This document shows, piece after piece, positions 1 through 38,169 of a stretch of DNA of 38,169 nt (position 1 is the first letter of the stretch; each line of letters begins with the position of its first letter). The position numbers and the translations under genes were made by a program. The notes under the pieces were generated by a model, which had not been told where the DNA came from, ran no database searches, and saw only the letters and a program-made list of their open reading frames with translations. This DNA is from Ignisphaera sp. (GTDB lineage: Archaea > Thermoproteota > Thermoprotei_A > Sulfolobales > Ignisphaeraceae): positions 1 to 38,169 of the forward strand of contig JAJHQM010000007.1 of assembly GCA_020833345.1 (NCBI GenBank), in the 5' to 3' direction.

Positions 1-458
1 ACATCTACATCCTTTAATGAGTTACTAAAGTTCATTACACATTTAGGAGTTTTGCAGTGCTCTAATCCTAGCAGGTGGCCCAATTCGTGAAGCACTTCTT
101 TTTCTACTCTGTTAAGTAAGGTTACTTTAGTCGCTCCCAATATTAAGCGTGCTAAGAAGACTGCTGCTGTTTTTAGCCATGGAATTGCTAGACCAAATAC
201 AAAGTTTAAGCCTGTTACATAAGCGTCCTTACTTGAAAGAAGTATTGTGTACGTGTCTTCCTTTGAAAAGTTACTAGCGTATTCTACAACAAGTTCTGCT
301 ATATACTGACCTCTTTTAATGTTATAAAATGTGTCCGGTATTGATATAGTTTCCTCACTGACTATTTGAGCATTAAGAGCCTCTCTTAATGTGAACCTTG
401 CATGTCTTACCACATCCTCTTCAACTTCTCTTTCATATAGCAACTGTATCTTCAGCAA
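1..458 (-). CDS. amzA: Archaemetzincin, zinc metalloprotease (3' end cut off by window edge)
   Basis: Predicted zinc-dependent metallopeptidase of the archaemetzincin family. The visible C-terminal part contains HELGHLLGLEHC followed by KCVMNFSNSL, which fits the family core HExxHxxGx3Cx4CxM; the three His bind catalytic zinc and the Cys residues belong to the second zinc site. The preceding VTGLNFVFGLA stretch is also typical. The final Cys pair lies outside the window. I place the start at TTG 456-458, because GGTGAGG lies just upstream and the protein then begins MLKIQLLYEREV, the usual family N-terminus; GTG at 468-470 is an alternative. It follows the ABC-transporter genes on the same strand and may be cotranscribed. 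No function link to the transporter is shown. Confidence 0.85.
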   Translation of the reverse strand, partial: MLKIQLLYEREVEEDVVRHARFTLREALNAQIVSEETISIPDTFYNIKRGQYIAELVVEYASNFSKEDTYTILLSSKDAYVTGLNFVFGLAIPWLKTAAVFLARLILGATKVTLLNRVEKEVLHELGHLLGLEHCKTPKCVMNFSNSLKDVD

Positions 459-521
459 TGACCTCACCACCTTCAGCAATGCGGGAAATACATCATAACT
501 CAGCGCGCGAACTTTTCATCA

Positions 522-1190
522 CTACGTCACGTAACCAGGTATTTGAAGCTTTCTCTCAATATACCTGGCAATTTCGCTTAAAACTATTGAGAAGAGTATG
601 TACAGCAATGCAAGTAATACATAGACTTCTACATATAGAAACGTCCGAGTAGCTATAAGCTTACCCACGTACATGAGCTCTGAAGCTGTAACAAAATACG
701 CTATGGACGAGTACTTAAAGAGATATATTGCTTCATTAGTTAACGTTGGAATGGCTATTCTTATAGCTTGTGGCAACATGATGTAAATTAATATGTTAAG
801 CTTTGTTAAGCCTAGTGAATACGCTGCTTCAATTTCACTATATGGTATTGAAGACAACGCTGACCTTATATACTCAGCTTGATATGCAGCTGAATTAAGC
901 CCTATGGCTATTATTGAAGCAGTAACAGGGTCAACTCTTATACCTATCTCTGGAAGTGCATAATACACAAAAAAGAGTTGAACGAGCATGGGCGTTCCTC
1001 TAAACAACTCAACATAAACACCAGCAAATACCTTTAGAATCTTGTGAAAGAATACTCTTGCAATTGCTATACACAGACCTCCAGCAAATCCTATAGCATA
1101 CGAAGCTATAGTAATTATAAAAGTAGTCCTCAATCCTTCCAGTAAAAGTAAACCATATTTTAAGGAAACGTATAGCAGTTCGCTAATCAC
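522..1190 (-). CDS. Polar amino-acid ABC transporter permease (HisM/GlnP type), second permease
   Basis: Inner-membrane channel subunit of an amino-acid importer. The 222-residue length, several hydrophobic segments and the EAA loop (EAAYSLGLTKLNILIYIMLP, about residues 120-140), which docks on the ATPase, identify the HisMQ/GlnP family. It begins 5 nt after the ATPase stop, so it is the last transporter gene of the operon. It is clearly distinct in sequence from the permease encoded upstream of the ATPase. The two probably form a heterodimeric channel, as HisQ/HisM do. The amino acid carried cannot be told from sequence. Confidence 0.93.
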   Translation of the reverse strand: MISELLYVSLKYGLLLLEGLRTTFIITIASYAIGFAGGLCIAIARVFFHKILKVFAGVYVELFRGTPMLVQLFFVYYALPEIGIRVDPVTASIIAIGLNSAAYQAEYIRSALSSIPYSEIEAAYSLGLTKLNILIYIMLPQAIRIAIPTLTNEAIYLFKYSSIAYFVTASELMYVGKLIATRTFLYVEVYVLLALLYILFSIVLSEIARYIERKLQIPGYVT

Positions 1191-1195
1191 AGTGT

Positions 1196-1957
1196 TCAGC
1201 CCGTATCCAAACTATAAACATACTTCATTCTGTCCATAAACCTTTTCACTCTCTCATTACAGGGATTCAATATTACTTGTTCAGGAGGCCCCCTCTCTAA
1301 TATCATACCATCATCTAAAAACATTACTTCGCTAGCCACCCTCATGGCAAAGCCTATTTCATGTGTAACTACAATCATTGTCATCTTAGCCTTGGCGAGT
1401 CTCTCCATAACATTTAAAACCTCCCATATAAGCTCTGGATCCAGAGCTGAAGTTGGTTCATCAAATAGAATGAGTTTAGGCTCCATTGCAAGAGCTCTTG
1501 CAATAGCAACTCTCTGTTGCTGCCCTCCTGAGAGCTGAGCAGGATACCTGTTCCAAAGCTCTTCTGCAATTCCAACAGCCATGAGGGCCTCTTTAGCCTT
1601 TTTCTCAGCCTCATGCTTGGGCATCTTCTTTACCTTAACTAAGCCAAGCATAACATTTTCTAAAGCAGTCATATGGCTAAACAGGTTGAAGTGCTGAAAC
1701 ACAAATCCCATTTTACTTCTCACATTATGAATGTCACGCCTCTTAAGCACGTCCTCACCATCAAATATTATCCTCCCTCTATCAGGCACTACAAGTAAGT
1801 TTATGCATCTAAGGAGAGTTGATTTGCCTGCTCCTGAGGGCCCTAAAATTACCTTAGTCTCCCCTCTACTTACATCAAAAGTTATTCCTTTTAACACAGG
1901 CTTTCCATCAATAAACTTCCACAAATCCTCTACTATTAGAAGCTCTTCTTTCAACAT
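1196..1957 (-). CDS. glnQ: Polar amino-acid ABC transporter ATP-binding protein (GlnQ type)
   Basis: Cytoplasmic ATPase that drives the neighbouring permeases. All ABC motifs are intact: Walker A GPSGAGKST, Q-loop region VFQHFNLF, signature LSGGQQQRVAIARA, Walker B LILFDEPTSALDPE and the switch His in VVTHE. Its 253 residues match the family. The ATG shares one base with the stop of the upstream permease (TAATG), indicating translational coupling. It lies between two different permease genes, an arrangement consistent with a binding protein-permease-ATPase-permease operon. Confidence 0.96.
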   Translation of the reverse strand: MLKEELLIVEDLWKFIDGKPVLKGITFDVSRGETKVILGPSGAGKSTLLRCINLLVVPDRGRIIFDGEDVLKRRDIHNVRSKMGFVFQHFNLFSHMTALENVMLGLVKVKKMPKHEAEKKAKEALMAVGIAEELWNRYPAQLSGGQQQRVAIARALAMEPKLILFDEPTSALDPELIWEVLNVMERLAKAKMTMIVVTHEIGFAMRVASEVMFLDDGMILERGPPEQVILNPCNERVKRFMDRMKYVYSLDTG

Positions 1958-2622
1958 TACACCCCTGAGCCGAGCATTCCCATCATCTTAAGTTTGCCAT
2001 GGAGATAGTTTGAGAGCATTGACAGTGGATAGCATATGGCTAAGTAGATCAGTGCCACAAATACTAAGGGCCACATATAGTCCATTATAACCTGTGCAAC
2101 ATGAATAGCCTGTGTAAACATTTCTACAACACCAATAGCATATGCTATTGAAGTGTCTTTCAAAACTATTGTAAAGTCATTAATCCATGAGGGTAAGGCT
2201 ATTCTAAATGCCTGTGGCAATACCACGTAGAGAAAAGCGCTAGCTCTAGTCAGTCCAAGAGAGTAAGCGGCTTCTAATTGCCTATTGCTCACAGCTTTTA
2301 TAGCTCCTCTAAATATCTGCTCTTGATACCCAGCATCAACAATAGCAATACCTAATATAGCAGCATAAAGCGGTGGAAGTGTTAATCCTAACTTAGGTAA
2401 TCCATAGAATACTAAGAATATAGATAAAATAAGTGGTACCCCTCTTAACACCCTAGCAACCCAGCTAACAATAATTAAAATAGTTTTTGATGTAAAAACC
2501 TCTGCAAAAGCCATTACAATGCCTAGTACTGTGGCGAGACCAAAACTAAAAAAAGCTAAGATTAAGGTATTTGAAAGTGCTGAAAGTATTATTGGTACAT
2601 ATTGTACGAAGTTCTGCCACAT
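1957..2622 (-). CDS. Polar amino-acid ABC transporter permease, first permease
   Basis: Membrane subunit of the importer, with about five hydrophobic segments and the EAA loop EAAYSLGLTRASAFLYVVLP, which contacts the ATPase. The ATG at 2620-2622 leaves a 17-nt gap after the binding-protein stop and has AAGGTC upstream. A GTG at 2674-2676 would add 18 residues and overlap the binding-protein gene by 37 nt with no ribosome site visible, so I prefer the shorter form. It ends one base into the ATPase start codon. Confidence 0.92.
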   Translation of the reverse strand: MWQNFVQYVPIILSALSNTLILAFFSFGLATVLGIVMAFAEVFTSKTILIIVSWVARVLRGVPLILSIFLVFYGLPKLGLTLPPLYAAILGIAIVDAGYQEQIFRGAIKAVSNRQLEAAYSLGLTRASAFLYVVLPQAFRIALPSWINDFTIVLKDTSIAYAIGVVEMFTQAIHVAQVIMDYMWPLVFVALIYLAICYPLSMLSNYLHGKLKMMGMLGSGV

Positions 2623-2639
2623 AACTTCTAAGACCTTGC

Positions 2640-3416
2640 TTAGCCACCAAGGTATTTCTGGAGTATTGCTTGCCACTCAGTAGAATTCAGAAATTCTTTT
2701 AATGCGTTATTGAGCTTATCGAGTAGCTCTCTATCCTCTTTTCTTACAGCAAGTCCATAGTTCTCATTTGTTACAACAATTCCTGTTATCTTAACGTTTC
2801 TAGCCTTTTCAAACATACTTGCTACAGGACTGTCAACAAGTACTGCATCTACATTCCCATTTTCTAAATCTTGCACGGCCAGGACGTAGCTTGGATAAGC
2901 CTTAATATTTATTTTATTACCAGTTTTGTTAATATAGTCCTCAAGCAGAAACTGTGCTGTAGTACCACTTTGAACAGCAACTGTTTTCCCAACTAAGTCA
3001 TCGAGATCCCTAGGTGCAAATGGAGAATCTTTGCGAACAAGAATTGCTTGGTCAGCTCTCCAATAGGGAATTGTAAATGCAACTTTCTGAGCCCTCTCTT
3101 CAGTTATTGTCATGCCTGATGCTATAACATCTATTTGCTTATTTAGTAACGCCGGAATGAGGCCGTCAAAATCCATTTGAACTATCTGAACCTCACATCC
3201 AAGCTTCTTTGCCAGCGCTTTAATTAAATCTATGTCTATTCCAATAACTTCCCCTGTTTTTTCATCAATATATTCAAACGGTGGAAAGTCAGGCGACGTT
3301 CCAACACGAAGTACTCTTTTACCAACCTGCTGGGGGTATAAAGACCAAGCATATATTGCTATTCCTATAATTACTATGAGGACCAAAACGGTTATTATGA
3401 CAACCCGCTTCGTCAT
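2640..3416 (-). CDS. Extracellular amino-acid-binding protein of the ABC importer (family 3)
   Basis: Binds the substrate outside the membrane and hands it to the permeases. The N-terminus (MTKRVVIITVLVLIVIIG) is a positively charged stretch followed by a hydrophobic signal or anchor, with no lipobox Cys. The mature part has the family 3 signature GTSPDFPPFEY, then GIDIDLIKALAKKLG and DVIASGMTITEERAQKVAFT. The start is ATG 3414-3416 behind an excellent GGTGAT site four bases upstream; an in-frame extension to 3467 lacks this. It is the first gene of the transporter operon. Confidence 0.94.
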   Translation of the reverse strand: MTKRVVIITVLVLIVIIGIAIYAWSLYPQQVGKRVLRVGTSPDFPPFEYIDEKTGEVIGIDIDLIKALAKKLGCEVQIVQMDFDGLIPALLNKQIDVIASGMTITEERAQKVAFTIPYWRADQAILVRKDSPFAPRDLDDLVGKTVAVQSGTTAQFLLEDYINKTGNKINIKAYPSYVLAVQDLENGNVDAVLVDSPVASMFEKARNVKITGIVVTNENYGLAVRKEDRELLDKLNNALKEFLNSTEWQAILQKYLGG

Positions 3417-3566
3417 TAAATCACCATCTAAGAGAGTGATTACATTCATAATGGAGGTTAAAAGCATTGCTGAAAATTTGTTTAATAGAATAATTCTGCT
3501 TCTTCATGAGCAGAGACGGCATTAAAAGCTTCTCTTACTACACAGATCTCATCTTTCAACTCCTTT

Positions 3567-3577
3567 CTTATATATAG
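3567..3577 (-). promoter_or_regulatory. TATA box candidate for the amino-acid transporter operon
   Basis: On the minus strand this reads CTATATATAAG, a strong archaeal TATA element. Transcription would start near 3545, which gives an unusually long leader of about 130 nt before the ATG at 3416. A weaker element (TATTAAAC, around 3480-3487) would give a shorter leader, so the actual promoter is uncertain. Confidence 0.45.
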
Positions 3578-3627
3578 CCTGAAAACACAGCATTTATTGG
3601 CATGCTAGACCATTTAATTAAAAGGCT

Positions 3628-4320
3628 TTAATAGAGCTGGTAAGTGAGAACTTTATTATTTAAATCTATATCCACATAGAGTACTTTTGCGTAAGGCTCC
3701 ATTAATTTTTTGTAACTTGAAAGAAGCGAAAAGATCTCGCTAGTTGTTGGCATTGGTAAAAATGATATGTTATTACCGTTACCTACAACTACAAACCTTG
3801 ATACGTTGAATACCTTCTCTGTAATACTATCATACTTTGCCATTATTTTGTCCCAGTCTGCAGAAGGTTCTATGCATGTTAGTACAGCTCTCAACTTTGA
3901 AACTTTGCTAATAACGCATTCAATGCCATAACCCATTTGAGTTGCTGACAAAATATCTTCTGGTGATGGTATTGACACAGGAATAGGATGGCTATGGAGA
4001 AACAAATTACTTTTACAAAAGGCTCTATACTTGTATATATGTGTTGCTGGTACTAATCCCCCTAGGAACCTCCCAATGAACAATAGCACATCATCATTAC
4101 AGAGCGTGTAAATGTCTTCAGCAAGGAAAGAGGCTGAAAGAGGTTTTACTCCTAGTGATAGTACAAAATTTATAGCCTCATCCATGTAAACCTCTGCAAG
4201 CTTCTTAGCAATGTCACTACTAACTAAAGGCAAATTGTTTATATCGAAAATTGATGGGACTTCAAAAGCTGTTGATGCCAACAACTCTATTAAATCCTCA
4301 CTAAACTTTAAACTATTCAT
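3628..4320 (-). CDS. JAMM/MPN-motif protein of unknown function, possible metalloprotease
   Basis: 230 residues that I cannot match as a whole to a named family. Residues 109-122 (HSHPIPVSIPSPED) fit the JAMM zinc motif HxHx7Sx2D exactly: His109, His111, Ser119 and Asp122. JAMM proteins remove ubiquitin-like tags or process cofactor precursors. The N-terminal 70 residues are helical-looking, and the conserved Glu normally found on the first MPN strand is not obvious; GRFLGGLVPA resembles the following strand. The start is ATG 4318-4320. A TATA-like ATATAAAAAT about 27 nt upstream indicates a leaderless monocistronic transcript. No ubiquitin-like or E1 gene is next to it. Confidence 0.72.
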   Translation of the reverse strand: MNSLKFSEDLIELLASTAFEVPSIFDINNLPLVSSDIAKKLAEVYMDEAINFVLSLGVKPLSASFLAEDIYTLCNDDVLLFIGRFLGGLVPATHIYKYRAFCKSNLFLHSHPIPVSIPSPEDILSATQMGYGIECVISKVSKLRAVLTCIEPSADWDKIMAKYDSITEKVFNVSRFVVVGNGNNISFLPMPTTSEIFSLLSSYKKLMEPYAKVLYVDIDLNNKVLTYQLY

Positions 4321-4340
4321 GCTACCACAAAACCTGTAGT

Positions 4341-4351
4341 ATTTTTATATA
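4341..4351 (-). promoter_or_regulatory. TATA box of the JAMM-motif gene
   Basis: The minus strand reads TATATAAAAAT with its centre about 27 nt before the ATG at 4320, the spacing expected for a leaderless archaeal transcript. Confidence 0.6.
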
Positions 4352-4516
4352 ACCAATAATAGGCTTAGTTAAAAAGTTTTTATAAAATCAAACAACACAT
4401 TATTTAGGCATAGCATGGCATGGCCACATAATATACATGCCTAAGGTTTTTAACATCAAGCCGTGTTCTCACATCCTCATCTACAGGCTGTTTAAAAGAG
4501 ACAGTTGGGGTCACGG

Positions 4517-4582
4517 ATTTTCAGAAGCGCCAGCCATCATCACATTTCAAAAGTCAGATGGGGTTATAGATACATCATACAC
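4517..4582 (-). ncRNA. Candidate C/D-box guide sRNA directly downstream of L38e
   Basis: On the minus strand, right after the L38e stop, the order is: C-like ATGATGT (4572-4578), a 14-nt spacer, D' CTGA (4554-4557), a 10-nt linker, C' GTGATGA (4537-4543), a 12-nt spacer, and D CTGA (4521-4524). Box order and distances match archaeal C/D sRNAs, which direct 2'-O-methylation of rRNA or tRNA. The C box has one mismatch at its last base and I see no clear terminal stem. The guide targets were not identified. It could be made from the L38e transcript. Confidence 0.42.
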
Positions 4583-4586
4583 TTTT

Positions 4587-4796
4587 TCACACTTCGATAA
4601 TGTTCTTACACACTGTTTTTAGCTTTTCTAACATGTTGCTGAGCTCTTGTAAAGAGACTTGGTATGTGTATAGGTATCTCTTAGTTCTAGCCTTAATTTT
4701 TGCAATGTTTTTCTTCTCTAACTTCTTCACCCTACACTCTACAGCTCTCTTTGCAACATCAAGAAATTCTTGCTCACTAGATATGTAAATAGGCAT
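4587..4796 (-). CDS. rpl38e: Large-subunit ribosomal protein L38e
   Basis: A 69-residue basic protein of the large ribosomal subunit, found in eukaryotes and in a subset of archaea including crenarchaea. The family pattern is clear: an N-terminal MPIYISSEQEFLDVAKRA, then a basic stretch, then KARTKRYLYTYQV, the hallmark RxxRYLYT strand, and a helical C-terminus. The ATG at 4794-4796 is about 25 nt from a TATA-like CTATAAGATT, so the transcript is probably leaderless. It stands divergent from the isomerase gene. Confidence 0.87.
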   Translation of the reverse strand: MPIYISSEQEFLDVAKRAVECRVKKLEKKNIAKIKARTKRYLYTYQVSLQELSNMLEKLKTVCKNIIEV

Positions 4797-4815
4797 GGCA
4801 TTTCACACTGTATAA

Positions 4816-4825
4816 AATCTTATAG
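4816..4825 (-). promoter_or_regulatory. TATA box of rpl38e
   Basis: The minus strand reads CTATAAGATT, centred about 25 nt before the L38e ATG. No ribosome-binding site is visible, so initiation is probably leaderless. Confidence 0.55.
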
Positions 4826-4886
4826 TTTGTAGAATATAAGCTTATTAATAATGATTTCCAAACTGTTTGCTCTAGGTTATTGAGAA

Positions 4887-5903
4887 ATGCTTGAACAATA
4901 TACAAATTGGTATAGCTTTGCTTTAGAAGCTCTAAATTACAAAGCTGAAAATGTGAGGAGTTTTAAAGATGTTAAAAGAGTTATTGTAGTTGGCATGGGT
5001 GGGAGTGGAATAGTAGGAGATATGTTATCAGTAATAGCCCAGGTTTTTACAAGAATTCCTGTTTATGTATATAAAGATTTTTACTTACCCCGTAATTTTA
5101 TTGATAAAGACACCTTTGTACTTGCTGTTAGCTACTCAGGAAACACCTTAGAAACCATAACCTCTACACTGCAGGCAATTAGGGCAGGTATGCCTACAGG
5201 TGTTGTAGCCTCAGGAGGTGAACTTATAGATATTGCTAAAAGAAGTGTCATACCCTACATTATTGTGAAGCAGGGTTTAGTGCCTAGATCTGCATTACCA
5301 TTGCTATTAGTCGCTTCAATAAAATTGCTATACTCATGCGAAGTGCTACCAATACCTATGCACATTATTGAAGAGGCTATTCAAAGGTTGGGGAACACTG
5401 AAAGGGCTTTTACTATAGCTTCGCAACTTGCTGAATTTTTAGTAAGCTCTAGGCTTCCCCTCATAGTATCCACCACGAGGTTTGCGCCTCTCGCTATTAG
5501 ATTGAAAAATGAGCTTAATGAGAATGCAAAAAAGCCTGCTAAGGTAGAGATTGTGCCTGAGCTCTTTCACAATGACATAGTTGGATGGGAAGGGGAAAAA
5601 AGTGTCAACTATGCTGTAGTAATAGATTCTGACGTTAGTTACGAAAACCTCCTACTAGACTTCTACGCTGAATACCTAAGGAGCATAGGATTTTCACTAT
5701 TCAATCTTAGACTAGAGGGCAATATTATAGAGAGGTATTTGGAAGGCTCATTAATTGCAGGGCTAGCATCAGTTAGGATAGCCCATATACTAAGCTTCGA
5801 TCCCCTGCAAACTAAAGGTATAGCTATGTATAAGAACTTCCTTAAGAAATATAGGGAAAAAATTGTGGAAGCAGTTTTCAATACTAAATCAACTGCAGTT
5901 TAA
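4887..5903 (+). CDS. Bifunctional phosphoglucose/phosphomannose isomerase
   Basis: Interconverts glucose-6-P or mannose-6-P with fructose-6-P in central sugar metabolism. At 338 residues with two SIS domains it fits the crenarchaeal PGI/PMI family. The first SIS domain carries VIVVGMGGSGIVGDML (about residues 32-47) and VSYSGNTLET (about 81-90), which bind the sugar phosphate. NELNENAKKPA and PELFHNDIVGWE later in the protein are typical of this family. The ATG at 4887 lies downstream of AT-rich promoter-like sequence shared with the divergent L38e gene. It appears to be a single-gene unit. Confidence 0.93.
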   Translation: MLEQYTNWYSFALEALNYKAENVRSFKDVKRVIVVGMGGSGIVGDMLSVIAQVFTRIPVYVYKDFYLPRNFIDKDTFVLAVSYSGNTLETITSTLQAIRAGMPTGVVASGGELIDIAKRSVIPYIIVKQGLVPRSALPLLLVASIKLLYSCEVLPIPMHIIEEAIQRLGNTERAFTIASQLAEFLVSSRLPLIVSTTRFAPLAIRLKNELNENAKKPAKVEIVPELFHNDIVGWEGEKSVNYAVVIDSDVSYENLLLDFYAEYLRSIGFSLFNLRLEGNIIERYLEGSLIAGLASVRIAHILSFDPLQTKGIAMYKNFLKKYREKIVEAVFNTKSTAV

Positions 5904-5934
5904 TATAAGTTATGGTGTCACCTCAATCAATATG

Positions 5935-6699
5935 CTACGTTATGTAGTAAGGCCTTTTCTCTCCCTTTGCCTCCTCCTTTGGTGGAGTGAGGCTTTTAAG
6001 AATTAGCTCAACTTCTCTTTCAATACCTCTGCTTTTTTCCTCAAGTTCTTCAGTATTTATACTGAAATTCCACACCTTATTGAGAACATCTAGTATAAGC
6101 TTTGCAGCTTTGTAATCAATGTAGTTAAGTTCGACAATACTTCTCCAGGTTTCTCCGAGAAGACACACGGCGTTTATGTTAAAGATCCTTGCCCATCCGA
6201 TTACAATTCCGTTTAAGCCACTAATCACGCCCTCATTAAGTGGTACAGCACCGTGTTCAACATACCTCTTTAAAACACTAGTATTGTTTCCAACAACAAA
6301 TACCCTACGGTTGGGTACAACCATATCTGAAACATAGGCTGCTGCTGCAATGAGCTCTTTAATATTGTACTTTTTGAGGTGCTTAATAATGAAATAGCTT
6401 AGTGAATGCTGGTCTACGTCGGAGGCTGGTTGAGCACTACCTGTAACTATGAAAATGCCTGTATTATTAGCCTTAGCATAATAGAGCATTACGTTATTTA
6501 TATCACCTATACCATTTGAATTCACAATGAGATGTGCAGAAAACTTAGTGCCATAGATAACGCCATAAGGCTCTGCACCTAGAGACTCTATGAGCTGTAA
6601 AGCAACAGTTTTTCCCACCAAAGCCATCCCAGGAAAGCCTACAACAACTATGTTGCTATCCACGGGGTTAACATTGTCATATTTAATGAGCTTCCACAT
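5935..6699 (-). CDS. PAC2-family protein (proteasome assembly chaperone-like)
   Basis: A 254-residue cytoplasmic protein of the PAC2 superfamily. Motifs include VVVGFPGMALVGKTVALQLI at residues 18-37, FIVTGSAQPAS, and the ISGLNGIVIGWAR loop. Eukaryotic relatives chaperone proteasome alpha-ring assembly; the archaeal function is not settled. The C-terminal 50 residues are charged and probably coiled or helical. The ATG at 6697-6699 follows AAAGGT, and a TATA-like TTATAAACTT lies near 6746-6757. It converges on the isomerase gene and diverges from the tRNA. Confidence 0.86.
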   Translation of the reverse strand: MWKLIKYDNVNPVDSNIVVVGFPGMALVGKTVALQLIESLGAEPYGVIYGTKFSAHLIVNSNGIGDINNVMLYYAKANNTGIFIVTGSAQPASDVDQHSLSYFIIKHLKKYNIKELIAAAAYVSDMVVPNRRVFVVGNNTSVLKRYVEHGAVPLNEGVISGLNGIVIGWARIFNINAVCLLGETWRSIVELNYIDYKAAKLILDVLNKVWNFSINTEELEEKSRGIEREVELILKSLTPPKEEAKGEKRPYYIT

Positions 6700-6786
6700 A
6701 ATAAAATACCTTTACCTATAGCAATAATAAGAGCTTGTTAAACTAAGTTTATAAGCTAATAGGCAGTATTGATCTAGCGACACAAT

Positions 6787-6797
6787 AAAATATATTA
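6787..6797 (+). promoter_or_regulatory. Promoter element of the CAT tRNA
   Basis: AAAATATATTA about 36 nt upstream of the tRNA 5' end is the expected archaeal TATA element for a stand-alone tRNA gene. Confidence 0.5.
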
Positions 6798-6827
6798 ACC
6801 CAAGACTTTAGTAATAAAGCTGTGTTG

Positions 6828-6901
<74 letters not shown>

Positions 6902-6935
6902 CTTACAGTATTGCCAGCGCTAGGGGGTCTGATTA

Positions 6936-7430
6936 TTGAATTCTACTTTAAAATTGGAAGACACTAAAGCTATATATAATGCTATTAGACATGCTAAGTA
7001 CATCTTAGCCATAGCTATAGCATTGCCGCTTACTTCCATATACTTTCTTTCAATGTACATTCCTATGAAATTTGAGTCTCAGATACTCTATGCTCAAAGG
7101 GCATATCTTTCGCTTACTTTTTATTTAGGCATGGTATTACTCCTACTATCATTGTTAGTCAGAGACCTTAACGCATTACTAAGTGAATTACTGATGATTT
7201 GTACAATTATTGTTCTTGGGCTCTACTCTTATGGCGCAGGCTTATTATATGATTTAAATCGGTTTAATGTTAATCATTACGTAATTCCTCCATTTTTTAT
7301 TTACATGCCGTGTCCAGATGCAAATCAATGTGATGGTTTTTCGGTATTGGCAATAAGCATTCCCCTCTCCATAGCTATGGTGATGCTTGTTTACGGCATT
7401 TTAGGAGTTTTGAGAGCATGTAGGGCATGA
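6936..7430 (+). CDS. Predicted membrane protein, unknown function
   Basis: A 164-residue protein with four strongly hydrophobic segments, roughly at residues 22-46, 56-76, 83-105 and 137-158. There is a polar loop before the last one (MPCPDANQCDGF) containing two Cys that could form an extracellular disulfide. The TTG at 6936 is preceded by AGGGGGT, the G-run type of ribosome site also used by pfdB in this window. I recognise no family. Its 3' end overlaps the convergent DUF434 gene by 30 nt. Confidence 0.7.
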   Translation: MNSTLKLEDTKAIYNAIRHAKYILAIAIALPLTSIYFLSMYIPMKFESQILYAQRAYLSLTFYLGMVLLLLSLLVRDLNALLSELLMICTIIVLGLYSYGAGLLYDLNRFNVNHYVIPPFFIYMPCPDANQCDGFSVLAISIPLSIAMVMLVYGILGVLRACRA

Positions 7431-8147
7431 AAGTCCAAAGAATTGTGGGAAGTTTATAAGGGGCCTTGCTTTCATATAGCTAAGCGCTATTGTTGTTAGC
7501 GGTAGTATTCTGCGACTTTTTTCAATGATTAAGGAATCTGTTGACGTTATGACAGTGTTTTCTTTTTGTGCAAAGCTTATTATAGCAGTATCAGGTGTTG
7601 TTGTTAATGTGTATGTAACCTTTACTCCTCTCAACTTATCATGTAGTATACTGACAAAGGTCTGCGTGTCTTCTAAACTATGGCTAATATTTTTATCGCT
7701 AACTATTATAAGCTCTTCGAAGAATTGGTGTTGTTGAAGTATATCTGCTAAAATGCTGTAACTCTCTGTTAGAAAAGCTCTTTCACTGGATCTTAGTTTG
7801 GATCCTCTTAAATCCCTTACGAGACAGTCGTCACAGAGAAACACAATATCATGTTCTATTAAAGCTATTATTGTTAGTAAAATATTGTAGAAGTCCATTA
7901 CTAGTAGCCCATGTTTTGCAGTATCTAAATAATTACACTTAATTTTCTTAAGCGTTTCATGGACATACACAGTACTGTGAACACATCTAAATAAGAGTAG
8001 CTTCTCATATTTATTTAGCATATAGCGTTGTGATACTGTATTCAATGCTAACGAGTGGCTATATCCCCTTGAAAGTAGAAATTTATAGTCATAAGCTGCC
8101 TCCATTATTTTGTTAACATCAATTTCCTGCTTTTTAGCAGGTTTCAA
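7401..8147 (-). CDS. DUF434-family protein
   Basis: A 248-residue protein resembling archaeal DUF434 proteins. The N-terminal part (about residues 10-60) has the typical AAYDYKFLLSRGY and the pattern LNTVSQRYMLNKYEKLLLFR. The C-terminal half alternates hydrophobic strands with acidic residues (VMDFYNILLT, VFLCDDCLVRDLRG, VITSTDSLII), suggesting a PIN- or NYN-like nuclease fold; that is inference. The start used is TTG at 8145-8147, near GAGG and a TATA-like sequence; ATG at 8103-8105 is an alternative. It overlaps the 3' end of the convergent membrane-protein gene. Confidence 0.72.
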   Translation of the reverse strand: MKPAKKQEIDVNKIMEAAYDYKFLLSRGYSHSLALNTVSQRYMLNKYEKLLLFRCVHSTVYVHETLKKIKCNYLDTAKHGLLVMDFYNILLTIIALIEHDIVFLCDDCLVRDLRGSKLRSSERAFLTESYSILADILQQHQFFEELIIVSDKNISHSLEDTQTFVSILHDKLRGVKVTYTLTTTPDTAIISFAQKENTVITSTDSLIIEKSRRILPLTTIALSYMKARPLINFPQFFGLSCPTCSQNS

Positions 8148-8232
8148 AACTCTATTGCCTCAATCACTATTGCTTTAGTATAATCTCACAGTTTTATAAG
8201 CTGGAATTGCTCTATATGTTTTTGTGTAGAAA

Positions 8233-9162
8233 ATGAGTAATAAGGAAATAGAGCTTAGTGAAGAAGAGCTTCTAAAAATAGAGCAGGAACTCAAGTCTTT
8301 AGAAGAAAAGGAAAAGAAGTCTGTAACTAAAGGTAAGCTTGAAAGAGATGTTACTAGGATTTCAACAGGCATTCCAGAGCTTGACAGAGCACTTGAGGGC
8401 GGAGTTCCAAAGGGTTCATGGATAGCTATAACAGGCGAACCAGGTACTGGAAAGTCAATTCTATGCATGCACTTTGCATGGGCTGGGCTTAAAGCTGGAG
8501 ACCCTGTTGTCTATGTAACTACTGAAGCAGAATTTAGAGACATTGTTAGACAAGCAAGAATGTTTGGAATGGACTTTGAGCAGTACAGAATACATGATAT
8601 TTCAAGTGCTAAGGAGCTCACTGAAACTCCTAATATTGTTGTCATAGACATATTCGGGCTTTTGAAAATTGCTAGGCAAATTAGTGAATCAATTCCAACA
8701 GATGTGGAAACAGCTAGAAAGAGAAGGTTTGCTGCACTCGATATTCAGACACTAATAGCAGCGATACAAGAGGCTTATAAGATTCTAGGGGTATTGAAAG
8801 AAGGCGGAAAAAGTCCTATGAGACACGTTAGGCTAATCATAGATTCCATGAGCGCTTTCTGGGCTGATAAGCCTGCTATGGCAAGGAAGTATAGTTATGA
8901 ATTAAAAATAGCTGCACATAGAGAAAATGTTACCACTTATTTAGTAAGCCAGTACGCCATGACTACAAAGTCAACATTTGGCTTTGGCCTAGAGCATATA
9001 GCGGATGGGGTATTCCACCTGTGGATGGATGATGTTGAAAGTAGTAAAGAGGTTGTCAGATATATGATAATAAAGAAAATGAGGATGACAAATCATGCAA
9101 GAACAGCTTTTAAAGTAGAGATCTTACCTGGTAAGGGCTTTACTTTAGAGCCCTTAAAATAG
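8233..9162 (+). CDS. RadA paralogue / KaiC-like ATPase
   Basis: A 309-residue RecA-fold ATPase lacking the N-terminal helix-hairpin-helix of RadA. It has an acidic, probably helical N-terminus (residues 1-38), then STGIPELDRALEGGVPKGS, Walker A GEPGTGKS at 68-75, Walker B-like VRLIIDSMSAFW, and the C-terminal VVRYMIIKKMRMTNHA typical of KaiC-domain proteins. Crenarchaeal RadA paralogues are thought to modulate recombination or single-strand DNA processing; the exact job here is unknown. The gene is a single unit, with a TATA-like TTTATAAGC near 8193. Confidence 0.85.
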   Translation: MSNKEIELSEEELLKIEQELKSLEEKEKKSVTKGKLERDVTRISTGIPELDRALEGGVPKGSWIAITGEPGTGKSILCMHFAWAGLKAGDPVVYVTTEAEFRDIVRQARMFGMDFEQYRIHDISSAKELTETPNIVVIDIFGLLKIARQISESIPTDVETARKRRFAALDIQTLIAAIQEAYKILGVLKEGGKSPMRHVRLIIDSMSAFWADKPAMARKYSYELKIAAHRENVTTYLVSQYAMTTKSTFGFGLEHIADGVFHLWMDDVESSKEVVRYMIIKKMRMTNHARTAFKVEILPGKGFTLEPLK

Positions 9163-9222
9163 TTGAAAATAGATATATTAAAAACATCTCTTAGCATTTT
9201 AATAGCTTCAACAATTACTATC

Positions 9223-9564
9223 TCATGCCTGACTTGCTGAGCTAAGCACTCTCTTAAGTATAGCCTCTGCTTTTACAATTATGTTATGTGCGAGTTCATC
9301 CAGGTTTTTCATTTGAGAGAAAGTGTAAAGTCCTTGTGGAAAGTACTCCATGTACTCACATCTCCAATAAGGTTCCAAGATCTCACTTGCTTTAGCTATT
9401 TTGGCGTATAGAGAGTGCAAGCCTGTGTAAATACCTACTAATATTTCTACTCCATTTAGCCTCCCCAGCAGTAAAACACAGTCGTGGGTCTTTTCTACTG
9501 TAAACACTTTTTCAAAACCCTTTTGCAAGAGAAGATTTTTCAATGTTTCAACATCAATGTTCAT
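9223..9564 (-). CDS. Small conserved-looking protein, unknown function
   Basis: 113 residues, not recognised. It looks soluble and alpha/beta, with helices at both ends and strands such as DCVLLLGRLNGVEILVGIY in the middle, and ends in a helix (AHNIIVKAEAILKRVL). The ATG at 9562-9564 is preceded by AAGGTGGTGA with five bases of spacing; the upstream in-frame GTG codons belong to this ribosome site rather than the protein. It sits between the KaiC-like gene and the divergent DUF2070 gene. Confidence 0.7.
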   Translation of the reverse strand: MNIDVETLKNLLLQKGFEKVFTVEKTHDCVLLLGRLNGVEILVGIYTGLHSLYAKIAKASEILEPYWRCEYMEYFPQGLYTFSQMKNLDELAHNIIVKAEAILKRVLSSASQA

Positions 9565-9650
9565 ATTGTTCACCACCTTGAACTATTATAGGAAACACTT
9601 TAATATTTCTTCGCTTTACTTACTATACATCACAATGGATGTGATTACCC

Positions 9651-11372
9651 ATGCTCAATAGTATTGCATTGAAGTATTACAGAATGATGAAAATTCCTGC
9701 TACTATTTCAAAGAACTACCGCATTTTATATCCACTACTCTTTCTCTTGATTATTATAGCAGATGCTTACCCCATGCTGATTCTGCATCACAGTTCTCTT
9801 CAAGAACTTTTTCGCGTTGCTCTTCTACACTTTGTAACTATATTGCTTCTCTTACTAATACTAAAGGTTGCAACTAGGTATATGAGATTTAGGCAAATAG
9901 CCAATACAGTATTGTTTATAATTGCTCCCGGCATACCCTTAGAGTTTATATCATCTCCTCTGAAAATGTATGGAATTATGTATGCAGCAATGCCTATTAT
10001 TGGAACAATAGCACTAAGTAACTTTATGGGGTTTTCCAAAGGAATGGCATGCATAGTTGTTCTCTCATTTGCACTTCAATTACTTTTTACCTTTGCACTT
10101 AAAATTGCGTCCCCTCTTTTCATCGCATTAAGAATAGGTGTTGTAGTCCTTCTGCTCTTAACTTCCTTTGCATTCATCAACTCATTAAAGAAATTCTCCA
10201 GTATAAATGTCTTTAAAATATCAAATTCGTGGATAAAGTTCATGTTTACTGGAAATGGTGCTGAATTGGAAGAAGTGCTCAATAGCATAGGCGAAGAGCG
10301 CGAGTTAAGCATTAAGACCATGCTCTTTACTAGAGATAACGATAATATCGCATTAATTGTACCTGCTGTACACTTTGGACCTTACAGAACTCTTGGAAGT
10401 ACATACTTTCCCTACACACTAGAACATGCACTTAAAACTTATTCTATAAAGGCCTTTGTATTTCATGGTGCGGGATCCCATGAACTTAACTTAACTAAGA
10501 AGGATTATAATGAATTTTTAGTCAAAGAGATTGTACAAAGGCTTGTTGAGTTTAAAGCAAATCAGGATAATAGTACGGAACAACTTTACGAGCCCTTTAG
10601 GGTTTATAATCAAATGAGAGAAGCTCTGTGCTTACATACAGAGTACATTTCTTTCTTAATAGTGTCCTCTCCTGTTGTAGGAGGCGATGATTTGCCTCAA
10701 GAGCTTCAGCTGGAAGCGGAAAAGATAGCAAATACATACGGTTTTAAGGACGCTGCAGTAATTGATGCACACAATGTTGAAGGAGAAAGAGAGCTTCGAC
10801 TTGATGTATTCACGCCTTTACTGAAAGCTGCATTCTCAGAAAGAGGACCTGTCTGTGAAGAGCTTAGGGTGGGCTATGGCGAGGATGACATTTTAGAGCA
10901 TGTTAAAGGCATTTGTACAAGAAAGGTAAAGGTGCTAACAATAGAGTGCAATAAAAATCTCTATGCTTTAATATATCTTTATGGTAACAATGCTAAGCCA
11001 GGTGTTAGAGAGTCCTTGAGGAAAATTGCTATTATGAGGGGATTCAAAGACGCAGAGCTTGTAACACCTGATGATCATACATGTGCAGGAATGGTATTTG
11101 ATACGCCTTACTATAGCATAGAGCTTAATGAAGCCCTGATAAAATCTGTAGACAGGGCCTTGACAAAATCTTTTCAAGATTTAAAGCCCGCAAAGGTTAG
11201 AGTCCAAAGCTATAAATTTAGAGCACGAGTAATGAGTAATAGGATATTTGAATTGCTGGAGACAGCGACTAAGGTGGGTTCTGCTATTTTGAAATACCTA
11301 AAAGTTGTGATACCAATACTGTACATCGCATGGATCATTATTACCGTATTGACAAGCGTCTTCGCAATGTAA
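9651..11372 (+). CDS. DUF2070 membrane protein
   Basis: A 573-residue protein of the archaeal DUF2070 family. The first 185 residues contain about six transmembrane segments. A long soluble domain follows with the family signatures IVPAVHFGPYRTLGS and FHGAGSHELNLT, and a single transmembrane helix lies near the C-terminus (about residues 546-570). The conserved His, Gly and Asp residues of the soluble domain look enzyme-like, but no activity is established. It lies upstream of cdvA on the same strand, but cdvA has its own promoter. Confidence 0.9.
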   Translation: MLNSIALKYYRMMKIPATISKNYRILYPLLFLLIIIADAYPMLILHHSSLQELFRVALLHFVTILLLLLILKVATRYMRFRQIANTVLFIIAPGIPLEFISSPLKMYGIMYAAMPIIGTIALSNFMGFSKGMACIVVLSFALQLLFTFALKIASPLFIALRIGVVVLLLLTSFAFINSLKKFSSINVFKISNSWIKFMFTGNGAELEEVLNSIGEERELSIKTMLFTRDNDNIALIVPAVHFGPYRTLGSTYFPYTLEHALKTYSIKAFVFHGAGSHELNLTKKDYNEFLVKEIVQRLVEFKANQDNSTEQLYEPFRVYNQMREALCLHTEYISFLIVSSPVVGGDDLPQELQLEAEKIANTYGFKDAAVIDAHNVEGERELRLDVFTPLLKAAFSERGPVCEELRVGYGEDDILEHVKGICTRKVKVLTIECNKNLYALIYLYGNNAKPGVRESLRKIAIMRGFKDAELVTPDDHTCAGMVFDTPYYSIELNEALIKSVDRALTKSFQDLKPAKVRVQSYKFRARVMSNRIFELLETATKVGSAILKYLKVVIPILYIAWIIITVLTSVFAM

Positions 11373-11440
11373 TATAGGTTCTCAATTATATATTGATTGA
11401 GCATTGAAATGCAAAAACGCCTGCAAAATGAACGTTATAC

Positions 11441-11450
11441 CTTATATAAA
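11441..11450 (+). promoter_or_regulatory. TATA box of cdvA
   Basis: CTTATATAAA is a strong TATA element. Transcription would start near 11470, which leaves a short leader with AAGGGA before the ATG at 11487 and rules out an in-frame upstream start at 11397. Confidence 0.65.
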
Positions 11451-11486
11451 TTAGCTCTTTGCAAGAATATTAAAGGGATTAAAGTT

Positions 11487-12194
11487 ATGAGTATAGCTAT
11501 AGAGGGTGTCGCCCCGGTTATAGGTCAAGCAGTAACTGATATATATGGAAGAAAGATAGGTGTTTTAGTAAGTGTTTATAGCGATGTTGATGGTAAGGTA
11601 ACGGCTGTTGAAATTATGATAAACGATTCTCATTATGAAACCTTACCTAGTGAAAGGCTTGAACACGGAATTGATGGATTAAAAGTAGTTCCTGAGTGGC
11701 TTGTGGAGGCTAGAAAGCTTGAAAGAAAGCTTGATATCTTAAAGAAGAGGTTTAAGGCAACAGAAGAACTCTATAAGAAAAATCAAATACCTGCTCACGC
11801 CTACCGAGAACTTAAGGAAAAGTTCTCAAAGGAAGTTGAAAGAGCTAAAGTCGAAGTAAAGAATCTGAAGGATGCTTTACGCAAAAGGGTATACGAAATT
11901 GAGAACTTTGTTATACACGTAGAAAAAGCCATGACTCACCTTATGGTGAACTACACAGCAGGTGAAGTGCCAGAGAATAGCTTTAAGACTTCTGCAGATC
12001 TTATGAGGTTTGCCAGGCAAACAGCCCTCGAAGAGAAGAAGGATCTAGAAAAGCATATGACATTAATTGAAAAACTTGAGCAGGAGCTAAGTGCAGTAAC
12101 TACTAGTGGAGTTGAAGAACAGCCTCTGGCTCCACCTGCGCAAGTTACAGTACCGGTATCAGCTACACCAGTATCAGTGAAGGTTGTTAGTTAG
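11487..12194 (+). CDS. cdvA: CdvA, membrane-binding scaffold of the archaeal cell-division machinery
   Basis: 235 residues. Residues 1-70 form a PRC-barrel-like beta domain (VIGQAVTDIYGRKIGVLVSV). A long coiled coil follows (about 75-210, rich in E/K/L heptads), and a Pro/Val-rich tail (PLAPPAQVTVPVSATPV), where the ESCRT-III-binding peptide sits in Sulfolobus CdvA. CdvA forms the mid-cell ring that recruits CdvB to the membrane. The start at ATG 11487 fits the TATA box at 11441; a longer reading adds 30 residues unlike the family. It is followed by cdvB after 28 nt. Confidence 0.93.
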   Translation: MSIAIEGVAPVIGQAVTDIYGRKIGVLVSVYSDVDGKVTAVEIMINDSHYETLPSERLEHGIDGLKVVPEWLVEARKLERKLDILKKRFKATEELYKKNQIPAHAYRELKEKFSKEVERAKVEVKNLKDALRKRVYEIENFVIHVEKAMTHLMVNYTAGEVPENSFKTSADLMRFARQTALEEKKDLEKHMTLIEKLEQELSAVTTSGVEEQPLAPPAQVTVPVSATPVSVKVVS

Positions 12195-12222
12195 CATCTA
12201 AAGACAGATATAGTGATACTCA

Positions 12223-13104
12223 ATGACAGTAGCACCTGCAGGAATATTGGATCACTTTGCAAAACTACTTTCACTTTCATCTCGTAAGGATCCTCACAAA
12301 GGAGCTTTAATATACATTGTTTCTTCATTATCAGACCTTAAGTTAAAGTTAGAGGAAATTAAAAAGAGGCTCAAGGAAAGAGATGATGAGCTTTTATCAA
12401 ACGCTGTTAAGGCACTCAATGTTAATGACAGAGAAAGAGTTGCCATATACGCCTCTGAAATAGCTGAAGTTAGGAAGCTGATAAGATTTGTACAGATAGC
12501 ATTACTTGCTGTAGAAAGGCTGTTAGAACGCTTAAAGACAATGAATATAGTAAATGACATAAGGGTGTTGAGCACAACCATAGGCGTGTTAAATCAACTT
12601 AAATCAATGTTTAACAATACCATGCCAGAACTCGCTGCTACACTTGACACAATTGTAACAAATGTGAATGCCATAGTTGCTCAGACGCAAACACCAGAAT
12701 TGAGTGTAAACGTAGCTAATGTGTCTAAGGAGGTTGAAGATATATTGAAAGAAATAGAGCGTCAAGCAGATGAAAAAATAAAGCACAGCTTGTCGCCAGT
12801 ACCAGTTCAGCTAGAGAATATAATATCACAGCAAATGTCGCGAGATGTCATGGAGTATAGCAAGGTTGTGGAGAGCATGACTTCTGTAGGCGTAACTATG
12901 CCTACCTCATACACAAAATCTCATAAAGTATTTGCAACAGCATTTGATAGCGGTATTGAGTATCAAATATATAATTACATTATTGCTAATAGAGGTCTAA
13001 TTAAAGTTGATGAATGTGCTGCTGCCTTCGGTCTTTCAAAAGAAAATGTAATAGCAATACTAAGGCGTCTTGAGCAAAAAGGTTTAATAAAAATAGTTAC
13101 ATAG
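12223..13104 (+). CDS. cdvB: CdvB, archaeal ESCRT-III cell-division protein
   Basis: 293 residues. Residues 20-185 are the helical Snf7/ESCRT-III-like core. A Pro-containing stretch near 189-197 (SLSPVPVQL) looks like the MIM2 motif that binds the MIT domain of CdvC. Residues 243-293 form a winged-helix domain (YQIYNYIIANRGLIKVDE..LRRLEQKGLIKI), which binds CdvA. It polymerises at mid-cell and constricts the membrane. The ATG follows GTGAT, and there is no separate TATA box, so cotranscription with cdvA is likely. No second CdvB paralogue lies in the window. Confidence 0.94.
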   Translation: MTVAPAGILDHFAKLLSLSSRKDPHKGALIYIVSSLSDLKLKLEEIKKRLKERDDELLSNAVKALNVNDRERVAIYASEIAEVRKLIRFVQIALLAVERLLERLKTMNIVNDIRVLSTTIGVLNQLKSMFNNTMPELAATLDTIVTNVNAIVAQTQTPELSVNVANVSKEVEDILKEIERQADEKIKHSLSPVPVQLENIISQQMSRDVMEYSKVVESMTSVGVTMPTSYTKSHKVFATAFDSGIEYQIYNYIIANRGLIKVDECAAAFGLSKENVIAILRRLEQKGLIKIVT

Positions 13105-13113
13105 TTTTTCTTC
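13104..13113 (+). terminator. T-run after cdvB, possible terminator
   Basis: GTTTTTCTTCC directly at the cdvB stop is a pyrimidine run of the kind that ends archaeal transcripts. It precedes a TATA-like element for cdvC. Confidence 0.35.
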
Positions 13114-13117
13114 CTTA

Positions 13118-13127
13118 CTTTAAATCC
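13118..13127 (+). promoter_or_regulatory. Possible separate promoter for cdvC
   Basis: CTTTAAATCC is centred about 30 nt before the proposed cdvC GTG start. With the preceding T-run it suggests cdvC can be transcribed apart from cdvAB. Confidence 0.4.
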
Positions 13128-13151
13128 ACATTTTATTCATTGGTGGATGAT

Positions 13152-14300
13152 GTGAGTGGGAGCCGTGAGTATCTAGAGGCATTAGCAAGAAAGTATGTTC
13201 ATGAAGCTATGGTTAATGAAAGAATTGGTAACAAAATTGATGCTGCTAAAAATTATAAAAAAGCAGCCGAAATCATTATGATGCTGATAAACAACTATAG
13301 AAATGACCCCATGGTTCACATATATAAAAGTATTGCTGAGGGGTATGCTAGAAGAGCCAAGGAGTTAGAAGAAGAGTCTAAAATTTCTATATCGATAGGA
13401 GGAGAAAAAGCTGAGAGAGAAGAGCCTGAGGAAGATGTTGTAAAGAGTTACATACTTATTGAAAAGCCTTCAATTAAATTCGAAGATGTTATAGGTTTGG
13501 ATGAAGCAAAGCAGGCTATAATGGATGCCGTAGTTTATCCAACAAAGAGGCCTGATCTCTTTCCATTGGGCTGGCCGAGGAATATACTACTATATGGCCC
13601 GCCTGGTTGCGGTAAGACTTTGCTTGCCGCTGCCGTAGCTAATGAAATTGATGCTGTTTTTATGCAGATTGACGCTGCTAACCTAATGTCTAAATGGCTT
13701 GGTGAGGCAGAGAAGAAGGTTGCTACAATATTTGGGTATGCAAGGAAAGTAGGTGCCTCAAAGCCTGTAATAATGTTTGTCGATGAAGCTGATGGTCTTT
13801 TAGGCGTTTACTCGCATGAGATAGGGGGAGAGGCTAGGGTTAGAAATCAGTTTCTGAAAGAACTCGATAGTCTTAGTGATAAAGGGAAGAACTATTTTAT
13901 ATATGTAATAGCCGCTACAAACAAACCTTGGAGGCTAGATATAGGCTTCTTAAGGAGATTCCATAAACGTATCTACATACCACCACCAAACAAAGATGCT
14001 CGCAAGAGCTTATTTGAGTACTATACTAAACACTTTAAGATAAGCCATGATGTTGATTTCGACAAGCTTGCTGAGCAAACTGAAGGCTATTCAGCCAGTG
14101 ATATTAGAGACATTGTTATAGAAGCTTACTTGAGAACTGTTAGAGAGCTATTTAAAATGAATAAGCTAGACGATAGTCCAAGGCCTATAACAATGGAGGA
14201 TTTCTTGCAGGTACTCAAACATAGAAAACCAAGTATTAGTAAGGAGATGATTAGGCATTACGAAGAGTGGGGTAAGAACTTTGGCGCAACTATAGCATAA
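13152..14300 (+). CDS. cdvC: CdvC, Vps4-type AAA ATPase of cell division
   Basis: 382 residues. An N-terminal MIT domain (about 1-75) recognises CdvB, and a linker joins it to one AAA+ domain with Walker A GPPGCGKT (about 149-156), Walker B IMFVDEAD (about 207-214) and the arginine-finger region FLRRFHKRIYIP. It disassembles ESCRT-III polymers during constriction. I choose GTG 13152 because GGTG lies six bases upstream and the protein then starts MSGSREYLEALARKY, like Sulfolobus CdvC. TTG 13140 would place that site inside the gene. Confidence 0.94.
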   Translation: MSGSREYLEALARKYVHEAMVNERIGNKIDAAKNYKKAAEIIMMLINNYRNDPMVHIYKSIAEGYARRAKELEEESKISISIGGEKAEREEPEEDVVKSYILIEKPSIKFEDVIGLDEAKQAIMDAVVYPTKRPDLFPLGWPRNILLYGPPGCGKTLLAAAVANEIDAVFMQIDAANLMSKWLGEAEKKVATIFGYARKVGASKPVIMFVDEADGLLGVYSHEIGGEARVRNQFLKELDSLSDKGKNYFIYVIAATNKPWRLDIGFLRRFHKRIYIPPPNKDARKSLFEYYTKHFKISHDVDFDKLAEQTEGYSASDIRDIVIEAYLRTVRELFKMNKLDDSPRPITMEDFLQVLKHRKPSISKEMIRHYEEWGKNFGATIA

Positions 14301-14320
14301 GCAAGCATACATGGTATCAC

Positions 14321-14728
14321 TCACTTACGAATTTCTACGTATTCTAGTAGTTCAGGTACGTACTTTAGCACATCGTCAATTGTAATAATTCCTAAAACCT
14401 TACCTGCTTTATTAACGACGGGCACATGCCCGTGTCCTGTGCCTATCATCAAGTTAACAACATCCTTAAGAGGTGTATCAGATTCCACTACTGTTACGGG
14501 TCGGGATAGTATCTCTGAGATCTTCATACTTTTGGGATCTAACCCCTTAGCTAAAACCCTTATTACAATGTCTTTCGCCGTTACAACTCCATATACAATA
14601 CCATTCTCATCTACAACAATAAGGGATGCTATGTTATGTTTTTCCATGACCTTGACGGCTTCATATACAGTTACCTTTGTTGTGACACATATGGGGTTTG
14701 TTACCATCACGTCAGATGCTTTTAACAT
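14321..14728 (-). CDS. CBS-domain pair protein
   Basis: 135 residues made of two CBS domains: residues 1-60 (VMVTNPICVTTKVTVYEAVKVM, then YGVVTAKDIVIRVL) and 68-130 (ILSRPVTVVESDTPLKDVV, then VLGIITIDDVLKYV). Such pairs bind adenine nucleotides and regulate a partner. The ATG overlaps the end of the NFACT gene by 7 nt, so the two are probably coupled. The partner protein is not known. Confidence 0.93.
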   Translation of the reverse strand: MLKASDVMVTNPICVTTKVTVYEAVKVMEKHNIASLIVVDENGIVYGVVTAKDIVIRVLAKGLDPKSMKISEILSRPVTVVESDTPLKDVVNLMIGTGHGHVPVVNKAGKVLGIITIDDVLKYVPELLEYVEIRK

Positions 14729-16719
14729 TCTTCAAGCACCTTCTTAATTTTCTCATTTATCACTATTTTAACTATTCTGCTTTTACCAGGTATTTTAATT
14801 CTTAACTCATTGACATCAATAGCCTTTGCAATAAAGTCCAGCCCTCTTCTACTTAACTCATTCAAAAACCTAGCTATAACCTCATCTACCTTCATGTCTC
14901 CTGGTTCAATTACAAAATAAGCTTCACACTTCTTCGCAACAGAATCTTGAGACCCAACTACTGCCCTGATATAGCACCCAACTTCAGACTTCAGCACCTC
15001 TACGCCTATAGCAAGCTCTAAAACAACATTATGTATATAGTTCTTTTTTCCATATACCATGAATCCTCCTCGTGGAAGATACTGCCCTGAAGGTGGAGAA
15101 AGCGATATCTGTGATCCTTTAACCCAGAAAACATCGATTGCATGCAATCCTAACTTCCATGCTTTACTGTAACATGCTGCAAGCAATGCTGCTTCTCTTA
15201 AAGATGTGTCATCAACATTTCTTCCACTAGTTTTAATAATTACGGCACTACCTCCATGTATATCTGCGTGAAGTACTATATCCTCATTTTCTAAAAACTT
15301 TTTAATTAGGTAAACATTTTGCTGAGCATCCCTTCCACCAAGCACTAAAAATCCACTTAAAGTTGTTATCCAGTGAAACTTCTCATACCATTCTCTTGAC
15401 CTATGCAACATTAACTTGATTGACTTTTTCTCATCTTCAATAACTGACATCATTTTATCTATTTCCCCTCTTAGTCTCTTCATCTCGCTTTCAATTCTCT
15501 TTATATCCCTATCAGTATCGCTGAGCATTTTTCTGTAACTGCTGTATATCTCCACAAGACTCTTCCTAACATCAAGTTCTACGTTGGCGCTGCCTACAAT
15601 AACATAATACTTACCGCTTGACTTATCGAAACCCGTAATGCTATTGCTACATAAACTAACATTATCCCATCCCTTATCTTTTACAACTCTCTGCACACAT
15701 TTATGTACCTCTTCTAGTTCAGGGTAATGCTCTTCAAAAGCCTTTAAAATGCTCAATAATTGAACATATTTATCTTTGTATTCCTGCAACCTTTTGCCCA
15801 TGTCTTGCAGCGCATGCCTTAGCTTTTCAATGTCTTCAGTTAAAGAGCCTATTCTTTCTCTCTGCACTAGCTCTTCAATATCATGTGCAAAGTACTTATT
15901 AATAGCCTCGTTAAATGTTTGAAAGGCCTCTACCTTAACTTCGTGAAACTTTGTTAGATGAAGCGGTATGAATGGATAGAAGCCTATTGGCATATTGCGT
16001 ATATATATAATGCAAGGCTTTGGACTCTCAACCGCCTTCTCTAGCATCCCTTTCATGTTTGTAATGAGACACTTTACAGTACTTATATTAATATGATTAC
16101 TGTTGCTTACCATACCATCACATGCACATAAAGATGCCTCTACAACTTCAGGTGGTAGTCCGAACATTTTTACTAAATATGACACTATCCCTTGCCTCTT
16201 CCCCATGGTCTCCTTCATAACCTCCTCAACATTTATACTCTCAATGTTTAATTCCCATAGCTTAGGCGGAAATTTATATGGTTGTTTAGGGGCTACGACC
16301 CTATCCTTCATTTTCTTACGCTCTAGCACTATCTCTATTTCCATGGCTGATGTTGTTAACACCATTGTTCCTCTAGGAAGAAGTTCAATAATTAAATTCC
16401 TATCTTCACCGCCGCACATTAAAGTGAAGATTATGATTCTTTCTCTATCATATTGGTTGACATTAACTATTTTACAGTTCTTAACATGCTTTCTCCAAAC
16501 TTCTGTCAAAGCCTTTGATACACTAAGATTTATTTGTGTATCTAATAACGAAACCCTCTTTCCAGGCTCTATAATGAGGTAACGATAGATTCTATCTCCG
16601 CTTTTCTTAAGCCTTAGTAATGCTAAGCTTTTTGAATGTATGTATACGTTATCGATAAAGGTTCCTACAAGAAATGACCCTTGCTCTTTGAGCCACACAC
16701 TTATATCTAGCCAACTCAT
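14722..16719 (-). CDS. rqcH: NFACT-family protein (RqcH/Tae2/Rqc2 homologue) of ribosome quality control
   Basis: 665 residues. The N-terminal NFACT-N domain starts MSWLDISVWLKEQGSFLVG with the conserved DNVY. The middle is a long coiled coil (about 280-330 and 395-445), and the C-terminal NFACT-R domain contains GGRDAQQNVYLIKKFL and DIVLHADIHGGSAVIIK. In other organisms the family binds 60S/50S subunits carrying stalled peptide and adds C-terminal tails. The start at ATG 16717-16719 gives the canonical N-terminus; a longer reading overlaps the divergent gene. The CBS gene follows with a 7-nt overlap. Confidence 0.93.
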   Translation of the reverse strand: MSWLDISVWLKEQGSFLVGTFIDNVYIHSKSLALLRLKKSGDRIYRYLIIEPGKRVSLLDTQINLSVSKALTEVWRKHVKNCKIVNVNQYDRERIIIFTLMCGGEDRNLIIELLPRGTMVLTTSAMEIEIVLERKKMKDRVVAPKQPYKFPPKLWELNIESINVEEVMKETMGKRQGIVSYLVKMFGLPPEVVEASLCACDGMVSNSNHINISTVKCLITNMKGMLEKAVESPKPCIIYIRNMPIGFYPFIPLHLTKFHEVKVEAFQTFNEAINKYFAHDIEELVQRERIGSLTEDIEKLRHALQDMGKRLQEYKDKYVQLLSILKAFEEHYPELEEVHKCVQRVVKDKGWDNVSLCSNSITGFDKSSGKYYVIVGSANVELDVRKSLVEIYSSYRKMLSDTDRDIKRIESEMKRLRGEIDKMMSVIEDEKKSIKLMLHRSREWYEKFHWITTLSGFLVLGGRDAQQNVYLIKKFLENEDIVLHADIHGGSAVIIKTSGRNVDDTSLREAALLAACYSKAWKLGLHAIDVFWVKGSQISLSPPSGQYLPRGGFMVYGKKNYIHNVVLELAIGVEVLKSEVGCYIRAVVGSQDSVAKKCEAYFVIEPGDMKVDEVIARFLNELSRRGLDFIAKAIDVNELRIKIPGKSRIVKIVINEKIKKVLEEC

Positions 16720-16742
16720 AGACTTTTTCTGGCGAATACCCA

Positions 16743-17066
16743 ATGAGTCAATATGATCAGAGGGAAGGCTCATCAGAACTTCGCCTACGTCTTAAGCTCA
16801 TAGTTGCAAGAGGGCTATACGGGGTCTTCATGGCCATACTGGTGCAATTCGCATCACTATATATGTCATACCAATTTCTTTTAATAAACTTAACAGGTTC
16901 TTCGCTTGCACCATTTTTTACGTGGACATTAATATTCCTCCTGTACATACCTAGTATTGTAATTGCGAAAGTGCTTAAAGTTAAGAAAGGTTTTGACCTA
17001 TACTTCAGGGGGATCACAGTATATTTCGCTTCATTCGTTTTGACACACATCTTGATTGCTAGCTAA
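16743..17066 (+). CDS. Small predicted membrane protein, unknown function
   Basis: 107 residues with a charged N-terminus (residues 1-18) and three hydrophobic segments at about 25-47, 52-74 and 86-105. I recognise no family. It is divergent from rqcH, with 23 nt between the two start codons, so the promoters must overlap coding sequence. Its last 36 bases overlap the convergent SFM1-like gene. It is plausible as a gene because of its clean membrane topology. Confidence 0.6.
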   Translation: MSQYDQREGSSELRLRLKLIVARGLYGVFMAILVQFASLYMSYQFLLINLTGSSLAPFFTWTLIFLLYIPSIVIAKVLKVKKGFDLYFRGITVYFASFVLTHILIAS

Positions 17067-17702
17067 AACCCTAGCTTCATATATTGGAACATATTCAACA
17101 ATTATTCTGAAATACTCCTCAGGAAGCATAACATTGCCTTCATCATCTATTGGAAATGCGTAAGGCAACTCTACTTCTAATTCAATTGCTGAACTCATCT
17201 TCTTTTTCACTCTCAATCCAAACACATACTTTATATCACCTATCTCTCTTCCGCTCTCAACAAGTTTTACAACATATGCTGCTCCAGCTATCGTATACTG
17301 ATGTCTCCCTATATTTCTTGCAGTAGCAGTTGGCATTTTCGAAGTTATGAACTTATGTGTCCTCCCTGCCGGTGGATGGGAACCCATTATACCCCCTATA
17401 ACGACATAAGCAGTTCTTTTTAAGTCCGTTGGTGTTAGTACGGTTTCTGCTTTAGGGTCTAGGACTATGACATCTGTTCTATCTTTTAGCATCACTGTTA
17501 CAGAATCTTGAAACACCATGCCGAGCTTTTTCAATATTAGCTCAGATTCGCGTTTCTTAACGTTAGTAAATATAGTTCTTCCTTCAAATAATTTTGAAGC
17601 AATTTCATACTCTTTTAAAAGCCATTTATTTAAACAAGGCTCTAAGTGCTCTATAATGAGTGTGAACATTTTCGAATCCTCGTTCTTAATAAACCTCATC
17701 AT
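17031..17702 (-). CDS. SFM1-like SPOUT methyltransferase
   Basis: 223 residues resembling the SFM1-like family (described as predicted SAM-dependent RNA methyltransferases; the yeast member methylates an arginine of ribosomal protein S3). Features are the N-terminal FTLIIEHLEPCLNKWLLKEY, the strand-turn VIVLDPKAETVLTPTDL, and the SAM-binding knot region VVIGGIMGSHPPAGRTHKF followed by RNIGRHQYTIAGAAYVVKLV. I chose the ATG at 17700-17702, but ATG at 17697 or 17667 cannot be excluded. It is divergent from the Sm-like gene. Whether the substrate is RNA or a ribosomal protein is unknown. Confidence 0.8.
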   Translation of the reverse strand: MMRFIKNEDSKMFTLIIEHLEPCLNKWLLKEYEIASKLFEGRTIFTNVKKRESELILKKLGMVFQDSVTVMLKDRTDVIVLDPKAETVLTPTDLKRTAYVVIGGIMGSHPPAGRTHKFITSKMPTATARNIGRHQYTIAGAAYVVKLVESGREIGDIKYVFGLRVKKKMSSAIELEVELPYAFPIDDEGNVMLPEEYFRIIVEYVPIYEARVLASNQDVCQNE

Positions 17703-17753
17703 ATAAACTTTTAAATTGTAATTAAATAGAGTGAAGTTGTTAGGTTGGATATT

Positions 17754-18035
17754 ATGGCTATAATGCAGCAAAGAATTACATTAACGCCTTTAAAGATACT
17801 GAGAGGAGCTATGAATAAAACCGTGCTAGTAAAAGTCAAGGAGAACACCGAGTTCATTGGAAGGCTTGTTATGACAGATCCCACAATGAATGTAGTTTTA
17901 GAGGAAGCCACGGAGTACAAAGATGGTGGAGCAGAAGTCATTGCAAAGTATGGTAGGATACTGATTAGAGGAAGCCAAATACTATACATATGTGTGGATT
18001 ACACAGAAGCTCAGCTAAGGTCTGCTTCAACATAG
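17754..18035 (+). CDS. Sm-like archaeal protein (SmAP/LSm)
   Basis: 93 residues containing the Sm fold: Sm1 motif from VLVKVKENTEFIGRLVMTDPTMNVVLEEA and Sm2 from AKYGRILIRGSQILYICV. It forms rings that bind U-rich RNA. The ATG at 17754 follows AGGTTGG; an in-frame TTG at 17745 would remove that site. It is followed after 9 nt by a tiny four-Cys gene, so the two are probably one operon. Confidence 0.93.
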   Translation: MAIMQQRITLTPLKILRGAMNKTVLVKVKENTEFIGRLVMTDPTMNVVLEEATEYKDGGAEVIAKYGRILIRGSQILYICVDYTEAQLRSAST

Positions 18036-18044
18036 TGAATTACT

Positions 18045-18203
18045 ATGAAAAGAATGCGTTTACCTAGTACTTGTCCAATAAACTTCGAGTTCTCGGTTAA
18101 TAATATAGATTGTAAAGTATGTAAGTATTTTAATGCCTGTCTAAATGCCTTTACGAAAGCTGAAAGACTTAGCAAGAGCATTACTAGTAAGAGGAGCTAC
18201 TAA
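18045..18203 (+). CDS. Small four-cysteine protein downstream of the Sm-like gene
   Basis: 52 residues, MKRMRLPSTCP to SITSKRSY. Cys10, Cys23, Cys26 and Cys32 (TCP, then DCKVCKYFNAC) form a probable zinc or iron-sulfur site; the rest is basic. The ATG lies 9 nt after the Sm-like stop, with GTGA six bases upstream. The short spacing and Cys pattern argue for a real gene. It may act with the Sm-like protein on RNA, but that is inferred only from position. I know of no named family. Confidence 0.68.
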   Translation: MKRMRLPSTCPINFEFSVNNIDCKVCKYFNACLNAFTKAERLSKSITSKRSY

Positions 18204-18256
18204 TGCCATGCAGTCATGGTGTTACTCACTATATTGATGTTCTAAGGCAGATATAA

Positions 18257-18266
18257 GTATATAAGC
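18257..18266 (+). promoter_or_regulatory. TATA box of the S-adenosylmethionine synthetase gene
   Basis: GTATATAAGC is a good TATA element; transcription would start near 18290. The gene's start codon is preceded by GGAGAGG. Confidence 0.6.
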
Positions 18267-18311
18267 CACGACATAGGTTAAATAAGGTTAAAGGCTGTTT
18301 CGGAGAGGGCT

Positions 18312-19526
18312 ATGGTGAACATTAATGTATCTGAGTACAGATGGATAGGTATCGAAAATATTGATGTTGAAATTGTTGAGAGAAAAGGTGTTGGGCATCC
18401 AGACTACATGGCTGACGGCATTGCTGAAGCCGTGAGTAAAGAGCTAAGCAAGTATTATCTCAAAAGATTTAATACTATACTGCATCACAATGTTGACAAG
18501 GTTCTCATTGTGGGGGGACAAGCTTATCCAACATTTGGTGGAGGAGAGGTTTTACAGCCAATATATGTAATAGTGTCTGGTAGAGCGACTTCATATGTTA
18601 GAACGAGGGAGGGGGTAGAATTCATACCAATTGGAACCCTGGTATTGAGGGCTGCAAAGAATTGGCTTAGAGAAAACTTCAGGTTTCTGAATCCGGAAGA
18701 ACATGTAGTTATAGATTACAAAATTGGACATGGGAGTGCAGATTTAGTTGGCCTCTTTGAATTAGGCTTAAAGAGAATGCCGCTTGCAAATGATACTAGT
18801 TTTGGCACAGGTTTTGCACCTTTATCCCCATTAGAGAGTATTGTATATGGTGTTGAGAGATTTCTGAATTCAAAAGAATTAAAGAATAAGTTGCCTGTTG
18901 TAGGTGAAGATGTAAAAGTTATGGGGCTTAGAGTAGGGAAAAAAATAAGACTCACCATAGCCATAGCTATGGTGTCTAAATTTGTTAAAGATAAGGGAGA
19001 GTATATGGCACTTAAAGATGCTATAAAGGATGCAATACTTGATTACATAGCTAAGAAGACTGCAGAATATGATGTAGAGGTGCATATTAATACTGCTGAT
19101 AAACCTGAGGAAGGAATACTATATTTGACCGTAACAGGAACCTCGGCAGAACACGGCGACGATGGTGCTACAGGAAGAGGTAATAGAGTAAACGGGCTTA
19201 TAACACCAATGAGGCCTATGAGCTTAGAAGCTACGGCAGGCAAAAACCCTGTAAGCCATGTTGGTAAACTTTACAATGTTGTAGCAAATATCATAGCTAA
19301 TAGAGTTTATAGTGAGGTTAAGGGTGTTAAGGAGGTTTACGTGAATGTACTTAGCCAAATTGGTAAACCAGTGAATGAGCCACAAATTGTAGATATAAAG
19401 ATTGTGCCAATAGAAAGGCTTACATCTGATATGATTGATGATGCTAAGTCTATAGCTGAAGAAACTATGAACAAAGTTTCTGAGCTGACATACGAGATTA
19501 TAGAAAATAAAATTCAACTCTTCTGA
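18312..19526 (+). CDS. mat: Archaeal S-adenosylmethionine synthetase
   Basis: Makes S-adenosylmethionine from methionine and ATP. The 404-residue length and motifs [45 protein letters not shown] and [17 protein letters not shown] define the archaeal MAT family, which differs strongly in sequence from bacterial MetK. The ATG follows GGAGAGG. Its last 13 bases overlap the convergent DUF460 gene. Likely a single-gene transcript. Confidence 0.97.
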
Positions 19527-21526
19527 GCATCTTCCTTAAACAGATTTCTTCTATAATCCTCAATTATTTCCTTTACTTTCTTTAAGTTGAGGGATTCCAT
19601 TATGCGCTTCCTTTGCTTATATTCAATTAATTCATTATAAGCCTTTGTCACCGCTTCAACAACCTCATTTTTACTGAATACAGCAATATCATCAAATATT
19701 GCAAGAGGCTGAAGTTTTTTACACACAATGCCAACTTCAAACTCTAATAGTTTATCTACTACCTCCTCCAGACACTCATTCAGTATTAGTATTAGGGGCT
19801 TTTCCACCTTTTTTAACTCACTCATTTCAATGAAGTTCTTGAGTACAAAGATTGCATTTGCCTCCCCTATGCGAATAACCTTGTAAGGCTCAATATCTTT
19901 AGCCACGGGTACCAATATTAATTCTCCCTTTGCAATACCCTTGAGGAGGTTACTCATATTCTTCCTCTCCTCTACGTGCCCTCTTAACTTATCTTCAAGA
20001 GCTAGTATGTGAGTTTGTAGTTGCTTAATCCTTTCTTTAAGCTCACTAATTGTTCTGTCCTTTGCAACTTCTATATCAATGAGGCCTTTAGTTTCAAACT
20101 TTCTCTCAAATTCAATATCTTGAAGTTTGTTCTCTAATTCAGATACACGCTTCCTTAAAAGCTCTCTCTCCTTGACTAATTCATTCAACTTTTCCTCTAA
20201 TAGCTTTACTTTTTCACAGCAATTAATAGCTGCAGTAACATTGTGAAATAGCGAAGTTATATGCCCTGTACTATTAGAGTTAGAGTAGTAAAGATTTTTT
20301 AGATGTTCTTCAATGGCGTATTCTATAGCCTCATTAACAGTCTTTCCTTTTAGTATCTGTAGCTTAATATCATCTATGTCTACATCCAAGCCCAACTCTA
20401 TTATTCTTCTTTCAACTTCGATAAATTTCTTCTCGAAAGCTTTGTATGCTTTTAGAGCTGCCGCCAAGGCATCTCTTTCATGTGAGGTTTTAATTTCTGT
20501 TGTAAGGCCTCTTTTAAGAGCCCAATTTATCAATTCTTCTTTATCCTCTATAGATAAGTTCTTGTGTGGTGCATACAATTGAAGTCCTAACATTGATGCT
20601 ATTTTCTTAGTGCTTTCAGGTGGGGGATTCTTATCTGTAGCGATGAGAACAGGCGTGCCTAATGCATACACCTTATTTATTATGGACAGCTTATCAAATT
20701 CCTTTGATGAAAATGTAAAGCATTGCTTAAGTGAAAGGTCTATTACAGCTACACCTGTCTCTATACCAGGGTCTATGCCTACTACAACAGGCCTCTTAGC
20801 GTACTCTTCATTAACAAATTCTATTGTAGTAAACTCTGGTTTTACAAGAACCCTTATATCATTACCGTGGTAAGGCTTCACTATTCTCTTAACTGTAGCT
20901 ATATCTGCGTAGGCTACCAGTACAGCGCTCTCTAACCCTCCTCTACCTCTCTTAAGAATTATGTCATAGTATATCTGAGCCTCGTCAAGCCTTTTCCTAA
21001 TCTCCTTTACAGCACGAAGTATAGCTGTTCTCATTCCACGTGCAAAAATGCTAGCCCTGCTTCCACCAGACCCTGGAGACCTGGCTCTAGCAACTATGAT
21101 CTTAGCTCTCGATCCAACTCCTCTAACAACTGTACCTATATTATTAAGTGCAAGCAAAGCACATATGTATGCTGTTTGCAAAGGCTTTGGCTTTGAGCTT
21201 ATGCTTATACCAATTTTCTCAGCCTGCTTCACAACGTCAATGAACATTCTATTTTCTAATGTAACTTGATATACTAAAGCATTTGCTGGAAGGAGTTCAA
21301 AAATTTTGCTTAGGTATTTCTTTGTAGGAGCAAGTTCAAAGACATTATCAATTCCTATTTTATCAACTTTAAGCTCCCAAGCAACTCTAATAAGACCTTT
21401 TAAAGGAACTTCAATAGACTCATACAGAACTTCAAGATCTTCATTAATCACAACTACAGCATAAAGTGGCGGATTTGATTGAGAAAGCGGACTCCCCTTA
21501 ACTATATCTACACCCATTACCTTCAT
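19514..21526 (-). CDS. DUF460 protein with RNase H-like fold and long coiled coil
   Basis: 670 residues of the archaeal DUF460 family. The N-terminal and central part includes VVVGIDPGIETGVAVIDL (from about residue 247), a RuvC/RNase H-like first strand with its catalytic Asp, and later TSHERDALAAALKAYKAF, the matching acidic position. Residues about 430-520 are a coiled coil, and a C-terminal alpha/beta region follows. A nuclease role is suggested by fold but not shown. It is 18 nt upstream of rio2's stop on the same strand order rio2 to DUF460, so the two may be cotranscribed. Confidence 0.87.
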   Translation of the reverse strand: MKVMGVDIVKGSPLSQSNPPLYAVVVINEDLEVLYESIEVPLKGLIRVAWELKVDKIGIDNVFELAPTKKYLSKIFELLPANALVYQVTLENRMFIDVVKQAEKIGISISSKPKPLQTAYICALLALNNIGTVVRGVGSRAKIIVARARSPGSGGSRASIFARGMRTAILRAVKEIRKRLDEAQIYYDIILKRGRGGLESAVLVAYADIATVKRIVKPYHGNDIRVLVKPEFTTIEFVNEEYAKRPVVVGIDPGIETGVAVIDLSLKQCFTFSSKEFDKLSIINKVYALGTPVLIATDKNPPPESTKKIASMLGLQLYAPHKNLSIEDKEELINWALKRGLTTEIKTSHERDALAAALKAYKAFEKKFIEVERRIIELGLDVDIDDIKLQILKGKTVNEAIEYAIEEHLKNLYYSNSNSTGHITSLFHNVTAAINCCEKVKLLEEKLNELVKERELLRKRVSELENKLQDIEFERKFETKGLIDIEVAKDRTISELKERIKQLQTHILALEDKLRGHVEERKNMSNLLKGIAKGELILVPVAKDIEPYKVIRIGEANAIFVLKNFIEMSELKKVEKPLILILNECLEEVVDKLLEFEVGIVCKKLQPLAIFDDIAVFSKNEVVEAVTKAYNELIEYKQRKRIMESLNLKKVKEIIEDYRRNLFKEDAQKS

Positions 21527-21544
21527 ACTATCACTACATTAGCT

Positions 21545-22438
21545 TTAAGCGTTGTTTCCCTTCATTATGTACCTTATAACCTCATTTAAATCCTTATCTA
21601 ACTTAAATTTCCTTTTAAAGAATTTTAATATATTTTCTACATCCTTTTTAAGAACCTCATAAGCTCTAGGATCGGCTGTAGAGACGTACTGTGGCCAGTC
21701 AATTATATAACTTTTCATATTTTCCAAGTTTATTATAACATTATGTTCACTAAGATCGCCATGAATAAGCTTTGCTTTGCTATAAGCATTCTTAATAATA
21801 TCGATTATCTGTTGCAATACCTCTTCAGGATTCTCAAGGTATTCCACAGCATATAAGTCAACACCAGGTATATATTCAATAACAACTGCATGTAGGGCTC
21901 CTCCATAGAATTTGGGAACACCATTTATGGAATACCTATTTAATATAGTTAAAGCTTCTCTTTCTCTACTACCTGATACTATGCTCTTAATGAGCCATGA
22001 TGTGCCCTTAGTTTCATTACCATAACTTCTCACTTTACTTATATTTCTAAAGCTTTTCCAGATTCTGTGAAACTTTATAACTACAGTACCACCATCTTCA
22101 GAAATCCCCATGTACAGCTTACTCTCCTTACCTACACCGATCTCATCCCCTATTGCTTTCACAATATTTTTCATAACTAATCGATGTAAAGCTACGCAAT
22201 CTAATCCGAGAAAACACAATCTATATGCCTCCATAGTTTGATGACGCTCTATTAGCTTAAGCTTAACGAGTTTCTTGACTCGAGCTACAATCTCCTTATC
22301 TGAAAGCTTTTTCTTAAAATTCTTAACAATGACTTCTAATGGTATGTATTCAAACCTGTTTAAGTTATGTACAAAGTGCTCTAGCAGCTGAAAGTCTTCG
22401 TGAACAAGCTTTTTGTATATAATGCCAATCTTCGTAAT
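21545..22438 (-). CDS. rio2: RIO2-type atypical protein kinase, probably starting at ATT
   Basis: Kinase/ATPase of small ribosomal subunit maturation. The kinase domain has VGKESKLYMG (nucleotide loop), catalytic LIHGDLSEHNVII and the RIO2 form of the metal site, YIIDWPQY. An N-terminal winged helix, typical of RIO2, is encoded upstream of the first ATG (22232-22234): IYKKLVHEDFQLLEHFVHNL, FEYIPLEVI, KKLVKLKLIER. In that frame there is no ATG, GTG or TTG back to the stop. ATT at 22436-22438 lies five bases after AGGTG and yields MITKIGIIYKKL, about 297 residues, the normal family length. Alternatives are a +1 frameshift from the preceding mini-ORF, or a sequence error. Confidence 0.85.
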   Translation of the reverse strand: MTKIGIIYKKLVHEDFQLLEHFVHNLNRFEYIPLEVIVKNFKKKLSDKEIVARVKKLVKLKLIERHQTMEAYRLCFLGLDCVALHRLVMKNIVKAIGDEIGVGKESKLYMGISEDGGTVVIKFHRIWKSFRNISKVRSYGNETKGTSWLIKSIVSGSREREALTILNRYSINGVPKFYGGALHAVVIEYIPGVDLYAVEYLENPEEVLQQIIDIIKNAYSKAKLIHGDLSEHNVIINLENMKSYIIDWPQYVSTADPRAYEVLKKDVENILKFFKRKFKLDKDLNEVIRYIMKGNNA

Positions 22439-22439
22439 A

Positions 22440-22523
22440 CTAACACCTATACGTCTTAGTGTCAGTGGCGGCCGCGTTTCTCTTCATTCCTCTTAGGTCA
22501 AGAGCGCGGGATTCTTCATCCAT
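22440..22523 (-). other. GC-rich rio2 leader: 27-codon mini-ORF and/or C/D-box-like RNA
   Basis: The minus strand opens with ATG at 22521-22523, about 25 nt after a TATA box, and reads 27 codons to a TAG at 22440-22442; the proposed rio2 ATT begins one base later. The codons are GC-rich (CGC, GCG, GCC, TCC), unlike neighbouring genes. The same stretch also carries ATGAAGA (22513-22519), TTGA (22498-22501), ATGAAGA (22481-22487) and CTGA (22462-22465), a degenerate C-D'-C'-D order. It may be a leader peptide, a guide RNA, or both. Confidence 0.45.
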
Positions 22524-22542
22524 GTGCTAATACTAGTATAAC

Positions 22543-22552
22543 AAATTTTAAG
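22543..22552 (-). promoter_or_regulatory. TATA box for the rio2 leader transcript
   Basis: The minus strand reads CTTAAAATTT, centred about 25 nt before the mini-ORF ATG at 22523, indicating that transcription begins at or next to that ATG. Confidence 0.55.
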
Positions 22553-22562
22553 TTTATTAAGG
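22553..22562 (+). promoter_or_regulatory. TATA-like element of the conserved gene at 22586
   Basis: TTTATTAAGG lies about 28 nt before the ATG at 22586, leaderless spacing. It abuts the divergent rio2 TATA box, so the two promoters may compete for TBP. Confidence 0.45.
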
Positions 22563-22585
22563 AAATATTTTGATGATGATCATCT

Positions 22586-23053
22586 ATGGCTCAGCACCTC
22601 AAGAATCCGCCAAGGATAAAGGTGTTGGAGGCTTTAGGTTGCATAGTTGATGGAAGGATCAAGATTTTAGATGATAATCGTGCTAAGGTGGTGTCATCTG
22701 ACGGCAGTAGAGAGTATCGCGTTTATGTAGATCTTCGGAGAGGAGTTGTATATAGTGATGATAATGGAACCAAGTTTAGAGGATATGTAGGGTATCCAAT
22801 AATAGCATTCCTCATGGTTAAAAGCGTTCTGCCATATAATGAAACTGTAGCAAAGGCTCTTGCAGGGCTTCCGTGGAAGAAGCTTAATGAAACATATAAG
22901 AGTTATGCGACTGTTGAAGGTGTAGTAAAGGATATTGTTAGGCAGCGTGGCGTGGATCCAAGATTTTTAGAAACACTAGTAAGTAAGGTATTGTCACAAC
23001 TCTCAAAACTTTCGCTAGTCTATGATCCAAGTATTGAAAAAGCTTGGACTTGA
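22586..23053 (+). CDS. Conserved archaeal-type protein of unknown function
   Basis: 155 residues. The N-terminal half is beta-rich (RIKVLEALGCIVDGRIKILD, YRVYVDLRRGVVYSDDNGT). A hydrophobic helix follows (GYPIIAFLMVKSVLPY), and the C-terminal half is helical with many Lys and Leu (LAGLPWKKLNETYKSYATVE). The pattern of well-spaced Gly/Asp/Pro motifs looks like a conserved crenarchaeal family, but I cannot name it. It is divergent from rio2 with a compact shared promoter region and is probably a single gene. Confidence 0.78.
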   Translation: MAQHLKNPPRIKVLEALGCIVDGRIKILDDNRAKVVSSDGSREYRVYVDLRRGVVYSDDNGTKFRGYVGYPIIAFLMVKSVLPYNETVAKALAGLPWKKLNETYKSYATVEGVVKDIVRQRGVDPRFLETLVSKVLSQLSKLSLVYDPSIEKAWT

Positions 23054-23092
23054 GCACATCAAAGCACATATATATGTTTAAACTTCCTTAGC

Positions 23093-23815
23093 TTATGGTT
23101 TCACAGTGAAATAAAGTCTTTTTCTATTCTTACCCTTATTCTCAGCTTTAATAAGCATTATCTCACCAATTTCACTAGTATTTCTTACATGAGGACCACC
23201 ATCAGCTTGGATGTCTATACCAGGTATCTCAACAATTCTAAGTCTTGATACTGATGGAGGCATTCTAGAGGCTAGCTTAACTATACCAGGTATTTTCATT
23301 GCTTCTTCTCGATTAAGCCAGTATATCTTAACCTCGATGCCCCTCTTAACTATGCTATTGGCTTCGGCAATAGCATCTTCAAATACCTTTTTATCGAAGG
23401 TCTCAAGACTGTAATCATCATATGCATATTCTGGTGTGATGTTGCCGCCTGTTATAAGGGCATTGTACTTGGTATACATTATAGCTGCTATAATATGAGA
23501 AGCTGTGTGAAGCCTCATAATTCTGTACCTCCTTTCCCAATTTATCACCCCTATAACTTCATCATCCACCTTCAGGTTTTCAATTGGTACTTGAATCTTG
23601 TGTAAGACCCTACTACTGTGTTTTTCCAATAGAACTTCTACTACAGTATACCTAATGTCACCCTTAATTATGTACCCTGTATCGCTCTCTAGACCCCCTG
23701 TTTTAGGATGAAATGCTGTTCTATCTAAAATTACGTACATGCCTTCAATAATGTCCAAGACCTTTGCTGTGAACTCCTTTAAGTAACTATCATATTGATA
23801 TAATAGTTCTGTCAT
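23093..23815 (-). CDS. alaX: AlaX-type alanyl-tRNA editing protein
   Basis: Stand-alone trans-editing enzyme that hydrolyses mischarged tRNA-Ala. It has the N-terminal barrel part (FHPKTGGLESDTG) and the editing core with zinc motif HTASH, then DIQADGGPHVRNTSEIG. The usual core is QxCGGTHV; here the Cys ligand position is Asp and the Thr is Pro, which may change the zinc site or the specificity. The 240 residues fit the medium AlaX class. The ATG at 23813-23815 starts MTELLYQYDSYLKEF; six residues further upstream are possible. Confidence 0.87.
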   Translation of the reverse strand: MTELLYQYDSYLKEFTAKVLDIIEGMYVILDRTAFHPKTGGLESDTGYIIKGDIRYTVVEVLLEKHSSRVLHKIQVPIENLKVDDEVIGVINWERRYRIMRLHTASHIIAAIMYTKYNALITGGNITPEYAYDDYSLETFDKKVFEDAIAEANSIVKRGIEVKIYWLNREEAMKIPGIVKLASRMPPSVSRLRIVEIPGIDIQADGGPHVRNTSEIGEIMLIKAENKGKNRKRLYFTVKP

Positions 23816-24053
23816 ACTGCACTCACACAACAAATTTTGCTTATGGTATGTAAAATATTAAAATAGATGGATTTATTAAAGTTTTTGAATATTTCTATAG
23901 CTTGATGGCGTGCTTAGATAACATGAACCCATTGTGTAGAATACTTAATCAAAATCATATAAATGCTCAATAGTCCTAGTGAAGATTTTGAGTAAAGTTA
24001 TGAGGCTATAAAATGATGTAATGATCATATAAAGTCAAGTGTCTCTAGAAGCA

Positions 24054-24060
24054 TTTATAG
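24054..24060 (+). promoter_or_regulatory. TATA-like element of the DUF4443-like regulator
   Basis: TTTATAG lies about 25 nt before the ATG at 24082, consistent with a leaderless transcript. Confidence 0.4.
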
Positions 24061-24081
24061 GCTTTAAAACATGTTAAGTAT

Positions 24082-24738
24082 ATGGGTTGCATTTTGGTAA
24101 CTATAAAGACTCTTCTTCATGAAATAGTTGCCAGTAGAAAAGGAATTAAACCAGCTTTTGAGCCTGCGCATGTAATTAAGGCTCTGCTTATTTTATACGA
24201 GCGTGAGCCCATAGGGAGAAATACCTTATCTAAAATGTTAGGATTGCGAGTCACGTCTACTAGAACCTTGATTCGAAGAATGAAGGAGTATGAGCTTTTG
24301 TTGGTTGACGTTGTTGGGGGGTGTTACCTTACAGAAAGGGGTAAAAAGATTGTAGAAAAAATTTTAAGCATAATGCCAAGGGTAGGTGAAGTTACGAGAA
24401 TCCTTGGGGAGGACATTAGGCTAGCTAAATGTGCATGGGCGTGTGTTGTAAGACAAGGTGCTGTGCTCATACAGAACATTGGAGTGGTAAATGTTAGGGA
24501 TAAAATCATTGCACACGGATCTAAGGCAGCTTTAATAATATTTATCAGCAATGGGCATGCATACCTACCTCCGGAGCGTTTATTCAATGAAGCTAGGTAT
24601 AGTAACTTGAAAAGTTTAAGGGAATTCTTAGCAGCAGAGAATGGGGACGCTATTATAATTTCTTTTTCTGAAGACTCTGCAAGAGCTGAGATAGCATTAC
24701 TAAATGCTGTTATTGATCTATTCTTAGATGTTGAATGA
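24082..24738 (+). CDS. Winged-helix regulator with C-terminal domain, DUF4443-like
   Basis: 218 residues. Residues 20-95 are a winged helix-turn-helix (EPAHVIKALLILYEREPIGRN, LSKMLGLRVTSTRTLIRRMKE, YLTERGKKIVEKI), a DNA-binding or RNA-binding module. The C-terminal half (AKCAWACVVRQGAVLI, GSKAALIIFISNGHAYLPPE) looks like a small-ligand domain, with a Cys pair at CAWAC. This resembles archaeal DUF4443 proteins; I am not certain of the family. It stands alone, divergent from alaX, and HMG-CoA reductase follows with its own promoter. Confidence 0.72.
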   Translation: MGCILVTIKTLLHEIVASRKGIKPAFEPAHVIKALLILYEREPIGRNTLSKMLGLRVTSTRTLIRRMKEYELLLVDVVGGCYLTERGKKIVEKILSIMPRVGEVTRILGEDIRLAKCAWACVVRQGAVLIQNIGVVNVRDKIIAHGSKAALIIFISNGHAYLPPERLFNEARYSNLKSLREFLAAENGDAIIISFSEDSARAEIALLNAVIDLFLDVE

Positions 24739-24787
24739 AATTGTGTCAAATTCTTTAACGCATAGTTACATGTACGTGCTTACTTAA

Positions 24788-24797
24788 CTTATATATT
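24788..24797 (+). promoter_or_regulatory. TATA box of HMG-CoA reductase
   Basis: CTTATATATT is a strong TATA element. Transcription would start near 24817, leaving a short leader with GTAGGAGGCG before the ATG at 24840. Confidence 0.6.
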
Positions 24798-24839
24798 ACC
24801 CCGATAATGTCTATGCCTTAGGTAGGAGGCGACACAATA

Positions 24840-26129
24840 ATGCAAGCAGATATTATAAGGTGTTCAAGGCTACCAGGCTTTCACAAAATGACTATAGATG
24901 AGAAAATAAATATTGTTAAATCATGGGCTAATTTGAGTGATGATGAAGTAAAACTGCTTAAGACCTTTGGTAATCTCGATCCTAAGATAGCTGAGGCAAT
25001 GGTAGAAAATGTTATTGGTGCAATGAGTTATCCACTAGGTATTGCTACGAATTTCAGAGTTAATGGTAAGGATTATCTAGTACCAATGGTATTGGAGGAG
25101 CCCAGTGTAATAGCTGCTGCAAGCAATGCAGCAAAGATGCTTCGCGAAGCTAATGACGGAAATGGTATAAGAGCTGAGGCTTCAAAACAGTTAATGATAG
25201 GACAAATCCATTTAATGAAAGTCCCATCACCACATAGTGCAGCTATGGAAATCATCAATAGAAAAGAAGAGTTGCTCGACTTAGCAAATTCCACAAGCCA
25301 AACTCTCGTTAAGCTTGGTGGGGGAGCAAAAGATATTGAGGTAAGGATTATAGAAACTAAAAGAGGCGTATGTCTTGCTGTGCATTTGATAATAGATGTT
25401 ATTGATGCTATGGGGGCAAACATAGTTAATACTATGACTGAGGCTGTAGCTCCATATTTAGAAAGGATTGCAGGTGGTGAGGCCAGACTTAGAATACTGT
25501 CTAACTATGCTATTTACAGACTTGCTAAAGCCTGGGTTAGGGTGGATCCAGAGCATGTTGGTGGTAGGGAGGTGGCTGAGAAGATAGCTGATGCAAGTGC
25601 CATTGCAGAAGCAGATGTGTTTCGTGCAGTAACACATAATAAGGGAATTATGAATGGGATAATAGCCGTAGCCTTAGCCACAGCACAGGATCACAGAGCC
25701 ATTGAGGCAGGAGCTCACGCGTATGCTGCAAGAAGTGGTATTTATAAGCCTCTTAGTACATGGGATATAGATGCGCATGGCTATCTTACTGGAGTTCTAG
25801 AAGTACCACTACAAGTAGGAACAGTTGGTGGAGCTATAAAAACTCATCCAATTGCACAAATTGCTCTTAAGATATTGGGTGTTAAAACAGCAAGAGAACT
25901 GGCAGAGATTATGGCGGCGGTAGGGCTTGCACAAAATTTTGCAGCATTAAAAGCCCTTGTAACTACAGGTATACAACTAGGTCATATGAAGCTTCACGCT
26001 AAAAACATTGCAATAGCTGCTGGAGCGCGCGGAGAACTGATAGACATCATTGCTGAGGAGATGATTAAGGAAGGAAGGATATCATTTAGTAAAGCAGTAG
26101 AGCTGCTAAAGAAATACCTAAAGCAGTAA
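24840..26129 (+). CDS. hmgA: Class II hydroxymethylglutaryl-CoA reductase
   Basis: Reduces HMG-CoA to mevalonate for isoprenoid lipid synthesis. The 429 residues follow the bacterial class II enzyme closely: N-terminal SRLPGF, ENVIG at 56-60, LEEPSV around 85-90 with the catalytic Glu, DAMGANIVNTMTEAVAP (189-205), THNKGIMNG with the catalytic Lys268, Asp284 in AQDHRA, and His382/His386 in GHMKLHAKN. Class I archaeal enzymes have different spacing and motifs. The start ATG follows GGAGGCG. Class II is unexpected in a crenarchaeote and suggests gene transfer. Confidence 0.95.
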   Translation: MQADIIRCSRLPGFHKMTIDEKINIVKSWANLSDDEVKLLKTFGNLDPKIAEAMVENVIGAMSYPLGIATNFRVNGKDYLVPMVLEEPSVIAAASNAAKMLREANDGNGIRAEASKQLMIGQIHLMKVPSPHSAAMEIINRKEELLDLANSTSQTLVKLGGGAKDIEVRIIETKRGVCLAVHLIIDVIDAMGANIVNTMTEAVAPYLERIAGGEARLRILSNYAIYRLAKAWVRVDPEHVGGREVAEKIADASAIAEADVFRAVTHNKGIMNGIIAVALATAQDHRAIEAGAHAYAARSGIYKPLSTWDIDAHGYLTGVLEVPLQVGTVGGAIKTHPIAQIALKILGVKTARELAEIMAAVGLAQNFAALKALVTTGIQLGHMKLHAKNIAIAAGARGELIDIIAEEMIKEGRISFSKAVELLKKYLKQ

Positions 26130-26166
26130 TTCTGGCAATAACACATAATGACCCTTAATGTATGAA

Positions 26167-26263
<97 letters not shown>

Positions 26264-26290
26264 TGCAATGTTACACTATTGCGTTTCCTG

Positions 26291-26300
26291 ATATTTTAAG
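26291..26300 (-). promoter_or_regulatory. TATA box of tRNA-Lys
   Basis: The minus strand reads CTTAAAATAT, about 33 nt upstream of the tRNA 5' end, as expected for an isolated archaeal tRNA gene. Confidence 0.5.
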
Positions 26301-26391
26301 CTTTTTGTATAAATAGTTATGTGATTTTAATGCTATTCTCATTATCAACATGCTCTACGTACTTAACCTCTCTTCTTGCTAACTGAGACTC

Positions 26392-27528
26392 TTATACCTC
26401 AGTATACCCTCCATATAGAGCCCATATAAGGCATGTTCCTTCTGAGGATACCATGCATGGTCCATAGGGTCTTTCTGGCGTACAGGCCTTCATGAATAAT
26501 GGACATTGTATAGGCTTTGCTAACCCCAATACTACCTCACCACATCTGCACCCAGGCGGATCTGTAGCGGCGTACACTGTGTTTTCTGAAATCCCATACT
26601 GTATAGTGGCGTCCCATTCCCTATAACTATCAGCTAGAGTTAAACCACTTTCAGGTACCAATCCAATACCCCTCCACGTAGCATCTACTATGGTGAACAC
26701 CTCAGCCATCACAGCCTTTGCATAAAGGTTTCCACTCCATGTTACAGACCTTGAATACTCTATGTATATACCCGGCTTCTCTATAGCCAGCATATGGAGA
26801 ATTCTCTCTATTGCCAGCATGACATCTATAGGCTCGAACCCAGCAATAACTGTGGGTATTCTATAATCCCTTGGAAGAAATTCCCATGATGCTGCGCCAA
26901 TGACTGTAGATACATGTCCGGGTGCTATGACTCCTATGAGGCCTGCCAAGTCTTTTCTACAATGAACCTCTATGGTGTGCTTCATTATAGGTGGTGTTAA
27001 TCTTAAAACACTTAAAAATTTCAGATTTTTGGGAACCTTACCATGTTTGAATGGAATAGCATATGAAGGGGCGGTGGTTTCAAATCCTATTCCCAAAAAC
27101 ATAGCTTCTTTTTTATACTCCATAGCATCCTTTATAGCATCTATAAAACTGTACACAACTTTAACATTACCACCTATGCTAGCTGCCTCAGCTAATGATC
27201 GAGGGCTCTTTGTAGATGTTGTGGGCAGTTTAAATGCATCACCAAATGTGTATACTCTAATGCCATCTAATGCAAGCCTTACTGCAACCTCTACAGCATT
27301 GGCAGGAGTTATGCAAACAGGGCATCCTGGACCCGCTATCAGCTCTACTTCTTTTGGCATAAAGTACCTGATACCATAGTATGTTGTTGTCCATTCATGC
27401 GTACCGCAAAAATTTATTATTTTCACATTTCTTCTGTTCAATTCTTTGACATAGTGATTTATGTTACTTAGAATGGTCTTTAAGACCTCCCTGTTGGATT
27501 TAAAGAGCTTAATAAAATTTGTGCTCAC
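26392..27528 (-). CDS. hypD: HypD, [NiFe]-hydrogenase maturation protein
   Basis: Iron-sulfur scaffold on which, with HypC, the Fe(CN)2CO group of [NiFe]-hydrogenase is assembled. Motifs are NFCGTHEWTTTYYG (the redox Cys region), GPGCPVCITPANAVE, GIGFETTAP, and the C-terminal cluster Cys residues in DPPGCRCGEVVLG, CPLFMKACTP and PYGPCMVSSEGTC. The 378 residues are standard. The start is GTG 27526-27528 with no clear ribosome site; it lies 26 nt after EF-2 on the same strand. No other hyp or hydrogenase gene lies in the window. Confidence 0.94.
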   Translation of the reverse strand: MSTNFIKLFKSNREVLKTILSNINHYVKELNRRNVKIINFCGTHEWTTTYYGIRYFMPKEVELIAGPGCPVCITPANAVEVAVRLALDGIRVYTFGDAFKLPTTSTKSPRSLAEAASIGGNVKVVYSFIDAIKDAMEYKKEAMFLGIGFETTAPSYAIPFKHGKVPKNLKFLSVLRLTPPIMKHTIEVHCRKDLAGLIGVIAPGHVSTVIGAASWEFLPRDYRIPTVIAGFEPIDVMLAIERILHMLAIEKPGIYIEYSRSVTWSGNLYAKAVMAEVFTIVDATWRGIGLVPESGLTLADSYREWDATIQYGISENTVYAATDPPGCRCGEVVLGLAKPIQCPLFMKACTPERPYGPCMVSSEGTCLIWALYGGYTEV

Positions 27529-27554
27529 GTTAAAAAGCCCTGTAATCCTAAGGG

Positions 27555-29771
27555 TTATAATGATATGAATTCATCAGGGCTTGGCGGTTCCGGTTTTAGT
27601 CCTTTTCTCTGCCTTATCCTCCTCACAATGTCTACTAGCATGGAGTCTGGTACAGGAGCCCAACGGCTAAACTCTGTACCCCAGAAAGCCCTTCCAGCAG
27701 TAGCGCTTCTCAACTCATTGGCTAAATCTGCAGACTCCGCTACTGGTATTTCTGCAATCATTTTAACTATATTACCAATCATATGGATTACCTCTATTAT
27801 CCTTCCTCTTCTCTTAGTTATTATAGAGGATATAGGTCCTAGATAGTCCATTGGGAATTTTATTTCAAGCTTTTGTATAGGCTCCAAAAGCGTTGGCCTT
27901 GATGTGAGTATAGAGGCGAATATAGGATTTCTAACAGCTGGATATATTTGCGCAGGTCCTCTATGCGCTGGGTCTTCATGAATAACAGCATCGTGTAATA
28001 TTACCTTTAACCCTCTAACAGGCTCTGCAGCAAGCGGTCCTTCTCTCATTGCAAGTCTAAAGCCTTGTATTATTGTATCTCTAACCTCTCTAAGATATTG
28101 CACACCAGAGGTCATATCTATAAAAACATTGATGTTTTCATCTATTGCCCATATTCTCTTCGCTTCATCATAATCCCACCCAGCTTGGTCACGCAATATT
28201 TTAGCTCTTTTATGCGAATCCATATCCTCTGTAACTATTCCTTCATGAATAAGTCTTATGCTCTCATCATTTAACGGTTCAATGCTCACGTACAACCTGT
28301 TATGCTTATTTGGAGACTTGCCTTCAAAGACCTTGCTTTTCTCTCTAGCAGTTTCCCTATACACAATTGTTGGTGGTGTTGTATCAACCTCTAAACCAAA
28401 TCTCTCTTTCAGTAATGTTAAAACTATCTCTAAGTGCAGGTGTCCCATACCAGAAACCAGGTACTCACCAGTCTCTTCATTAATTTTGACAATAAGATTT
28501 GGATCTTCAATGCTCATCTTCTTTAAGGCATCAATGAGCTTTGTTAAATCACCTGTTCTCTTAGGTTCTACGGCCATGGTTACAACAGGCTCTGATATAT
28601 ACCTCATTCTCTCGAAGGGTGTCATCACCTCCTTTAATTTCACATCTGCTACAGTTTCCCCTGCTCTTGCTAAGTCAATTCCTAATGCTGCAGCAACGTT
28701 CCCTGCTGGAATCCTATCGACAACTTCCCTATAGGGACCCATGTATATGCTTACTTGAAGCACCTTTTGAACAACTTTATTATTTATCAAATATACTTCC
28801 TGCCCACCATATATAGTTCCGGAGAATACTCTACCTGTAGCAACAAATCCTGCATGAGGATCCCAACGCATATCACATACAAAGAAAACTAAAGGACCAT
28901 CTGGATCTGCTTCCATCATAGCCTTTCCTATTTCGCTGTTTACCTCTCCCCTCCATATCTTTGGTATTCTGTATCTCTGGGCTTCGCGAGGATTGGGCAC
29001 AAACCTTACTACCATATCCAGTAGTGCTTCATGTAAGGGTATCTTCTTTTTGAGCTCCTCCAGTCCCTCCTTATCCCCCCTCGAATACACATCAATTAAA
29101 TCATCTATTTTTACACCTTTTTTCCTGCTCAACGGTACTGTTAGACCTATTGCATCTCTAGCACAGCCAAAGGCAACCATGCCTTGTGCTGGATCTAAAA
29201 GCCACTTTTTCTTAAATTCTGGTTCCGCATACGTCTCAATAAGGTTATTGATCTCCTTAATAATCTCAATAAATCTTTGTTTAATATCCTCAGGCCTCAT
29301 TCTGAGCTCCTTTATCAACCTGTCAACTTTATTTATGAATAGCAGTGGTCTCACTCTTTCTTCAAGGGCTTGCCTAAGAACCGTTTCTGTCTGTGTCATA
29401 ACACCTTCAACTGCATCTACAACCACTATAGCTCCATCAATCATTCTCAAACTTCTTGTAACTTTTCCGCTGAAGTCAACATGGCCAGGGGTGTCAACTA
29501 AGTTGATAACATAGGGCTTACCCTCGAATTCGTGATAAAGGCTAATGTTAGCGGCTTTAACTGTCATTTGCCTTTTCTGCTCTATATCGAGAAAGTCCAT
29601 TGCTAAAAGTTGCCCTGCCAATCGTGGCGATATTAGTCCTGCTGCAGCTAACAAGCTATCTGTTGTAGTAGTTTTTCCGTGATCTACATGAGCTATTATC
29701 CCCACATTCCTGATCTGCTCGGGGTTGTTCATTATTCTTAGTATTTGATCTACTGATTTTACAAACCTCAT
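27555..29771 (-). CDS. fusA: Translation elongation factor EF-2
   Basis: GTPase that drives translocation on the ribosome. The 738 residues include the P-loop [10 protein letters not shown]2/G3 elements ([19 protein letters not shown]) and NKVDR. Domain IV contains [17 protein letters not shown], whose distal His is the diphthamide site of archaeal EF-2. The protein starts [24 protein letters not shown], as other archaeal EF-2 proteins do. A strong TATA (AGTATAAAAAGC) sits about 50 nt upstream. HypD may be read from the same transcript. Confidence 0.98.
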
Positions 29772-29815
29772 CTAAGCCTACCCTTCAACAGCTTTTCCAA
29801 TTTTCACACTTATTA

Positions 29816-29827
29816 GCTTTTTATACT
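29816..29827 (-). promoter_or_regulatory. TATA box of EF-2
   Basis: The minus strand reads AGTATAAAAAGC. The predicted start is near 29797, giving a leader of about 25 nt that contains GGGTAGG before the ATG. Confidence 0.6.
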
Positions 29828-29878
29828 ATGACTACCAGATTTAAAACTACCTTCCTAAAAAGCATTTATTTTTCACAC

Positions 29879-30604
29879 TCATTCTTTGCTCTCATCATGG
29901 TGCATATAATCCATCAAAGATTTTGACACTGCACCTTTTACCTCCTTTTTGTATTCTTTATAGACAGCGTGCAGAATTCTGTATATTTCAGCAGCTTTGT
30001 TTTCACTTAAACCATCTATTCTAGCGAGCTCAGTTAATGAAGCATTACAAAAGTTAACCAAAGACCCAAACCTCTCTAAGACTCTAGCTGCTATCTTAGG
30101 TCCGATGTACGGAAATGCTTGGAGTATGTATAGTTGCCACTCAGTTACATCACTTGATGTAGGTTTTTGCACAGGCTTCTTGAGAGCTACTGTAGAAGAT
30201 TTTTTTAACTCTCTTAATGCAACTCTTTTTATTACCTCTGCAGTCTCCTCCTCATCGCGAGTATTTAAAATAGGTATTCCCATGTCCAAGGCTAAAGTTA
30301 TGTAAGCCCCTATGAGAGCCGACTTCTTTAAGTTACTTATCTTTGCAGCTTCTCTAATACTGCCTTCTATTACAATGATAACCTTTTCAAAGGCTTGTAC
30401 CAGTCTAGAGGCTTGGTCAAAAAGTCTCCCATCAACAATGGACTTTGCAAAATCTACTGCTGTTTTTCTTTCTATTCCAACTTTATCATAAACTACATAA
30501 TCTCCCACATCCAGAAACTTAAATATTATTGTTACACCCTTCTCCATTAATATCTGTGGTACCTTAGAGCTACGTTCTCTCTCATCAACATATACTACAG
30601 GCAT
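29879..30604 (-). CDS. xpf: XPF/ERCC4-family structure-specific endonuclease, short crenarchaeal form
   Basis: Cuts branched DNA such as 3' flaps and forks. The 241 residues have the ERCC4 nuclease domain (VDERERSSKVP, DVGDYVVYDKVGIERKTAVDF with the active-site GDxxnERKxxxD) followed by tandem helix-hairpin-helix motifs (about residues 160-215, FPYIGPKIAARVLERFG and IDGLSENKAAEIYRI). It lacks the helicase part, as in other crenarchaea. The C-terminal SKSLMDYM resembles a PCNA-binding peptide; crenarchaeal XPF requires PCNA. It starts 13 nt after the DHH gene in the same operon. Confidence 0.94.
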   Translation of the reverse strand: MPVVYVDERERSSKVPQILMEKGVTIIFKFLDVGDYVVYDKVGIERKTAVDFAKSIVDGRLFDQASRLVQAFEKVIIVIEGSIREAAKISNLKKSALIGAYITLALDMGIPILNTRDEEETAEVIKRVALRELKKSSTVALKKPVQKPTSSDVTEWQLYILQAFPYIGPKIAARVLERFGSLVNFCNASLTELARIDGLSENKAAEIYRILHAVYKEYKKEVKGAVSKSLMDYMHHDESKE

Positions 30605-30617
30605 TTTCTCAGATCCC

Positions 30618-31736
30618 TTAAAAGCTTATTCTTTCTTCCGCAAACTCCATAATACCTGTTTCACTAATAGAATGCATTGCCTTAATTAATTGAGCAGTAA
30701 CACCTTTAAGATCATGCACTCTCAGAATGGCCCCTCCCGCTGCCCTATGCCCACCACCTCCACCACCAAATTCATCCACTAGCTTTTTTATAAACTCTGT
30801 AAATATGTCAATACCCAACTGCATGACAACATCCTCTCTACTCCTATAAACTAGTCTAATAGCCTTTAACTTCTCGTCTTCTGTTAAAACAAACGCCATA
30901 TCATATCCTAATGCTACAAGAGAAGAAGCACAATCAGACTCAAATGCGCCAACATTTGATACAGCTATGTAGACATCCTTACCCTTGATTCTTACCTTAA
31001 ACCCCCTGTGCCTTAAAATGCACTTTATCTTAGCAATTCTATTCGAAGGTAATTTTTCCACAGCTATAATCCTCAATGCTGTTTGGTAATCAGCTCCAAG
31101 ATCAATCATTTTAGCTACTATATGGAAGGTATTCGCAGCTATTCTTTGAAATCTCTTTGTATCTGACAACACCCCCGCAAGAAGTATTGTGACAAGTTTC
31201 TTTGAATTTTCTGGACTTATTCTATTTAGAACCTTTTCTAAAATCAAAAACACTATTTCTGATGTGGAGCTGTAATGAGTTTCATTACCTATGTAGACAG
31301 CTCTTGACCCTGTATATAGCTCTTTAAGGTCTTGATACTGATGGTGATCTAAAATCAAAATGTGTTCACAGCTTTGTTTAATGTAATCCCTAATCAGCCT
31401 TAACTGTTCAGATGATGCTACATCCACAACTATACATAGATCATTCAATTTCTGTTCCAATTCCTCTAAGTCAGAATATTTCTTGACTACGGTGATGTGT
31501 GTGCCAAGCTCTTTGCATATTTCATATATTCCTTTACTCTCCTGACTCACACCTTCTGGTAGCAGGATCCTTGTCTTAGCATGTCTATTTAAGCTCTTTG
31601 CCACTTCAGTCATCACGCAAGCAGACGAAATTGCATCGGGGTCTGCATTAACATGGGTTGTAATTATTATTCTTTGAGCTAGTTGTATCATGTTTATTGC
31701 TAGTTCTATACCTTGTAAGGAAGCGTTCGACAGCAT
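30618..31736 (-). CDS. DHH-family phosphoesterase (NrnA/Pap-like)
   Basis: Predicted manganese-dependent phosphoesterase acting on short oligonucleotides or phosphoadenosine phosphate. DHH motifs are THVNADPDAISSA, VVDVASS, LDHHQ and LLAGVLSDTKRF, and the DHHA1 substrate motif is FGGGGGGHRAAGGA. I choose ATG 31734-31736 because AAGGAGGG lies seven bases upstream; a TTG one codon earlier is less likely. It overlaps the end of the DUF3194 gene by about 90 nt in another frame. It sits in the pfdB-DUF3194-DHH-xpf operon. The true substrate is unknown. Confidence 0.9.
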   Translation of the reverse strand: MLSNASLQGIELAINMIQLAQRIIITTHVNADPDAISSACVMTEVAKSLNRHAKTRILLPEGVSQESKGIYEICKELGTHITVVKKYSDLEELEQKLNDLCIVVDVASSEQLRLIRDYIKQSCEHILILDHHQYQDLKELYTGSRAVYIGNETHYSSTSEIVFLILEKVLNRISPENSKKLVTILLAGVLSDTKRFQRIAANTFHIVAKMIDLGADYQTALRIIAVEKLPSNRIAKIKCILRHRGFKVRIKGKDVYIAVSNVGAFESDCASSLVALGYDMAFVLTEDEKLKAIRLVYRSREDVVMQLGIDIFTEFIKKLVDEFGGGGGGHRAAGGAILRVHDLKGVTAQLIKAMHSISETGIMEFAEERISF

Positions 31737-32001
31737 CAAACGCCCTCCTTAAGGCACTATCTACTACAGCTTCTAAATTCACGCTATTTGAAAAATATGC
31801 CTTTACTTCTACATCAATTGATACTACAAGCTCTTCTTCCTTTACCTCAGCTCCTATCGTTATATTGCAGTCTGTAAGCCTTAACGCTAGAACTTCATTT
31901 AAGTACTTTACTATCTCCTCTTCAATTATGTGAGTAAGTTGAGCCAGATCTTCAAGCTGTATCTTGTTTAAATTGATATTCAGTTTCTTATGGCTCTTCA
32001 C
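31648..32001 (-). CDS. DUF3194-family small protein
   Basis: 117 residues. An acidic N-terminal helix (LAQLTHIIEEEIVKYLNEVL) precedes beta strands (NITIGAEVKEEELVVSIDVEVKAYF) and a helix (DSALRRAFDAVERFL), matching archaeal DUF3194, which commonly lies next to prefoldin beta. The start is GTG 31999-32001 with no clear ribosome site. The basic, Asn-rich tail overlaps the DHH gene. Function unknown. Confidence 0.78.
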   Translation of the reverse strand: MKSHKKLNINLNKIQLEDLAQLTHIIEEEIVKYLNEVLALRLTDCNITIGAEVKEEELVVSIDVEVKAYFSNSVNLEAVVDSALRRAFDAVERFLTRYRTSNKHDTTSSKNNNYNPC

Positions 32002-32046
32002 GGCAAATCAAAATGGTGTAATAGTGCTTAAGGCTTTGCAATACCT

Positions 32047-32412
32047 TTACTGTGTTGACTTTTTGTATAATGAGGAAGCGTATTGTGTTAGCTTAGCTTG
32101 AATTTCACTTAACTGCTGTCTTATTAGTGCTTCTTGTCGTGACAAAGTCTTTAAACGGAGCTCTAATAACTCTTTCCGCTCGTTAAGCTCTTTCTCCGCA
32201 TCACTTTTACTTACTCTTACCAGCAAGTGACCTGCACTTTTATACATTTCAACATTGTCTGCCACATTCTTTAATACATCAAGAGCTCTGTTAATTTCCC
32301 TAAGCTCTTGCTCAATCACACCTTTTTCAGCTAACACTTGATTTAGTTGTGCCTGTAATTGTTGATACTTTATTACTTGCTGTTGTAATTCTGGAGGTAC
32401 TGTTTCAGCCAT
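32047..32412 (-). CDS. pfdB: Prefoldin beta subunit
   Basis: Subunit of the hexameric chaperone that passes unfolded proteins to the thermosome. The 121 residues are two coiled-coil helices (about 10-45 and 75-115) joined by the beta-hairpin region VEMYKSAGHLLVRVSKSDAEKEL, as in archaeal PfdB. The ATG at 32410-32412 follows GGGGGT with five bases of spacing; an upstream in-frame start lacks this. A TATA-like CTTAAATAAT lies near 32446-32455. First gene of the pfdB-DUF3194-DHH-xpf operon. Confidence 0.93.
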   Translation of the reverse strand: MAETVPPELQQQVIKYQQLQAQLNQVLAEKGVIEQELREINRALDVLKNVADNVEMYKSAGHLLVRVSKSDAEKELNERKELLELRLKTLSRQEALIRQQLSEIQAKLTQYASSLYKKSTQ

Positions 32413-33011
32413 TTTAACCCCCAAAGCGTATTTATTTAAACGCACTTAAATAATTTCAGGTTACATAATAATAAATGTATGGGTTCCTCACTATTTAAAC
32501 TCAAGTCATACTCTCATGCATTGCTAATAAGATGGTGCAAGGCATGGTATAGATGAGGCTACAAACATTTAACGTAATATAATACAAATTTTAAACTACT
32601 ACAAGGAGCTATGAGGAGGAGTTTAGCTCTTATGTAGGTTCGCATGGCTTTTATGATCAGTGCCTCATTCCTGCTCCTCTCACAATCTCTTGAAACTACA
32701 TATACTTTGAGCGTCTTTGGAGGTGCTTGGGCAATACGGGGCATCATAAATACCCTGTTTCACATCAGTCTTTGACTACTGTTTCAAGTTCAAGTTTCAT
32801 ATAGATTTTATGTAGTTAGTCAGAATTTGCGTTGTCAAAAGTCCATAAGTTTTGAAAACTTGCCTTTAATCAGCATATCATTGAGTAGTGAAAGAGCCTG
32901 AAAAAGCCCTCCCAAGACACTCAAGATGTAGAGCCATGTATTATAAGTCACTACAGAAAATTAATTTTTAAACTTTTGTGTAGAGTTTCTATAGATGTAA
33001 TGGTGTAAACT
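32413..33011 (+). other. Large intergenic region between pfdB and psmA
   Basis: About 600 nt between two divergent operons. The ends carry the pfdB promoter (around 32430-32455) and a psmA promoter candidate (TTTTTAAAC near 32965-32973). On the minus strand TGAGAGGAG (about 32671-32679) can pair with CTCCTCCTCA (about 32611-32620), a nine-pair stem with one bulge closing about 50 nt, so a structured RNA is possible. A 62-codon minus-strand reading frame here has codon use unlike the neighbours and is not called. No tRNA, SRP or RNase P RNA is recognised. Confidence 0.4.
32965..32973 (+). promoter_or_regulatory. Promoter candidate of the proteasome/exosome operon
   Basis: TTTTTAAAC would start transcription near 32995, leaving a short leader with AATGGTG before the psmA ATG at 33012. 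Confidence 0.45.
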
Positions 33012-33743
33012 ATGTCATTTATGCCTGCAGCTATGGGATACGATAGGGCTTTGACAATATTTTCACCTGATGGCAAACTTTACCAGGTTGAGTATGCTGC
33101 AGAGGCTGTTAGGCGTGGCTGGACATCGATAGGGCTAAAGTCAGAGTACGGCATAGTGCTAATAGCAGAAAGAAGAAAGGTTGCACCGTTACATAACGTA
33201 TTAGATCTTGAGAAGGTATTTATAGTAGATACTCATATAGGGGCTACTTTCTCAGGGCTAGGTCATGATGGAAGAGTACTAATAGACTATGCTAGGCTTA
33301 TAGCGGTGAGACATAGATTAACATTTGATGAAGCAATAGATGTTGAATTGCTTGCGAGAACTATATGCGATATTAAGCAAGCATATACGCAGCAAGGAGG
33401 AGTGAGACCATTTGGTGTTTCCATAATATTTGGTGGAATTGATAAAAAAGGTGTTGAGCTCATAAAGACTGAGCCTAGTGGCCTATACTTCAAGTACTAT
33501 GGTGTTGCAGCAGGAGCTGGAGAGCAAACTGTTTCAAGCTACCTTGAGAAGCACTATAACCCTAAAATGAATATTGAAGAGCTGATAATCCTGGGTCTAA
33601 GAGCTTTAAGAGCGTCACTTGAAGAACCGCTTAAGGTTGAAAGAGTTGAAATAGGATTTGCAGATGTTTCTGCAAAGACCTTTAGAAAGTTGTCGGTAGA
33701 AGAAGTTCAGAAGTTCTTAGATAAAGCAGGTGTTACTTCGTGA
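33012..33743 (+). CDS. psmA: Proteasome alpha subunit
   Basis: Forms the outer rings of the 20S proteasome. The 243 residues carry the alpha signature YDRALTIFSPDGKLYQVEYAAEAV (residues 9-32), GCTSIG-like GWTSIGLK, and the conserved GGVRPFGVSIIFGGID. The N-terminal extension acts as gate. The ATG follows GGTG. It leads the operon with sbds and the exosome genes, overlapping sbds by 4 nt (GTGA). Confidence 0.97.
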   Translation: MSFMPAAMGYDRALTIFSPDGKLYQVEYAAEAVRRGWTSIGLKSEYGIVLIAERRKVAPLHNVLDLEKVFIVDTHIGATFSGLGHDGRVLIDYARLIAVRHRLTFDEAIDVELLARTICDIKQAYTQQGGVRPFGVSIIFGGIDKKGVELIKTEPSGLYFKYYGVAAGAGEQTVSSYLEKHYNPKMNIEELIILGLRALRASLEEPLKVERVEIGFADVSAKTFRKLSVEEVQKFLDKAGVTS

Positions 33744-34438
33744 GTAAAAAGGAGTATGTTGTTGCAAGACTTGTTGTAAAAGGTAAAAGGTTTGAAATTC
33801 TCGTAGATCCCTATAAAGCATACCGCTTCAGAGAAGGGGAGAAAGTAAGTTTAGATGAGGTAGTAGTAGGAGATTATGTTTATAAAGATGCTAAAAAAGG
33901 TTTAAAGGCATCACCTTCAGAACTGCTAGAAGTTTTTGGAACTGAAGATATTCATAAGATTGCTACTGAAATTATAAAGAATGGAGAATTGCAGCTAACT
34001 ACAGAACAAAGAAGAGAGTTGTTAGAGATGAAAAGGAGACAAATCATATATACTATTGCTAAATCAGCTATTGATCCAAAGACTAAAACACCTATTCCTC
34101 CAGCAAGAATTGAAAAAGCCATGGAGGAGGCTAGGGTAAGTGTAGACTTATATAAATCAATTGAAGAACAAATACCAGAAATTGTTAAAGCTATATCTAA
34201 GGTAATTCCAATTAGAATAGCCAAGGCTTTGATAGAGATAATTGTGCCTCCTGAATATGCGGCAAAAGCTTCGGGACAGTTAATGAAGTTAGGAGAGGTT
34301 AAGAAAAGTATGTGGCTTGCCAATGGTGCTTTATTACTGGAGCTTGAATTGCCTGCTGGTATGCAAAGTGAGCTAATAAATAAGGTTAATGAGCTTACAA
34401 AGGGCACAGCAACAGTTAAGGTGCTAAGTATTGTCTGA
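33740..34438 (+). CDS. sbds: SBDS/Sdo1 ribosome maturation protein
   Basis: Helps mature the large ribosomal subunit; the eukaryotic homologue releases eIF6. 232 residues in three domains: an N-terminal FYSH domain (YVVARLVVKGKRFEILVDPYKA, then LLEVFGTEDIHKIATEIIKNG), a helical middle part (RREIIYTIAKSAIDPKT-like, P-rich IPPARIEKAMEE), and a C-terminal ferredoxin-like domain. The start GTG overlaps the psmA stop, so translation is coupled. rrp4 follows with an 8-nt overlap. Confidence 0.96.
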   Translation: MSKKEYVVARLVVKGKRFEILVDPYKAYRFREGEKVSLDEVVVGDYVYKDAKKGLKASPSELLEVFGTEDIHKIATEIIKNGELQLTTEQRRELLEMKRRQIIYTIAKSAIDPKTKTPIPPARIEKAMEEARVSVDLYKSIEEQIPEIVKAISKVIPIRIAKALIEIIVPPEYAAKASGQLMKLGEVKKSMWLANGALLLELELPAGMQSELINKVNELTKGTATVKVLSIV

Positions 34439-35168
34439 ATCTGTTTTAATGAAGAGAACAATTGTGGTACCTGGAGATATCATAGTTGTAGATAAGAATG
34501 CCAGTGTTGAAGGAGCAAATTTGTATAAGCTTAGCGACAATACATACATTGTCACAACAATATCCATACAAGATTATGAAGAGGGGGAAAAGAAGAAAAT
34601 AAGGGTTGTAAGTTTAAAGGGGCGTTATATTCCTAAGGAAGGCGATATAGTTATTGGTATTGTAACAGATGCTACACTATCATACTGGCTTGTTGATATA
34701 AAATCCCCTTATCCAGCAATATTGAACGCTTCAGATTATTTAGGAAAATCATTTAATCCCGCCCTCGAAAACATCCGTAAATACCTTGACATAGGCGATG
34801 TTGTAATAGCAAAAGTAACACAGTTTGATAGATCAAGATTACCTACTCTAACAGTACAAGACAAGGGTCTAGGTAAAGTTATTGAAGGATCTCTTGTTGA
34901 AATTGAGCCAAGTAAAGTTGGTAGGGTTATTGGCAAAAAGAGGTCTATGATTAACATGCTTATAGAGCAAACAAAGTGTGATTTTGTAGTAGGTATAAAT
35001 GGTAGAATTCTCCTTAAGTGTCCAAACAGTGATATTGAATATATAGCCATACTAGCGATAAAGAAGATAGAGGAGGAGGCTCATACTGTTGGCCTGACTG
35101 AGAGAATAAAGGAGTTTATTATAAATGAAAAAGTTAAGAGGGGGTTGATAAGGTATGAAACTGAGTAA
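34431..35168 (+). CDS. rrp4: Exosome RNA-binding subunit Rrp4
   Basis: Cap subunit of the archaeal RNA exosome. The 245 residues have an N-terminal domain ([10 protein letters not shown]), a central S1 domain ([23 protein letters not shown]) and a C-terminal KH domain ([19 protein letters not shown]). It binds substrate RNA above the Rrp41/Rrp42 ring. The start is TTG at 34431, with AAGGTG seven bases upstream; ATG 34449 is a second choice. It overlaps rrp41 by 14 nt. Confidence 0.95.
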
Positions 35169-35880
35169 GCCGCAGCTAATTGTTAATGGCAAGAGAATTG
35201 ATGGTAGAGGCCCACAGGACTTAAGGCAGATAAAAATAGAAGTTGGTGTACTAAAAAATGCTGATGGCTCAGCTTTAGTGGAAATAGGCGGTACAAAGGT
35301 ACTGGCAGCTGTTTATGGACCTCGAGAAGTCGTACCAAGACACCAAGAACAGGTTGACAGAGCTATAATAAGATGCAGGTACAGAATGCTCTCATTCTCA
35401 ACTTTAGGTGAGAGAAAAAGCCCTGCACCAACAAGGCGTGAAATAGAGCTCTCAAAGGTCATTAGAGAAGCTTTAGAGCCTGCAGTTTTAAGCATGCAAT
35501 TCCCTAGGGCTGCAATAGACATATTTGTTGAAGTTATAAATGCTGATGGAGGGACTCGAACAGCGGGAATAACAGCTGCGTCAGTTGCATTAGCAGATGC
35601 TGGAATACCAATGCTAGACCTAGTAACAGCTGTAGCTGTGGGAAAAGTTGATGGAGTCATAGTACTAGACCTTAATGAAATTGAGGACATGTATGGTGAA
35701 GCAGATATGCCTATAGCTGCAATGCCTTCGCTAAAGAGAATAACAATGATTCAACTCAATGGCGTTTTAACACCAGACGAATTTAAAAAGGCTCTTGCAC
35801 TAGCTTTAGAAGGCATTGATAAAATTTACCAACTTCAGAAAGAGGCTTTGAGGAAAAAGTATGTAGAAATAGAGGAGTGA
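35155..35880 (+). CDS. rrp41: Exosome catalytic subunit Rrp41
   Basis: RNase PH-fold subunit that carries the phosphorolytic 3'-5' RNase activity of the exosome. The 241 residues include the N-terminal [38 protein letters not shown] (RNA-binding Arg residues) and [20 protein letters not shown], with catalytic acids in [16 protein letters not shown]. It assembles as a hexamer with Rrp42, the next gene after 12 nt. Confidence 0.97.
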
Positions 35881-35892
35881 GGTTAGAATAAC

Positions 35893-36720
35893 ATGTCTTT
35901 AACACCAGAAATTCCTGTAATTCCAAAAATAAAGCTTGATTCAATACTTAATGTAGTATCCAAAGGCTTTCATATTGATAAGAGACCATTATTAAATTAT
36001 AGGTCCATTGAGGTAAATAAGAACGTTGCTCCTAATGCTGACTCATCAGTACTTGTAAAGCTAGGACATACACAAGTATTAGTTGGAATCAAAATTGATG
36101 TAGGTCAGCCATTTCCTGACAACCCTGAAGAGGGAGTACTGATAGTTAATGCGGAATACATTCCTGCAGCTTCACCTAGTTTTGAACCTGGTCCTCCAGA
36201 TGAAAATGCAATTGAGCTTGCAAGAGTCATAGATAGATCACTTAGGGAATCTAAGGCTATAGCATTAAACAAGTTGGTAATAATTCCTGGAAAAAAGGTT
36301 TGGATAATTTGGCTAGATATATACGTACTAGATCATGATGGAAATTTGCTGGATGCTTCAATGATAGGCTCAATGTTAGCATTGGCACAACTGAAAATAC
36401 CGTATTTTGAAGTAGATCCTGTAACAGGTAACGTCAAGGTTGACAAAAGTAAGCGTATAACATCTTTACCAATTAACAGGTATATAGCTACTGTAACGGT
36501 GTATAAAATAGGTGATGTACTGCTTGTAGATCCAACAGCTGAAGAGGAGGCTATAGCTTCTGCAAGCTTATCAATATCTGTTAGTGAGGAAGGAAACATA
36601 GTTGGTATGCAGAAGAGGGGTTTAGGTTTCTTTCTGGAAAAGGAAATTGAACAAGCAATTGAGATAAGTTTAAATAAAGGCAAGGAATTGATTGAACTTG
36701 TGAAGAAATTTGCTTTATAG
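35893..36720 (+). CDS. rrp42: Exosome ring subunit Rrp42
   Basis: Second RNase PH-fold subunit of the exosome ring. It lacks the phosphorolytic site itself but contributes to Rrp41's RNA channel. The 275 residues include RPLLNYRSIEVNKNVAPNADSS, VNAEYIPAASPSFEPGPPDENA and VLDHDGNLLDASMIGSMLAL, all typical of archaeal Rrp42. ATG start with AGGTTAG nearby, 12 nt after rrp41. Confidence 0.96.
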   Translation: MSLTPEIPVIPKIKLDSILNVVSKGFHIDKRPLLNYRSIEVNKNVAPNADSSVLVKLGHTQVLVGIKIDVGQPFPDNPEEGVLIVNAEYIPAASPSFEPGPPDENAIELARVIDRSLRESKAIALNKLVIIPGKKVWIIWLDIYVLDHDGNLLDASMIGSMLALAQLKIPYFEVDPVTGNVKVDKSKRITSLPINRYIATVTVYKIGDVLLVDPTAEEEAIASASLSISVSEEGNIVGMQKRGLGFFLEKEIEQAIEISLNKGKELIELVKKFAL

Positions 36721-36748
36721 TGTGTCAAAAACGTTTTTAATCTAGAAC

Positions 36749-36760
36749 AATTAAAAGCTT
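36749..36760 (+). promoter_or_regulatory. Internal promoter for rpl37ae
   Basis: AATTAAAAGCTT is centred about 24 nt before the rpl37ae ATG, suggesting a second, leaderless start inside the superoperon. A T-run (GTTTTTAATC) just upstream could end part of the rrp42 transcript. Confidence 0.45.
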
Positions 36761-36777
36761 AAATGAGGGATTATTAA

Positions 36778-37008
36778 ATGAGTAAAACTAAAGTTGTTGG
36801 TATTGCGGGAAGATTTGGAGCCAGGTATGGGGTTAGTTTAAGAAAGAAGTGGAAGGAGGTTATGGAGAAAAGGTATGCTGAATATCAGTGCCCATATTGC
36901 GGAAGCATTACAAAATTTAAGAGAGTAGCTTTTGGAATTTGGCAATGCCCAAAATGTAGAGTTAAGTGGGCAGGTGCTGCATATACACCCTGGACTATAG
37001 AAAAGTGA
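36778..37008 (+). CDS. rpl37ae: Large-subunit ribosomal protein L37Ae
   Basis: A 76-residue zinc-ribbon ribosomal protein. It has the family start KVVGIAGRFGARYGVSLRKK and a zinc site from CPYCG (residues 39-43) and CPKC (about 58-61). Its location after rrp42 is the usual archaeal order. The RNA polymerase subunit P gene that often follows in archaea is not found between here and the Brix gene. Confidence 0.97.
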   Translation: MSKTKVVGIAGRFGARYGVSLRKKWKEVMEKRYAEYQCPYCGSITKFKRVAFGIWQCPKCRVKWAGAAYTPWTIEK

Positions 37009-37152
37009 GTTTGTATAGAAATTTGTGTAGTATTCCCATTAACAGAAAATTTCTAACATATTCTCTTGCTTTTGTGAGCGTATATCAAAAGTTATAAAGC
37101 GCGCAATACAATTATTAATATGAGTTGATTTTATATTAATTAGGGGGGCTTT

Positions 37153-37794
37153 ATTCAAAGTAAAACACTGCTTACAACATCGCATCGCCCTTCAAGAAAT
37201 ACCCGCCGGCTAGCTAAGGTACTAGCAAAGCTCATACCAGGCTTTACAAAAATAAATAGAGGTAAGCTAACATTTAAGCTCTTAGTTCTTCAATTACTTG
37301 ATATGAATTACGATAAGCTTGTAATCATCAGAAACAGGAAGGGTAATCCAGGTTATTTAGATCTCTATATTGTAAAACCTCCTGGTGAATTAGTTAAAGA
37401 ATGTACAATAAAATTGTGTGGATATTCTGTAACAAGCAACTATAGTAAAATAACTAGTGTTAAGCAAGTCCTTTTAAATTTGGCACCAGCTATACTTAGT
37501 ATTGAAAAAACAAACAAAGCATATATAGATCATATACTACAAACACTGGATTGCATTATAAAGATGTTTAATGTTACAATAACTAATAAGGATGAGGATT
37601 TAAAAAAGAGGGCTGAAAGCATTTGCATGAACATAGACATGGCTAAGCCGAAAAAAGATCATGATGCTAAGGATAGAAAAATATTCTTTAAAATAGTGTT
37701 CGCCAAATGTTCCAACAAAGAGAGCTACTTAACATTAAATATTTGTAATAATAAGTGCAGCACACGTAGTGATGTACTTCAGCAGTACTTATAG
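37153..37794 (+). CDS. Brix-domain (IMP4-like) ribosome biogenesis protein, probably starting at ATT
   Basis: Archaeal Brix proteins act in rRNA maturation. The N-terminal Brix signature TLLTTSHRPSRNTRRL, then LIPGFTKINRGKLTF and LVIIRNRKGNPGYLDLY, is encoded upstream of the first ATG (37303). In that frame, back to a TAG at 37144, there is no ATG, GTG or TTG. ATT 37153-37155 lies four bases after a run of six G and yields MQSKTLLTTS, the correct family N-terminus, for 213 residues. The C-terminal half is Lys- and Cys-rich and diverged. CTG at 37168 is a weaker alternative. Confidence 0.83.
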   Translation: MQSKTLLTTSHRPSRNTRRLAKVLAKLIPGFTKINRGKLTFKLLVLQLLDMNYDKLVIIRNRKGNPGYLDLYIVKPPGELVKECTIKLCGYSVTSNYSKITSVKQVLLNLAPAILSIEKTNKAYIDHILQTLDCIIKMFNVTITNKDEDLKKRAESICMNIDMAKPKKDHDAKDRKIFFKIVFAKCSNKESYLTLNICNNKCSTRSDVLQQYL

Positions 37795-37829
37795 TTTTAT
37801 TCTACTAAACTCTAGCCCCAGGTAAAGTT

Positions 37830-38114
37830 ATGAATGTTAAAGAGAGCATAAGTAATAAAGCCTGCATTACGTTAACCTTTAGTAGTGAAGAATGCAATAT
37901 TGCTGAGACAATCTATAATAGTATTTTTGCTGAAGTTGTAAACCCTGCAAATGTTGGAAAGATTGTAACAAACATTGATTTAAATGGGTGTACAATTAAA
38001 ATTTGCATAGAGGCTGATACCTTAAGTCATTTGCGAGCTTTTTTGAATTCTATTCTCTACTTAACTAACACATCCATAGAAGTCATAAAAATTGAGAAGA
38101 AAAAATTTAAGTAA
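37830..38114 (+). CDS. pcc1: KEOPS complex subunit Pcc1
   Basis: Small dimerisation subunit of KEOPS, which makes t6A at position 37 of ANN-reading tRNAs. The 94 residues show the Pcc1 pattern: a strand ITLTFSSEE, helix ECNIAETIYNSIFAEVVNP, strands KIVTNIDLNGCTIKICIEAD and helix LSHLRAFLNSILYLTNTSIEVI. The ATG follows AGGTAAAGTT. Position next to rpl37ae and Brix is the conserved archaeal arrangement; prefoldin beta, often next, lies instead in the divergent operon. 55 nt follow without a gene before the window ends. Confidence 0.86.
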   Translation: MNVKESISNKACITLTFSSEECNIAETIYNSIFAEVVNPANVGKIVTNIDLNGCTIKICIEADTLSHLRAFLNSILYLTNTSIEVIKIEKKKFK

Positions 38115-38169
38115 TTTAAATAAATACAGAGAGCCTCCATACGCCGTTCACCCGAGAGTGGTTGTTTAT

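Follow-up and report, generated by a model that had tools for sequence, protein, structure and literature searches.

In bacteria, organelles and eukaryotes there are isolated examples of translation starting at AUU, CUG or ACG, and the archaeal initiation factor aIF1 is thought to reject starts other than AUG, GUG and UUG. E. coli infC, which encodes IF3, has an AUU start and works by AUU discrimination (work cited in PMC9845219), and chloroplasts can convert an ACG start to AUG by editing (PMC9845219). For archaea, the start codons given in review are AUG, GUG and UUG (PMC7531240), and in S. solfataricus aIF1 is reported to destabilise non-AUG complexes (PMC6237735). Here we describe a Brix-domain gene of Ignisphaera, an archaeal genus, from a hot-spring member, that most likely starts at an AUU beside a ribosome-binding site, as judged from sequence comparison. 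The gene lies in a 38,169-nucleotide stretch of DNA, the whole of which we call the window, and the features around it are as follows.

37153..37794, + strand: Brix-domain gene (archaeal rRNA maturation / IMP4-like) with a proposed ATT start, protein MQSKTLLTTSHRPSRNTRR..., from the order-wide alignment
37143..37148, + strand: GGGGGG, proposed Shine-Dalgarno site of the Brix gene, -5.9 kcal/mol with the anti-Shine-Dalgarno sequence GAUCACCUCA
37153..37155, + strand: ATT, proposed Brix start codon, the sole in-frame near-cognate at ribosome-site distance
37168..37170, + strand: CTG, rival near-cognate start without a ribosome site; archaeal Brix models begin about here
37303..37305, + strand: ATG, first in-frame standard start, whose use would delete 50 conserved residues (reading frame and site-pairing check)
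36778..37008, + strand: upstream neighbour, ribosomal protein L37Ae-like, ATG start, named by sequence and gene order without a family search
37830..38114, + strand: downstream neighbour, Pcc1 (KEOPS subunit), ATG start, Pfam PF09341
37092..37099, + strand: TATA-box-like TTATAAAG, read by eye

The first-pass annotation had placed the Brix N-terminus 50 codons before the first ATG, in a frame without ATG, GTG or TTG, with an ATT four bases past six consecutive G, and the sequence bears out both points. From stop to stop the frame occupies 37144-37794 (+), bounded upstream by TAG 37141-37143; the conserved N-terminus TLLTTSHRPS is encoded from 37165, and no ATG, GTG or TTG occurs upstream of ATG 37303, 50 codons past ATT 37153. 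The first G of the six (37143) is the final base of that TAG, and CTTT then separates the tract from the ATT. ATG 37120 is in frame, but TGA 37126 and TAG 37141 come next, and TTG 37125, in another frame of the leader, is closed by TAA 37137. The two other frames near the leader hold no usable standard start, so a one-base indel would rescue none. Judged from the TATA-box-like element, transcription would begin near 37120, leaving a leader of about 30 nt. At about that predicted transcript start stands ATG AGT TGA (window positions 37120-37128), possibly a two-codon leaderless minigene before the AUU.

Homologues of the Brix protein were detected in 40 of 41 genomes, and its N-terminus could be aligned across 29 relatives throughout the order. 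Compared with the nearest relative (G004, which is referred to again below), the 49 codons from ATT 37153 to ATG 37303 carry 4, 5 and 19 changes at codon positions 1, 2 and 3, and the following 70 codons carry 25, 18 and 32, a sign of weaker constraint; no part of the protein is better conserved than the 50 codons that precede ATG 37303. Because of this order-wide conservation and the 4/5/19 pattern, the segment upstream of ATG 37303 is coding and translated. NCBIfam models for archaeal rRNA maturation and ribosomal biogenesis match the N-terminal part of the frame from residue 8-9 (E 6.8e-14, under the curated cut-offs); a Pfam search of the protein gave no Brix-domain match, and a scan of the genome contigs with the protein gave no match. 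The start codon itself differs within the genus, being ATT, ATA, ATG or TTG. In G002, a member of the same genus whose Brix gene also has no well-placed standard start, an ATA stands 7 nt after GGTG and would give MYKVLITTSH, the sole standard candidate being a TTG 19 bases away; other Ignisphaera members have ATG or TTG near the same place.

The pairing of -5.9 kcal/mol before ATT 37153 compares with -0.3 before CTG 37168 and -0.4 before ATG 37303, against a background of random 14-mers from the window with a 5% quantile of -6.3 and a 10% quantile of -4.9; the anti-Shine-Dalgarno sequence used is an assumed one, the genome's own 16S 3' end not having been found in the stretches read. The Brix GGGG lies 4-6 nt from the ATT, which is rather close for this genome, where both GGGG and GGTG have modes of about 7, and the G-tract differs from the usual GGTG core. 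As a Shine-Dalgarno-led start, the Brix gene has a purine-rich site at proper spacing and a proposed codon outside the set of AUG, GUG and UUG.

It had been proposed from the same window that a second ribosome-biogenesis gene, rio2, likewise starts with ATT. Its features are these.

21545..22435, - strand: rio2 gene, proposed start ACG 22435-22433 (MKIGIIYKK...), Pfam RIO1 and Rio2_N
22436..22438, - strand: ATT, the rio2 start first put forward, with GGTG no more than 5 nt away (relatives' starts, spacing and pairing)
22444..22448, - strand: AGGTG, rio2 ribosome site, -6.3 kcal/mol

The GGTG is 5 nt upstream of ATT 22438 and 8 nt upstream of ACG 22435, and in all four of the related genomes G004-G007 rio2 has an ACG at 7-8 nt from GGTG, which in two of the four directly follows a stop codon. 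ACG 22435 is therefore the likelier rio2 start on these comparisons. Directly upstream of rio2 (about 22436-22530, - strand) we also noticed C/D-box-like motifs (GATGA ... CTGA) that are conserved in several Ignisphaera genomes; the element had no Rfam match at the gathering threshold, and the rio2 leader may thus contain a C/D guide RNA.

Conserved genes without a standard start were surveyed in 1.11 Mb (85 of 102 contigs) of the window genome, a draft assembly (G000), and in 0.8 of the 1.88 Mb of a single-contig genome of the same genus (G010), presumed to be the I. aggregans type strain, for which an error rate below 1 per 100,000 bases is given (PMC3035270). A comparison of all open frames was flooded by antisense shadow frames, and a non-overlapping gene set was used instead. 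In both genomes the GGTG site of genes with one clear standard start lies mostly 7-8 nt upstream. A strict rule, under which no standard start may occur between the upstream stop and ten codons inside the conserved block, left 10 of 389 genes in G000 and 7 of 369 in G010; once cbf5 exon 2, one fragment and those genes in which an ATG follows a little further on were excluded, 7 and 5 remained (about 1.8% and 1.4% of the genes tested). The cbf5 exon was dropped as a probable consequence of an intron, and an RNase Z-like gene, the gene at C35:32371 and several fragments were dropped since each can be accounted for by a standard start slightly downstream or by a gene that is broken. In G000 (C18, minus strand), in G010 and in L206 of the same family, no start codon opens the second part of cbf5, which is consistent with the known archaeal cbf5 intron (PMC2738675). 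The apparent near-cognate starts were as follows, gene names without a family search behind them being readings from the sequence.

rpL34e: ATA start, G000; no standard start, ribosome site
rpS2: CTG start, G000; GGTG at 7 nt
cmk: CTG start, G000; GGTG at 7 nt
thiolase: CTG start, G000; GGTG at 7 nt
SRP19: ATA start, G000; no standard start, ribosome site
SWIM-like protein: ATT start, G000; no standard start, ribosome site
radical SAM protein: ACG start 9 nt from the site, G000; no standard start
pheS: ATT start, common to G000 and G010
EMC3-like membrane protein gene: ACG start, common to G000 and G010
purQ: CTG start, G010; GGTG at 7 nt
unnamed ACG gene and unnamed ATT gene: G010; no standard start

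The rpS2 of G000 shares 92% identity with its counterpart in Ignisphaera sp. RSNS13, which has GTG at the exact codon where G000 has CTG. In both genomes the AUU, AUA, ACG and CUG starts sit 6-9 nt after a ribosome site. When one fixed rule is applied to the 12 genes that have a GGTG site (doubtful ones counted), 9 carry a near-cognate codon at 6-8 nt, and with an interior background of 0.16-0.17 per site this gives a P of about 3e-5. Roughly counted around every N-terminus of G000, codons placed by GGTG show no overall near-cognate excess (0.188 vs 0.174), because most GGTG near starts are incidental; the genes that lack any standard start are therefore the only informative subset. In G000 all 11 near-cognate starts pair at -5.9 kcal/mol or below and 56% of ATG starts at -5.8 or below (P 0.0017), a comparison biased in favour of the near-cognates because the algorithmic step was followed by selection by eye, for which the ribosome site was in part already known. 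Of the habit suggested by the first-pass annotation, the recurrence is borne out, non-standard starts behind ribosome sites being found again in the genome and the genus; a habit of AUU in particular is not supported, since ACG, CUG and AUA are among them as well.

Taken with the survey, the evidence at the Brix locus leads us to give a probability of roughly 0.7 to its translation from AUU 37153 as one case of a genome-wide near-cognate tolerance in Ignisphaera. That Ignisphaera, and perhaps the wider family, has a broadened start set (AUU, AUA, ACG and CUG, at about 2% or more of conserved genes, many of them essential) we regard as somewhat favoured by the evidence. In other genera and families 2 of 203 genes qualify, as compared to 12 of 758 in Ignisphaera, a difference that is not significant (Fisher p 0.75). 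Outside the genus the qualifying genes are rpS13, with a likely CTG start in L210 of another family, and a gene with an ATT start in L206, which is the homologue of G010:C1:168952, the ATT being common to L206 and G010. Near-cognate starts may therefore extend beyond Ignisphaera, and their restriction to its lineage is unproven. We found no earlier report of AUU, AUA, ACG or CUG starts in archaea in the open literature, to which our search extended, subscription papers lying outside it.

A start at CTG 37168 (MLTTSHRPS) would still be near-cognate, and it has some appeal: this is roughly the residue from which archaeal Brix models run, the codon aligns with the only standard candidate of G002, a TTG, and CTG starts are likely for rpS2, cmk, thiolase and purQ in the genus. 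Yet this CTG has no ribosome site, being 19 nt from the G-tract with a pairing of -0.3 kcal/mol, unlike every other CTG start, which has GGTG at 7 nt, and the Brix genes of most relatives start several codons upstream of its position; we consider it an unlikely start. The ATG at 37303 is the earliest in-frame standard start and would imply a truncated protein, whether from a decaying gene or as a shorter product, but the 50 codons before it are those best conserved and under coding constraint, and it too is without a ribosome site, which makes this reading barely credible. An error of sequence or assembly, such that the true codon is ATG or an indel conceals a standard start, would need only a single change from ATT in what is a draft assembly. 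No indel in the leader yields a standard start, however, many independent genes repeat the pattern, and shared near-cognates recur across independently assembled genomes (the ATT of pheS and the ACG of the EMC3-like gene in G010, the ACG of rio2 in G004-G007), and so we find an error very improbable. Nor would an mRNA intron of the cbf5 type, hiding an upstream exon with a standard start, be needed, given the ribosome site immediately in front of the ATT.

Alternatively, the AUU might couple ribosome-assembly genes to the activity of an initiation factor, by analogy with the autocontrol of E. coli infC. Brix and rio2 are indeed both ribosome-assembly genes, and rpS2 and rpL34e have near-cognate starts too, and a shared control of ribosome-assembly genes had been suggested on sighting the first two. 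The set is a mixed one, however, including pheS, cmk, thiolase, SRP19, purQ, a radical SAM protein and others with four different codons, and the Brix start varies within the genus. Near-cognate starts are thus not confined to translation and ribosome-assembly genes, as judged from the gene list rather than from an enrichment statistic, and since the set is neither AUU-only nor ribosome-assembly-only, shared control is not supported; we rate such coupling as highly doubtful.

Returning to AUU initiation at 37153, we envisage that the G-tract of a short leader would pair with the end of the 16S rRNA and set the AUU in the P site, where the ordinary initiator tRNA would read it as Met, the strong pairing presumably offsetting the codon mismatch. 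Across Ignisphaera, AUU, AUA, ACG and CUG would, besides GUG and UUG, start about 1-2% or more of conserved genes, with a good site about 7 nt upstream; we infer that these codons are actual starts from the coding N-termini, the missing standard starts, the site geometry and the recurrence. Most likely the start codons have drifted because discrimination is relaxed, perhaps at some cost in output, and a dedicated control of ribosome assembly is the less likely origin. Drift is suggested because the start codon varies within the genus; against it, the ATT of pheS and the ACG of the EMC3-like gene are kept between two distant genus members. As to the initiation machinery, 39 of 41 genomes have aIF1, all those of the genus among them, that of G000 aligns to a solved archaeal aIF1, the initiator tRNA retains A1-U72 and GGG:CCC, and uS9 terminates in R. 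With aIF1 present and alignable, and nothing unusual about the tRNA or the uS9 tail, none of these three shows an alteration. The aIF1 of G000 (G000:C43:13520-13738, - strand) begins MKKDAYCAGLPPELC and by eye is without one cysteine of CxxCGLPxELC, the motif of other archaeal aIF1.

If our reading is correct, initiation in Ignisphaera leans on the placement of the ribosome site over the identity of the codon, and gene finders confined to AUG, GUG and UUG would truncate or miss genes with near-cognate starts, which in turn points to N-termini truncated in databases. The apparent AUU, CUG and AUA starts of conserved genes such as pheS, rpS2 and rpL34e, of which a part occur in a type strain that is in culture, would make the fidelity of archaeal start-codon choice directly testable.

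The likeness to infC lies in a near-cognate AUU behind a ribosome site in a translation-machinery gene. However, infC stands alone as an autocontrolled gene of a bacterium that has IF3, as compared to several codons and many unrelated genes in Ignisphaera, which has aIF1. With the near-cognate starts of chloroplasts and eukaryotes (ACG, CUG, AUU) Ignisphaera would share the identical one-mismatch codon set, although the ribosomes and factors differ, and nothing speaks for an editing of ACG to AUG in Ignisphaera. The Ignisphaera starts resemble Shine-Dalgarno-led archaeal initiation in their GGTG-type site at 6-9 nt, ordinary initiator tRNA and the presence of aIF1, and they depart from the reviewed archaeal set of AUG, GUG and UUG (PMC7531240) in that AUU, AUA, ACG and CUG would be used as well.
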